From: Acrasis kona
Lineage: Eukaryota > Heterolobosea > Eutetramitea > Acrasida > Acrasidae
Direction: 5' to 3'
Length of the DNA stretch: 64,000 bases
Assembly (NCBI GenBank): GCA_026419775.2
Contig: JAOPGA020001602.1
Location: 62,001 to 126,000 of the forward strand
Shown: positions 1 through 64,000 of the stretch, one piece after another
How the letters are laid out: each line of letters starts with the position of its first letter
Position numbering within the stretch: the first letter of the stretch is position 1
The notes under the pieces: model-generated
Seen by the model: the letters and a program-made list of their open reading frames with translations, nothing else
What the model was told of the DNA's origin: nothing
The model's database searches: none
Position numbers and translations under genes: made by a program

Positions 1-1307
1 AATTTGTTTTGATGGGACCTTGACTTTTCTTGTTGAAAAACACTACGAAGAGATCAACTCACCTTTTGAGCAAATAAAAGAACAAGGATCCAAATAACGT
101 ACAAAAAATACTTCTCCATAAGGTACTCACTCTGTAGTAAGTGCTCGTGACCTCTATACTGAACAAAACGCCACCAAAAGGTGCGCCGAAGCTAGCAGAT
201 ACACCAGCGGCCATAGCTGCTGCTAACAAATTATTTCTTATCAGGTCGTTCTTTATACATTAGCAAAATTGAATGGTCGATTCTCACATTTGCTAATTTT
301 TTAAATAATGGAAACTTTAGAATTAGAAATGCAATGCAAGGTGAAATGTTTCCTTCTTTTCCAATGGATAATCCTGTCGAGCGTTAATGCATCTTGTCGA
401 ATGTGGTACGTTACCTGCTCCAAGACCTGCGATTTGACCCATGACCTTTCCGAGAAATGTTCTGAAACTAAGGTAACGATTCATCACGGTTCCGCTCAAA
501 ATACTTTTCATCTCCTACTACGGTGAATGATCAAGTTGAAGTTGTTCGACTCACAGAGATGCCACTGCCTGCAGAGTATTGCGATATGAGATGAACACAT
601 GCTGCGCTCAATAGTCCGAACGTGATTGTAAAGGCGATCCATAATAGATAGCTGATGGCGTAAATGTTCGAAAGTTGACTGAAGCGCATGTGTGCTATGT
701 GAAGGTGAGAAGATGTTGAAAATGTGCGACTCACCATTTTGTAGTTGCTGTATGATGTGATCTAGACCAAAGCTTACCAGAGCGGAACACATGCCGAGAG
801 TGGCCAAGAATAAAATTTGAGACACAGCGACGCGCGTTACTGATCTCCATAAATACCGTATTGCTCCTCTGAAAAATTTTATATAAACGTGTGTGGTTGA
901 AATGTCTTGTCCTTGTCTAAATTTGTTACGGATGAATTGGCTCACTAAACAAACCTTAGTTCGGTGTTTTGTTCGCCCTCTGATACTATTGTATCCAATG
1001 GACTTGATGATGTGTTTCTGCTTTGTATTTTTCTGGTATATTTTTCCTCCTCCTCTTCTGATTCCAAATAACTACTATAATAATCTGTACTACGAAATCG
1101 TTCTCTTGTTTGGGGTGATATGGTACGTGCGCTCAAGCGTCTGTTGGGTGTGTTCATGTTAGCAAGGAGATTTGGGTCGCTTAGACTCTGCGGTGAATTA
1201 CTCGCAATTTTCATAGACGATCGAACTCTCCTAACCTTTGTCGGCAACGTGAGTGCTGGTACATCTATCGAAATGCCATCCTTCGGCTCCTCTTTGAGGT
1301 CATCCAT
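1..1307 (-). CDS. CLC-family chloride channel/exchanger, N-terminal part (runs off left edge)
   Basis: Spliced minus-strand gene cut by the window edge. Residues 1-110 are a Ser/Arg/Glu-rich cytosolic tail. The first membrane helix (FLATLGMCSALVSFGLDHI), the selectivity segment GSGIS-EMKSIL, GKEG and GVSASFGAPFGGVLFSIEV follow in the order of CLC proteins, which move chloride, with or without protons, across membranes. Family knowledge: Ser as second residue of GxGIP goes with chloride rather than nitrate preference; here the usual Pro is Ser. Introns are about 30-80 nt; at least two end in AAG. The first junction near 945-980 is uncertain, but a 32-nt phase-0 intron ending CTAAG fits. The start at 1307 lies only 17 bases from the divergent UFSP2 start, so Met codons at 1214 or 1157 are alternatives. 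Confidence 0.85.
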
Positions 1308-1324
1308 TTCGGAAAATTTACAAC

Positions 1325-3140
1325 ATGGACATTAGAATACACGACCTCGTTCACAAAAGAATCAGTCAATTGTTTCAATATATACCCAATACCCTTGGTT
1401 ACCTAATAGGGTATTATAACCCAAACACAAGTACTACAGTAATTATTAATTTTATCAAGTCCAAATCGTGCACAGATGGAGAAGTCATTATTACGGATGA
1501 GGACATTGCCGAAGTTTATTCAATTATACCAGCAGGCCTTTCCATTATTGGTGTCTACTTTTCAAACAGCAGATTAAATGGACTCAACACAACATCTTGG
1601 TGGAAAAAGAATAGTGAGAGATTCCGCACAATATCAAGGTATTCAAAAAGTGGATTTGTTGTTGTTACGGGAAACGAGACAAAATTCTACGTTCAAAAAG
1701 ACAACAATGAGTTGAAGGAAGGAAAACACGAGTCCTTTAATGTCATAAAAATTCTACCCTTAAAGAGTATCACGAAAAACATTGACGCAGATCAAGAATG
1801 CTTTTATTTAATACACTCTCAATTGCAACTTAAAGGTGCAGACAAATCTGAAGTACAAGTTATAAAAAGCGGTTCTAATGTACGATACCAGTACAATGAA
1901 AACATACTTCCCAAAGAAAATATTCTCATTAATAAGCTCGAAGGTTATGACGATAAGAAGGCATCACAAGATATTAATTCAGAGGATTCTATTTCTTCGA
2001 AAGTTATACATTTAAAACCTACCTACAAAAAAGAACCAGTTGTACAAAAAAGCAGCTTCTTCAGTTTCTTTTTGCCTTCTTCTGAAGCGCCTTCTTGTTG
2101 TATTAATTTAACTTCTATATGTTATGTTCCTTTACATCTTGCACCATCATTCGATATTTCTTTGGCTCTCAATCATGCATTTGCCGATCGTTTATCGTAC
2201 GTGATCAATTACTTATTACCCAAACGTGCTGATCTTGTTCTGCGTGTTGGTCAACCCGCCCAACGCTGTCCACCTGCTATGATTACCTCACATGTCTTCC
2301 TTCCAGATCAATATCCTCATGCATTTACTTTATCATATGCATGGTTTGATCCATCTGGAGATTTTATTCAGGAAAACAAAGAATCATACAGTACTACCCA
2401 AAGGGAGTCATATCACGATCGATTCTATTTTAGTCTTTCTAAACCATTATTGAGGATGCATAATGCAATCAATCTTACTCACAGCAAATCTGAATCGAGT
2501 CGCCACTTGAAAAATTGTGCACTTGAAGTGTGCCAATGTAAACCCATCTCCCAACAAACATCTTGTGAAAGGTGATTACGAATATTATCATTACTTACAA
2601 GATGGCGTGCGAGACGACGGGTGGGGATGTGCATACAGATCTCTACAAACTCTTGCGTCACATCTCCGACTCTCGAACTTGACCTCCCGCAATGTGCCAA
2701 CACACAAAGAGATTCAGCGATCTCTTGTCGTCGTTGGTGACAAATCTGAGGATTTTGTAGGATCGTCTCAATGGATAGGTGCATTCGAAGTATCACTTGC
2801 TATTCGTGAGTTGTGCGGGGTAGAGTGCAAGGTGTTATCTGTGTCGAACGGTAGAGAAATCTACAGTCATGCAAGACAATTATCAAATCACTTTGATGTT
2901 CATGGAACCCCGGTAATGATTGGTGGAGGAGTTCTGGCCCAGACACTTTTGGGTATTGACTTTGACACAAACACTGGCACTGTCAGCTATTTAATACTTG
3001 ACCCACATTACAAGGGCCCAGAAAATGATTCGAATGCAATTGTGAAAGCTGGGTGGTGCGCATGGTGTAAACCCGAGAAGGTTTTCTCGGACCAAGAATT
3101 CTACAACTTTTGTATGCCACAAATACCAAAAGGTGTATAA
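1325..3140 (+). CDS. UFSP2: UFM1-specific protease 2 (peptidase C78)
   Basis: Cysteine protease that matures UFM1 and removes it from targets, usually at the ER. The C-terminal catalytic domain is unmistakable: YEYYHYLQDGVRDDGWGCAY holds the catalytic Cys (about 2620), followed by SLQTLASH, FVGSSQWIGAFEVSLAIREL, GTPVMIGGGVLAQTLLG and the Asp-His pair in LILDPHYKGPE. The N-terminal half (1325-2510) is the longer, less conserved UFSP2 extension. The frame changes once, at about 2508-2517, in the run TTGAAAAATTG: dropping one A joins the two halves exactly where the family expects a short VH-type linker. No intron fits there. I read this as one gene with a one-base insertion, more likely a sequencing error than a pseudogene, since both halves are otherwise intact. 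Confidence 0.9.
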
Positions 3141-3315
3141 TAAATTGATTTTGAAAGAATCTTTAACGACTAAATTCTTTTTTGTCTTTGACCAAGATTC
3201 TATGAGAGAAAAAGTAACACAATAAAACAAGAACACAAATCCAATTTTACAAATTATTTTAATTTTTGCTTTTACATTTGTCAACTCGTGGTTATTAGGC
3301 TTTATGAATCTATGC

Positions 3316-3742
3316 TTAGAATATTATTCGATACCAAAAAATGAAGATCATACCTGTAAGAAAAAAAAATAAAAAAGTAAGTACAAAATCGTTAAGAATC
3401 TATACACCTTTATGTGTAATTTGAAGTAAGAAGTGAAAGTAAAGAGAGAAATAGTTAATACTATAAATTATGATTGGATATTTACCATACCATCATCATC
3501 GTCAGTTGTCAATAAAATTAGATCGACAGATCCACTCACTGAGGCTCCTGCGTTAGTTATTCTTAGGGGCTTTAGTGCGCTTGCAGATGTTATCCTGTGG
3601 TTGTTTAGTGTTGGTACTCTATTTATACTCACGATGCTGAGATTACTGATCCTCTTCCCAGCATGGTGGAGCGCAATATCGAGTATGCGTTTCCGCCAAC
3701 AAATTGGTGTGACCTGAAGCCCTGTGTCATTGCGCGTCCCAT
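3316..3742 (-). CDS. possible small two- or three-exon gene, unknown product
   Basis: Unrecognised. The minus strand has an ATG at 3742 and an open reading that can be spliced through a GTGAGT...CACAG intron (about 3600-3637). A second intron, GTATGG...CTTACAG (about 3354-3485), gives a C-terminus beginning GMIFIFWYR and a stop at 3316. Both introns match the donor, branch and acceptor style of neighbouring genes, and the predicted C-terminal stretch has an acidic DDDD run. The gene would sit tail to tail with UFSP2 and head to head with the seryl-tRNA synthetase. Composition is plausible but there is no family match, and one exon can also be read unspliced. The plus strand here shows only a hydrophobic shadow frame. 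Confidence 0.3.
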
Positions 3743-3865
3743 CCTGAAACTTCTGTTCATCATTTCAATTGTGAAAACAAGTTGATTGTAAAAAAGTAAA
3801 TGTTGAAATGTATTTTAACGTACAGGCCAGCCTCACGGCTGTTCCATACCACACAAGCACACAGA

Positions 3866-5533
3866 ATGCTTGATATAAACGCATTTCGTATAAATAAAGG
3901 TGGAAATCCTGATGCAATCAGATTATCACAGGGGAAAAGGTTTGAGATAAACACAAGCAATCTCATAATATTATTAGATTTGCTGATGTTACTTTAGTTG
4001 ATCAAGTAGTCGAACTAGACGAGCAGTGGAAGAATTGTATGAAACTCATGTAATCTACCACTAACACAGCAAGTGAGGTCAAGATTAGACACTCTAAACC
4101 TATATTCCAGAATAGTTAGCACTCATGTCGGGCAAAAGAAGAAAGCAAAGCAAGAGGAAGGAGATCCAACCCTGCCAATTCCTCAACATATAATCGATCA
4201 ATTCGACGAAGTGTTCAAAAAAGAAAATCAACAAGGCGCTTTGTCTCTTTTAAGTATATCTCAGCTTGTGAAATTATCAAAGTACGTCAAATCTGAAGCG
4301 GAAATGTGCGAGAAGAACTTGAAGGAAAAGATCACCGAAAGAGATTCAAAGTTACATTTAATCGGCAACATTGTGCATCCAAGTGTACCAATCAGGTAAA
4401 ATTTCACTTGTTTCACGTAACACTAAACACTACAAAAGTGACAATGAAGTAAACATTAATCATCATCAATCTAATGTTGCAGGACGATAATAGAATTATA
4501 CTCAAACACGGACAAGAAAAGAACGAACAAGGGTTGCTCAATCATCAACAAATCATGGAAAAACTTGGCGGAATTAAACAAGACCAAGGAATTAAAGTAT
4601 CAGGTGCCAGGGCCTACTTTTTATCAGGAGATTTGGTCCGCCTCAACGTAGCGCTACAATCATACGGGTTAGATTTCTTAACAAAGAGAGGTTACACTCC
4701 CACTTACACACCTTATTTTATGAATCAAGTATGTTTCTTTTTATAATCATCTCACACGCTGTCAGAGCATGATGGAGAAGGTCGCTCAATTAGAACAATT
4801 CGACGAAGAACTTTATAAAGTGACCGGAGATGGAGAGGACAAGTACTTGATCGCAACATCCGAACAACCCCTCGCTGCATTTTATTCTGATGAGTGGATC
4901 GACATCGAAACGTTACCTAATCGCATTGCTGGAGTTTCCACTTGTTTCAGAAAAGAAGCAGGTAAGCATGGGTCGGATACCGGCGGCATTTTCAGAGTAC
5001 ATCAGTTTGAGAAGATTGAACAGTTTGTAGTGACGAGCCCGTTCGGGAACGAGTCTTGGCATGAGATGGATTTGATGATTAATTGTAGTGAAGAATTTTA
5101 CAAGAGTTTAGACTTACCATTCCGAAGTGAGTTTTTTTGTTTTGAAAAATTTTGTAAAAATATAAAGTTGTAAGCATAGTGAGTGGAAAGTTGAACAATG
5201 CTGCATCTAAAAAATTAGATCTCGAGGCTTGGTTTCCTGCCAGTCAATCTTATAGAGAATTGGTTAGTTGTTCAAATTGCACAGATTATCAATCAAGGAG
5301 GTAATTATTTTTATTTTTTTTCTTTTGATTTTGTCGAAAGGATCGAGGCAAGATTCGGTAAAAGTAAAAACAGCGATGAGAAGATTTATGTGCACATGTT
5401 GAATTCTACATTATGTGCAACAACTAGAACAATGTGTTGTATTGTTGAGAATTACCAAACGAAGGATGGTGTTGTAATACCGACAGCGTTAAGACCCTAT
5501 ATGGGTGGACAAGAGTTAATGAAATTTCAATAA
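3866..5533 (+). CDS. SARS1: cytosolic seryl-tRNA synthetase
   Basis: Class II aminoacyl-tRNA synthetase that charges tRNA-Ser. The start at 3866 gives the eukaryotic opening [19 protein letters not shown], and splicing out 3940-3977 continues it with [17 protein letters not shown] second small intron follows (from 4037), then the tRNA-binding coiled coil (4080-4390). The catalytic core shows [31 protein letters not shown] (motif 2 region), [55 protein letters not shown] and the ATP-binding [18 protein letters not shown] near the C-terminus. Six introns of 30-65 nt interrupt it (last one ends GTCGAAAG). All expected motifs are present and the end at 5533 matches the usual family length. Confidence 0.93.
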
Positions 5534-5971
5534 ACTATTTTTATGATTTTGGTTGTCGTCACAGAATAAAAGTGATGTTTGTACATACTGTGAGGCCTAG
5601 GGCGTTGGTATACATTTCCCTCAACCTGTCTTGAAGTCATGGGACACTCTTACGACCGTTCGACGTTCCGATCCCATATCAAATTTTGGAGCGAAACAAC
5701 TGCAGTCGTGTAGTGATGTTGTATCTTTATTAATTGATGCTGTGATTCAATGTGAGGATACTTTGCATTATGGTTGTGTGGTCAACTCAGCTGGTTTCGA
5801 ATTGCGGGTGCGGCTTTCTCGGCCACTTTACAAAAAGAAATCTCCTCTATTTATCGTTTGGAACATGAGGACCTAATATTCCACCCCGACTCGGGATTAA
5901 TCGGAATATTCGCCTGGCGAAATATTTAAAGAGTTTCTTTTGAACGAACACGACCAACAAAACCAACAACA
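5534..5971. other. intergenic region between SARS1 and the desaturase
   Basis: No convincing gene. A plus-strand open frame of 81 codons (5631-5876) has no recognisable domain and no splice partners. The 90 bases before the desaturase start contain a TATTTAAAG box and an A/C-rich leader that ends CAACAACAATGG, so this part is probably the promoter and 5' UTR. The first 60 bases after SARS1 are its 3' UTR with an AATAAA signal. Confidence 0.5.
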
Positions 5972-7265
5972 ATGGCACCTCAAGCAGAACAACCGGTGTT
6001 TATAGAAACAATCAAGAACAAGCAACCAAAGAAGTATGGCAAGACCATTACCAAAGACAAAGTAGAAATATGGTGGTCTAATGCCATCCTATTTATTTCA
6101 TACCACATCATTGCTGCCATAGGCATGTATTACTACTGGACTAACGATTGGAGAGTATTGACGTTATTCTTCTTGAATTGGCAGGTAAGTAGCACCAAGA
6201 TTCTTATCACTCACAAAATCAGATTGGGATGCTGGGTATAACTTTAGGCTACCATCGCTTCTGGTCACATAAATCCTACGACGCCACACTACCTTTAAGA
6301 ATAGTACTCGCAATCATGGGTACTTGTGGATTTCAAGGTAGCATCAAATGGTGGGTGTTAAGACATCGTCTTCATCACAGATATACAGACACAGACAGTG
6401 ACCCATACAGCTCCAAAAGAGGTCTGTTCTACAGTCACGTTGGATGGATCTTTGTCAAGTCCCACTACCCAAAAATGAAGTTAATCGATCAAAGCGACTT
6501 GAACGACGACCCAGTAGTCAGATTCCAACACAAATACTTTATTCCTCTCGCTCTATCGATTGTGTTGGTAGTACAACCTCTATTGGGATACCTATGGTTT
6601 GGTGATGCAACTGCTGGTTTGATATGGGGAGGTTTCATAGCAAGAATCGCCATCTGGCATTGCACCTTCTTCATCAACTCGTTGGCTCATTACCTTGGAG
6701 ACCAAGATTATTCATTCGAAGTTACTGCCAGAGGTAATTTGATACTGGCCATGCTAACAAACGGAGAGGGATGGCATAATTATCATCATTCATTCCCAGT
6801 AAGTAGATCCTCAATGTTGAATGTGTTAACTTTTTCTAGTTCGACTACAGAAACGGAGTAAAACTCACTGATTGGGACCCAACAAAATGGATCATCTATG
6901 CTCTACACACCTTCACAAACTTGGTTCCTACTGTAAGACGCATTCCAGCACAAGACATTGAGAAGGCGAGAAAGAGGATTGAAGCCCAGAGAAGTGGTAA
7001 GCCGCTCATGGAGGATACAATTGCATTGCCTGAAATGACATTGGACCAAGTTAAAGAAAAGTACCACAACACAAAGTGCGTAATCATTGAGAACTATGTG
7101 GTTGATGTTGAGAAGTTTGGGGACGAGCATCCAGGGGGTGAACAAGTATTTAAAGCCTATTATGGTGGAAAAGATTGTACTGCGGCTTACATCAAATTGA
7201 ACAGACATTCAGAGTACGCTCGCTCGCTTGTCGAGAGGCTAAGAGTTGCAAAAATATCACAATAA
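5972..7265 (+). CDS. OLE1: stearoyl-CoA (delta-9) desaturase with C-terminal cytochrome b5 domain
   Basis: ER membrane enzyme that puts the first double bond into saturated acyl-CoA. All three histidine boxes of membrane desaturases are visible: HRFWSH (6250), RHRLHHRY (6365) and WHNYHHSF (6775), plus the family stretches GITLGYHRFW and FGDATAGLIWGGF. The C-terminal cytochrome b5 domain (about 7030-7260) has the heme signature EKFGDEHPGGEQVF with a second His downstream (LNRHSEYA). This matches the fungal OLE1 layout, in which the fused b5 supplies electrons. Two introns, about 6185-6223 (GTAAGT..CAG) and 6800-6838 (GTAAGT..TAG), restore one frame of about 400 residues. The start is the first ATG, in context AACAATGG. 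Confidence 0.93.
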
Positions 7266-7510
7266 TACATTTATAATAAAAATTTGTTTTTAATCTTTAA
7301 TCCGTAGTCAAATTTTTACCCCAAATCTCAATCTTCTGGGCATCGGCATTGATTTTAGGATCATGCTGTTGCATGATGGTCTTTGGTTACAAATCAGTAC
7401 CAACTGATATTGACATCTTACAATTTAAATCAACGTCATTTTGACAAGTCATATTTGACACTTTTCAAAGATTTTGATTCAACAGAAGGCTCCTAGGATT
7501 GTCACTAGAA

Positions 7511-10042
7511 ATGTCTATGTTTAAGAAGAATATCGACGACAAGGCAAAGATAATCGTAAGAATATTCCCTCTTTCACTTTAACAATGGCAAAAAAAAAGT
7601 CTAGACAGAGGAGAGCAGCAACTGTTCAAAAAGAAGCTCCTGAGAACCTTGAGGCACTTAGAACTGAGCTGAAGCTAGTTCCACCGAGCCCTGTCAGTCC
7701 GACACCAGGCAAAGGAGTGTCAGACTTACTAAACCAGTCGTTTTCAGATAAAGACAGGAACTTTTTTATTGAAAGAATGAAGGACCTTTCTACGAAATTG
7801 AAACAAGCGGAAAGTAATTTTTTCAATCAATTTACAAGTAATTGACATTGTGAAGGTAGAGTAGAGGAACTGCTCGGACAAGCTTCAAACAATGAGGGAA
7901 CCGAAGCTTTAGAGCAGGAACTAGCAGAGAAGGAAAAGATTGTAGAGCAGAGAACGAGTATGTCTTAATTACAACAAACTTTGTAACCAAACTTGTTAGA
8001 TGAGATAGCAACCCTCAAAAAACAAAGGGAGAAGCTAATAAAGAGCAGAGATGACTTGCACAACAAATTGGAATTATCCCAACAGCAACTTAAGGTATTT
8101 CTCTACCACTACTTTGATTTTTAATATTTTAATAGGAAAAAGAGGACGAAATAGAGACTTTGAACTTGCCCCGCGCCGACTCGGACGATGCGACAAAGAA
8201 CCTAATATCTGAGAACTTGAAGAAGGTTAAGGAGCTCAAGAGTACAAACAACAAACTTCAAGACGAAGTATTGAATTTGCAACAATACATTGAAAAGCAG
8301 TCTGAAAAGTTAACAAAGCTAGAGGAGGTATGTTGATACTACAAATAAACTCACAAACTATTGCAGGGCGATAAAGAAAATACTAACGAACTCGAAAATC
8401 TCCGTGCGTTGAATCAAAAACTAAACGAAGACATTCTTCTATTCTCCAAAACGAGAGAACATGCTTTAGATGAACATTCACAAGAAATTGATACTCTCAA
8501 GCTCGAACTCTCATCAATCAAGGTAGAGCGCGAAGGGTTGAACGAAGAATTGAATGAAGCTTCCCAACGCAACAAGGACCAAAAAACCAAACTATCCCAG
8601 CTAAGTAACGAACTACAAGCAACAAAAGATGCACTCAAGGAGGTCAAAAAGCAGCTCCAGAATAAATCATCAACATCAAGTGCGCCAAGCGGTCCTACAA
8701 ATAACGAGCAGGCAAAGACCGAAGCAATGCTAAGGAACATTATTCAAGAGCAAGAATCAAAAATCAAAGAACTAACAATTAACATTTCTGTTCGCCCAGA
8801 TAAGATCAAATCAGCTTCCTCGTCGCCCACCTCTCACATTTCTCCGTCTCTAGGTTCCGATCAACCCGACACTCCACAACATTCAAGTCAACTAATCAAA
8901 GAAGAAGAACTTCAAAATCTACATTTATCCATTGCCGAACAAAAATTAGTAAATCTGGGAGCTAAGCCAAGATAAGGAACGTTTACTGCAGGAACTTCAA
9001 GAAACAAAAGCCAGGATGGCGCTACGGAGATGAGGGAACTGCAGGAGCCGACAATGCGAGAATGTTACGTGCAGTCAATGACGCCTTAAAGTCACAAATC
9101 AGAGAGATCACCATATCAGGAGAACACCAAGCAAGACAAATTCAAGAGTTGAACAATAAAATTAGAACAATGAGAGAGTTTAATGAGGAGTTGAAGGGAC
9201 AAATCACTCACATGCGCCTAAAAATAAAAAATTCTAGTCCTCTTTCGTCCACATCTCCGACTCTAGACGTCTCGAAGAGGCCAATCATGTTAAAACCTAA
9301 TACTTCTCGTTCCTTGCACCGTAGACAACAAATCATGTTGGACCCGCTTGGTAGCGTGAAGAGATCCGTCCTGACTGTTATTGAGTACTTTGACGATAGG
9401 GTCGATGTTGGTTCTGATGTAACTATTGAGAGCATTGGTCGTGGCAAAGACCACCCTGGTTTGGTTTTGATTGTACAATCCAATTTGTGCAGTTCGTTAG
9501 CCGCTGTGTTCCAACACGGCTTTACTGGACCCTTCTGGTTGCTATCCAAACCTCATTATTGGGACATGATTTGTGAAATTGCAAACTCTTATGCAAATGT
9601 AGAGGATGAGACTTGCTGTCCTGCTGAGGATTTGTTTGCGATGCAATTAAAGAAATCAATTGCCAAGGTTAACCAAATAATCACAAAGGATTGTCGTGCA
9701 GAGATATCCTCCGCTCCAGCATCTGTTCAAGCTCTACTCCCCAAAGAAGACAATGAATTAAAATTCAGATGCTTGATTGTAACATTAATGAATGATAAGA
9801 TGCTTGGTGTTTTGTTCAAGTTCTTACTGAATGATAGACATCGTGAGTCGTTAAGAAGATTCTATGATGGGTGCGCATTGTTGAGACAAACGGAGTGTCA
9901 AAACAAACTCGTTACTTACCTTAGTTTGCTAGAGAAGCTTCCCTTTGACATTGAGAGAGATAGCGTGTACAAGATTTCTAGTTATGTAGATGTTACGGGA
10001 TCAAGTCCTGATGCGACAACTCCTGAGATAATTAGTCCTTAA
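7511..10042 (+). CDS. coiled-coil protein with C-terminal RUN domain (RUNDC1/golgin-like)
   Basis: Long coiled-coil protein: heptad-rich segments run from about 7640 to 9230, and a globular RUN domain ends it (about 9470-9990, with SSLAAVFQHGFTGPFW, FKFLLNDRHRESLRRFYDGC and LLEKLPFDI). RUN domains bind small GTPases of the Rab/Rap type in membrane traffic. Two starts are possible: MSMFKKNIDDKAKII at 7511 spliced over 7556-7609, or MAKKKSRQRR at 7585; both enter the same frame. The first resembles the MF-K-K opening of golgins. At least four short introns lie between 7845 and 8366. Near 8944-8960 and near 9025-9032 the frame shifts; skipping one base each time gives continuous coil (ELSQDKERLLQELQ, then DEGTAGADNARML). 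I treat these as probable insertion errors. No GRIP domain is present. Confidence 0.75.
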
Positions 10043-10082
10043 ATTAAATTTAATGTTTTTATTAATCTTATATTATAATAAC

Positions 10083-10997
10083 CTAAAGTGGTGTTAGGAC
10101 TGCGATTGCAATGTTGATGCCAACAGATCCAAACAACAGAATGTATGAAAGTGTGATCATGAAATCAATGCGAGCCTTCCTCTTGTTAACTTGCTCTTGT
10201 AATGTAATGGGCTTCTCTGTTTTTTTGTCCTTCTTGCTATCCTCAACTTTCCTGTCTGTTTTGATTTGAAGCTTCTTCTTATCTTTCTTCTCCGTTGTGG
10301 GAGATAACACCTTCTTTGTTTCCTCCGTTGTGGGAGATAACACCTTCTTTGTATTTTTCTTCGTGCTGTCCTCGTCTTTGGTGCTATTGTCGGTCAAAGT
10401 ATCACTGGCTTCATCACTGGAAGGGACTTGCCCACTTTCTTTCTTTACAATTGTCGGTGAGGGTTTTGTTTGTGTGTTTCTTGGCGTGGGATTGTAGAAG
10501 ACAAGGAATAACAGTAAAAGCACCATGATGACTTGTATAGCCAAAGACCCAATGGCAAGGGACATGATTACCGCTGCATTCGTGCTGAGATGAAGTTCTC
10601 GAGCACCTTTTATTATTTGTGATATATTCAACGCCATTGTAGATAGATCAAATAAAGCTAGTAATGGTGTTTTGACTGTAACTTCTGAAGTGCCCTTCTT
10701 TTCTTCTTCAATCTTTAATTTTTTTTCTAATTCCAACTTCTCTTTGATCAAAGGTTTTATCGATTTGGCATATTCTCTTGACGTCCTCAAAATCTTGATT
10801 AGTTCATTACTAGGCGAAGACTTTTTCAAAGCATCTGCTGCCGAAAGATTCGGTTCTTTTGTGAGTGCTTTGTGAATTTCCAAAGCCTCGGCCCTCGACA
10901 GTTCCCCCTTTATATAATCCAAGAAGACTTTGTTCTCTGCCAACTCTTCAAACATGTCGATAGAATTTGTAAGAATTTGTTGTTGGTAACGGGACAT
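10083..10997 (-). CDS. ninjurin-like two-helix membrane protein with long cytosolic-type extensions
   Basis: Single-exon 304-residue protein; the start at 10997 (MSRYQQQILTN) avoids overlap with the upstream gene. The core matches the ninjurin family: an amphipathic segment LFDLSTMALNISQIIKGARE, then helix 1 (AAVIMSLAIGSLAIQVIMV, with LLLLFLVFYN continuing it), then near the C-terminus RKARIDFMITLSYILLF and GSVGINIAIAVL, the counterpart of the KLDFLNNLAT..VFIIVVVNIF type of helix 2. Animal ninjurins oligomerise to rupture the plasma membrane in lytic cell death. Differences: about 120 charged, coiled-coil-prone residues precede the core, and about 110 Lys/Ser/Thr-rich residues separate the two helices, including a tandem KKVLSPTTE duplication (10289-10352). 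The function here is inferred only from fold similarity. Confidence 0.6.
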   Translation of the reverse strand: MSRYQQQILTNSIDMFEELAENKVFLDYIKGELSRAEALEIHKALTKEPNLSAADALKKSSPSNELIKILRTSREYAKSIKPLIKEKLELEKKLKIEEEKKGTSEVTVKTPLLALFDLSTMALNISQIIKGARELHLSTNAAVIMSLAIGSLAIQVIMVLLLLFLVFYNPTPRNTQTKPSPTIVKKESGQVPSSDEASDTLTDNSTKDEDSTKKNTKKVLSPTTEETKKVLSPTTEKKDKKKLQIKTDRKVEDSKKDKKTEKPITLQEQVNKRKARIDFMITLSYILLFGSVGINIAIAVLTPL

Positions 10998-11136
10998 TAA
11001 AGATAAAAATAAACTGGAAAATAAGAGTTTTGTAGAAAAATGCAACTGATATGGTGGGCCACTATCGGGAGATGAGGGATCCATCCACGTACAGAATTGA
11101 ATTATGAAACAACAGCAATTTATTCCATCTCGTACA

Positions 11137-12322
11137 TTAAAAGTTCTTGTTTTTTGTCCACTCAAATTCTCCATTGATGATCCGATCGTGCAATGACAAC
11201 TTATCTTTCCGAGTTTGGTTTCCTACCTTTATAATTTCCAACCCGCTCTTGTACCCACTCTTCATTTGTTTGGTAAACATTCGATTAGTGCATTTCGTCA
11301 TGACATGCCTCACGTTTGCCGCAAATACAGTTGGATCATTTTGTTCATGTAAGCTTGGGTAATAAATGGGAAAATGTATAACGTGTAAAGGAATGTAAAA
11401 TTGAGTTAGAAGCCTCAGGAAGTAAGTATGAACAGGAATTGTTTCCCAGCTAGGACAGAAGTGATTCCATGGATATCTCAGCATGCAAGGTTGAACTGGC
11501 ATCCCTGCGGAAAAGGCGCCTCTGTTAAATAAAACTAAAATGTCAACAATGTTTTGAAGCATCATCTTACTGTGGTAACTTCCGTTAGTAGTTGTTCCTT
11601 CAGGGAAAATGACCATTCTTGTGGATTTAAAGTCATGAAGCATTTGCCTATTCTTGATAAGGTCTGCAAGCTCCTTCTTGTTATCTTCTGATACAAACTA
11701 TTTTCATTTAAAAAAATACAAATGAAGTGCTCACCAGACAGTTTATTTGTTTCATCCATTTGCCAAAAAAGACTGTGTCTTTCAAGCGTTCGTGCGCAAC
11801 GAAGCTTGTTATATTGAATTCTGACAGCAACACAATTACATCAAGCATTGAGATGTGGTTGCAGACTATGGTACATGGTGCTGATGAATCATGTATGATA
11901 TTTTCAACATTAATCTTCAAATCAGTACGTCTGATTTTGTCCATTTGCTCTTTGGTTACATGCCACCTTTGTATAGAAAGAAATCCAGACGAAAAAAGCC
12001 CTACACGGCAGAAGTAACCTGCAGATAAATACAGCCATTTTTTCATTCCTCTAAGGTGGTCAAAGCTGCGCTTTTCAGAATCCATCCCAATAAAAACAAC
12101 ATTGGACACAACCCAAAATATAAAACAAAGTATACCGATTATGAAAACTCTTAGTGGAAGTAGAAATATTGCGTTGAAAATCAATTTACACTTTTCATAG
12201 TTTGTTATAGGATAATCTCTTCTAACAAAAGGGGAATATATTTCATCAATATCGTTTGAATCATATTTTGTTTTAAAGCCACCATTGAGTGGGATATGTG
12301 CTGTTTCATCCCCCTCGACCAT
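11137..12322 (-). CDS. lysophospholipid acyltransferase (PlsC/LPCAT-type)
   Basis: Membrane acyltransferase that adds an acyl chain to a lysophospholipid. The catalytic NHxxxxD box is seen as CNHISMLD and the acyl-acceptor box as FPEGTTTNGSY, the form typical of LPCAT and related eukaryotic enzymes. One or two hydrophobic helices lie upstream (LLPLRVFIIGILCFIFWVVS). A 37-nt intron (11698-11734, GTGAGC..TAG) separates the two boxes; after splicing, FVSEDNKKELADLIKNR links them. No EF hands follow. The C-terminus (SLHDRIINGEFEWTKNKNF) ends at 11137, 139 bases from the start of the ninjurin-like gene on the same strand. Substrate cannot be read from the sequence. Confidence 0.88.
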
Positions 12323-12531
12323 TGAAGATCTTTGTCAGTCAACCAGTTACAAAATTCTTTCGAAAACAAGTTTTTATTCTTATATTATTTTACAGTATAG
12401 GTAGAAAGCTTTATCAAGAGACGCAAAGTTCATTCAACATAATTTTGCAATATTCACGCTGATATTGTAGAGCAATGTAATGATGCACAAAGTAAGTCAC
12501 ACACAACAAAAGTACTCAACATGTTATTGTA

Positions 12532-12849
12532 ATGGGTGGTGGATCTCAGAGTGTAGTTGGTCAAGATCAGAAGGAGGCATTCAACCACGTGAATTCATTG
12601 GATCAAGAAGTGTCGAGCAAATGGTTAGAAGAAAAGGATATTGATCATACCATTAAGGCATTACAGGGAATGAAAGGAAGAGTGTTTGTAGGAACGAACA
12701 GGAAAGATTTGAAAGAAAGACATTGTCAGAAGAACAAATTATTGATATCGAATCTGTTCTTGAAGTCTTCCTCGGTTAATAAAATCAACGATGATACCTT
12801 ATCATGTCTCAAATTCATGGGATCACGTGCAATTCTGATTTGTGATTGA
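12532..12849 (+). CDS. hypothetical protein with N-myristoylation-type start
   Basis: Unrecognised 105-residue frame. It opens MGGGSQSVVGQDQKEAF, a possible N-myristoylation site, followed by a helical, charged stretch up to about residue 60. From residue 65 on, composition becomes less protein-like (KLLISNLFLKSSSV), and the frame ends beside a repeat-rich non-coding region. It may be a short gene, a first exon, or the front of a decayed gene. A 45-base stretch with TATA-like character lies upstream. Confidence 0.35.
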   Translation: MGGGSQSVVGQDQKEAFNHVNSLDQEVSSKWLEEKDIDHTIKALQGMKGRVFVGTNRKDLKERHCQKNKLLISNLFLKSSSVNKINDDTLSCLKFMGSRAILICD

Positions 12850-13114
12850 TTATTCGATAATGTGTTGGATTATATTACTCGTATTTTAAGTACGAACTGT
12901 TGTAAAAATGCCACAAAAGAATGTCGCCACAGGATATTAACATAGTCATTTGAACTTAAATTTTACATAACTTCGATATAGTCCAAATGGAATCAGGTTG
13001 ACCAACTGTAGACTCGTGTGTCTAGCAGTATCATAACATAAGTCTATCTGACAACAGGAAGGCGCCGGCCCAAACGGGACGGCTTAAGGTTTGTATACAT
13101 ACATATATACATTG

Positions 13115-13199
13115 AACAGTCGTACTGTTAATAATAATATTATAAATGGTCGTACCATTATATCTATAAACTAACTGTTATACAGTCGTACTGTATACT
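13115..13199 (+). repeat. left cluster of three small inverted repeats with CGT spacer
   Basis: Three perfect hairpin motifs share the layout arm-CGT-arm: AACAGT-CGT-ACTGTT (13115), AATGGT-CGT-ACCATT (13145) and TATACAGT-CGT-ACTGTATA (13183). The arms differ between copies but always stay complementary. The same motifs recur in reverse orientation (ACG spacer) at 14467-14617, on the other side of the gene at 13835-14380. Confidence 0.8.
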
Positions 13200-13221
13200 A
13201 AATTAAACCACTTTATTATCA

Positions 13222-13410
13222 CAGACAAGCCTCATTAAATGCGTGAATAGCTGAACAATTGCTTTTATTGCAAGGACAAGCCATGCGTGAATAACTAATC
13301 CACTTTAATTGCAGGGACAAGCCGTGCGAGAATAACTAATCCACTTTAATTGCAAGGACAAGCCATGCGTGAATAACTAATCCACTTTAATTGCAGGGAC
13401 AAGCCCTGCG
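13222..13410 (+). repeat. 41-nt tandem repeat array
   Basis: Three near-identical 41-nt units start at 13273, 13314 and 13355. Each begins RGGACAAGCCNTGCG and ends CCACTTTAATTGCA. A truncated fourth starts at 13396 and a degenerate copy lies at about 13222-13272. Units differ at only a few positions (A/G at unit base 1; ATGCGT, GTGCGA, ATGCGT). It is a head-to-tail array without spacers, so not a CRISPR. No function visible. Confidence 0.85.
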
Positions 13411-13834
13411 CTCAGGTAGATGTCCGCTACGCCGACATCGACCATCGAATGTTAAGGAACATTACACAGAAAAAACAATTTAGACATTTGATACAAGAAA
13501 ATAAACCGAAATCATTTCAATTAAAATTAGAGAGCAATTAGGATGAATTGGTAAATCATCAAGAATGAAGAACATTTTACAGTGAATTATAATTTTATTG
13601 AAAAAACGTTGATTTCAGTTATATGACCACTTGAAAATTTGTACATTAATAAAATGCTTTTACTCCCTTATCGACAGAACGATACGAGAGTGGCCATGTG
13701 GTCAATTAATATCTTAATTTATCTTAAAATAGTAATTCATTAAAAACTACAGTTGAAAAGACCTACGGTTGATTATTCCCTTATTTAAAAAGTAAGAGAA
13801 ATATTTTACGAGTACTAATTACACACAAACACAA

Positions 13835-14380
13835 ATGCCTCCTAGCAGATACCATTCTGATGAACATATATACGAGAGATTTAATGATAAACACATGAAT
13901 GTTTTACTAAGAACTCACCAAAACAAAAAATGGCAGGTGCCCCCAAAATTAGACACCGACGATTACAAATCGTATTGGAGGAAACTAGTCTTGTCTATAT
14001 ATGACAAGAAAACAAGACAGGAAGTCCCAAAACCAAGTGGAGACTACTACATGGGTATTCCAATCACAAATGGAAAATTCGACTACAGCTACGTCTACAA
14101 ACCACAAAAGAATTGGATTGGAAGATCTTTCACAAAACAAGTGAAACAAAACGCAAAGTTCTGCCCAATAAGAGATTCTTCAGCACAATTCCATAAGAAA
14201 TACATTGTGGACCAAACACTCCAAGAACCAAAGTTCAAAGGAAGAATGTTAACATTATTTTACCGTAATACTAATGGAAACATTGTCTCAACAAAAAATG
14301 TTGACAGAAATGGCCCGATCGAAACATGTGAACAATTATGTGAAATGTCAAACCTTAACTTTTTGGTTTCATTTGAGTGA
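13835..14380 (+). CDS. hypothetical basic protein, 181 residues
   Basis: Unrecognised single-exon protein, rich in Lys, Tyr and Gln, with no signal peptide, membrane segment or known motif. It opens MPPSRYHSDEHIYERF and includes a Tyr/Gly-rich centre (GDYYMGIPITNGKFDYSYVY) and CEQLCEMSNLNFLVSF at the end. Start context ACAAATGCC is good and the composition is that of a real folded protein. It stands alone between two clusters of inverted-repeat hairpins pointing in opposite directions, which makes a mobile or recently moved unit conceivable, but no transposition domain is seen. Confidence 0.6.
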   Translation: MPPSRYHSDEHIYERFNDKHMNVLLRTHQNKKWQVPPKLDTDDYKSYWRKLVLSIYDKKTRQEVPKPSGDYYMGIPITNGKFDYSYVYKPQKNWIGRSFTKQVKQNAKFCPIRDSSAQFHKKYIVDQTLQEPKFKGRMLTLFYRNTNGNIVSTKNVDRNGPIETCEQLCEMSNLNFLVSFE

Positions 14381-14466
14381 CTGTGAGTAATTGTTTGAGG
14401 TGTAACGTATCCTAGGAAGATTTCGATGTGACCTGTATCCTACGAGGATTCAGATGTATTATTGTA

Positions 14467-14617
14467 CACAGTACGACTGTGATACATATGTATATATATG
14501 GTACGACCATTACATAGAGGAGTCGACGCCTATGGCGGAGCGACGTGCCCACTTTTTCTGTTATACAATACATACAGTACGACTGTTGTATTTTTATTGA
14601 AGATATGGTACGACCAT
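14467..14617 (-). repeat. right cluster of four small inverted repeats with ACG spacer
   Basis: Four hairpins: CACAGT-ACG-ACTGTG (14467), ATGGT-ACG-ACCAT (14498), ACAGT-ACG-ACTGT (14574) and ATGGT-ACG-ACCAT (14605). The two kinds of arm alternate at 31-nt spacing, and the spacer is the reverse complement of the CGT in the left cluster, so this cluster is an inverted relative of 13115-13199. The ACAGT and ATGGT arms differ at two positions and both differences are compensated in the partner arm. Confidence 0.8.
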
Positions 14618-14704
14618 TCAACAATTTCAAACCAGGTTGACAGATATGATTAGAATCGAACTCATGACTATTAGATTACCATGATATTACAAATTCATAA
14701 CACT

Positions 14705-14807
14705 CTACCACAAGTCCAGTGGTTTTCATTCGCCATGTAGGATGAGAGACTCTCACTCTCTAGACCCGGGTTCGATAAAATAGCGTACGAAAATCCCGGT
14801 ATCGAAG
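14705..14807 (+). other. tRNA-Glu(CTC)-like sequence with enlarged D and T loops
   Basis: An anticodon arm AGAGA-CTCTCAC-TCTCT with a Glu CTC anticodon is followed by a 4-nt variable loop and a T stem CCGGG/CCCGG. The D-arm signature GTCCAGTGG..TAGGAT sits upstream, in the order of eukaryotic tRNA-Glu. The D loop carries about 14 extra bases and the T loop about 17 (AAAATAGCGTACGAAAA); removing them restores GTCCAGTGGTTAGGAT and TTCGATT-CCCGG. No 5' acceptor half pairs with the 3' half TATCGAA in the normal place. It is therefore either a tRNA with ectopic introns and odd ends, or more likely a tRNA-derived relic. A second tRNA-like stretch overlaps it on the minus strand (14725-14640). Confidence 0.35.
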
Positions 14808-15039
14808 ATGTTTTTTGTTTATCTTTTATTTATCGTTCTACATTCTAACTTTTGGAAACATCCCCATTACTATTAAATAACTGGGTGTCTTCCGCTATTG
14901 GGCATTGACCACGTGTATGCGATTTCCTCCCAAACAGACAGTAATGTTACTTGTGCCATGGTCTCACACCACACTTGGGAGTGATTCTTCGGAAATAAAC
15001 TGTCTTTTACAAAAACTATTGTACTCATTTTGGCGCACC

Positions 15040-16539
15040 ATGACGAAGAAGCAGTCTAAGAGCAAAACAGAATCACGGTCAAGTTCTGTGATGTCCAATA
15101 AACCTAAAAGTAAACAAAAATACAGCAGGCTTTTAAACCTATTAGGTTATAAGTTTGAAGCTCAGTCGAAAGCGGCTAGAGAGAAATGGGCCGCTCCTGA
15201 AAGAAGAGAATTGTTTGTTCAAGGTTCAATTAAGTTTACTGAAGGCCAACTGCAATCTCTTTTTCCGCATGATACAATTTTTTATGACAAAGATGGGAAG
15301 CAGCACCCAGCACCCTTTGAGCAACTACTAAATGAAGATTTGGTAGAAAAAATGCAGCAGTTTGTTGTCGATAGAACTTCAAAAGTGGCAGGACCAGATG
15401 TTACACACAACAATGATAGATTACTAATGGTATCCGGCGTAGTTCCAATGCTATTTTACGACTGCAAACGGAGATATCCAAAGCAAAATGACGATGCTAT
15501 AGAAGTATTTAAAAGACTTCACAAAGATTGCAACCGAGAGATGCAGCGATTTTGTCCATTAATTAACTTTCAAATTATAATGGTTCCCTTTGGATTTGAA
15601 AATAACGATGCAATTTTTGAGCGAATGAAAGAATACGATATGCCCTGGTTAACAATATCGTCAAGAAAACTAGTCGATAGGAAAATGTCAGGAATGCACT
15701 CATCAGACCCGCTAACAGACTTATTCAATCAACACTGCTCCACATATTCAATCTACAGTGATTTCAACAGGTTGACCTTTATAGGAATGCATTGTCTTAT
15801 GGATGAAAAGCACGAAGTTCGTTGTATTACAGACCGGTCCATCTCTCCTTTTCTAGAAAACTACGTTAAGGAGGGAAATGGTTGCGCCTTGCTCATTCGT
15901 CATTTATTCGACCAAATGACTGGTAGATGTGCAAGGGGTATCGATAGAAATAGTGCACTAGATAATTTAAACGAACCAGTACCAAATAATAACTTGGAGC
16001 TTATACTGGGCTCGAGACTTTATAAAGTAAAACAATCTTGGCAAGGGAACGATGATCCTCTCGAGGAGCTGGAAACCTTTAAAACACTCGAATTCCAAAA
16101 GATTATTTGCGTCGTGAGAACAGATACCATGCATGAGGACGAGCTGTCCAGGTACGCGCATATGATTAATATGGAAAAGTGGTTAATTGCTCTTCAGCAT
16201 ACCTTTTTCGAGCTTTATCACGACAAACCAATGGCATTTGTGTTTGATAGATTTGATATGAATGACGTAAGCATCATAAAAACAGTTGGATCTGCATGTC
16301 AGATACCTTGGACACAGACACCCATCAAGTGCGTAGCGGATTTGTCGTCAGGAGTTATATTTATAGATGTCAAGAATCTATGTGCCACTGGTGTATCATA
16401 CTGGGACTTTTTGGGCAGACATGTTGAGAACGGAACAGATATCATATCTAAAAATGAGGTGCTATTGTACAGAGACGCATTAATGAAAATTGAAAAATAC
16501 GTCAAGAGGATGACAGAAATAGGTGTAATAAAGAATTAG
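15040..16539 (+). CDS. hypothetical protein, 499 residues
   Basis: Unrecognised single-exon protein. The start at 15040 (MTKKQSKSKTESRSSS) opens a Lys/Ser-rich disordered tail, followed from about residue 60 by a well-folded-looking mixed alpha/beta region to the C-terminus (VKRMTEIGVIKN). No signal peptide, transmembrane helix or known catalytic motif is seen. Stretches such as LLMVSGVVPMLFYDCKRRYP and GVIFIDVKNLCATGVSYWDF look like a globular enzyme or structural core. The open frame continues upstream to 14905 but has weak composition there. The 3' end lies 14 bases from the end of the convergent CEP295-like gene. Confidence 0.65.
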   Translation: MTKKQSKSKTESRSSSVMSNKPKSKQKYSRLLNLLGYKFEAQSKAAREKWAAPERRELFVQGSIKFTEGQLQSLFPHDTIFYDKDGKQHPAPFEQLLNEDLVEKMQQFVVDRTSKVAGPDVTHNNDRLLMVSGVVPMLFYDCKRRYPKQNDDAIEVFKRLHKDCNREMQRFCPLINFQIIMVPFGFENNDAIFERMKEYDMPWLTISSRKLVDRKMSGMHSSDPLTDLFNQHCSTYSIYSDFNRLTFIGMHCLMDEKHEVRCITDRSISPFLENYVKEGNGCALLIRHLFDQMTGRCARGIDRNSALDNLNEPVPNNNLELILGSRLYKVKQSWQGNDDPLEELETFKTLEFQKIICVVRTDTMHEDELSRYAHMINMEKWLIALQHTFFELYHDKPMAFVFDRFDMNDVSIIKTVGSACQIPWTQTPIKCVADLSSGVIFIDVKNLCATGVSYWDFLGRHVENGTDIISKNEVLLYRDALMKIEKYVKRMTEIGVIKN

Positions 16540-16552
16540 TATTGTACATTAT

Positions 16553-17797
16553 TTATCTTTTTGAACCGTCGTATACGACATGTAGATTTTGGTTGACTTG
16601 TGGTCTTTCAGCTTTCTTTGCCATAAATGTTTGCTCAAACTCTCTTTCAACATGTCCAAGGTAATCTCTTTTATCTTGATCTTCGGCAATCTTTGAAAGC
16701 GATTGTTGCTTTTGTGTAATGCTTCTCGTCCGCTTCTCAATTTCAAACTGAGTTAATTTTTTCAGCTCTTGGTCGATATCTTTAACTTGACTCACAAAGG
16801 CAGCCTTCTTCAAAGCTGCATTACCTCTCTCGACGGCTCTATCAAATCTCATTTGTTCGAGCTTACTTCGATTGTGCTCTTTACTAATCACCTCCTACGT
16901 GGGTAAACCCATTTTAAAGCTGGCGTGTTGACTTACGTTAACATTGTCGAATGCATTTGTGGATTTTAGAAGTGTGCTTTACGACATGGTTATTTACTCT
17001 GGTTGCGCTCGCAGATGCTGGTCGCTTCTTTGGTTGCGTAGAGTCCATGTGGTAAAATGTGGTAGAGAAATTTCTGTGCGTTCGAGCTGTTTCCTCTCTA
17101 GTGTTTTTATGTTTGGGTTTGTTATTTACTGCACTGATAATGTCGCTAAAGTTTGTAGCGTTGATGCTGGTTGCGACTCGACGAGATTTGTTTAAAACTG
17201 CTTGCTGTTGTTGTAGCACCTTTTGGTGAGACCTTTCTTCCTCTTTTTCCTTAATGTATTGGATGAGGTCAATTTTTTGTTTTTGAATGTGATTTGCGAT
17301 TCTTTTGTTTTCGTTCACTTTGGTAATTGCCTTGGTGAATCTTTTTTTTGTTTTCTCTTCGCATTCTACAAATGTCCAAAATTGTTTTTTTGCATTTTCA
17401 ACCTTTGAACATGATTACAATTGTCGATGAAAATAATCGTACTTTATCAACGTTCTCCTTGTCCGCTTGTCTTTGCGCCGTGCCAACAGATTCCAAAGTT
17501 GATTCGTACTCTGCTTTCAACTTTGATACGTGGTCGTGTTTGGATTTCTCCCAATCGTGCTGCGTGATGTGAGCATGTGTTAAATGTTCGAAGGCATACC
17601 TTCATTTTGTTTATGATCCCATCTTCCTCTTCAACCTTTGTTCTGTTGTATTGTTCTCTTCTTTGTGCTGCAAGTATTTTGGATTGCTGCCTAACTTGCA
17701 TTATTCTTTTTATTCTTGAATCTTCATATTGTTTCTTTAATTGTGACTCGACTTCATTAGGGCTCAACACAACATAAGCTCCCATTGGGATTAACAC
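16553..17797 (-). CDS. CEP295: CEP295-like centriolar coiled-coil protein
   Basis: The N-terminus reads LSPNEVESQLKKQYEDSR.. then, across an intron, HDWEKSKHDHVSKLKAEYES, TLESVGTAQRQADKEN and a Lys/Glu-rich coil. This parallels the LSPNE..; AEWEES..KIQNLEKLYLASL; GEGHRQAKENE layout at the start of animal CEP295, a centriole-to-centrosome conversion and microtubule-wall factor. Introns at about 17545-17592, 17391-17430 (ending TTCAAAG) and 16892-16930 are all 38-50 nt. The frame breaks once at 16963-16968 (TCTAAAATCC): dropping one A gives KSTNAFDNVN directly before the last intron and joins the C-terminal coil, which ends HVVYDGSKR. It is shorter (about 370 residues) than metazoan CEP295. It implies centrioles in the life cycle. 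Confidence 0.62.
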
Positions 17798-18002
17798 GAA
17801 ATATTGAAAATGAGCGCCATTTTTTTCGTAACGAAATGTTGATGTGGCGGGAATATATCCCCAAGTAATATCAGTTTTCTCGATTCAAGTCTACGGACAA
17901 GGAAGACCATGTCCGATTAAACACAAGATATTACATTTAGTGTTGGTTGGAATAACTTTTTAAATCCTGCGGACATTTGTTATGCCCTATCCCGCACAAC
18001 GT

Positions 18003-18180
18003 TTAGGAGATATTATTTGTCTTTTGAGTTTTGTTCTCATCTTCTCCGATTTTTAGCAATATCGTGTCGAGCACTTGATCATTCAGCGCACCTCCACCGT
18101 CTTTAACGTTTAACATCTGACACCTCTCGAATCTTTTCAATTCGACCCGACTTCAGTTTTAATAAATAAGCAAGATCACG
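18003..18180 (-). CDS. possible small exon or gene, unknown product
   Basis: Minus-strand open stretch with protein-like composition: RDLAYLLKLKSGRIEKIREV, SDVK, then (after skipping one base near 18105-18115) KDGGGALNDQVLDTILLKIG and GEDENKTQKTNNIS before a stop at 18003. I find no secure start; an upstream intron ending TTGTAAATAG is possible. It overlaps, on the other strand, the upstream open frame of the gene ending at 19395, so at most one of the two readings of 18100-18180 is right. Function unknown. Confidence 0.25.
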
Positions 18181-18299
18181 ACCCTATTTACAAAAGTAGT
18201 TTTGCGGAATACGGGAAAAAAAGTAATTATATCAAGTACGAACGAACATGGTCATTCACGATCGGCAAAAGTTCCTTATTTGGCCGACACTGTAATGAA

Positions 18300-19395
18300 A
18301 TGACTCTCGGTTACCTGTTTACTGAACCTCATCTCTATGATTTTAATCATGAAAACATAGGTAACAACATGGATTTTTATTCAGATGTAATAAAATGCAT
18401 AGAATCAAGACGAAACTATTTTAAAAAATGGTTTGCACATAAATAAACAAATTATTAATAATGCTACCATTAGCAGTTATCCCGCACCACATAAAAGTCC
18501 CGTACCCGTAAAAAAGACAAAAATAAAACAAACAGTCATAAACATGCAGGATAACCACACATACACACACTCCATGGCTAAGCTATTAGATCAAATGAAT
18601 AGATCCACAGAAGTGCAAACCTCGAACCTAGATTGCTTTACGAGACTAGAAGAACCTTCACTTTATAATGGATACGAGTTGGCACAAGATACATTCTTTT
18701 CTCCAATACAGACTGACTGTGCATCCATCGAGTCATTAGTCAATCCTTTAGAAATAGAAAATCTCCTTTTGGACGACCTTGTATCCTCTTTACTAGAGGG
18801 TGTTCCTTGCGAGGAGGCTCCTCCAGATCATTCCGGACAGGAAAGCACCGAGGAACCAACACTTTTCGGCCAAGTTAAGTCAAACAAGAGAAGCAGGAGT
18901 GAATTAGACGGCGATGACTGTTTGGATGTTAAACGCGTTAGGTTCGACAAACAATTTTTTGACATTATGAAAGAGAAGAAAAGTGTTGAATTGAAGCAAC
19001 AATCGAACACGAACAACTCAGATCCTTGGAATTGGGATAGTGCTGGTGCTGTTATAACGCAGAACTCAGACACTCTAGAGGATTCGAAACTTATAACGGT
19101 CAACATTCCTGTTCAAATACGCGTTCCTTCCCAATCCAGTAATGTTTTGATTTCGCAACAACGCTGCTCCTACCAGTCTCTCAACCAAATGCTAAACGTT
19201 GACATTTGGAATGAACAAAAGCCTTTAGAGGAGCAGACAGTTAGTCTTGGCAATTCAAGTGCAAGCGACGATTGGACAACACCATCATCACCTTCTTTCA
19301 AATACTTGGTTAAAAGTAGAAGGGTTAAGAAGAAAGGTGCGCCTTCACAACCGCAAGATGCGTTTCAAATGAGTTTTAAGTTGAGTTCCAATTAA
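18300..19395 (+). CDS. hypothetical, probably nuclear protein
   Basis: Unrecognised. The main body (18544-19395) is a Ser/Glu/Asp-rich, largely disordered protein with a likely nuclear localisation signal (NKRSRSELDGDD..VKRVRF), an acidic/leucine-rich patch (EIENLLLDDLVSSLLEGV) resembling an activation or interaction motif, and a basic C-terminus (VKSRRVKKKGAPS). The frame can be extended upstream: from about 18144 an open stretch (IYKSSFAEYGKKSNYIKYER..FFDFNH-type composition) runs to 18450 and joins the main frame if one base is dropped in the A6 run at 18423-18428. Starts at 18300 (MTLGYLF) or 18544 (MQDNHTY) are both possible. No homologue recognised. Confidence 0.5.
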
Positions 19396-19553
19396 TTTTT
19401 GATCATCGAATGTTCTGACGCATCATCGTGTACAGTACTAAATAGTTTATATAAGGTCGTTTAGAATAAATTTTAGGTTAGTGATTATTTGCTTCTATGT
19501 TTTGTGTGTTCTTCTCGTATAAAGAAAGATTAGTAGTTAATAAATAAAACAAT

Positions 19554-21454
19554 TTATTTCAACAGGAAGGGATGTCCTTCAGTGTTGAATACATACTTGT
19601 CAAGAGGTATCACATCAGGTCCGCTAAACAATAGATACAAATACTTTAGCGTTTCGGCAAAGAAAAAGGATTGCATTGAATTGTTCTTCTCAAAGGGTTT
19701 CTTGGTAACATCCTTGAGACCACTGAAGGACGAATCCGTTCTACAATACTTTACAATATTTTCGAATATTCTCCATCCAGCCTCTCTGTATTTATCATCG
19801 CCCGTGATCCTGAAAAAGTAAAACAAACTCTCAATCGTTTCTGGGCGCAGATAGTAAGCACTATTCGTAAACTCTAAACTACCATCTTCAAATTTCACAG
19901 TGTCAGCAGCGATCCCGCTTGGTTGAACATCATATAACATTACACAAGTGGACAAAACATTATCAGCAAACACCAAGTGAGAGGTTCTTTTTTCTTTTGG
20001 GTACAAATCATTGTTCTTTACATGTTTGGTTCCTAGTGCAATCATTCCCGGTGCAAAGCAAGTAAGGTGCTCAAAAAGGTACTGTTGTTTATTGTTTTGG
20101 TATTCCGTAATAAAAGTATGATTCCCGTTAAAAGTAAAACTCAAGTTTTCAATCATTGCATCAACACTTTCAAGGTACATTTTCAAAAATACGGTCTCTG
20201 TAGGATCCATCAAGTGCTGTTTGAGCAAGTCTACAATGTTTAGTAAAAAAAAAGTATGTGATTCTTACATTCATAAAAACTGTCACCCAAGCCTCCTATC
20301 GTAACCTTACTTGACACATCAAAGGCACCATTTTCAATCTTTATTTTTACTGGATAAAGTCCTTTGGGTAATCCCTTCGCTTTGAGTTGCTGATCCCTTA
20401 AAAGTATGATTTGGTCGCTCATTTTTTGGTACAATTCTTTGTCGTTTGTTAGCCGTGCTAGACGTTTGAATTCCAGTTGGACGGATCCAACTTCACTCAA
20501 GATGGAAGCACCTTGCATCCATGCTGCATTACCTGCAACTCCTCTAAGACTGTTAAATGTTGAATGGTAGGTCGCTTACGTTTTTGTGATAATTTCATGA
20601 AAAGGCAACCCACTTTCAGAGTCAAAGGCGGGTAGCATTAATTTGCTCAACTCTTTTGCTTTATTCAGGTATAGGATGTTACCTGATAAATCATAAGCAC
20701 TGATTAAACCTCCCAAATAGCGAATGGATGTTTCAAACACTGAAATGAACTTTTCAGAAACAAAGTTAATTTTTGAAACATGGTCTTCACATCGCGGTAG
20801 TAAATGTTTCAAGTCCATGATAATTATGGTGTCTAACGAATCTACTATTGTTACTCCCCATCCACCCCAAGAATCATTCGTCTGATGTGATTAATTAGAG
20901 GATAAAGTACAACTTACAATGTTGGAAGTTGGACGAATCTCATCGTGTCCGAATGCATGTATTTCATAGCCAGTCCACGCATGTACGAAGGCATCTTTTA
21001 CTGCCCCTCTTCTAAATTCAGTTTTGTGATCTCTATGAAATGCACGGTCGCCACCCTCCAACTGTCTAACAACCTCTAAAACTCTCTCCGCACTCGATAA
21101 TAACCATCCGAAAAAGAAAAATATAGAAAGAACAATTATCAAGCAGAGCGAGCTTAAAACAAATCCAGAGAAAGCAATTCTTCTTAGTTTCTGCTGCATT
21201 TGTAACTTTTGTTGGTATCTATGCCGTTGTTGAAATGACCCGGTTCCCAAAGGGTTCAACAATATTGGCTCTGCACTTTTAAAGGTGGAAATCAAGCTAT
21301 AGATTCTTGATCTTAATATTTTATAAATTCTTCTTATTCTTCTCCATTTTCTATTTCTATTTGTGTCTTTGGTGGATGGATTGATCTTTGGGTCGGTCAT
21401 TGGTATCATTTCAACAAAAACGGTTGTTTCTTTACAAAATATAACCTGTCCCAC
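19554..21454 (-). CDS. class I alpha-1,2-mannosidase (GH47), type II membrane protein
   Basis: Trims mannose from N-glycans in the ER/Golgi. A cytosolic basic tail is followed by one membrane anchor (about residues 96-120, SGFVLSSLCLIIVLSIFFFF) and the GH47 (alpha/alpha)7 domain: DAFVHAWTGYEIHAFGHDE, NDSWGGWGVTIVDSLDT, ETSIRYLGGLISAYD, GSVQLEFKRLARLTND, GGLGDSFYEYLLKQHL, FAPGMIALG, YLRPETIESLFYFF, SFFFAETLKYLYLLF and VFNTEGHP (usually TEAHP). Acidic catalytic residues in HDE and PETIE are present. Four short introns (about 36, 30 and 35-45 nt) lie near 20919, 20576, 20260 and 20230. The order and spacing are those of ER/Golgi mannosidase I rather than EDEM. Confidence 0.9.
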
Positions 21455-21606
21455 TGTGTTGTGCAGAATGTCTATGAGCTGAATTTGTTATAGAGTAGTT
21501 GAAACTTTTCAAACTTTTATCTTCAAAATTACCGAGACGCAACACAGTACATTACAAGAGCACCCCCACAATTTGAGTTTGAGTTTGAAGACAAAATGTT
21601 TCTTAG

Positions 21607-21955
21607 ATGATGGATGTTGACAAGAATAATAGCGACATGAATGAAGATTCAACAATTCATCAAAATAGAACTCCGTCATCTGATTTATTTGAAAACTTTT
21701 ATGTGGACGCTGAACCGCAGCAAACAGAGCAAGATGAGGGCACCACTACATTAGAGAGCCGTAGGAGTTCAGAAGTTGCGCAGATTGAATACTCAACAAT
21801 CCCCACATAATTCGATTTTGGATGGGAAGGGAGGCGCCAAAAATGCATCTTTACCAGTTATCCAGGGGAATCATCTTAGACCGCAAAAAGTTAGACTTGA
21901 GCACTTATTATCTTCTTTAACTATGGGTTTGATTGTTTGGTTACGAAGTGGATGA
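21607..21955 (+). CDS. small hypothetical protein with a frame break
   Basis: Unrecognised. It opens MMDVDKNNSDMNEDSTIHQN and is acidic and Ser/Thr-rich. In its own frame it stops at 21810, but skipping one base close to 21781 continues it with LNTQQSPHNSILDGKGGAK, NASLPVIQGNHLRPQKVRLE and HLLSSLTMGLIVWLRSG to a stop at 21955, giving about 115 residues with a basic, hydrophobic end. It may be a soluble protein with a C-terminal tail anchor. The one-base surplus matches the pattern at other genes here. Confidence 0.4.
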
Positions 21956-22354
21956 TCAACTATAAAAAAATTAATTGTACATAACCACTTTGTTTGAAGA
22001 AAACTTTAATCCATCAAAACAAAGGCAAACACTAATTTTTATTTACAGATTGATTGTTTTGTCTTTCATCTGGGTCCTTAGTGACAGAATTCGTCATCAG
22101 GTTGTAGAGGGTCGGTCACAACCACAATATTTTTCAATAAACATATGTCGTAGCCACAGTCTGTGATTGGTCACAAATGAACACGTTACAGATTGTGTCT
22201 TAATCCCGAATCTTTCTCCGGAGGTTGAGCGGAATTTTCCTGGTTGGTCCAAATTCAATATTATTTCGGAGTTTCCACTCCGTATAGTAGGTTTGCACAA
22301 CATCCAACATCCTTTTTTATAACCAAAAAAGTTTCCGTAGACAGTACTGACTAC
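21956..22354. other. intergenic region upstream of the giant receptor gene
   Basis: No coding evidence. The stretch is AT-rich, with an AATAAA at about 22138 and several short open frames of poor composition on both strands. The last 100 bases presumably contain the receptor promoter and leader. Confidence 0.45.
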
Positions 22355-25300
22355 ATGGAGTCAAGAGTGTTCGTGCTACTTGCATTTCTGCTGTTCATAG
22401 CTACAGTCGAAGCTTGGTCTTGTAACGGTATAGACTTCTCATCCACATCTGTTTGTAGCGGGTAAGTCATTATGATGATTTTATTTGATGTCAACACGTA
22501 TCAGAAACGGAGTATGCGAAAGCGATGGTACCTGTAACTGTATGACAGGATACGCAGGAGAATATTGTCAGTACAACGACTTTCCGGCTGGATCATTTTG
22601 TGGTCAGAGCAAGCAGTACCTGGTTAATAACGTTACGTTGAATTACCAACAAGCGGAAGACTGGTGCGTACAATATTTCAAGGGACACTTAACAAGTATA
22701 TCCTGCGCCGATGAGGATACTTTTATTTATCAGTCGGTACGAGATACCAGGACTAATTTTGGTGCCTTCTTTTTCGGCTACGACACCTTATCAGGGTCAT
22801 TCAAATGGTTGGATGGTTCGACAAGTAACTATACAAACTGGAGGGGAGGAGAACCAAACGCAGCTGTCATCGCCGGGTAAGTCGTAAAAAAAATTCAACT
22901 ATTTATCTTGCTTAGTGAGACTGAAGCCTGCGTAGCTGGCAATGCAGTCTCAGCCGGTAAGTGGTACGATTATCGATGTTCCAATAGATACATCAGCGTT
23001 TGCGCTCGATACACGATGCCAATTTCATCTTGCAGTATTTTTTGTGGTAAATCAAATTTGATACATTTTTGTTAATTTGTGATCAGGTGGAACATGTTAC
23101 TCTGATAGTTATGTATGTAGTGGAAATGGAGTCTGTTCGGATAATGAAGTGTGCACGTGTAGAAGCGGTTTCTCTGGCAAATACTGCGAAGTCATGCAGT
23201 CGACCATGCCTGACGGAAATACTTATGACTACTTTTTAGTCAACTCGGCAAAAACATGGAACAGAGCGGAACAAAACTGCATTGATGATTACGACGGACA
23301 TTTATTGTCCATACTTTCTATCGAAGAGAGAATTGCCATTACTTCACACATGTTGAACGCATTTGGCGGTCGACGCATAACTAATGACTGTAAGTATCTT
23401 TTATTCAACACAACTACAATGCATAGATTGGATCGGATCATACAATAGTTTTAATTTAAATAGGTGGATGTGGTCAGATTTCTCTACTCAAGATTTCTCT
23501 GCTGCTAGATGGTTGGCGGGTGAACCTGTACGTATCTTTTACCTTTCTTATATTTACCATCATGATAGAATAATAACGACAATATCGAAAGGGTAACTGT
23601 TTTTAGACCAAATAGACATTATGCGGGAAGTTCATCCGGTATCGGAAATGGTTTATTCTCGCTTTCTAATGACTACCCTGTGTCTGCAGGTCTGAATTAT
23701 ATTTGTAAAAGACCTACGATACCTGCTACGACTTGTAATGGCGTATCAGCCAGCAGTAATTCTGTTTGCAGTTCTTCAGGCGCATGCGTGGGTCAAAACA
23801 TGTGTGTTTGTCGTTCTTTTAGAACTGGTCTCAATTGTGAGTTGACGACTACAAAATCTCTACCTTCTATCGCTACTTCTTGTAGAACTTTGATCAAATT
23901 CAATAATCAACTCGTGTCTGGTTACTACACCATATCTACTGCAAGTGGTAACGTGACCGTTTATTGTGATATGAGTAAAGATTTTGGCGGTTGGACGAGG
24001 TTGAGCAAAATAGATCGAACGGTTGTAAGTTGGCAGTTGACAAATGACACCGTTATTCCGCTGGATGACCTTGCAATTGATTTTAATCAAATTTATATCT
24101 CTGATCGTGGAACTGTTTCCTCCATGAACTTTAGTTTGGTAGTTAACGGATTCAACACTTCTATACTAGGATTCCAATTTAATAATAACATGTCCGGTAT
24201 TTATTTCCAATCTGGTTATCGTGTTAATTGCTCTCCTGATATACGACTCTTGTCTGCTTCTAATTATGAGCTGTCAACGTCATCCGTTATTTTTACAAAA
24301 CCCGCTGGTGTGACGAGGTTGACGGGCATCATGTCTGTGACAGACGCCGCTAATTTTAAATCTCAATGCGATAATACTTTTATGAACTATGCTTATTCTG
24401 TTAGAGCAGATGTTTATGTTAGAATGAAACTAACTTGTTATTCCATAAGTGAATATGATTTTACTCGAGTCTGTAGCGGTAATGGAACTTGTGTCAGTTC
24501 AAATACTTGTGTGTGTAATAGTGGTTATTATGGCAATCAATGTCAATCATGGGATTGCTATAATATATCTTCAACAAGTAGTTCTGCTTGTTCAGGAAAC
24601 GGTTCTTGTATTGCTCCCAATGTTTGCTCTTGTAACCAAGGTTACTATGGTACTGATTGTCAAATGTGGAGTTGTAATGGAGTTGCAAAAAATAGCAGCA
24701 GCGTGTGCTCCAATAATGGAACTTGTATCGCACCTAACCAGTGTCAATGTAAACCTGGATTCTACGGCACTAGGTGCGAGGCATATTCATGCGCCGGTAC
24801 TATATTTAACTCAACTAGAGTTTGTTCTAATAGAGGTACTTGTCCTGGTCCTTCTCTGTTGAGGACATACCCAATGCTAGGACCACGTAGAACTGGTCAG
24901 ATCTCGTTTAGTGATTATAGCTTTTCAGGAACTGTAGATACTTTCAATTTTATTGGAGGTAATTGGCAAGATAGCATTCAATTCGGTATGTCTAACATTA
25001 ATTACACTAGCCCCATCTATTATTCTACAGGTGGAGGATCACCACGGTATTTACAACTAGCACCTGGTGATTATATCAAAAACGTGACCATCTACTATCA
25101 TTATCTATTATTGTTTTGTTTCAGTTTCAAGTCAAAGTTCAACGTTACGTATCAATCTAGTTCAGGATGTAAAGTCACTAATCTTGTCAACGCCACTTCT
25201 TATACACTTGATGACAACGAGAACTTGATTGGGTTTTATGGCAACTGGATATCGTCTAGTAATGATGGCTTGAATCAGCTAGGTCTTTACACTCAAGTAC

Positions 25301-28300
25301 CTGGAAGTGGTTGCCAATGTAATGCGGGTTATTACGGCACCGACTGTTCTATTTGGACATGCAATCAAATAAAAATGAACTCTGATGATGTTTGCTCTGG
25401 AGTAGGTGTTTGTTCATCTTTTAATCGTTGTAATTGCTCGAGTCGTTATTATGGAAGTGATTGTGAATCTTTTAATTGTAATGGAATCATTAAAAATGAT
25501 AGTAGAGTTTGTTCCGGTGGGAACGGTACTTGTATCGCACCTGATACATGTAGTTGTGACTCTGGTTATTATGGTACTAATTGTGAGCTATGGAATTGTT
25601 TTGGTTACGCAAAATCAAACAGTTCAGTTTGCTCCAAAAATGGTACGTGCATTGCACCTGATACATGTAGTTGCAATACAGGTTATGTAGGATCTAGGTG
25701 TGAATCTTGGACATGTAACGGCACACTCAACACAAATCCCTCTGTCTGTTCAGGCAATGGAACATGTACTGCACCTAATACTTGTACTTGTTCAAATGGC
25801 TATATAGGAAGTCAATGTAGCAGATGGAATTGTTTTGGTAACCAATGCAGTGGTAATGGGTCTTGTTATGCACCGGATAAATGTTGGTGTAATCAAGGAT
25901 ATGAAGGTAGATCATGTGAAGCGTATCGCTGTGGTGGTATTATGTTTAATAGTACTCTTGTTTGCAGTACTAATGGAACTTGCATATCGCCTAGCAAATG
26001 TAATTGTAAGACTGGATTTGATGGTTCGAATTGTGAGGCATGGAGATGTTATGGTACATTATTCAACTCTACAAATGTTTGTAGTGGAAACGGAACATGT
26101 ACTGATGTCGACAAATGTGTTTGCAAACCAGGGTTCTATGGGCAGAGATGCGAAGCTTATAACTGTTATGGAACCATGTTTAATGCTACTAGTGTATGTT
26201 CTAGAAACGGAACTTGTACTGCGCCTGACACTTGTGCGTGTAAATCAGGATTCTACGGTCAGCGATGTGAATCTTTCAACTGTTATGGAACTATGTACAA
26301 CTCGTCGAAGGTATGTTCTGGTAATGGTACGTGTATTGGGCCTAGTCAATGCAAATGCAACAGTGGATTCTATGGTCAGCAATGTGATGGTTATAACTGT
26401 TACGGAGATATCTACAACTCGACATCTGCTTGTTCATCGGGAAATGGAACGTGTATAGGAGTGGATAATTGCTTGTGTGATACTGGGTATTTCGGTCAAA
26501 GATGCGAGGAATGGAGATGTTACAATACGTTGTACAATAATAGTGGGGTATGTAGTGGTAGGGGTGTTTGTATTAGTCCTAACACTTGTGCATGTAGCAG
26601 TGGGTTTATAGGAGCAAATTGCAATAGTACTACTCCCACACCAACTCCAACGCCTACTCCAACACGCACACCAACATCTACACCGACGCCTTCTCCCACA
26701 CCAACTCCTACTCCCACACCGACGCCTACACTGACACCTACTCCCACACCAACGCCTACACCTACGCCTACACGGACTCCTACTCCCACACCGACATCCA
26801 CTCTTCCTCAAACTCCTACACCTACTCTAACGCCAACACCTACACCAACTCAAACTCTCACACCTACACTAACGCCTACACCTACTCAAACTCCTACACC
26901 TACACCTACTCTAACACCTACACCAACTCAAACTCCTACATCTACACCCACACTTACCCTAACTCAAACTCCCACACCTACCCTAACACCAACACCCACA
27001 CCAACGCCTACACCGACTGTCACGTCAACTCCCACACCTACGCCTACACGCACTCCTACTCCCACACCGACATCCACTCTTTCTCAAACTCCCACACCTA
27101 CGTCTACACCCATTCAAACTCCCACACCATCATTCACTCTTCCTCAAACTCCTACACCTACTCTAACGCCAACACCTACACCAACTCAAACTCCTACATC
27201 AACACCCACACTTACTCTAACTCCCACACCTACTTTAGCACCAACACCTACTCTAACTCAAACTCCCACACCATCATTCACTCTTCCTCAAACTCCTACA
27301 TCTACACTAACGCCCACACCCACACCTACACTAACGCCCACACCCACACCTTCACCTACCCTAACTCAAACTCCTACATTAACGCATACACCGACTGCCA
27401 CATCAACTCCTATGCCTACGCCTGCACCCACTCAAACTCCCACACCGACATCCACTCTTCCTCAAACTCCTACACTCACTCAAACACCTACCTCAACTCA
27501 AACTCCGACACCTACTCCCAATTCTACACCGACTCTCACACCAACCACAACTCAGATTGCAACTACCACTCCTCTACCAACACTGACCCTCACATCCACA
27601 TCAACTCCTACACCAACACTAACACCAACACACACACCTTCGTCAACACCCGCTTCTACATCAACTCTTACGCTCACTCCTTCTCCAACTCTTACACCCA
27701 CACTTGCTCCTACCTCCACGCCTACCACAACACCATCAATATTCTCACCCACTCCAACACCTAACTCTGCACCCAATCTTACACCAACGCCAACACCTAC
27801 AACAATCCAAACGCCAACACCTACTCCTTCACCCGCATCTCCCACATCCACTTCTATAACAACAGAAACACATACTCCCACTCCCACACCAACACCAACT
27901 CCCTCCTCCACTTTTACCTCTGACCTCACTCCATCTCCTACACCTACTTCTACACCAATATCTACAGCCAATCCAACACCCACACCTACTCTAACTAGGA
28001 TTTTAACTTCAACATCAACACCTACATTAACTCTAATACCCTCTCCTACTGCCACATCAACTCCTACACCTACGCCTACACCCATTCAAACTCCCACACC
28101 GACATCCACTCTTTCTCAAACTCCTACACCCACTCCAACTCCCACACCCACACCTACCCTAACTCAAACTCCAACACCGACACCGTCATCCACACATACA
28201 TCAGCACCAATACTAACGCAGACCACTTCTCCAACACCCACTCCAGTGCCATATATTATAGGTTTCGTACAAAGCGGTGTTACAGTTATGTACTATTACG

Positions 28301-30114
28301 ACTCAACTACTAATACATCTACTATATTGTCTGTTGATGTTACGAATGGTACGCAAACTATAACAGTGATAAAGACGGGCATAGAAGGTGTGATAACGCA
28401 GATAGCGCCAACTACTTCCTCTAGTAATACAGATATCATTATATCAACATATAGCAATGGTGGGACTACAATATCACAACTCAATTTTGTTCCAAATAGT
28501 AATATTACAGTTGTTGCATCTATTGTTGGCACAAGTAACAGCTTGATAACTGTGTATGACCCAGTTACCAATACAACTTCAATACTCATAACAGTAAACA
28601 GACCAGATGGATCCACAGTGTTGAGCTCAGTCACTGTTCCGAGTACAATAAGTTCGAATCCAATTTCTCTATCGAACATTACTGTTGTCACAATTGTACC
28701 ATCAGGTGGTAGTATTGCTGTATTTACCGTTTATAATAACGCAACTGGTACATCTACAGTCTATTACTTGTCTACAAACACTACTAGCAACAGTGCAACA
28801 ATTAGTAGCTACAACACAGACACAAAGACATCTACTGTATCTACTACAATTCCTATTACACCTGGTTATACACCTGTACTAACTAGTACAGATAATGGCT
28901 ACTCTATTACAACAGGAGATTACAGTGCTGTTAATATACCAAAGACAAGTAGTTCAAATACAACTCTTTCCTCAATAATAGTAATTGTATTGACGCCCGC
29001 TCAAACGTCAACTCCATCATCTACCCCTACACCAACTCCAAGTCCCACTTTGTCACAAGTACCAACTACCTCACCATCTACTTTATCTCCTACTTCCTTC
29101 CCAACAATAACTCCATCCCAAACACCTACCGCCACACCTTCCATACAACCATCATCATCAACTTTACGCACTCCCACACCATCACAATTCTTGACAACAA
29201 CTCCATCCGGAAACCCAACAGAACCACAGTCACCAGGCATTGTTCTAAATATTAAAGATTCTGAACAAATAAAAGGATTCTTTAATGGATCTAGCTCTAC
29301 CATGCTTGGAAATGATGCACAACCGGATATCACTGTATCCCAAAATAGCAACAATCAAGCTGTTGTAATGATCGCATCTCAGTTCACCGCTGGTATTTCT
29401 ACCAGAAGAACTCTAGTGTCATCTGTTAAATCTAAATTTACATCACTGTATTGCAAATTTAGAATCAACACTTGTTCAGCAGGACTCAATCCTGCTGAGC
29501 TTTGGCTAAGCAACGATAAAACTTTTGTTAGAGTTACATTTGTATATAATGATGTTTCTTATCTTGATGTAAGAGCGACTCAGGGTGCGCTTACATATGC
29601 TGGTAAAAAACGGTTTGACATATCGTTAATGTCTGTTTATGATGTTACAATGACTATCGGTGTGCTACAATCTGGGCTATCTTATATTAACGCCACTGTT
29701 GTCTCTGATTCTGTTGCATCATCCTTTACATTAAATTTGAACCTGCCTTTTGCAATGCCCAGTCAAGTATTTTCTTTGGTTGTGTCACAAAGTAATATAG
29801 ATGTTAACAACACAAATACTTTGAGTCGTGGTTTACTCTCAGATGGTGCATCTGTCGAAATTTATCGTCTTGGTGCCAATTCAAATCCAACGGATTACGC
29901 TAGTGATAATTCTACCCGGGTAGAATTCGCTTCTGCTGCTCCCTCTTCGATTTTTTTCTATATCCCAATCGTACTCGTGTTAGTGGTGTGCTTTGCTGCT
30001 ATTCTTATACTTATGGCTATTATTATTGGTGTTGTTTTGCACAGGAGAAGATCAAAGGTATTACCCCACACAAATACATATGAAGAAGACGAAGAAGAAC
30101 CTGTATATGCTTAA
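22355..30114 (+). CDS. giant type I membrane receptor: C-type lectin, EGF, fibrinogen-like and jacalin-like domains on a Thr-Pro stalk
   Basis: Cell-surface adhesion or recognition protein of about 2,450 residues. In order: signal peptide ([17 protein letters not shown]); EGF-like; C-type lectin domain 1 (22585-23030, [17 protein letters not shown]); EGF; C-type lectin domain 2 (23210-23700); EGF; fibrinogen-like module (23880-24430, [11 protein letters not shown].., [16 protein letters not shown]); EGF repeats; jacalin-like lectin module (24865-25305); about a dozen EGF-like repeats (pattern NGTCxxPxxCxCxxGYxGxxCE); a roughly 540-residue Thr/Pro stalk (26630-28245); a Ser/Thr-rich beta-type segment; a second short stalk; a C-terminal ectodomain (29240-29870); one helix ([20 protein letters not shown]); and an acidic 20-residue tail with Tyr ([13 protein letters not shown]). 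Five short introns lie before 23680; the rest is one exon. Many N-glycosylation sequons sit in the EGF repeats. Ligand unknown. Confidence 0.85.
26630..28245 (+). repeat. hypervariable ACN-CCN (Thr-Pro) coding repeat
   Basis: About 1.6 kb of imperfect 6- and 12-base repeats such as ACTCCTACACCT and CCAACACCC, encoding TPTP with occasional L, Q, S or A. The coding strand is nearly free of G, so the other strand is G-rich and shows long Val/Gly pseudo-frames. Larger units recur, for example blocks that encode [10 protein letters not shown] and [10 protein letters not shown]. It works as a rigid, probably O-glycosylated stalk. Length is expected to vary between alleles. Confidence 0.9.
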
Positions 30115-30470
30115 GCCGTTTGTTATCTTTTGTCGTATTCATGTACCCCTTTGATTGAATAAAAGTAATTCTATTTATTGACATGACTGTTTTCTATTAT
30201 CATGCAAGTTATGAGACTGTCCAATGTTTGTCATTATGATTGATGACGGTTGTGCATCTTTACAATTTACATGAATACATTAAAAGGGATATTATGATTT
30301 TAAATTTATGAACAAGATCGTAATACTCAATTTAGATTTGTTATTACTGTAGAATTGAACATTTATTGAGTATTTGTCTAATCATCCGACATTTTATCCC
30401 GAACTTCAATTCAGTTCTTCGTTGAGAAATTTCACATAAAATTTTCAAGGATGTTGTAAGGAGCACAATT
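30115..30470. other. intergenic region after the receptor gene
   Basis: The first 60 bases hold the receptor 3' end with an AATAAAAG signal at about 30158. The rest is AT-rich without coding frames and runs into the start of the polyprenyl synthase gene. Confidence 0.5.
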
Positions 30471-31820
30471 ATGATAACAAACACATTGAACCACACACGG
30501 CGCGTACTCACGGGGACTTCTATTCAGCAATATAAAAGTCTCTTAATAATAAATCAAATATGCAGATATTCTTTGTTCAATACAATTAAAACGAAATTAA
30601 TGAACACATCTCTCTCCTCAATGAAGTTACCAAAGCTCTTAGTACGACAATCAACAACATATTTAATTAACTATAATAGTCTGTAGATGATGAATCCAAA
30701 ATAATTCACAAGGAGGATGCACAAATAGACTCAAACGTAGTGGGTGGATCATATCGTCAGGCATTACAAGATATCATCAAACATGAAAAGCGCGAAACAA
30801 GCGACGACTCCGTCAAATCAACAATCGATGGCGATATGACAATAATATCAGATAGCGTTCTCGGTAGTGTTAAAGTGGACCATCCTGTACTAGATGCAGC
30901 TGCGGCTTACTTCTTTCAAATATCAGGAAAAAGGTTTCGTCCAATGTTAGTCCTACTCGTCGCTAGAGCTATAAACAAGGGAGCCACACCAGAGCACATC
31001 GAAAACATCATGGCAAAACAAAGAAAAGTCGCAGAGAGCACTGAAATCATCCATGTGGCCAGTTTGATCCACGACGACATTGTTGACGGCTCTGACACAA
31101 GAAGAGGCATTCCATCATTAAACACCAAGTTTGGTAATAAAGTTGCAGTTCTGGCCGGAGACTTTTTACTTGCAAGAAGTTCATTGACGCTTGCAAGACT
31201 GGGTAACATTGAAGTTGTTGAATTGTTTTCGACCGTCATTGAGCATTTATCTCATGGAGAGGTATTGCAAATGGCAGGAAAAGGTACGTTAAACTGTTTT
31301 TCACACAATTAACATTTCAGGAAAACAAAACTTTGATAATTACATGAGGACCATTTACTTCAAGACGGCATCATTAATTGCACACAGCTGCAAAGCCGCA
31401 GCAGTCCTATCAGGCGCGCCGCTACACATTGTCGAAGCAGCATACAATTTCGGAAAACACATTGGAATAGCTTATCAACTTACTGACGACACTTTGGACT
31501 TTACACAGAACGAGGGACTTTTAGGAAAACCATCACAAGGAGCAGACATGAGGTTGGGAATCTCCACTGCACCCATTCTATATGCAGCCAAACAATATCC
31601 AAATGAAATGAACGAATTAATATCTAGAAAATTTTCAAACGATGGAGATGTTGAATCGGCAATGGAGTTTGTAAAAAAGAGTCAAGCCGTTGAGCATACC
31701 CAAGATTTGGCGGCGAGTCATTTTAAGAAGGCGGTTGATGCGGCTCTACAATTTGAACCAAGTCCAACGCGCACTGCAATGATTTCTTTAATAAGGAAAA
31801 TCATGGAGAGGGATCATTAA
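30471..31820 (+). CDS. COQ1: mitochondrial long-chain polyprenyl diphosphate synthase (ubiquinone side chain)
   Basis: Makes the polyprenyl tail of ubiquinone from farnesyl- or geranylgeranyl-PP and IPP. The N-terminus (MITNTLNHTRRVLTGTSIQQ) is rich in Arg/Thr/Ser with few acids, as in a mitochondrial presequence. Splicing a 38-nt intron (30642-30679, GTACGA..ATAATAG) in phase 0 joins MKLPKLL to SVDDESKI. Catalytic landmarks: GKRFRPMLVLL, first aspartate-rich motif LIHDDIVDGSDTRRG, KTASLIAHSCKAAA, second aspartate-rich motif YQLTDDTLDF and GKPSQGADMR. A second intron lies at about 31283-31320. Length and motifs fit hexa- to decaprenyl synthases; chain length cannot be read off safely. Confidence 0.9.
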
Positions 31821-32016
31821 AAAATTATTTTGTTTTACTTGACTGTTTGTGATGTGGTCCAACCAATTTTTAGCATGTCTCTTTTACTCAGTCTAGAATG
31901 ATTGAAATTGTTTCTACTATTGGAATTATAAGGTAAAATTTGCAAATTGAAAGTGAATGTCTTTGTAATTAATCAGAGGAGAATAAGTGATAGCAGTTGC
32001 ATCTTGTTTGAAATAT

Positions 32017-32916
32017 TTATTTATCTAAACAATGTAGAGTATAGCTTAGTTCATCGGAGAAGACGTATTTTCCAGTCTCCATGTTGACTGCAATAAGCTT
32101 GGATTCCTCTTGTAGGTTTTTACACGAAATGTACATTGTTTTAATGGATGGATCATAAAGGGTGTCGAAAACATTGTAGTTGATGGGAAGGTCAGTAATT
32201 TGTCTGATTACTTCTCCAGATTTGACATCAAGTTGAACTACAATGGATACCAAATTATAGTTCAATACTGCGTATAAAATTCCTTTCGTAGAATCCATTT
32301 CAAGCGCTGAGGGGTAGGCGGGAGGTTTTGCGTCCGAGAACACTTTCATCTCCAGAGGATCCACACCAATGATTCTAAAATCTCCCTCATCATCGATTGT
32401 GGCAAAGAACAATTTTCTACACTTTTGACAGTAGGTAGAGATGCCAAGCATTGGTAGTCCCTTGATGGGAAATTGTGGTGTTATTTCGTTTGTAGTTTGG
32501 TTGTAATAAACAAAGTTCCATGTGTCTGTTTCCTCTACGTATCCAATTCCATAAATGTTGTGATTTGTGTCGTCAATCTCCAAATGAGTCATCTTGTGTG
32601 TGGAGGTAACCTTCTTCACTACACCCGTTTTGGCATCCAGAGTTGTGAGGTCTACAGTGTAGTCTTTATCGACGTTTTCTGTGGTGACCACAAATTCGTT
32701 GGTGTATCTGTTGTATACACATTGCCCAGGATATATACTGGCTGGCTTCTCCATGGGGAGTTCTGAAATCTTCTTTGTAGCACCACTTGTGGCGTTGATG
32801 AGAAGTTCGAATGTTGGTTTTTGGGTAAAGTCCAACACATCAGTTGTGAAGGTAAAATAGGGAGCTTGGGCAAGAGCAGCACAAAGCAAAGCAAAACATA
32901 ACACAACCTTTAGCAT
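32017..32916 (-). CDS. secreted beta-propeller-like protein, unknown function
   Basis: Unrecognised. The start at 32916 gives a classical signal peptide (MLKVVLCFALLCAALAQA) and a mature protein of about 280 residues. Repeating strand patterns of the kind LYDPSIKTMYISCKN and EIDDTNHNIYGIGYV suggest a blade-type beta-propeller. It has no membrane anchor and several Cys residues (CVYNRY, YCQKCRKLFF). The frame is open for 21 codons upstream of this Met, but that part would place a second hydrophobic stretch before the signal peptide, so I prefer 32916. Likely extracellular or in a lysosome-like compartment. Confidence 0.7.
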   Translation of the reverse strand: MLKVVLCFALLCAALAQAPYFTFTTDVLDFTQKPTFELLINATSGATKKISELPMEKPASIYPGQCVYNRYTNEFVVTTENVDKDYTVDLTTLDAKTGVVKKVTSTHKMTHLEIDDTNHNIYGIGYVEETDTWNFVYYNQTTNEITPQFPIKGLPMLGISTYCQKCRKLFFATIDDEGDFRIIGVDPLEMKVFSDAKPPAYPSALEMDSTKGILYAVLNYNLVSIVVQLDVKSGEVIRQITDLPINYNVFDTLYDPSIKTMYISCKNLQEESKLIAVNMETGKYVFSDELSYTLHCLDK

Positions 32917-32927
32917 GGTTACACCCG

Positions 32928-33215
32928 TTACAATAACAGAAAATATTGTTGCTCCGACAATCCTTCCTTCTCTATACATCCATAATGATTTGATGCAGTT
33001 TTACTCTTGAAGAAAATTTCAGTGCCCTGTAATATTTGTGGTGAGTTGATTGGGGTCCAATAGTACGTGTCATCGCTGAGAGGAGCCTCCCGCTTAAAGT
33101 GCAAATTTCCTCTGATGTCTTTGACTTGTGAGTGATTGTCCATTGCCGCAGTTTTGAAATGATCTTTTGAAGCTTTAGCTACAGATTTTTCTAATATATG
33201 ACATATCAGACTCAT
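32928..33215 (-). CDS. possible small protein, unknown
   Basis: Unrecognised 95-codon frame starting MSLICHILEKSVAKASKDHF, with a plausible soluble composition (DIRGNLHFKREAPLSDDTYY). Its stop lies only 12 bases before the start of the secreted protein gene on the same strand, which is unusually tight even here. It might instead be an upstream exon or 5' part of a longer transcript. No splice connection that keeps the signal peptide internal looked sensible. Confidence 0.4.
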   Translation of the reverse strand: MSLICHILEKSVAKASKDHFKTAAMDNHSQVKDIRGNLHFKREAPLSDDTYYWTPINSPQILQGTEIFFKSKTASNHYGCIEKEGLSEQQYFLLL

Positions 33216-33532
33216 CTCATTGTGATTAATTCCACTTTATCACTTAACCCTCCATAAAACCACTAAAATTGCGCTCATTCCACAAAATTCATTTTTACAA
33301 GTAATACTGTTGCTCAACTAGAAATCTAACCCAGCTACAATTAAGTACAACTACATCACATCATTAATTTATAGATCTTCAAATAAAAAGTTGCCATATT
33401 GGTCCAATCTTTTTTTACCATTTACAGTTCTACTAATCAATAACCATTTATGGTTAATCAGAGTAAATAATAAATTGCTACATAAAGTACACACCACACA
33501 GCTTTAAAAATAATTAAACAAATACAACAAAG
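33216..33532. other. AT-rich intergenic region
   Basis: 317 bases, very AT-rich, without coding frames. It serves as the shared upstream region of divergent genes at 33215 (minus) and 33533 (plus). No further element recognised. Confidence 0.5.
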
Positions 33533-34294
33533 ATGATGAGCTTAAGGTCTAAGTGTAATTGCTATGGAAAAGGAGAGGGAAATAACAAGCGCTTTATTAT
33601 ACCAATAGTTGTCGTATTTGTTATTGTACTGATAGTACTTGCAAGTTTGGGAACAATCTTTGGAGTTTTATTTGCTACACTCGCCAAAGGATGCGCTCAG
33701 CTAGAAAAGCTAGAAAAGACTGGTACTTATACTTTAATGAAGGATGATAGAGCTGGCCAAATTCTTATAGCTCTTGAAGGAAGCAACGACCAGCTTGGTC
33801 ACGTTTCTTATTACGCAGAAAAGATTGGAATAGCAAAGTTGGAGTTGACGGACAGAGATGGAAACGTAGCAATATCCACCGGACTGTATTCACTAAACAC
33901 ATCGAGAAATTCACTGTGGGATTGTTTAGGTAACAAAGTTGCTGGATTTGGAGTTGTTCGCGATACTAATACCTTCTCTTTATATGATAAAGGTGATTTA
34001 CTGAAATCCTCCTTGGTTTCAAACGGTCCAACTAACATTACCACCGTGACTGAGACCATTTTGAATGGAACTCTTGTAAACGGTACTTTGGTAAATGGAA
34101 CTGCAGTTAACATAACCTCATATACACAAGGTCCATCAACATATTCGATATTAAGCCCAGATGGTAACACTACGTACGCATTTTTAAAGCAGCAAGCCAT
34201 GAATCAATTTTCTTTGGGTATCTTCCAGAAATATCAGAACGTTGATATCAAGTCCATGTTCTTGCTAGTCTCTTTTCTGATATTAAAATATTAA
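33533..34294 (+). CDS. type II membrane glycoprotein, unknown function
   Basis: Unrecognised. A short basic cytosolic tail with CNCYGKGEGNNKR is followed by one strong hydrophobic helix (FIIPIVVVFVIVLIVLASLG, about residues 21-48) and an extracytoplasmic domain of about 200 residues. That domain has a beta-rich pattern (GTYTLMKDDRAGQILIALEG; VSYYAEKIGIAKLELTDRDG) somewhat like tubby/LOR-type folds, then an N-glycosylation cluster with the triplicated unit NGTLVNGTLVNGTAVN, and a hydrophobic end (SMFLLVSFLILKY) that could be a second anchor or a GPI signal. Single exon. Confidence 0.6.
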   Translation: MMSLRSKCNCYGKGEGNNKRFIIPIVVVFVIVLIVLASLGTIFGVLFATLAKGCAQLEKLEKTGTYTLMKDDRAGQILIALEGSNDQLGHVSYYAEKIGIAKLELTDRDGNVAISTGLYSLNTSRNSLWDCLGNKVAGFGVVRDTNTFSLYDKGDLLKSSLVSNGPTNITTVTETILNGTLVNGTLVNGTAVNITSYTQGPSTYSILSPDGNTTYAFLKQQAMNQFSLGIFQKYQNVDIKSMFLLVSFLILKY

Positions 34295-34489
34295 AAAGAA
34301 GATTGTAAAAATAGAAGAGATAAGAGCGAACGATATCGAACGGTAATCTGGTCTGTCCTTTCGATTCAGGGTCATGTATAAATTAAATTTATCCAGAAAC
34401 AATAAAATAATAATTGTTTGTAGTTTGGTGTTATTGCATTATTGTTCATGTCAATCTTCTATGATGGTTGACTATTTTATTCTAAAGTA

Positions 34490-35498
34490 ATGTCGGCAAT
34501 ATTGAGCAGTCATGTAAGCAAACTAAGAGCAATGTCAGGGAGATATGGAGACAGGCTACTGGATGGAATAGAAATGGAATATAATGTAACGCAACAAACT
34601 TTCGTTTGCTAATCATCAAAGAAATTAAGAGTTGCAGACAATGAAAAGTTTAACAATAAATTAGAGCACTTTTCATCTGCTCTTAGGAACATGGAGCTCA
34701 ACAGATACACCGATGTCCTTCCAAGTATGTACCATTAAGCACAATTCGCTAAAACTCAAAGACGAACATTCAAGAATTAAACTACACACATTCGAAAAGT
34801 CTAATGACTACATCAATGCTAATTTTATACCATCAACACAGCTTGGCTCTCGCACGTCATACATTGTAACGCAAGGGCCACTGGACAAGACGATTGGCGA
34901 CTTTTGGAACATGATTTGGCAGTATGATGTGCCCGTAGTCGTAATGCTTGCAAGCGAAATTGAAACTGGACGCATCAAGTGTGCAAAATACTGGTTGGAT
35001 GATGGATTCAAATCGTTCCCATTACGCTCCGCCGTGAGAGTCGAAGGAGCACTTACTGTACATCACGTTTCAACACAAAATCCAAGTCGAGACATTATAT
35101 TACGTAAAGTCAAGCTAGAGTCTCAAAATGACGAAAAGAGCGTCGCACTTTTGCAGTACACTGGTTGGCCTGACCATGGAGTTCCATCAAGCACAGAATC
35201 CTTCAATCAGGTTTTGAAAGTTGCAAACGAGTTGATGACCGGCCGTGAGGACAAGCCCATGGTAGTACATTGCTCCGCTGGAATCGGAAGGTCAGGTACG
35301 TTTTGTGCAGCAGATTCTATATTGCAGAGAATGAGGGACCACATGAAGCGCAAGCTGGATCCTAGTACTTTCGAATGGAACGTTATGGAAACGGTTGCAA
35401 TCTTGAGAACTTACAGAAGTAGAATGGTCCAAACCAAATCGCAATATGACTTTTTATATGACGTTCTAATCTCTCAGGCCGAGTCAGAGGGCTTCTGA
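34490..35498 (+). CDS. protein tyrosine phosphatase, classical non-receptor type
   Basis: Removes phosphate from phosphotyr proteins. After splicing two introns (about 34578-34613 ending ATCAAAG and 34725-34759 ending CTCAAAG) the protein reads MSAILSSHVSKLRAMSGRYG, .., NRYTDVLPNEHSRIKL, NDYINANFIPSTQL, SYIVTQGPLDKTIGDFW, the WPD loop LLQYTGWPDHGVPSS, the P-loop VVHCSAGIGRSGTF (catalytic Cys and Arg) and the C-terminal TKSQYDFLYDVLISQA. All key residues of the class I family are present. No other domain is attached (about 310 residues). Classical PTPs imply some tyrosine phosphorylation signalling in this protist. Confidence 0.93.
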
Positions 35499-35576
35499 AC
35501 AGTGTATTATGAATAAACATTTTTTTACAAAATTTCTACAAAAAGCACAAGAGACAAAAAAGTGATTAAAAGTTTA

Positions 35577-37144
35577 TTAGAATTTTGAAATGTCCCTCCC
35601 AAAAAAGAATGTCTTGGCCCAGTCGAATGGTACGAGCAGTTTGTTCTACAAGAGTCATTCAAATGGTTCAAAAATGTAAGTTTACCTTCCAGCTCACAAG
35701 TTTAGTTAGATAGGCGCTCCTCCACAACAACCAACTCGCATAACCTCCAATCTTTACGTCACCAATCTTTAAAAAGTTAAACATCATCACATTAACAAAA
35801 AAACACTCACGTCGGAAACAGCCTTGTAACTACCGATATAAGCCATCAATCCCTGATGCCTATAGAAGAATGGTTTGAGAACATGATTCTCCTCCGCATT
35901 TTCAAACACTTCATCCGTAGAATCTATTTTATTTAAAATGTTGGCAAGATATTTTCCTTGCTGCTGTGCGACCTGCGCCGTTGCAGTTAATGGCTTACTG
36001 CTCACGACCGCACAATCTCCCATGGCAAATACATCTTTCAAATCCTTCACTCTTAAGAAGTCATCGACCGGTATCTTTTTCCATTTATCGTCGACTGGGA
36101 TCTTGTCTCTTAATTCCTTGATTACTTTCCTTGGGCCAATTCCAGCACTCCAGATTACCATTCCACACTTTATGACGCTGTTGTCTGCGAGGACGACTGT
36201 ATGTGGATCTGGAATTTCTTTTACGCTTGTTTCCGTCCTCAACCTTATCCTCTCCTTTGTGAATACTTTTCTTGTGTAGTCTTGTAGGGACTGGTCAAAT
36301 GCGGTCAAGATTGTGGGTGAGGCCTCTAGGACTGTCATTTGTACGTCGAGCTATTAGTAAATTCAAGAGAACGAGTTGTTTAGTGCTTACTTGGATTTCT
36401 TGAGGAAAGTTTTTGAAAAGGTCCTGGTACATGAGGTCGTGTAATTCAGCAGCAAGTTCTATTCCTGTGGGACCAGCACCAACCACTACGAAGTGCAATA
36501 ATTCTCTCCTCAGCTCTAAAGATGTGTTTGGGTTAGAAGCTCTTTCAAAACAATTGATAATGTTTTTTCTGATTGCTCTAGCATGATGAATTTCTTTTAT
36601 TGGGTACTGTAGAAAATTAGCTTGCAATGTACAAAATTTTAAAACTTACTGCATTCTCTGCAACACCAGGGAGACCATACGTGTTTACATCACAACCAAT
36701 TGCAATTACCAAACGGTCATACCGAAGTTCAAAAGGTGCATCTTGGTCGTCATTTGGATTTATGGTGACGGTTTTGTTTGACGGATTTATATCCGTGACG
36801 CCACCCTCATAGCAATGGTAATTACTGCTGTGATGAACTCTTCTGATTGGTTCAATTACTGAGCGGAATTCTAATGTCCCAGATGCCGCACTGGACAATA
36901 AAGGGGTGAACAAAAAGTGGTTTCTTGGCGAAATCACGTGTACATTGTACTTGGCGAGGTCAATGTCTTTAATTAAACGAAATCCAGCCCATCCAGCCCC
37001 TAAAATAACCTTGGTGGTTTAGATTTAATGAGATTCGTCACTAACAAGTTCCTTCTTATTACCAGCAGAGTGTTTGTTAATGGCATATAACCTTAATACT
37101 CGTCCTGAGCTTCGTTGTGTTGATCTGAAGGTGGACACAAACAT
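35577..37144 (-). CDS. NDH2: type II (rotenone-insensitive) NADH:ubiquinone oxidoreductase
   Basis: Single-subunit flavoenzyme of the inner mitochondrial membrane that passes electrons from NADH to ubiquinone without pumping protons. The Arg/Ser-rich start MFVSTFRSTQRSSGRVLRLY is a presequence. The first Rossmann motif VILGAGWAGFRL binds FAD, and the second, HFVVVGAGPTGIELAAEL, binds NADH. VIWSAGIGPRKVI, VFAMGDCAV and TAQVAQQQGKYLA are also family hallmarks, as is the C-terminal amphipathic anchor (GGYASWLLWRSAYLTKLVSW). Five introns of 36-45 nt are spliced out; those after GNKKEL and after YKAVSDV end in AAG. No EF hand is present. The stop is at 35577. Confidence 0.93.
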
Positions 37145-37300
37145 TTTATAAAAATAAATATACCAATTCATACCCGCTCAATAAATAACCCTTACCAAAA
37201 CCCGCATTTGTAAAGACCACATCAAATTTCCACCACCGAAATTCTTGCCACACATTCCATCATTACAACCAATAACCATACAAGTAACACAAGAAGCGCT

Positions 37301-38373
37301 TTATTTTTTCTTTCTTAGTATAGCATGTTCATACCACGACTTTACTTTTTCCTCAGCCGTCTCTCCTTCGAGTTCTCTCAAAGCCTTCACAGACGATCTC
37401 AAATCTTTATTAGTCGACACTCTCTCAAATAAGTAAGTGAGATGTAACAAGTATTGATCCGACACATCCCCTCTCCATGGTTTACATACGATTGTGTTTT
37501 CTTCTTGTCCTTGATAATAATCGGAAAACCATTCCAACATCACTACTTGCTCCATGCTTCTACCGAGTTTACTAAGATCCTTGATCATGTGTCCTCTTAC
37601 TCCATTTTGGAAACTGTACTGTGTGGAGTCTCTAAATAACTTTGTGGTCAAACCTTGTGGATCCAGCTGTTCGGTGATTTGCGCCACAGATTGACCCAAG
37701 TAGTTGTCGCTGAAAAGAACGACTTCGTAGTATTGCGAAAGTCGATGTACGAAAATGTCTGCGAAGGGACGCTTCTGAGTCTTCCAGCCTGCCTTTGGAT
37801 CGAAAGACGAATGTACTAGAAAATCTTCAACGGCGACCACAAGAGTTGGCTTCTTCTCGATTTGTTCCGGTAAGATTTGTTTGCCGGAGACTGGATTCTT
37901 TAATTCATCAAGCCACTCCAGAAAGTTTTTGTGTGATCTTGTTATGGGATTTCCCTTTTCATGTTATTGAATGTTCAAAGTTTGTACTTACGTTTTGTCT
38001 GTAATCTTCTACAACTAGATAGACAACACCAGCAATCACGACGGTGTAGAGGACGTAGTAGGGTAGATTGTTATAAAAGGAACTGCCCTTGATTGGGGCG
38101 TCTATGATGCGCTCTGAGCTGGGGTCCTCTGGTATAAGGTCAGCAATCACAGATTCAGTTTTTGTTTCCTTTTTTGTTTCGTTGGTAGGTTCTGTTTCTT
38201 GTTGCTTGGGTACGTTCGTTTTTGAGAAGTATAGATTTTGGCTGATTTTCAAGGGATATTTATTCACACTCAAAACTAAATGCGTCTTTAGTAACACACA
38301 ACATTCCAAACATACATTTCGGGCCAAGAGATCTACCAATACATCTGCTAAGGGTTCTGTGCACGTTGATCAT
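37301..38373 (-). CDS. TIM50: TIM50-like subunit of the TIM23 presequence translocase
   Basis: Inner-membrane receptor that hands presequence proteins to TIM23. The start at 38373 (MINVHRTLSRCIGRSLGPK) is a good presequence; a 40-nt intron with GTATGT donor and TTTAG acceptor, in phase 1, joins it to LSVNKYPLKI. One membrane helix follows (YYVLYTVVIAGVVYLVVE), then a second intron ending GAAAAG, then the FCP1/HAD-like domain: TLVVAVEDFLVHSSFD, RPFADIFVHRLSQYYEVVLF, DLSKLGRSMEQVVMLEW. The catalytic DxDxT of true phosphatases is replaced by VEDFL, as expected for TIM50. About 325 residues. Confidence 0.9.
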
Positions 38374-39098
38374 TTGTAATACTCAACTAATTTGTTTCAC
38401 AAACTATTCAGTCAATCAACAATGTGGATTATAAAAGGCCACCTATGTGGTTTGGACGATTTTAGGTCGTAAAATACTACAAGAAGCTCATCAACATTCT
38501 ATAAAAGTATACAATGTCCACTAACATCACGGGTCATCAAATAAATGACTACAAAAAACAGATGAGAAAAACACATTTTGGTTAAAAGGTTATATGGACT
38601 ATTAAAAGCCCTACAATCTTAATTCAACAAACAACAAAATTCTATGTTTGCAGCTATCAACCGATCAACGCTCATGCACAATATCATCAAAAGGATGGCC
38701 CAAGCAGCAGTATTTCTTGAACCGATTGTGGATCATCTCAATTAATCTCCAAAAAATGTGAGACTACCCATCAACGAACTCTCTGTGTGGGCTGAAAAGA
38801 AGAAAGTAGAACAAAAAATAAAAATCCCTCTTTGTTACTTCACGTTATATTAATGTTCTCCTTTTATTTCATATATACGATTGTCAGGCGATTTAAATGG
38901 AGATCGTACACTCCAATTAAAATTTGACTGCTTTTTGTTTTATAAGATAATAGACATCTTATCGAATAGATGCATGGACTGTAGTTGCAAAAAATGTTCC
39001 TATTCTACGCCGCTTTTTGCTCAACATCAAATTATACCAGTTGACCTGTTCTCGCAGGTAACATTTATTTATAATCAAAACAACGGTTATCATCAGTC
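38374..39098. other. 725-base region between TIM50 and the AGC kinase
   Basis: Mostly AT-rich, without a safe gene. It contains the short open frame at 38644 listed separately. From about 38885 to 39055 there is an open plus-strand stretch with a Cys-rich segment (RCMDCSCKKCSYS), bounded on the right by a GTAACA donor-like site just before the kinase start; it could be a leader exon or chance. Confidence 0.35.
38644..38745 (+). CDS. short open frame with mitochondrial-presequence character
   Basis: MFAAINRSTLMHNIIKRMAQ followed by AAVFLEPIVDHLN and a TAA at 38743. The same frame stays open beyond the stop (SPKNVRLPINELSVWAEKKK) to about 38849. It may be the front of a small mitochondrial protein interrupted by a stop or an undetected indel. 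No homologue recognised, so this is weak. Confidence 0.2.
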   Translation: MFAAINRSTLMHNIIKRMAQAAVFLEPIVDHLN

Positions 39099-40497
<1,399 letters not shown>

Positions 40498-40614
40498 ATT
40501 ATCCGGATTTTTGAAAAATAATGAGGATGGTTTTGTATTAATAAATTCTTGACACAATCCCTTTGAACTTTTCTTGTTTTTGATGATTTTTTGTAAGTTC
40601 AAGTTCTTGTAAAA

Positions 40615-41073
40615 ATGTTGAGGGCAAGAAGGGTTGTTAAATGTTTGTCTGACACGCTTCCAAAGCGTTGCTACGCAGAAAGGAAGAGGGGAAAGGAAAA
40701 GGGCAACGACGAAGAAAATGAACAGCGCCTCAAGGAAGATCCACAACTAACAGAGGCACAATGTGACTACCTTCGAACACCACCAAGAAAATGGAGAAAA
40801 AAGCAGTCACCACTACAATATGAACAGGAGAAGCATCTTGCGGACAACTTTGCTCAATATTGGCAGCTAGCGTACAATAAATATTACAAAGAGGCTTTCT
40901 TCAAGACAAAACTTCAAATTAGAGCCTGCGAGTCGCTTCCGGAGGAGCTGAGAAGAGAGGCATTTAAGGTAGATTATTCCTGCTTCCCAGTTGAGATGTG
41001 TTTACCCATATACCATCTTCCTATGCAACCGGGTTATGAGTTACCGCTACAACCATACAGATCAGAATTATAA
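40615..41073 (+). CDS. MRPL40: mitochondrial ribosomal protein mL40-like
   Basis: 152-residue basic protein. The start MLRARRVVKCLSDTLPKRCY is a mitochondrial presequence. The charged middle (PPRKWRKKQSPLQYEQEKHL) and the end LQIRACESLPEELRREAFKV..CFPVEM..HLPMQPGYELP parallel the pattern ALxxLPxELxxEAxxxDxxxFP..PPxPGY at the C-terminus of mL40 proteins. Similarity is modest, so the assignment to the large mitochondrial subunit is an inference. Single exon, 117 bases after the kinase gene on the same strand. Confidence 0.5.
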   Translation: MLRARRVVKCLSDTLPKRCYAERKRGKEKGNDEENEQRLKEDPQLTEAQCDYLRTPPRKWRKKQSPLQYEQEKHLADNFAQYWQLAYNKYYKEAFFKTKLQIRACESLPEELRREAFKVDYSCFPVEMCLPIYHLPMQPGYELPLQPYRSEL

Positions 41074-41091
41074 AATGTAAATGTTTTTTTA

Positions 41092-41388
41092 TTATTTTTG
41101 TTGTGCTCCCATCATTTCTTGGAAGTTTTCTTGGAAAGATAATCCAACTCTTTGTCCGTACTTGTATAATTTCTCTGAGTATTTTTTAACACAAGTTTCC
41201 TCTTCTTTTGTTAGATTTTGTGAGTTCATGTCTTTCACACACTGAACGAATGATTCCCTGACGACGAAATTATACATGTCCAAAGCTTCTTTGAATTGCA
41301 TCTCCTGCATCATCTGCGCTTGCTGTTGCTTTTGGTATTGCTGCGCTTGTTGCTGTTGTTGCATGGCCTGGAAGTTGTTGAATCCCAT
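41092..41388 (-). CDS. TIM9: Tim9-like small TIM chaperone with only one cysteine pair
   Basis: Intermembrane-space chaperone subunit that escorts carrier and beta-barrel precursors. After a Gln-rich leader (QAMQQQQQAQQYQKQQQ) the core reads DMYNFVVRESFVQCVKDMNS, QNLTKEEETCVKKYSEKLYK, YGQRVGLSFQENFQEMM, which tracks the Tim9 sequence pattern throughout. The twin CX3C signature is reduced: the first Cys of motif one and the last Cys of motif two are gone (RESFVQC; CVKKY), leaving the two inner cysteines that would form a single disulphide. Ends convergently 19 bases from the mL40-like gene. Confidence 0.72.
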   Translation of the reverse strand: MGFNNFQAMQQQQQAQQYQKQQQAQMMQEMQFKEALDMYNFVVRESFVQCVKDMNSQNLTKEEETCVKKYSEKLYKYGQRVGLSFQENFQEMMGAQQK

Positions 41389-41577
41389 TGTTGTTTCAAA
41401 TCTTAGTTGACCAGGAACAAAGTTACACTTCTTCCAATACTAATGAAAAATGATCAAGAGCAATAAGCACTATTTATTTGTCAACATTAAATACGCTGCT
41501 TTATATTCGGCTTTTTAAAGCATGGATAACTATTCCAAGCGTATCCTAAACAATCTATTAGGGGAGTAAATGTCTCA

Positions 41578-42204
41578 TCATGCATCTCCTTCGTATTCTT
41601 TAACGTGGTTGGAAGGAAAATACCCAACCATTCCATTCTCATGATTCTCTCCTCTCCACCACCCATCATTCCCTTTGCTTAGAACTGTTATGTAAGCTCC
41701 TCTCGTTAATGAGATTTGCCTCGGATGTGTCGGATAGTAAGAATTTATCACTTTTACGAGACTGGTTTTTTGAGGAGCGTGATGCATAGGTACTGTTAAA
41801 AGCCTTGTGCTTACAGAAGAATCTGTTTGTGTCACAGAAGCAGAGCGGGATCTTCTAGAGAGCTCAGCTTTAGGTTCAGCATCAATCTTGGTAGCTGTTG
41901 GGCTCATAGCTTTGTTCTTCTTTAATAATTGAATCTCTTTCATCAAAAACTCATTTTGTGTTTTTAATTGATCTACTTCTTGTAGCGCAAAATCTCGCTG
42001 CTTTTTTGTCTTCTCCAATTCTCTTGTTAATCGATCAATGGTGTTTGACCTCTCGTCGTGCACAACAAACGGACTACAAGGTGTCATTGGGGGCAACGCA
42101 TGAATATTGTCACGCGGGGTGAAGGGAGTTGATGTTGGTGTTGCATCTGGAGAGTGTGAATCTTCAATTCTCCTTCGAATGCTCAGGGGTGAGTCCATAT
42201 GCAT
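41578..42204 (-). CDS. coiled-coil protein with C-terminal SH3 domain
   Basis: About 208 residues: a Ser/Thr/Pro-rich N-terminus with repeated TP sites, a leucine-zipper-like coiled coil (about residues 50-95, TIDRLTRELEKTKKQRDFAL and onwards), a basic Ser-rich linker, then an SH3 domain (residues 150-205: LVKVINSYYPTHPRQISL, YITVLSKGNDGWWRGE, VGYFPSNHVKEY) with the WW and the Pro-Ser-Asn of the ligand groove intact. The ALYDY start of typical SH3 domains is replaced by VINSYY. It is probably an adaptor for the actin or endocytic machinery, an inference from the domain only. Confidence 0.8.
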   Translation of the reverse strand: MHMDSPLSIRRRIEDSHSPDATPTSTPFTPRDNIHALPPMTPCSPFVVHDERSNTIDRLTRELEKTKKQRDFALQEVDQLKTQNEFLMKEIQLLKKNKAMSPTATKIDAEPKAELSRRSRSASVTQTDSSVSTRLLTVPMHHAPQKTSLVKVINSYYPTHPRQISLTRGAYITVLSKGNDGWWRGENHENGMVGYFPSNHVKEYEGDA

Positions 42205-42325
42205 TTACAGCGAAATCAACTCAACTTCTCAATAAATGCAATGAAACAAATCGTCATGGCAGAGAGAGCGTACTAAACACAGATTGTCAAAAGAAGAACA
42301 AGTCAAAACAATAGTAAACAATGAT

Positions 42326-43124
42326 TTATGCCAAATGTACATTAAACCAATTAATAGTCTGGCTCAAACACCTTTCCTTCGCGTCTACCTGCTCCTTCTT
42401 TGATAAATCTCCTCTGACTGCAAATCCATGAATCATGTGATTATAAACAACAACCTCATATGGAGTCTTTTTATCCATCAATACCTGTCTGACCTTCTCC
42501 GCTTGGTCCTTATCAAAAAAGGAATCAATCTCACCAACCTGAATTGAGATGGGCTTGACAATGTTTTCAACTTCGGATGGAATGGCCAAACCAGCAGGAT
42601 GACATGACACGATGGCGTCAACTTTCTGTGTACAAGATTCATCGCCTAGTAAGGCCACCTGTCTACCACCCCAACAGAATCCTACGGCGCCAATCTTGCC
42701 AATGGATGGATCATCACGTAAAGCCTTGACTGCTGCAAGGATGAGAGGCTGTGTGACATTGTCAGGGTGTCTAGTGGTCCAAGGTCCGTAAGTTGCGAAG
42801 GCCTCCGCTTTATCTGTGCCCTTTTCTATAATGCTCTTCATTTGTTCTTGCTGCTGGCCAAGGTACTAACTTTTGAAGAATGTGATGAGGAACGGGATCT
42901 CCCTTGAAAAAGTCGGGTATTATAACATAATAGCCTTTGCTAGCATACTCATCTGCCAAGAGACGGGCATTATTCAAACTGTATCCAAAAATATCTGTCA
43001 CAAAGAGCAGTGTCTTGGACTTGTTGTTTCCTGTTTGATATGCATTCAATCCGGCAATAGTAGTCTCAGTGCCTTTTGGTACTCCTTCATGAATGTGTCC
43101 CGATACGCAGTTGTCGCACGACAT
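42326..43124 (-). CDS. dienelactone hydrolase family protein
   Basis: Alpha/beta hydrolase of the DLH type. The start at 43124 (MSCDNCVSGHIHEGVPKG) is typical. Then come LLFVTDIFGYSLNNARLLAD, YVIIPDFFKGDPVP, the nucleophile elbow AVGFCWGGRQVALLG (Cys), the acid in QVGEIDSFFDKD and the triad His in NHMIHGFAVRGD. One frame change at 42857-42866: dropping one base in TACCTTGG turns KLVP into ..LGQQQEQMKSIIEKG, joining both halves with correct family spacing. A GT..TAG intron at the same place leaves the wrong phase. Substrate unknown; fungal and protist relatives are carboxymethylenebutenolidase-like. Confidence 0.82.
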
Positions 43125-43219
43125 GGTTTGATCAATTTTTAAAATAGAATTTTTGGAAAGACCCCGCTTACAAAACAAAATAGATGGAACAACTGCACAA
43201 CATTCCAATACTTCAACTT

Positions 43220-43378
43220 TTATGAATACCAACTAGAACAAATGCTTTCGTGTTCCAAGCCATAATCCTTGTATATAAAATACTCAAAGCGCTTCTCCAA
43301 AATAACATAGCCACTTCTCTTCATATTTTTCTTATTCGTGCTGTTTGAAACGAGTCCATAATTTTTCACAAGTCCCAT
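43220..43378 (-). CDS. possible small protein, 52 residues
   Basis: MGLVKNYGLVSNSTNKKNMK, RSGYVILEKRFEYFIYKDYG, LEHESICSSWYS. The composition is protein-like and the frame is open 20 codons further upstream (QVYFHMG). No homologue recognised. It lies between two minus-strand genes and could be a small gene or the remnant of a 3' exon. Confidence 0.3.
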   Translation of the reverse strand: MGLVKNYGLVSNSTNKKNMKRSGYVILEKRFEYFIYKDYGLEHESICSSWYS

Positions 43379-43489
43379 GTGGAAGTATACTTGAGGGTTC
43401 CTTCGTATTACAATAAGAGGATCACAACATTAAAGTTCAATTCTCAGTAATAATTCATTTATTTAACTTTCATCATGACTAAACTTGTT

Positions 43490-44320
43490 TTATATGACTT
43501 CTGCAAAGTACACTTGGAAGAATCCATCAGATGCTTGCATTAGCCCATCCACAGTATCACTAAATTCGATATCAATGTCCTTCACCAAATTCTTTTTGCT
43601 TTTGTTGCTCACAATATGAGGTGCTTCTGGAAAGGCTTGCTCCACATCTCTTAATGTAACTCTTGTGACGAAAAAGTTGGGTACAAACTTATCAAGTCGA
43701 CTATTTAAATTACTGAGCTGTACACTCAAACCGATTACAGGACGCTTATTCCTTGGGTCGGGTGTATCGACTGTGATGGGAACTTGAACTGTAACAATAC
43801 AATTCCTTGAATTGATTACAGTGTAGGGTTTGGATGCAGAAAGTTTAACATAATCCCCAAGCCTATCCTCTTCCTTCATCATTGAGAACTCTGGAAGAAG
43901 GCAGTATTGAAAGAATGCCTCTGTTTTAAAAAAACTTTTCGGATCTTGTTCCATGTTTGGTCTGTTTGGTTTTATCGGTATTAGAGCCAATTGTGCTTTA
44001 CACTCAATGTCGTCATAAAAAGAATTATTAAAAGCCTTTAGAGTCTTTTTAATGTTGTTAGGGTCATTTACGCTCTGCAATCCTGTTTTTACTGCCGTTT
44101 CAATAATTTGTGTAATGTGTGCATCAATGTATTCCATCTGTCTCTTCTTATCATCCACCACCAGTACATTCTTCCAATAGTAATAGTACCCGACCGATGA
44201 TCCTAACAACACGATAGGAACCACTTTGAACAGGAGCAACGACCGATTAGCTCTCGCAGAAGAAACAGTGGAGTAGATTCTGTGGTGAGCAAAAAACTTT
44301 GATGGGATCCTTCGAAACAT
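43490..44320 (-). CDS. mitochondrial-type membrane protein, unknown function
   Basis: Unrecognised single-exon protein of 276 residues. MFRRIPSKFFAHHRIYSTVS looks like a mitochondrial presequence, followed by one membrane helix (LFKVVPIVLLGSSVGYYYYW, residues 30-49). The rest is a soluble domain (residues 60-276) ending DGFFQVYFAEVI. Likely an inner-membrane protein with its domain in the intermembrane space or matrix. Starts 47 bases downstream of the end of RPS4 on the same strand. Confidence 0.65.
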   Translation of the reverse strand: MFRRIPSKFFAHHRIYSTVSSARANRSLLLFKVVPIVLLGSSVGYYYYWKNVLVVDDKKRQMEYIDAHITQIIETAVKTGLQSVNDPNNIKKTLKAFNNSFYDDIECKAQLALIPIKPNRPNMEQDPKSFFKTEAFFQYCLLPEFSMMKEEDRLGDYVKLSASKPYTVINSRNCIVTVQVPITVDTPDPRNKRPVIGLSVQLSNLNSRLDKFVPNFFVTRVTLRDVEQAFPEAPHIVSNKSKKNLVKDIDIEFSDTVDGLMQASDGFFQVYFAEVI

Positions 44321-44366
44321 TTTTAAACACTTTACAACATGTGAAATAACAAAGATGGTTTTTTAT

Positions 44367-45453
44367 TTATGCTCTGGTGGTCTTGCTCTTCTTCTTGATA
44401 AGCCTCTTCTTTTGCTTGATACCCTTCTTGTCTTGAGCTTGACGAGCCAACTTCTTCTTTCTGTCCTCAATGGTGGACAACTTCAATCCCTTGCCCTTTG
44501 GTAGAGTGATCAAAGATGTGTGTCCTTGACCAATGACGAACACGTTGGATGATCTGGTGGTGAATGTGTGTCCTGCAGTATCACGGACGTGGATGATTTC
44601 GAATGAACCGGGGTGACGCTCTCTTTGGATAATCTCTCCGATACGACCGGTGTTGTGACCACCAGTAATCATGCACAAGTTACCGACCTTGAACTCGACA
44701 AACTTGGTGACCTTTCCAGTATCAAGGTTGACCTTGACGGTATCGTTAACCTTGATCAATGGGTCGGGGAAGCGAATCAAACGGCAATCGTGGGTTTGGA
44801 TGTATGGGGTGGCTGATGCACCAACACCTCTCTTAGTGACCTTGCATAGTTTGAAACCGGCTTCCTTCTTGTGGATTGGGTGCAATACAAAACGTCCCTT
44901 GGTATCGTATAAAAGACGGAAGTAGTCGTTGGTCTTCTTGATGACCAAAGTATCGTTGAAACCAGCTGGGTATTTAGGGTCGGTACGGGTCTTTCCGTCG
45001 ACTTCAACAGTGCGGTCCATCAAAATGGTCTTGACCTCCTTTCCGGTCAATGCATACTTGAGCTTGTTTCTGATCAAATAAATCAAGGGAATACATTCTC
45101 TCAACTTGTGTTTACCAGCAGTGGGCATGGTGGCCTAAATCATCAATAAACAGCTAGTTCGATTTTTTGTACTTACGAAGATACCACCCATTTTGTCAAG
45201 CATCCAGTGCTTTGGTGCGTTCAAACGCTTCAAGTGTTGTTTAGGTCCGCGAGGCTAAAAACATGTTAGTACTTGTTTTTAAATATAGATGCGTTTGCGA
45301 CAAATCAATGGAAGAGAGTGTGTGTAAATTGTTTGTTGGATTAATTTTAAAGTTCACACGGTGTTGGTGTGGAGGATATATCTCTAACAATTTGAAAAGA
45401 AGCCTTCTAATCCTTTGCAGTCGCATTCGCATCCATCAATGATTGCTTACCAT
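44367..45453 (-). CDS. RPS4: 40S ribosomal protein S4 (eS4)
   Basis: Small-subunit ribosomal protein. Three exons: the ATG alone (45451-45453), then [20 protein letters not shown] (45254 down), then [20 protein letters not shown] to the end. Hallmarks are the S4 domain region, [16 protein letters not shown], the KOW motif ([15 protein letters not shown]) and the basic tail [20 protein letters not shown]. The first intron (45255-45450) is 196 nt, four to six times the usual size here, and begins right after the start codon, a frequent arrangement in eukaryotic ribosomal protein genes. The second is about 43 nt. Complete. Confidence 0.96.
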
Positions 45454-45575
45454 GATTTATAATGTGTGTTCTGACGTGTGGCGGATTTCTTTTTCACAAA
45501 TTTTTCACAAATTTTATTTGGGACGGTGTAGCCTAATTATTAGTGGACCAAGGAGATTATAGATTACAATGAGAA

Positions 45576-45923
45576 ATGTTACCTGTGGGGGATGCGAGGG
45601 CAGAAGATGGTTTTATTGCAAGACGGGATGTCTCATACGCCAGTTCTAATGGTAGATATGCTGATGTAAGCACAATAAATAAAGTGCACGAGAAGAATAA
45701 TCAAATTATAAACCAAGAAAAGTTTCCTTTCAAATGTGATAAGTGTGGGTGTACAGATTATAAAAAAGGGGAGAGTTTGTCTGTGGGCGGCTTTCTATCA
45801 AAAATATTAAACATTCAAACAAGAAGGTTTGTAACAATATCGTGCGAGAAATGTGGACACACAGAATTTTATGAGAGGTTTCAAAACCCAATTGCAAATA
45901 TCATTGATATTTTCATTAGATAA
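45576..45923 (+). CDS. small zinc-ribbon protein (DUF2082-like)
   Basis: 115 residues. The C-terminal half is a zinc ribbon: FPFKCDKCGCTDYKKGESLS, GGFLSKILNIQTRRFVTISC, CEKCGHTEFYERF, that is CxxC...CxxC with the FYE ending of the nucleic-acid-binding zinc-ribbon family found in bacteria and some eukaryotes. The N-terminus is uncertain: an ATG 8 bases earlier (45568) opens a different frame with another Cys pair (CGGCEGRRWFYC) that stops after 26 codons. Starts 123 bases from the RPS4 start, divergently. Confidence 0.65.
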   Translation: MLPVGDARAEDGFIARRDVSYASSNGRYADVSTINKVHEKNNQIINQEKFPFKCDKCGCTDYKKGESLSVGGFLSKILNIQTRRFVTISCEKCGHTEFYERFQNPIANIIDIFIR

Positions 45924-45951
45924 CATTTGTACAGTATACATTAAACAGAAG

Positions 45952-46976
45952 TTACTTCTTCTTTTTTGTTGGTGTTGGGCTTTTCACTGGCGCTTTTGGT
46001 ATTGGCGTCTTGGAACCTTTTGCATCCTTCTTTCCCGTCTTCTTATTCTTAGCTTCATCTTGTTGTCTCTTCAACTCAGCCTGCTTCTCCTCCTCTAGCC
46101 TTTTCGCAACTGCTGGTGGCATCCAATTATCTAAATCCTTAACAAGAGCAACATCCTTCTGCCTTTCCTTATCCTCGTTCCTCTGTCTTTTAAAGTTAGA
46201 ATGTATACGACAAATGCTGATACCTTTTCTTCTCCAAAAGTTCCAAATCGGTAGAGGTTCTCTTCGGTTCAAATGCAGAGACATGTGACCGATGCTCGGT
46301 ACTAAATGATTATTTCGAAACGTAAAGTGTTAGAATTTACCTCTTGGGTGCAAAATAGCCAGGAGAGCAAATTACGTTATTATATGGTTTATCTCCTAGT
46401 GTTGATTCTCCTACGCCATTTCTGACGTCATGTACTTGTATCTTCCTATTAAAACCCGGTTCTAGTTCTTGATGTCCGCTTGTTATTTGTGATGCTTGTG
46501 CACCAGACTCGTCAAATACTTTGTGTTTGGACTGCATCAAACTATATTCAGCATCGCTCCTGCCTTTTATATTGAAAACACAATAAATGTAGATGTTATT
46601 ACCTGGATTAATGTACGCGCGACCCTCCTTTTTGTCTTTTATGTCTCCTCTAGATGGTGGGGCGCTTTTTTTGCGCTGATTCTTTTCAATAGGCCTAGGT
46701 TCTGATATCGTCCGTATCGATGACCTCCACTCGGCTGAATCCGAATCTCTTTGTGTATAATGTCTCCTAGCTGTATCTGTTAATTTCGATACCTTGTATT
46801 CGCCTTGTATTTGTTAATACTACTTGATTTGAAAACGTACATCCATTAAATGTTTCAAAGCCATTCGAAATAGTTTCCTTTTCTTTAGTTATATTAACAT
46901 GACTTCGAACTGGGTATCCAAACTTGTTAGGATAACTCCCAGATATGTCTTTCAGACCTAGTGAGGGAACATTCAT
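45952..46976 (-). CDS. basic multi-exon protein, unknown
   Basis: Unrecognised. Splicing four introns of about 35-45 nt (three end in AAG) gives one frame from MNVPSLGLKDISGSYPNKFG at 46976 through GYPVRSHVN, DTARRHYTQRDSDSAEWRSS, SDAEYSLMQSKHKVFDESGA, GDKPYNNVICSPGYFAPKRS and TDLELLEKKRQRNEDKERQK to a Lys/Pro tail (PKAPVKSPTPTKKKK) at 45952, about 290 residues. It is disordered, Lys-rich and shows short GYF/GYP motifs of the kind seen in microtubule-associated or axonemal proteins, but that is only a resemblance. It shares a 63-base intergenic space with the divergent ATG8 gene. Confidence 0.6.
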
Positions 46977-47039
46977 TGTTCGATTCCCTACAGCACTTTA
47001 CAATTAAATGGTAAACCAAACGAATCAAAATTTAGAACA

Positions 47040-47411
47040 ATGGGAATACCGAATTCGAAGTACAAAGAACAAACGAGCTTTAGTGATAGGATACAAGAAA
47101 GTAATAGAATCAAAAGCAAACATCCTGGTAGAGTACCGGTTGTAGTAGAGAGATATCAAGGGTGGAGTGGTGAGCAGTTACCCGAGTTGAAGAGGTCTAA
47201 ATTTATCATCAAGGAATGCTTTACTATGGGACATTTGATGAGCATGGTTAGAGAACAAATGGAATTGCGTTCAGACCAACAAATGTTTTTGTTTTGTGGA
47301 AGAAGTGAAATACCGCCAACTGCTGTGCCATTATCCCACATTTATTCAAGATATAAAGATGAGGACGGATTCTTATACATACAATATGCAGGCGAGTCTG
47401 CATTTGGATGA
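47040..47411 (+). CDS. ATG8: ATG8 ubiquitin-like autophagy protein ending at glycine
   Basis: Conjugated to phosphatidylethanolamine on autophagosomes. The fold signature is complete: SFSDRIQESNRIKSKHPGRV, PVVVERY, KFIIKECFTMGHLMSMVREQ, MFLFCGRSEIPPTAVPLSHI, YSRYKDEDGFLYIQYAGESA, FG. The reading ends exactly at Gly (GGA TGA), so no residues need removal by ATG4 before conjugation. 123 residues, single exon, upstream of the 5'-nucleotidase gene. Confidence 0.95.
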   Translation: MGIPNSKYKEQTSFSDRIQESNRIKSKHPGRVPVVVERYQGWSGEQLPELKRSKFIIKECFTMGHLMSMVREQMELRSDQQMFLFCGRSEIPPTAVPLSHIYSRYKDEDGFLYIQYAGESAFG

Positions 47412-47571
47412 CTCATGTAATTTTATTAAACCATTGTACATAATCACCAAAATATTCTATTCTTCTTGAGCCGTCATCCCTCCGCAATCAATCAATCCTT
47501 GTCTTGATAATTGAACCCGCAAGAATTTTGTAATTCTCAACTAAAACGGCAAGAACGACTGCGGAGCAAAC

Positions 47572-49674
47572 ATGTTTTGCCGTTACTCAGTCTCGATTTG
47601 TTTGCTAATAACCCTTGTTATCTGTGACAATTTAGAAAACAAGTTCGCTTTTAACATGTAAGCACATAAAGTTCCAAATAACTCATTTTTAACAGAATAC
47701 ACACCTCAGATTTACATTCTCAATTTGCAGGAACGGGCCCCGATATAGACACTGTACGTGGTCATTATGCTAGACTCAAATACATGATTGAGAATTTGCA
47801 AAAGGCCAACGACCCTAAAGTTACTTTAACCTTGGATGCCGGTGATTGGTTCTCAGGTTCTTTGTTCCACTTAATTTCCGTTTCAAAATTTTACGACGAA
47901 CTTGGTGCCATTGAACTTAAATTCCTCTCTGACTGCAAATATGATGCAACTACGCTGGGTAACCATGAATTTGACCCAACAGAGAAGGGGCTCTTTCACT
48001 TGTTAAACAAAACACAGAACAAACTAATCAACAAATTACCTATTGTGGTGAGCAACATTCACCTTGTAGGACAAGAATGTGACTATTTTAATAAAGTGGT
48101 ACATGCCCCTGAAGAGACATTCAGCAATCCTGTTGCTTCTTTAGAAAACTCTAATAATCAATCTCCATCTATTGTTCCCTTCGTCTTGAAGGAACTAACT
48201 GATACTCGCGGTAATATTCTTAAGGTTGGTATTATTGGTAGTTTTGGTATCGATGCCAATAAAGTATCGACTGCTTATCGTTCTTGCTTGAAATTTGATG
48301 GTAATGATTTTGAGGGAAGTACCTCGTTTGATGATTATGTAAAAGTCATCCACGACACTGCGTCCATGCTGAGAGGCAAGTATAACGTTCATGTTATTGT
48401 ATTGTTAGCTCATGGTGGTGAACCAGAAGATCACCAAGTTATGGAAGCTCTAGAGGGGCTCAACACTCAAGAATTCCCTGTTGTTGACGTTCATATTAGT
48501 TCTCATACACATCATGTCTACATGGTGAGTAAACAAATAAAAAGTGGCCGCCAAGTATGTAATACATCAAGCAGGTCCATATGCAGAGAACATTGGTCTT
48601 TTGCAATTTGAATATGATTTTGAAAAGAAATTTATTACTCGGTTATTGAATGAAAATGTTAAGGAACCAGTTGGTGACTTCTTTTCTGAAGATTGGTTTA
48701 CAAAAACTAATTTGTTCCCAGTTCGAATTCCGATTACAAAACAAATTCCAAAGGATAAAGCATATGATGACCTCATCAGTACTTATCGTGATTACATTGA
48801 TGCTGTCTTCTTATCTAAGATTCCATGGAAGTATTCCACACAAATTGGGTACATGCCAACCAACTTTGATAACAATCTAGAGTTGACTCAATACATTAAC
48901 GATTGTATATTGGACCAAACAAACAAGGCATTGGTCAGAAGCAATAAAGATGTAGCACCTCTTGACATGTTCTTGATGGCAGTGGCAGGCATCAGAGTGG
49001 AGGCGCCCGCTTTGAGAGAAATGAATCAAACTGGAAGTCAAGTTTTGTTTCAGTTTAGTGACGCATATCGTATGGTAGGTATTGGATACTTGGGTACAGA
49101 TGTATCCAGTACTTCACTGCCTGGTGATACAGTCGCACACTTTTACATGACCAAGTTTGAAATGTACGGTTTGATTACCATCACATCCCTCATTGATCAA
49201 TTCTCTCCTATCAAAGATCAATACACCATGTGTGTAACTTCTGGTGTTAGCTACAAGGTTAACAAATGGGGCATACCATTCCTTAACAATAGATATATTG
49301 GAAGAATATACGACTTCCATATTAATGGTATTCCCTACAGTGAGCTACCTGCTTTTATTCATATTGGCGTTCCCGGATGGTTGACAAGATTCTTTGATCG
49401 AGCACAAGATTTTACATTTGGAATCTTTTCCATGCCATATCGTAACCAGCAAGGTGATAGAGTCAATAGTGCTATGCAGACCAAATTGCATGATTATATT
49501 TTGTTGAGTCAGTGTGTCACTGAACATACCGTCAAGAGAGATTGGAGTACTCTTGCAGAGGAAGCAAAGGCTAAAGCCAGAGAGATGACATCGTGGTCAG
49601 ATCTTACTGAGGATTCTTATACTGAGGAAGCAGTGGCTGCTGGTGTTCCGTCCGCCCATCCTGATAACTTATAA
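47572..49674 (+). CDS. secreted/ecto 5'-nucleotidase (calcineurin-like metallophosphatase family)
   Basis: Signal peptide MFCRYSVSICLLITLVICDN; a 38-nt intron (47658-47695) follows, and the mature start IIHTSDLHSQF carries the first metal ligands (DxH). GDWFSGS, LGNHEFD, VVSNIHL, LLAHGGEPEDH and ISSHTHHVYM complete the metallophosphatase core. The C-terminal 5'-nucleotidase domain binds the nucleotide (49000-49450, including YRMVGIGYLG, NNRYIGRIYDF). One frame change in the A5 run at 48539-48543: dropping one A gives KVAAKYVIHQAGPYAENIG, the expected post-active-site segment. No GPI or membrane anchor at the C-terminus, so probably secreted or lysosomal. It releases nucleosides from nucleotides. 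Confidence 0.85.
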
Positions 49675-49933
49675 AATTGCATTAAAATTCTTCGAAATAA
49701 AATTTTGCATTTGAGTAATTAAAGTCTTGTAGGTGTCTCGAATGATTCGATGTCAACAACCATAAACAAAAGAACGCAAGACATTAATATTATTTCTGAA
49801 TATTGGATTATACTTATTGTTTATTAGGAGTATTTAAATGATCTTTAATCGATAGTGTGCTCTTATTGAAGTTGTACACTCGAACACCTTGCGACATGTT
49901 CTGTTCATTATTAAAATGGAACATTCAAAAATA

Positions 49934-51558
49934 TTAACTAACTGTTTTTTGGTTGGTCATTTGCACATCTGTTTGTACGGGTGATGAATTAAATGACAAC
50001 TGCTTGAATTTTGTTCTTACATCCTTGGCAGGAGTCCGTATTAATTCATCTTCTGAACTGAAATCCTCCAAAACTGATTGTTCAAAATCTGCGTCATCAT
50101 CTGTTACAAACTTCAAAATAAATATTAATTTTTCAGTTCGAAGCACTTACGTTTTGGACAATAATGTTTTTATCGCCACTATTGCTTAGTGAAGAAGGAT
50201 GTGGTGATTTGCCTGCAAATGTAGATGAGGTTCCTGAAACTTGGTAAGTCATGTATGGAGATGACTGTTGAGCTAAAGGTGCAGGACTCGGTCTTGGTTG
50301 AGTTTTTCTAGGAGATGGAGATCTAAAATTGGATGGTGACCTGGAATCGAAAGCAATTGCAGGTTTTGGTGTGCAGGTAGCTGTAGATGGAATAGGCGAT
50401 TTCTTTGGTGCAGCCAAATTGGCCATTCTGTTCACTTGCTGTCTTGCTAATTCTTGTTTTTGTATTACAGGACTTTTTGCTTGTTGCTGTTGTTGTACTG
50501 GTGTTTTGGTTTGGTTCTCTGATACCCTAGCCACAGGTGCTGGTGAGCAGTACACTACAGGTTGAAGCATTTGTCTGTTTCTCAAATCATCAATTTGTTG
50601 CTGCAACTGCTTCATAATCAAATCATTTTGGAGTCGATACTCCCTAAAGTGAGTTTTTACTTGTTCGCATTCAACATGTGAGTCGTGTAATCTATTTTCC
50701 AAAGCATCTATTCGAAGAGAGAGACGTTCTCTTTGCCTTTCACTATCCGCGTACATTAGTTTCCTCTCCAAATCAATTTCCTTGATTTCACGATCTTTCT
50801 CAAGATGATCAATTTGTCCTTGTATCTTTTGACATTGTGCCTTCAAGTCTATTATTTCTCCTCTACCTTCTTTACTAATTGGTAAATCAGATTCCTGAAT
50901 TTCGGTATTATTCGCTAATGAATCACTGCTCCATTCTCCTAAAAATTTCTTAAAATCCATCTCTTGAGAAAGAGGATCGGCGCAGTCGCTAGGTGTTTTT
51001 ACATTGTCTACATATAAATCTTGCGCTGTCAGAGGAGGTGTTATTGAGTCATTATTTCTTTTTGAGTTATCATCAGGAAAGGACTTTCGTATTTTCAGCT
51101 TCTTTTCTGGTGGTGCTGTAGTTATTGTTGGCGTGACTATGAGTTTTTTAATATTTTGAGTAGGAGTAAGCACTGGTCTTGGAGATGGTTTACTGATTTT
51201 AGGAGTACGAGTGGATGGGGCAGATTTTGGTCTCTTAATAGACGGTTGTTTCACGTTTGGATCAATGTTTTCCATTTCTTTTTGAGCTATTGGTAGAAAT
51301 TTCGAGACCATTGATTCTTTCTTTTTTTTCTGTTTGAATCAATAAATCTTTACGAGAATTAAATGTAGCTCACCATTTGTACCGGCGAAAGTTTTAATGT
51401 ATGGAGGTCGTGTATTGTACACTATTAGAAGATTAACAATGATTAAGGTGAATACTTACATCCCAGGCTGGTTTTTTGCCTTTTAATGGCACTCTAATAG
51501 GGTGTTGATATAGTGCCATTTGTTTTGTGGGAAAGTTGGCTGGATTCACCGTCAACAT
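49934..51558 (-). CDS. SPICE1-like spindle/centriole protein
   Basis: Spliced protein of about 500 residues. Two short first exons (51558 down) give MLTVNPANFPTKQMALYQ, GKKPAWDCTIHDLHTLKLSP. The WD-T-x-x-DL-x-x-x-x-x-(T/S)P pattern is the N-terminal signature of SPICE1 (spindle and centriole-associated protein 1), which helps centriole duplication. The rest is disordered (many SPxP, TPxK sites: SIKRPKSAPSTRTPKISKPS), with one coiled coil (about 50640-50850) and a Gln-rich stretch. A last exon after an intron ending TTTGAAG encodes FVTDDDADFEQSVLEDFSSE. The assignment rests on the first 40 residues and the general layout. With the CEP295-like gene it supports a canonical centriole. Confidence 0.45.
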
Positions 51559-51656
51559 CTGGCGCCCAAAGGAATAAGCGCCATAAATTGGTTGAGTTGA
51601 TTAATATTATCATGATATGACGCATAAAAGTTTTAAAAATAATTCATCTCGATATG

Positions 51657-52019
51657 TTAAAAAGTTTTTATATATTTGAGGTTCGGCAAGTACCACTCAG
51701 TAATCCTAATCTCATCGTTACCCAACTTGAGTTTTAATCCAAGTTCGTCCTCGAAAATGCCCACAATCCTTGCGACGGCTCCATCCTTCAAATGTTTCTT
51801 TAAATCGTCCTGATTGACGTTTAAAATCCCTACACCGTCGTACTCTTGATCATCACGACGGGATAACCGTTTTAACTTCTATCCGAACGCTTCGGGGGCT
51901 CAATACTTACAATGAAAAATCAAGGTCTCCAACATATAATAATAAGCTCCAACAAGATAAGAACCACGAGGGGTGCGATTACTTTTGGAACAATTTTGTG
52001 TTGAGATGAGCGAAGCCAT
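51657..52019 (-). CDS. small unknown protein whose start region is self-complementary
   Basis: Unrecognised two-exon gene. Exon 1: MASLISTQNCSKSNRTPRGS, YLVGAYYYMLETL. Exon 2, after a 32-nt GTAAGT..GGATAG intron: KLKRLSRRDDQEYDGVGILN, VNQDDLKKHLKDGAVARIVG, IFEDELGLKLKLGNDEIRIT, EWYLPNLKYIKTF. The two exons are in phase only if one base of the run at 51914-51918 (T5 on the coding strand) is surplus. The start codon (52017-52019) lies in the 66-base loop of a perfect 34-bp inverted repeat whose one arm is coding (RTPRGSYLVGA). Confidence 0.5.
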
Positions 52020-52079
52020 CGCAACATAAAAGAAGTGAAAAAATCATCGCACCCCTCGTGGTTCTTATCTTGTTGGAGC
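51946..52079. repeat. perfect 34-bp inverted repeat with 66-base loop
   Basis: Arms 51946-51979 (begins GCTCCAACAA, ends GGTGCGAT) and 52046-52079 (reverse complement) match at every base. The left arm is coding sequence of the gene at 51657-52019; the right arm lies just upstream of its start codon. In a transcript covering both, the start codon would be in the hairpin loop. Confidence 0.92.
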
Positions 52080-52537
52080 GTATGAGCACGCATGTACTAA
52101 CCTTATTGTTTTATTTCTTCTATAAAAACTAATTTTTTATTATGTGATACATCAATTCGTTATGTGGTCAAGGAGAATGTTTAAATAAATGAAATGTTTT
52201 AAACCTGCCAGGGCAACGTTGGATCTTATACATAAACTGTGTCAATTTTCACAACAGAATGTCTTATATGATAAAGGAATTGCAGAAAAAAATAAATTTC
52301 TTCTCGCTCCATCTTCTGTTGTTTCTTCCGTCTAATTCCATATGCAGGCCAAGAGTTTAGTTTGCTACATTATAAATACTAATCTGGTGAACTGTTAGTT
52401 TGTCACGTATACAAAATGGAAATACAAGTATATACATGTGTCTGTATAATGTCATGTACATTGCCCTAAAAATCCTTAGTATACTCTCATCAACCTTCAT
52501 GGGCGCTCAGCTCAACACAACGTTGCTTCTTTTCGTT
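52080..52537. other. intergenic region between the small gene and the transposase-like gene
   Basis: AT-rich, no supported gene. It presumably holds the 5' region of the small minus gene and the 3' end, perhaps the terminus, of the transposon-like unit. I could not recognise a terminal inverted repeat by eye. A short plus-strand frame (52400-52645) overlaps the C-terminal coding of the transposase and is a shadow. Confidence 0.4.
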
Positions 52538-55500
52538 TCATGTGTTATTCTCGTTGTCAACCATAGAGCCATAACAATGAACTGCATTATACAAAACCTC
52601 CCTACGATACTCTGCAACATCAATGTCTTCCATAGAGTTGATTGATGGTCCACTCATTAATTTTTTTGTTATTGAGTATGCCCGAACACCACATTCTATC
52701 TCTATCTGCTTACATGTAGGTACTACATTGATTTGAATTTGTGGCTGAATATGAATTCCTAATAACCACAAACCCTGTAATAATTCTTTAGTGCACCTCT
52801 CAGCCTTCTGTGAGGACATAGCAGGAATTGAATCGTAATAGTTTAAAACAAGGGTGTTGTGGTCTAAATGAGCAGTAGAATAATGACCTGCACCTTCTTC
52901 TGTGTGATGAATATAGAGTACCCTACTTCTATTGTATAGTTGTCGTCTTAATTTATCTATTGCTATGTTGTGTCTTTGACAAACTAACTGATAGTCAATA
53001 GACGAAAACAAGAAGAAATTTGATTCTTTTTGGAATTTTAAAAATTCTTGTTCACAATAAGTTATAGCCAAATGTAGCAGTACACCATGCATAAGATTAT
53101 TTGGAAGAACTGATTTTATGATGTCGGCACCGGGATTAAAATATCTTTGTGTATGTGATCCATCTAACATTAAAAGAAAGTTGGGCTCCTCTCCCCTATG
53201 TACACACTGTTTTAAATGTTTATATAAGATTGTTTTGTTCATAATGAGAATATTACTCACTTGATCTGTTCTCTTTCTTTTATTTGATTTTGAAACAGTA
53301 TTATTTGAAACAGAAGGGGTGGTTATAATCTCGCACTCATGATCATTTGCAAGCTTGATTTCTTTCTCATTTTTATTCATAGTTTGATTGATAACATCTA
53401 TCTCATCAGAGTTATCAATACCATTTGTTAGATCTTCATCAGGCGCATTTAAATCCATTTTAGAAAAATTACATATCAGATCTTCATCAGCCAAAGACAG
53501 TGACAATGATGACTTTTTCTTTAACACAGGTCGAAGCAGTTCTTTTGTGTTTTCATTTTTGTAGTCTTGAATCATAAGAACCCTTTCAAGTACTTGTTGC
53601 ATAAAATCTGTCTTATTTGGTTGCCTTGAGTGGTTTGTGTGCGTTTTAATCATTCTTTTAATAGTGCTGTTTGTCATTTCAATTGATTGACAGCTAAATT
53701 GTCCTATTGATTTAAAAAAAATCAGGTCATCAACCATATGACTTGCAGCATGAAGGTATAGTGCCTTTGAATTTGTCAAAGTAGCATAGGCAGATATAAC
53801 GCTTGATGCACTTAGTCTACACCACTCCAGATCTTTATTTTCGACAACCATGTATGAGAAAAGTCGGATCAATCGGTACATATTATTTATAACACTCAAA
53901 TCCTGATCTGTTAGTCCAAGCCACATTTGTAAATCTTTATTATTTAAAATTAAATGAAAAACTGGGCGTATTTGAGAACCAATAACTGAGAATTTGAGAT
54001 TTTGCGTATCTCGTATTAATCTAATATTGATATGACAGCTTTTAAAAAGTGCTTCAATAGTTACCAAGATGTTATCCATCTCTTTAGTTTTTAATGCAAC
54101 ATCAGAGAGAAAAGGATCAGCCTGGAGTTTTACTTCGATTGACTGTAACATACTGATGGCAGCGTTTAATTTAGCACTGTCTTTTTTAGATTTTGTGATC
54201 TTGAGAATCAAATAGAGTTCCTTTCTTCTAACATCTGATGTTGTCTCGTTAATAACTTCATCCAGATACTGCTTTTGTTGTAGAAAATCTTTGGTTTCAT
54301 TAATTTTAGAACCTCTGCTAACAATAAACTTCAACAAGGACTTTAACATTGACAAACTGAAGTGAAGGGGATCAAAATGATATTTTAACGTAGAGAAGAA
54401 TTTGGATATAGGTAGATGGTTTTGGTAAGCTGCTGGTTTGTGCTTGTTCTCTAATAAAAACTTCTCCAACATAAAAGCAATTGTTCGAGGATGTCGTTCC
54501 TTGTTATCAAACAATTCTTTGCCTTTATGATCACAACGAATACACCAGTGCTTATCTTTATTAGAAGAGACACCTAGTGTCGCTTGAAGGAATTTCATAT
54601 CTCCGACAAAATGAGCATCCACAGCATAGAGTTGGCCATTAAGAATAAGTCCATTTTTTTCAAACTCCTCTAACTGCATCATTGCAGGTGACAAAAGTGC
54701 AGTAAGAAGACTATGATTAGATTCTTTACCCTCTCCAAGTGCCAGTACAAAGTTGTTTGTTGCTTTTGAAAAATATTCCTTTTTAAAGTTGCATATCTTC
54801 ATATAGATCCCTATAACATTGTTCTCTTTGCTATATTTAGTTTTTTGAAAACCATCCCCACCGATAATAATAGTTAATTTTGGTAAATTAGCTTTATAGC
54901 AGAATTGTAGGCCAGGTAAATTAACTTTCATCAGTTTGTCAATAGATTCTGTGCTGTTCCAAGAAGCTTGCAATATAGGCAGTTCAATTGAGGAATTTGA
55001 TTTGTTTGCTTCGAGATACATTTCTTGATTGAGATTTGGAAGGAGGGGGTATAAGTTTCTGTTATCATTTTTGAATGATAAGTAGTTCTCATAATTCCCA
55101 AGCAAACGCATTTTAGAAAAGAACTGGTACGCATTAACATGAACAAACACATTTTGGATTTTGTTTCTGAGTATCATTTTTTGCGACACTACTTTGAGAA
55201 TAAGTTCAGAAGGACGGAACAGTTTTGGCAAATGCCTTTGATAATTGGAGAAAAAATGTTTGAGCATTCCTTGAATGCCAGTTGATTTTACACAGTAAAC
55301 TATTGAATTAGGACAAGTGTCTACTTCTATTCTTTCATAAAACCAATGATCCTTAAGCATTGCTTTAGCTTTGAATGCAGATGTTTGGTAAACATTAGCC
55401 AAATGTGGAACAGGGATATGGTTAGGAATATTTGCTCGCAGTTTCCTATAAAGCTCTTCAAACACAACATTATCATGAGCATGCTTTGTAAGTTGTGCGC

Positions 55501-56593
55501 TTCGATACAAGTTTAATGACGCGTCGTCGATTGCATTGTTGACTTGGTTGACATACTCTTTTACAACCCTTGCATTCTCATCTTGTATAAAGCGTGATTT
55601 TCAAAACGCATCCCATACTCTCAAATGAACTGCTTCTTTATTTTTACACGACAGTAGTTTGACAATCATATCAACAAAATCTTGTTGGACAGCATCTCTA
55701 TTATGGCGAATTTTGAGAAGCTTGGAGATATCTGTGAATATGTCCGTAGGGGTATTTTTTGATATGCCACCTGCAGAACCAACTTTAGAAGAACATACTT
55801 TAGCAGACGCTACAAGGGTTTCTTTAGTCTTCCCTTTAGCTCTGTCTAGTCGAATATGATCTAATCCAATTTGAGTTAAATTGTCATCATTTGCAATAAA
55901 AATCAAGGTACACAGTTCGTGGTCGTTGAGTAACACTAGCTGTAATTTTGAAATTGGTTCAGAAGATGCCAAGAAGGAAGATAAACTTTCTGGCATATTG
56001 GTGCGTGCTTTAGAATAAAGTTTGATCAAAAAATCTCTAAATGTACTTCTTGGTATTTTTTTTGTTTTGTAATACTTGATAAGGTATAAAGTAGCATCAA
56101 TTGCATTGCTTTCTTTGAATACAAACCCACACTTTTCTAGTCTATTCTGAAGATTGGCACTATATCCACCCCCTTTTTGTTCTAATATTTCTTTTGACGA
56201 GAGTAGTAGTTCAAAAGGGTATGAGTGGCAAAGTTTTGTTGCTGTCTTTAGTTTGTAGTCACCAATCCATTGGACAGGCTTTTTTTTAACTTGCTTTGTT
56301 CTTCTAGTCTTATAAAAGTGGAGGCAGATGATCATGACTGTTGCCAAATAAGCATGATATAGCGGCAATATTGATTCAAATGATCTCAAAACTACCAGTA
56401 TTGGTGAGCGAATGTAGGTTCTGTATGACAGAACAGTTGGGATCATGCTGTAAATGTCGTTAATTGAGTAGTAGCCAAGAAATAGCAGTACTACAAAGAG
56501 TAACATGGCGTAATACACCACGTCAAATAGATATGCATAACATGCATCATGCAATCTACTGATTGCTTGCTTTCTCTGTCTGTACTTATACAT
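52538..56593 (-). CDS. transposase-like polyprotein with C-terminal Ulp1/C48 peptidase, one in-frame TGA
   Basis: A single frame runs from MYKYRQRKQAISRLHDACYA (56593) to 52538, about 1,350 codons, broken by one TGA at 55601-55603 (..LRVWDAF-stop-KSRFIQDEN..). The first 330 residues have two hydrophobic segments and unknown function. The centre (about 54900-54500) looks like an RNase H-fold transposase: LTIIIGGDGFQKTKYS, YAVDAHFVGDMKFLQATLGV, HWCIRCDHKGKELF, HFDPLHFSLSM, with candidate catalytic Asp in GGDG and VGDMK. The last 200 residues are a SUMO-protease-like C48 domain: VLYIHHTEEGAGHYSTAHLD, YYDSIPA and VPTCKQIEIECGVRAYS (His, Asp, Gln, Cys). This domain mix is known from large eukaryotic DNA transposons. 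Superfamily not certain. Confidence 0.62.
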
Positions 56594-56753
56594 GTTCAGG
56601 ATGTTGTTTTTTTAAAATAGAATAAACAGGATATTTCTTTTAAAATAGAATATTTTTAAAGGGTGTTTTGATTTATAAGAGTTATTCATAGAATTAAACA
56701 AAATACTTTATTTAAAGTTTGACAGATGTATCTCAGATCAGATCGATTAGTGG

Positions 56754-56963
56754 TGTTGTAATCGGGTAATACTATTAGGAATATATTACCGGTTACAGAA
56801 GAGAGACCAAGGAAATGACAATATAACAGGAAGGCCAGTTGTACAAAGATAGAAAGTGAGCCGAGTATAAAAGGACTCACTCTCTATGTGAATAAATAGT
56901 TAGAAATATATTGACAGCTTAACGAGTGTTACTTTACTCTAGTGTCTTTAGTATTTTACATCA
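56754..56963 (+). repeat. 5' LTR
   Basis: 210 bp, TG..CA ends, identical to the 3' LTR. Contains the promoter (TATAAAAGG at about 56857) and an AATAAA signal about 25 bases later. Confidence 0.95.
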
Positions 56964-57009
56964 TTTTTTAAGCTAGCCTTTCGTAAGCTTATTACGAGTA
57001 TATTCTACT

Positions 57010-58266
57010 ATGGATTCAGAAGAAATTGCGTTAAGGAAGGCTTTAAACGCCACAAAGAATACAAAGATCAGTGCGGTTCTCGCCAACAAGGTTGAAACAA
57101 CACCAAAACCATTGCGTAATTTAAAAAGGAAGGAAACTCCGGAAGCGAGGNTTTTATTCCCGAAGAAGAAAAAGGTCAACGATGACAACGAGAAATCAGA
57201 TGAAGACGTAGACGAAGATGACGAAGACGAAGACGGAGACGACTTAGACGAAGACGATGAAGNCGTAGACGAAAAAAGGGACAATAAAGAAGAGGGTGAT
57301 AAGGAAGACAGTGAAGACGATAAGAAAGACAAGAAACCCTCTAAAGACTCGGATACAGAACAAGTACCAAGAGAGTTGTTAGACAACTTCAAATTCTGGT
57401 CTCAATTTGTCGTAAACGATAAGAAAAATAAGAAAGCAATGGCGTTGGTTCAATTAGCCTCAACTCCGGAGGAGTTAGTTAAATTGGAAAATCGAATTGT
57501 GCTCATAGAAGAGCTAGTGAGCCAAGGGTATGACACGAAAGAGGCCAAAACACATGCAGCAGTTTCCATCTTGAAGATGAGAAAATTCCTAGAAGAAAAA
57601 AAGAACATTAAAGGCGAAAAGGAAAACACAAAGCTCGACAAAGAACGGCAAGACAGAGAGTACGTGGATTTCCGAAAGAGAGTTAAGACGTACGGGGATG
57701 TACCACAAATACGTAAGAGTACTGTAATTGATGACCTTGGAAGGTTTTAAAAGTACCTAACAACACACACCGTTCCCGAAAAGGATTACATTCCTTTGAT
57801 CATTGAGAATGTTCCGGCGAAGGCAGGAGGTGTTATCAAGACCGTGTTAACATCTGAAGAGTACAAAAACGCATCATGGACACGAATTAAGTCGTTACTT
57901 CCGATGCTGCTAACACACAAGGACAGCCGCCACTTCACTAGAGAATACACTGCTATGGAGATTAAGGTCAACGAAAAATATTCCGATTTTCACGATCGCT
58001 TCAGAAATCACGTATCAATTTTAGGAATATCAGAGGAGCATGCTTGCTCAGATTTTATTGATAAACTCCCGCACCATGTCAAAAGAGAAGCCAACAACCA
58101 TCAAGCTCTACACGCCAACTCAATCAAGCCATATGACCTTGACCGTTTAATGGAATACATTGAAATGCAATTCGATGAAAATGATGATCGATATTACATT
58201 ACAGAGAAAAGAAAAACAAACGAGAAGATCATGTACACAAACGAAATGATGGAAGGAGGGAATTGA
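57010..58266 (+). CDS. gag: retrotransposon gag (one in-frame TAA)
   Basis: Capsid-type protein. MDSEEIALRKALNATKNTKI opens a basic, then very acidic N-terminus (DEDVDEDDEDEDGDDLDEDD), followed by helical capsid-like sequence to 58266 (..YITEKRKTNEKIMYTNEMME). The frame carries one TAA at 57748-57750 (DDLGRF-stop-KYLTTHTVP) and is otherwise open; sequence on both sides is in the same frame, so it is a nonsense codon rather than an indel. Two N bases give undefined residues. The CCHC zinc knuckle is not in this frame but just downstream in the pol frame. Confidence 0.8.
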
Positions 58267-61200
58267 AGAGTGAAGAAAAGAAGCCAAGTAGCCGTGAAGT
58301 AAAATCGGAGCGGAAGAAGGAATTCAAGGAAGAATGGAAAAAAGATTTGAATCCCAATTGCTGGAATTGTGACATATTTGGCCATCAGCAACCAAAATGC
58401 AGAAACAAGGGCCCAAACACGGGATGGAACAAATTTAAATTTCTAAAAGATTCCAAGGACAAGAAGGAAGAATCTAATAAGAATAAAGATTCTCGATCTT
58501 ACACGCTGAGTTCTGTAAATTCCGTGCAGTCCAATACAGTAGAGGAACTACCAGGTAACGGTAACAAAGAATTAAATCTAGTGGAACGAACAATAAAATC
58601 CTTTGAATACCTCTTGAAAGAAAAAGAATTTCTTAGAGAGCAGATTCAGAAATCAATCTACAAGTTTATAGATTTGAGTCATCGGATTGATGCGGTACGT
58701 GAGGGGAATATTTCAGACATAAGAACAATCGAGTCCGAGTTAGTGAAGAATATGGAAAACTTACGCCTGAATCACGACGAACAGGTTGATAATCCAAAGC
58801 CAGACATTAGACCACTGCGCAGAACAAAGGCGTCAGTGCATGGGGTAGAAGTAAATGCCCTCATAGATACTGGTGCACAAAGTTCAACGATTACTAGAGT
58901 AGCGTTTGATAATCTACAGAGGAAATCGGCCTTAAAAGCCTATTTATCCGCACGGCATCACACCGTTAGGTTTGCTAATGGAACAACAGAGAAGTGTCGC
59001 ACCTCGAGATTCCAAGTGGACTGCTATGGTCTGTGCAAAGAAATTGTGTTTACAATAATAGAATCTGATGTGCAAGACGAAGTAATATTTGGCCTCGATA
59101 TCATCGAAGGAATGCAACTGTCATTACCAACTCTCACTGCTAGTCAGGTTCAAGAAAGAACCAAGCTCTTTAAAGTACGTACCATCGAAGAAATCATGGA
59201 GGATGAAAACAAGAACACTTATAAAGGCATTGAATTCCATCCAAATGCAGAGCAGCTCACCAAGTTGGTTGAAGAAAGAATAAAAGCAAATGAAGCTACA
59301 TTCAATCGAGTCAGCACAATCGGGGAAATAAAGATTGATTTTATTAATGAAGAAGACCGATTGAGAGGTCAGTGGTCACGGCAAATGCCAGTGCCAGCTG
59401 ACGTCGGAAATGATTTCTTGGCTCAAGTGAGACAGTGGGTAGCAGAAGGTATTTGTGAAGAACAATTAGACTTGTCAAAGTACCATACAGAAGAAGAGAA
59501 AGAAATCGGATTATTTAACACTAATTGCTTCCTAATCTATTCGGGAAAATGGCGGTTTGTTCATAATTTTGTTCCGATAAATAAGCTAATCAAGAGCGAC
59601 ACCAATGATGTACCGAGTATTGATCAGGTGTTCAAGGTAGTTAGTGAGTCAGGAGCATCAATTTTTAGTAAAATTGATCTACGATCAGCTTATTTACAAG
59701 TTCCTTTAAGAAAGAAAGATAGATCGATCACGGCCTTCACGTGCAGCAACAGAAGATATCGATTTATCACGGCGCCTCTGGGCCTTAAACATATCCCTTC
59801 AGCATTTCAACGAATGATCCGAGCACTATTACAAGAGATGGGATGTGCNGATTTCGCTTCAAATTTTATTGATGACATAATTGTATACAGTTCGACTATC
59901 GAGCAGCATATAGAACATGTAAAATTGGTGTTGGATGCTTTGACATCTGTCTTCTTAACGATTAGGAGGGAAAAATGCTTCTTCTTTGCCACTAAAGTTC
60001 CCCTTCTAGGTTATTGGCTAGAGACGGACGGCATCAGACCAAACCTACAACGNCTGTGTAACATGATGGATTGGGAAAGACCAAAGACGAAGAAACAAGT
60101 TCAACATTTCTGTGGAGTGGTGAACTTTTTCAGACGATTCATCCCAAATGCCTCTGACTTGGTGAAGCCGATATCTTCCATCGACACAAAAGGATCGTTT
60201 GACTGGTGGAGTAATCCGATTTGGGAAGAATGTTATAGAAAAATATATGATGCCTTAGTAACCAACGTGCCATTCCTTCAGTTTCCTGTTCCCAATGTAC
60301 CTTTAGAGTTGGAAACAGACGCGAGCAAGAGTGCAATAGGAGCGGTGCTCTTTCAGACAATAAATGGAGAGAGGCGATATATCAGTTTTCACTCAAGAGT
60401 GCTTTCATCAAGCGAACGTAATTATAGTATTCCAAGAAAAGAGTTACTATCGGTAATTGTACATACAAACTACTACCGATCGTATCTTTTAGGAAGATTT
60501 TTCAAGTTGCATACAGATGCTAAAGCACTAACGCATATCTTTGATGCAATCGAAGACCCAAACGGAAAAAACAGTGTCCTCGCAGGTTGGATGTCCTTAT
60601 TAGCAGATTTAAATTTTGAAGTACATCACGTTCCCGGTAAATTAAACACATTGGCAGATATTGCATCAAGAGTGCAAACGGTGAAAGTATATGAAGATGA
60701 TGATGAGGATGAAGATGATTCTGAGAGAGAAGAAGTAACCGAAGCTCAAATCGATAAAATTTTGTCAGAACTTCACAGCAGAGCACATTTTGGAGCTACA
60801 GCTATGTACCAACATGTACTGATGGAAGTACAACATCCCCCAGGGAATTTGTATAAGAAATGTCTTGATTACTGTCGGAAATGCCAGATTTGTCAACGCA
60901 CCACTCATTCAAGAATAGGTTATGCCCCAACAAAAGATCCAGGTTTATGTTTTGCAGGAGAGCACTTATCGGGTGATATAATGTATCTAAGCACTACAGA
61001 TAAAAACGGATACAAGTATCTACTGACATTAGTGGACAAGTTCTCAGGTTTTGTCTGGCTAAGACCCTGTTTAACTATGGAGGCTGATGAAATCGTACCT
61101 ATAATTCTTGAAATCTTCTTGACCTTCGGTTTTCCAAACACGTTAATGACTGACAATGCGAAACAGTTTTCTAATGATCTGTTAAAAAATGTTTTCGACG

Positions 61201-62099
61201 CTGCATTAGTTAAACATAATAAGACCATCGCTTATAATCATCACGCAAACGGACGAATTGAGCGGCAGCATCGCACCATCCGTTCAACATTAACAAAATT
61301 AATCGAAGAAACAAAATCAGAAGTGGACGATTGGAGCAAAGTTATTCCAGTAGTAATGTTCGCAATGAATTCTAGAGTTCATTCAACAACAATGAGTACC
61401 CCGTTCTCATTAATGTTTGGGCGCGGTCCTTTCTCGGTGGGTAAAGGTGTGGTGGAATCAGAAAAAGAACTTGAAGAACAGCAGGAATCACTGATACGGT
61501 TTTGGAAGACATTCAATAGGGAAGTACCGAAGTCAATCCATCACATCCAACTGACAAAAAGTAAAACCAGATCGGTAGCTCATAAGGTGAGTACGTACAA
61601 ATCTGGAGATCATGTGATGTGGAGGAATCCTCGAGCATCCACGAAACAAGGAAGAGCATACAGAGGCCCATTCCAAGTAATGCACGAAACGGAGATAGAA
61701 GGTCATTACCTCTTAAAAGGAAAGTACGAAAGATTTGTAACGGCATCAGAATTCTTGAAGAAAGTGGAATTAGGTGAAGGACAAGAACTTACGGATCGAC
61801 CTCATTTGTGGGATGACAATGTGTTTGAGACACAAGAAGAATTAGAAAAGCAAATGGATATCCAAGCTTCAGAAGTTGGGTATGATGATTTAAGCGACAG
61901 GAGTTACCATCCCGGAAATGAAGAGGACGAGGAATCTGATCAAGAAATAATCGAATCACCACTAAAAAAAGGAGCACGAAAAAAAAGAAACCGTATTGAG
62001 TCTCAAATTAACAACGAGAGTAAGGAAGAAGGTCGTGGGAACAACACGTTGACTCGAAAACGAAGAAGAATTGTAAGAAATACTGTAAATAAAGATTAA
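58263..62099 (+). CDS. pol: retrotransposon pol: zinc knuckle, protease, RT, RNase H, integrase
   Basis: 1,278 codons in the -1 frame relative to gag, overlapping its end. CWNCDIFGHQQPKC (CCHC knuckle, 58360) comes first. Then: aspartic protease with ALIDTGAQSSTI (58860); reverse transcriptase with FSKIDLRSAYLQVPL, GLKHIPSAFQRMI and FIDDIIVYSS (catalytic DD, 59862); RNase H with LELETDASKSAIGAVLF; integrase zinc finger HSRAHFG..CRKCQICQR and catalytic core (GDIMYLSTTD, LMTDNAKQFSN, HANGRIERQH); and a GPF-type C-terminal module (YRGPFQVMHE). All catalytic residues are present and there is no stop, so pol looks intact. The tail is acidic then basic (KKGARKKRNRIE). Confidence 0.93.
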   Translation: MKSEEKKPSSREVKSERKKEFKEEWKKDLNPNCWNCDIFGHQQPKCRNKGPNTGWNKFKFLKDSKDKKEESNKNKDSRSYTLSSVNSVQSNTVEELPGNGNKELNLVERTIKSFEYLLKEKEFLREQIQKSIYKFIDLSHRIDAVREGNISDIRTIESELVKNMENLRLNHDEQVDNPKPDIRPLRRTKASVHGVEVNALIDTGAQSSTITRVAFDNLQRKSALKAYLSARHHTVRFANGTTEKCRTSRFQVDCYGLCKEIVFTIIESDVQDEVIFGLDIIEGMQLSLPTLTASQVQERTKLFKVRTIEEIMEDENKNTYKGIEFHPNAEQLTKLVEERIKANEATFNRVSTIGEIKIDFINEEDRLRGQWSRQMPVPADVGNDFLAQVRQWVAEGICEEQLDLSKYHTEEEKEIGLFNTNCFLIYSGKWRFVHNFVPINKLIKSDTNDVPSIDQVFKVVSESGASIFSKIDLRSAYLQVPLRKKDRSITAFTCSNRRYRFITAPLGLKHIPSAFQRMIRALLQEMGCXDFASNFIDDIIVYSSTIEQHIEHVKLVLDALTSVFLTIRREKCFFFATKVPLLGYWLETDGIRPNLQXLCNMMDWERPKTKKQVQHFCGVVNFFRRFIPNASDLVKPISSIDTKGSFDWWSNPIWEECYRKIYDALVTNVPFLQFPVPNVPLELETDASKSAIGAVLFQTINGERRYISFHSRVLSSSERNYSIPRKELLSVIVHTNYYRSYLLGRFFKLHTDAKALTHIFDAIEDPNGKNSVLAGWMSLLADLNFEVHHVPGKLNTLADIASRVQTVKVYEDDDEDEDDSEREEVTEAQIDKILSELHSRAHFGATAMYQHVLMEVQHPPGNLYKKCLDYCRKCQICQRTTHSRIGYAPTKDPGLCFAGEHLSGDIMYLSTTDKNGYKYLLTLVDKFSGFVWLRPCLTMEADEIVPIILEIFLTFGFPNTLMTDNAKQFSNDLLKNVFDAALVKHNKTIAYNHHANGRIERQHRTIRSTLTKLIEETKSEVDDWSKVIPVVMFAMNSRVHSTTMSTPFSLMFGRGPFSVGKGVVESEKELEEQQESLIRFWKTFNREVPKSIHHIQLTKSKTRSVAHKVSTYKSGDHVMWRNPRASTKQGRAYRGPFQVMHETEIEGHYLLKGKYERFVTASEFLKKVELGEGQELTDRPHLWDDNVFETQEELEKQMDIQASEVGYDDLSDRSYHPGNEEDEESDQEIIESPLKKGARKKRNRIESQINNESKEEGRGNNTLTRKRRRIVRNTVNKD

Positions 62100-62130
62100 A
62101 AGCACAGATGATAGTGCATGATGTTATCAT

Positions 62131-62290
62131 CCGGTGACAACCGAAGTTGGTGAGCGAATGCAATATACAACATATGTGAATTATGCTAGCATGTTAATGC
62201 GTTATGCAACCCAGTTGGTAGGGGTTACCAGCCGGTGGCGACCGAAGTTGTTGAGCCAAAAGGCAACACACAACATACGTAGTAACAGTA
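62131..62290 (+). repeat. imperfect 101-nt-period duplication between pol and 3' LTR
   Basis: CCGGTGACAACCGAAGTTGG (62131) recurs as CCGGTGGCGACCGAAGTTG (62232), and downstream stretches ACAACATATGTGAATTA and ACAACATACGTAGTAA also match. Lies in the non-coding part before the polypurine tract (GGCAGGAG) of the retrotransposon. Confidence 0.7.
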
Positions 62291-62433
62291 CTGATCACAC
62301 TGTTACACCCAATCACACTGATAACAACTATAATTAACTTTCTTTAGAGATTGAGAATTCCAATGTATAGAGACTCAGTATTAGTAAGGGTCTAGAGTTG
62401 AAATGTCAAAGACATTCATTTTCATGGCAGGAG

Positions 62434-62643
62434 TGTTGTAATCGGGTAATACTATTAGGAATATATTACCGGTTACAGAAGAGAGACCAAGGAAATGACA
62501 ATATAACAGGAAGGCCAGTTGTACAAAGATAGAAAGTGAGCCGAGTATAAAAGGACTCACTCTCTATGTGAATAAATAGTTAGAAATATATTGACAGCTT
62601 AACGAGTGTTACTTTACTCTAGTGTCTTTAGTATTTTACATCA
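62434..62643 (+). repeat. 3' LTR
   Basis: 210 bp, identical by eye to the 5' LTR; preceded by a short purine tract GGCAGGAG and followed by the AGTGG duplication. Confidence 0.95.
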
Positions 62644-62966
62644 AGTGGTAACTATATTAGCGCATTGCAATGAGATATATAGACAATTCATTTACTGTTT
62701 ACAACAAATGCAGGAGCGTATGACCATTGTGTTTCTGAGCAATTCAAGGGATTATTTCACTTGAATAATACACTCATCAACAATTATTTCAAGCCAGTGA
62801 AAGTAATATTTATTTTAATTGATATTTACATAGACTGTGCACTACTCCTGAGAGGTCAAGCAATGTGTAATTCAAGGTATGGTGTTGTGAAAAATTGGCG
62901 TCAATGCCTATCTGAAGCGAGTATAGTTTATCTAGAAAAGAGACTTAAGTAGAGGAGGACGCGTAG
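62644..62966 (+). other. flank of the retrotransposon insertion with possible broken coding sequence
   Basis: Joining the empty site (56726-56753 to 62649 on) gives a plus-strand frame MYLRSDRLVVTILAHCNEIY, RQFIYCLQQMQER.. up to 62760. Further partial frames follow (AYDHCVSEQFKGLFHLNN; CALLLRGQAMCNSRYGVVKN). I cannot build one continuous model. It may be a decayed plus-strand gene of the host or of the surrounding DNA transposon that the LTR element hit. Confidence 0.25.
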
Positions 62967-63167
62967 CAGGAGAAAGTGGTGTGGTTACTTCCATTCTTAT
63001 CTCATGATGGAAAGGATACGTCTTCAATGGATGAAAACTGTTGGGTTGCTGTTGCTGAGAGGTATGCAGGAGACTTAAGGGTGTTTGCAGAAAATAATGT
63101 GGGCAGTATTTGGGCTTTATTGGCGGAGTTTGGAAAATTTGACACCAATAATGGTGTTGTTGAATAA
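62967..63167 (+). CDS. possible 3' exon of an unknown plus-strand gene
   Basis: After a TAG acceptor at 62966 the frame reads QEKVVWLLPFLSHDGKDTSS, MDENCWVAVAERYAGDLRVF, AENNVGSIWALLAEFGKFDT, NNGVVE-stop. Composition is protein-like and better than the minus strand here. The upstream exon is unclear. It converges with the dioxygenase gene, whose stop lies 12 bases away. No homologue recognised. Confidence 0.3.
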   Translation, partial: QEKVVWLLPFLSHDGKDTSSMDENCWVAVAERYAGDLRVFAENNVGSIWALLAEFGKFDTNNGVVE

Positions 63168-63178
63168 ATGTTGAAGGG

Positions 63179-64000
63179 CTATTGTGTGTAATCATCATCG
63201 TCTTCATCTTTGTCGTCATCATCATCGTCTTCGTCATCGTCTTCTTCCTCATAATCGCCTTCGTCCTCATCCTCTTCTGCATCCTCATTCTCGTCACTAG
63301 ATTCGCATAAAAACTCTAGGTCCTTATTTGTGTTGTTGAGATGCCTCATTTTCCGTTCAGCTTTCTCATCTTGTATATCTTTATTTTTCTTCATCAACTT
63401 TGGTGATATGTACGACTTCTCTTTGCTTTTTTTATAAAGATCATGGCTACAATGGACAACTCCAAAACGGTAACCAGCATATGGTGAAACAAAATGTTGC
63501 ACTGCTTCTGAACTAAACATCAAGGTGCATCCTGGTCTATGTGGAAATTTTATTCCTAGCTCTGGAAAGCATACAAGAGCTCCCGCAAAGTATCCAAAAG
63601 ATGAAAGTGCAGAAAGAGATCTTTTCATGTCAGTAAAGTCTCTATGGTTGGCACACTGTCCAGTATTGATAGCACATCCCAAAAACACTTCTTCAATGCA
63701 GGACTGTAGAATACTCTTAAACTCTGGACTACTTCCTGCAACAACCTGACGGCAGTCTTCATACACTTGTTTGTCAGCAGCTTTCATCAAAGAGCTAAGA
63801 TCTCTTCTGTGTGTGAAGAATGCTTTCTTAATGTTGGTGACACTAGGCAAGGCAGTGACTTTTCCTTTAGCAATAGATTGTCTACTAACTACTCGCGTCA
63901 ATGGATTTCCAATTGGCGACCACTCAAAAAAGTGATAAACATCAATCTCTTCGCAATTTCGATATCGATCATCACACTTTGTAAATGGTTGGGGGAACAT
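63179..64000 (-). CDS. 2OG-Fe(II) dioxygenase of TET/JBP type, possibly truncated at window edge
   Basis: 273 codons visible; the first codon ATG is exactly at the window edge, so the true start may lie outside. The dioxygenase core is clear: iron ligands in ANHRDFTD (HxD) and the distal His in VQHFVSPY, with the 2OG-binding Arg in YRFGVVHCSH. Between them come LSSFGYFAGALVCFPELGI and FPHRPGCTLMFSS, the double-stranded beta-helix strands. The closest pattern I know is the TET/JBP-like group that oxidises 5-methylpyrimidines and is often carried by eukaryotic DNA transposons. The C-terminal 60 residues are extremely acidic (DEDEGDYEEEDDDED). Same strand as the transposase-like gene, 6.6 kb away, 0.7 kb without the retrotransposon. 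Confidence 0.65.
   Translation of the reverse strand: MFPQPFTKCDDRYRNCEEIDVYHFFEWSPIGNPLTRVVSRQSIAKGKVTALPSVTNIKKAFFTHRRDLSSLMKAADKQVYEDCRQVVAGSSPEFKSILQSCIEEVFLGCAINTGQCANHRDFTDMKRSLSALSSFGYFAGALVCFPELGIKFPHRPGCTLMFSSEAVQHFVSPYAGYRFGVVHCSHDLYKKSKEKSYISPKLMKKNKDIQDEKAERKMRHLNNTNKDLEFLCESSDENEDAEEDEDEGDYEEEDDDEDDDDDDKDEDDDDYTQ

Follow-up and report, generated by a model that had tools for sequence, protein, structure and literature searches.

The window, a 64,000-nucleotide stretch of DNA from the soil amoeba Acrasis kona, contains at its far end one DNA transposon bounded by terminal inverted repeats (TIRs), which spans 51854..65799 in window numbering. The element is 13,946 bp long, including a nested Ty3 retrotransposon of 5,890 bp, and its last 1,799 bp lie beyond the window end. 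On a single strand, gene 1 is followed by a TET/JBP-like dioxygenase gene and then by the transposase gene, whose product has a Ulp1/C48-like C-terminus (Table 1). The dioxygenase and transposase reading frames lie where the initial annotation placed them, and the gap between the dioxygenase stop and the first ATG of the transposase, given there as about 0.7 kb, is ~0.69 kb without the Ty3. The element proved longer than described there and has a third gene, gene 1, at its 5′ end.

Table 1. Features of the transposon in the window, in window numbering
Feature	Position	Strand	Remarks
3′ terminal inverted repeat	51854..51880	+	CACGACGGGATAACCGTTTTAACTTCT; 25/27 bases match the 5′ end at L009:3799
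Subterminal palindrome	51942..52083	.	two 67-nt arms, 8 nt apart
Transposase, C-terminal part (DDE core and C48-like domain)	52541..55600	-	open frame, 1,020 aa
Ulp1/C48-like peptidase region	52541..53290	-	motifs; weak SENP8 profile match
C48-like catalytic codons	H 52883-52885, D 52832-52834, C 52691-52693	-	motifs
Putative catalytic E codon (SCQSIEM)	53678..53680	-	motif kept in divergent copies
H(3)H motif (HAASH)	53738..53752	-	24 residues ahead of E; kept in divergent copies
C(2)C motif (CIRC)	54533..54544	-	19 residues past D2; kept in divergent copies
Putative catalytic D2 codon (GDMK)	54599..54601	-	motif kept in divergent copies
Putative catalytic D1 codon (GGDGF)	54854..54856	-	motif kept in divergent copies
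In-frame TGA splitting the transposase	55601..55603	-	aligned C504 copy open there
Transposase, N-terminal part	55604..56593	-	same frame; 59% identical in C504
Nested Ty3 LTR retrotransposon, foreign to the element	56754..62643	+	Pfam RVT, RNase H, rve
TET/JBP-like dioxygenase, 3′ part	63182..64000	-	Pfam Tet_JBP below cut-off; gene continues beyond window
Dioxygenase core codons	H 63644-63646, D 63638-63640, H 63494-63496, R 63467-63469	-	family alignment

Ends and copies of the element

The two 27-bp TIRs are identical at 25 of 27 bases and give the element CACGA..TCGTG termini, i.e. CA..TG ends. Allowing up to two mismatches, a 16-base core of the TIR occurs at 69 places in the genome, compared with four for a reversed control. 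The subterminal palindrome was rejected as the element end, because the TIR, at 51854, is more distal. The palindrome has 19 genome matches, some beside dioxygenase or transposase genes, and may represent a nested fold-back repeat and not a required component.

A second copy, on contig C857, is 98-99% identical to that of the window and stops at the same terminal repeat next to a different flank; the contig ends after ~104 aa of transposase. This copy lacks the Ty3, which the initial annotation gave as a 5.9-kb nested element, and has an uninterrupted site in its place. The Ty3 LTRs (56754-56963 and 62434-62643) give a 211-bp direct match at 100%, and the insertion is flanked by a 5-bp AGTGG duplication, junctions and ends being read by eye. 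The Ty3 entered the DNA transposon recently.

Matches to both genes are present on seven contigs. Five of these (C834, C857, C504, C491 and C807) keep order and strand, while in C215 and C421 the two genes are on opposite strands; the DNA of both genes is common to C504 and C491 at 94-97%. Because of the TIRs, the second copy ending at the TIR and the order and strand kept on five of seven contigs, the two genes belong to one element, as first proposed. The outcomes that the initial annotation named as refuting this were not observed: both genes recur in further copies, and the dioxygenase is multi-copy, with 74 places in the genome.

A host dioxygenase gene beside an unrelated transposon would be consistent with the low Pfam score of the dioxygenase and with the contigs that match one gene only: 15 of the 21 with a transposase match have no dioxygenase match, and most with a dioxygenase match have no transposase match, although many of these contigs are short or contain fragments. 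Against such a chance neighbourhood stand the termini in common, co-duplication in two separate subfamilies and the order fixed on five contigs. The loci on C857, with its co-terminal copy, C504, C491 and C807 all argue against it; we rejected it and regard its probability as negligible.

Of the examined copies, only that of the window combines both TIRs with the full gene set; in it, the transposase and the dioxygenase are both broken. The 5′ terminal repeat of the C504 copy was not found; that contig starts with Ns. Gene 1 matches Pfam FH2 at E 0.0024, below the FH2 cut-off, which we take as chance; its C504 version has no match, and no match to gene 1 was found on C491 or C807.

Transposase and insertion sites

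The full transposase comprises ~1,350 aa, and its N-terminal part includes two hydrophobic segments resembling membrane helices. The signature that marks the CACTA/Transib/RAG1 (CMCT) clade, D..D..C(2)C..H(3-4)H..E, is present in the protein at D249, D334, C353/C356, H617/H621 and E641 of the window sequence. All five motifs also occur in order in C60 and C509, and C193, C147 and C504 contain parts of the set as far as their frames extend. From these motifs we infer a DDE enzyme of CMCT type. Protein searches among candidates sharing short words returned no relative, either with the single sequence (E ≤ 0.001) or with an eight-row alignment (E ≤ 0.01). AlphaFold modelling from one sequence gave no usable structure (pLDDT 35).

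C48/Ulp1 peptidases use H, D and Q..C as catalytic residues. The corresponding motifs are GHYS, YDSI and QIEIECG in the window and GHFF, YDSI and QGLNECG in C60, consistent with the C-terminal SUMO-protease domain that had been annotated here. Pfam gave no C48 match for this region, and SENP8 was the sole match of the transposase profile in the PDB up to E 10 (E 0.43, over the C48-like region).

The KDZ (Kyakuja-Dileera-Zisupton) transposons, which the initial annotation invoked as precedent, were the first to be connected with TET/JBP genes; Pfam contains a KDZ model, and the target duplication of Zisupton is 8 bp. The Acrasis element could be read as a divergent KDZ transposon, given its TET/JBP gene and a transposase within the KDZ size, which may exceed 1,300 aa according to the accessible part of PMC12477816. 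However, Pfam lists no transposase family for the window protein up to E 1 or for four relatives up to E 5, no 8-bp duplication is present, and the motif order is that of the CMCT clade. We therefore rejected KDZ membership as very unlikely.

Paralogous empty sites show that short derivatives sharing the ends of the element neither duplicate nor delete target bases on insertion. Of four such sites (AATAT^CAAAT, AAAG^ATTTG, GTCAT^ACTGG and GTAAT^CTTAT), two are clean and two less clean. All come from the derivatives, and the flanks of the window copy were found joined nowhere in the empty-site search. Eight of nine TIR pairs have no common flanking repeat of 2 bp; in the window copy, AT occurs at both flanks.

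The dioxygenase and CpG methylation

The window dioxygenase matches Pfam Tet_JBP (PF12851) at E 4.1e-4 and 20.1 bits, below the cut-off of 34.9. It also matches C379 (E 9.3e-14) and C340 (E 1.5e-12), where the matches overlap stretches with Tet_JBP profile scores of 66 and 60 bits. Six of seven family members match Tet_JBP at E ≤ 0.01 (best E 7.9e-7, 28.9 bits), so the gene, although below the Pfam cut-off on its own, probably falls with Tet_JBP, in line with its original designation. The residues NHRD, QHF and GYR form the HxD..H..R core, which we take to serve in binding iron and 2-oxoglutarate. HRD is present in all seven alignment rows, and the following H and R in four of the five distinct sequences reaching them; in C504, GFH replaces GYR, with H where the 2-oxoglutarate-binding R is expected. 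A protein search with the dioxygenase, capped at 7,987 scored candidates, yielded two A. kona proteins and no other match. Searches with its alignment gave no match among viral contigs or, up to E 10, in the PDB, and an AlphaFold model from three sequences was too poor to use (pLDDT 35). The window copy lacks ~370 bp that are present in C857 and is therefore probably not functional.

Divergent copies gave dN/dS values of 0.13 for the dioxygenase (C857 vs C329, 467 codons) and of 0.19 (372 codons) and 0.22 (172 codons) for the transposase, all at dS 1.3-1.6. Judged from these ratios, both genes are under purifying selection. The set leaves out the N-terminal part of the transposase and gene 1; of ten dioxygenase pairs, eight gave no dS owing to saturation and a ninth lay at dS 3.2. 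The ratio for the window vs C857, 0.72, comes from very few changes.

In C834 and C504, whose transposases share 59-63% identity, the dioxygenase position is taken by two different types with 30-37% identity to each other. C834 and C504 share ~70% identity in gene 1 but only 30-37% in the dioxygenase, while C834 and C329 share 86% in the dioxygenase but 36% in gene 1. This suggests that the dioxygenase was swapped between elements; unequal rates could also produce it, and the comparison assumes that gene 1 and dioxygenase of C329 belong together. The dioxygenase tree covers 23 of 30 loci (matches of at least 140 aa), with the C641 place entered twice.

The presence of two types at one position, together with the loss of the core R in C504, would suit a passenger that travels with the element and has no role in transposition or in escape from silencing. 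Such a reading is unlikely in view of the dN/dS of 0.13, the HxD..H..R core kept in four of five distinct sequences and the constant place and strand of the gene on five contigs.

In pooled element copies, CpG transitions were found at 35 of 282 sites, compared with 83 of 2546 at other G/C sites, a ratio of 3.8, and a GpC control gave 0.89. The count uses 12 pairs minus C804/C491, C168/C53 and C38/C53, left out to avoid recounting sequences; the pairs are not independent, because C834 enters three of them. There was no CpG excess in the C341/C373 repeat pair (0.9), and two pooled non-dioxygenase pairs gave 1.5, which was not significant, with few changes. Only the transposase half and C504 are clearly depleted in CpG (0.56); values for the dioxygenase half (0.69) and for C857 (0.72) are close to that of window 1-50000 (0.75). 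The genome contains 10 stretches on six contigs that match PF00145, the C5-methyltransferase family. Both the transition excess and these genes would fit an anti-silencing role of the dioxygenase.

Heterolobosea are relatives of Euglenozoa, and the dioxygenase might instead oxidise thymine as kinetoplastid JBP does, leaving a base J-like mark rather than removing 5mC. The TET/JBP family contains thymine hydroxylases, as stated in the available portion of PMC12730594. The sequence is compatible with either substrate, but the CpG-specific mutation excess and the C5-methyltransferase-family genes point to a 5mC mark, and we consider thymine oxidation improbable, marginally more so than the passenger role.

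Proposed mechanism and known systems

Taken together, the data are probably best explained by a TIR-bounded three-gene transposon with a CMCT-type transposase, a dioxygenase acting as an anti-silencing enzyme and a Ulp1-like domain for deSUMOylation or processing. The transposase would bind the terminal repeats and join them to a target whose two strands are not cut in the usual staggered way. The host would methylate CpG in the element and thereby silence it, and the dioxygenase would oxidise this methylated base within the element itself, making the genes expressible and the ends usable. The Ulp1-like domain may process the transposase, or it may strip SUMO, or a similar tag, from either the transposase or silencing proteins of the host.

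TET-carrying transposons are a known kind, to which the Acrasis element adds a new, protist lineage. More tentatively, and with somewhat less than even confidence, we suggest that it represents a superfamily-level lineage so far found only in Acrasis, combining a RAG1/CACTA-like DDE transposase with a membrane-helix-like start and a SUMO-protease-like end, zero target duplication and a replaceable CpG-demethylating TET/JBP cassette. If a heterolobosean represents a separate case, its transposase looking unrelated, demethylase capture would seem to be a recurrent transposon answer to silencing. With its C5-methyltransferase-family genes, methylation-like CpG mutation pattern and two dioxygenase types in similar elements, Acrasis offers a test system, and the element could be used to ask whether such transposons counter host silencing.

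TET+ DNA transposons of fungi were reportedly described by Iyer et al. in 2014. In the sections available of Kojima 2025 (PMC12730594), such transposons are known in detail from fungi and likewise combine TIRs with a TET/JBP dioxygenase beside the transposase; in some hAT7 families the TET gene lies upstream of the transposase in the same orientation, as here. In contrast to these, the Acrasis element has a heterolobosean amoeba as host, a transposase for which the searches gave no profile or database match, and no target duplication. The plant CACTA-ULP elements, as the accessible text of PMC2528002 presents them, are of CACTA type with a ULP1-like region, including Tnp2 plus ULP1 proteins. 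The Acrasis element is similar, but lacks a Tnp2-type Pfam match, adds a dioxygenase and has an unrelated host. Spy transposons of the PHIS superfamily, in the part of PMC4482050 available, also move by cut-and-paste without target duplication, as the Acrasis derivatives do; Spy prefers AAATTT, whereas the four Acrasis empty sites lack AAATTT and the element has CMCT motifs.

With the CMCT clade, which includes RAG1, the element shares C(2)C and H(3-4)H between D2 and E as well as CA..TG ends, and differs in a transposase without profile match to known members and a third gene of unassigned kind. Because the clade is reported to duplicate 2 to 5 bp of target, the 0 bp of the Acrasis derivatives, found beside CMCT motifs, bears on RAG1-like DNA joining.

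A single element bounded by terminal inverted repeats

The dioxygenase and the transposase lie in a single transposon bounded by terminal inverted repeats (TIRs), whose ends and gene set are established. The genome searched comprises 37.35 Mb in 1,021 contigs, given here as C-numbers (the window is C834:62001-126000). A copy on C857 is 98-99% identical to the window element; its match covers window 56281-56754, continues directly at 62644 with the Ty3 element absent, crosses the dioxygenase and ends at 65800 (window numbering extended along the contig), where the flanking sequences diverge. At this position lies the terminal repeat CACGACGGGATAACCGCCTTAACTTCT, while the opposite repeat at window 51854 is CACGACGGGATAACCGTTTTAACTTCT inverted, identical at 25 of 27 bases to the CACGACGGGATAACCGCCTTAACTTCT end. 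The 16-base core of the repeat occurs at 69 genome places versus 4 for the reversed pattern (≤ 2 mismatches). The element measures 13,946 bp with Ty3, or about 8.05 kb once Ty3 is subtracted. Close to its 3′ end (window 51942-52083) lies a palindrome whose arms are 67 nt long; it has 19 genome matches, some near dioxygenase or transposase genes.

Features of the element and its copies
Feature	Location	Strand	Remark
Transposase frame	52541-55600	-	open frame
In-frame TGA splitting the transposase	55601-55603	-	
Transposase, upstream part in the same frame	55604-56593	-	open frame
Motif GGDGF	D249		alignment, motif count
Motif GDMK	D334		alignment, motif count
Motif CIRC	19 residues past D334		alignment, motif count
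Motif HAASH	24 residues ahead of E641		alignment, motif count
Motif SCQSIE	E641		alignment, motif count
C48-like set (transposase C-terminus)	H906, D923, C970 with preceding Q		motifs
Ty3 element	56754-62643		between transposase and dioxygenase frames
Dioxygenase frame	63182-64000, continuing past window	-	open frame
Gene 1, dioxygenase, transposase	C834, C504		same order and strand
Gene 1, dioxygenase, transposase start	C857		same order and strand; truncated by contig end
Dioxygenase, transposase	C491, C807		same order and strand

Seven contigs match both genes, five of them in a common order and strand; on C215 and C421 the two matches lie on opposite strands. The genome search gave no gene 1 match on C491 or C807. 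C504 and C491 form a second recently spread pair, with 94-97% DNA identity in both genes. Among the copies examined, only that of the window retains both terminal repeats; C504 has the 3′ repeat at 9297, and its 5′ repeat was sought but not found. No dioxygenase match accompanies the transposase on 15 of 21 contigs. The initial annotation had joined the two genes by proximity, strand and type; the terminal repeats, the C857 copy and the order fixed on five of seven contigs bear this out.

The nested Ty3 element of about 5.9 kb was also correctly recognised. Its LTRs are identical across a 211-bp match and it is flanked by a 5-bp AGTGG duplication (junctions read by eye). Judged by its sequence the insertion is very recent, since the LTRs are identical and C857 has the empty site. 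The window copy is probably dead, because its transposase carries a stop, its dioxygenase lacks about 370 bp relative to C857, and a piece of gene 1 is missing.

In the region from C857:4068 onwards, a long frame resembling a GH31 glycosidase (read by eye) lies a few hundred bases from the C857 copy. Elsewhere in the window, an array of ACTCCTACACCC-like repeats, its periods being 12 and further multiples of 6 (26630-28195), adjoins a 117-bp tandem repeat (26087-26319), and GC skew is strong (-0.53) at 26001-28000.

Dioxygenase and transposase families

The predicted HxD..H..R core is present in the dioxygenase and conserved in the aligned sequences that reach it, save in C504, where H replaces R. 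The family falls with TET/JBP-like proteins, although the window protein alone falls below the Pfam Tet_JBP cut-off (20.1 against 34.9 bits): six of seven members match at E ≤ 0.01, and the window domain is linked to Tet_JBP because some genome places coincide (e.g., C379, C340). The family is large, with 74 places for the window domain (E ≤ 0.001) and 56 for the Pfam profile, 19 above cut-off; at least two annotated A. kona proteins match the window dioxygenase. Two triplets of duplicates, C168/C38/C53 and C347/C197/C1003, are 97-99% identical over 2.5 to 3.5 kb and lie on contigs with no match to the window transposase; therefore, further carriers of TET/JBP-like genes probably exist.

A tree of 23 dioxygenase domains resolves two types (split support 100/100), one including C834, C857 and C329, and the other C504, C491, C807 and C168. 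Within the element the two types share one position, and the grouping by gene 1 is the reverse; together this suggests that dioxygenases may have been exchanged between elements, with unequal rates as an alternative. Exchange of dioxygenases has been reported between fungal transposons (PMC12730594). The dN/dS values, obtained at dS 1.3-1.6, are 0.13 for the dioxygenase (C857/C329) and 0.19 and 0.22 for the transposase (window/C504), and thus indicate selection on both genes alike.

The transposase matches 41 genome places. Neither the window protein nor four relatives gave a credible Pfam match, and neither the single protein nor an eight-row alignment retrieved a relative among word-sharing candidates from 5.8 billion proteins. 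A KDZ affinity, the precedent named initially, is not supported by these searches; CMCT-type motifs are seen instead, all five in order also in C60 and C509. The proposed C-terminal SUMO-protease domain stands as a C48-like H/D/Q..C set and not as a Pfam assignment; against the PDB (E up to 10) the profile matched only SENP8, at E 0.43, over this part. The upstream part of the window transposase starts with two membrane-helix-like segments (19-residue hydropathy means 2.38 and 1.71), unusual for a transposase; C504 has three (1.97, 1.65, 1.62) and C60 one (2.12), and C147 and C193 have none at the start of the frames examined.

Insertion sites and CpG mutation

No direct repeat of ≥ 3 bp flanks any of the nine TIR pairs examined (C73, C333, C947, C623, C470, C480, C795, C995 and the window copy, the last with AT on either side). 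Empty sites were located for four, and these insertions neither gained nor lost bases. Two are clean, C480 versus C793 and C795 versus C176, each with 139 of 140 bases identical over the junction. Two are less clean: C73 and C754 agree fully over the 16 bases to the left of the junction and the 11 to its right, with indels beyond (C149 and C55 mismatch C73 at the last three left-flank bases), and C947 versus C835 is continuous through the left flank and first 6 right-flank bases; C835's own insertion then intervenes, and the right flank resumes behind it. C333 versus C500, with a 10-bp gap three bases off the junction, is consistent with this. The genome search found no bridging site for C623, C470, C995 or C834.

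Both the transposase part and C504 have a CpG observed/expected ratio of 0.56; the dioxygenase part has 0.69 and C857 has 0.72, compared with 0.75 for window 1-50000 and 0.90 for Ty3. Between close window-type copies, transitions affect 35 of 282 CpG sites versus 83 of 2,546 other G/C sites (ratio 3.8; GpC control 0.89). The ratio is 3.6 at other dioxygenase loci, where the control is 0.75, and a non-significant 1.5 for two non-dioxygenase repeat pairs. Such an excess is expected from CpG methylation followed by deamination, and with two control pairs for comparison it may or may not be special to these elements. PF00145 (C5-methyltransferase family) matches ten stretches on six contigs, all above cut-off, as candidate methyltransferases of DNA or RNA. 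Two such genes, C143:4110-5575 and C486:22063-23528, both 442 aa with almost equal scores, are probably a recent duplication.

Mutation pattern and selection are likewise established, apart from any mechanism. We propose that a CMCT-type DDE transposase would move the element without a staggered target cut, that host CpG methylation would silence it, that the dioxygenase may be its answer, and that the Ulp1-like domain could act on SUMO-type tags.

Relation to known elements

TET/JBP-carrying transposons are already known as a kind; the lineage in Acrasis is new. Iyer et al. (2014) reportedly linked TET/JBP genes to KDZ transposons. Motif spacing in the window transposase is similar to that of RAG1 (D708-C727, H937/H942-E962). 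Zisupton and Kyakuja elements are reported in Chlamydomonas (PMC8226300). We found no published account of such an Acrasis element in the literature covered, which excludes most subscription journals, and in the main text of the A. kona genome paper (PMC11589745) no word begins with TET, JBP, methylation or dioxygenase. Plant CACTA elements carrying ULP1 regions are known (PMC2528002). CMCT lineages and RAG1 have in common a C(2)C and an H(3-4)H motif, both situated between D2 and E (Kojima, PMC12730594), and the CA..TG ends are also consistent with CMCT. However, CMCT elements are reported to duplicate 2 to 5 bp of target (PMC12730594), whereas the insertions with empty sites here show none; in this they resemble Spy elements, reported to insert without target duplication (PMC4482050).
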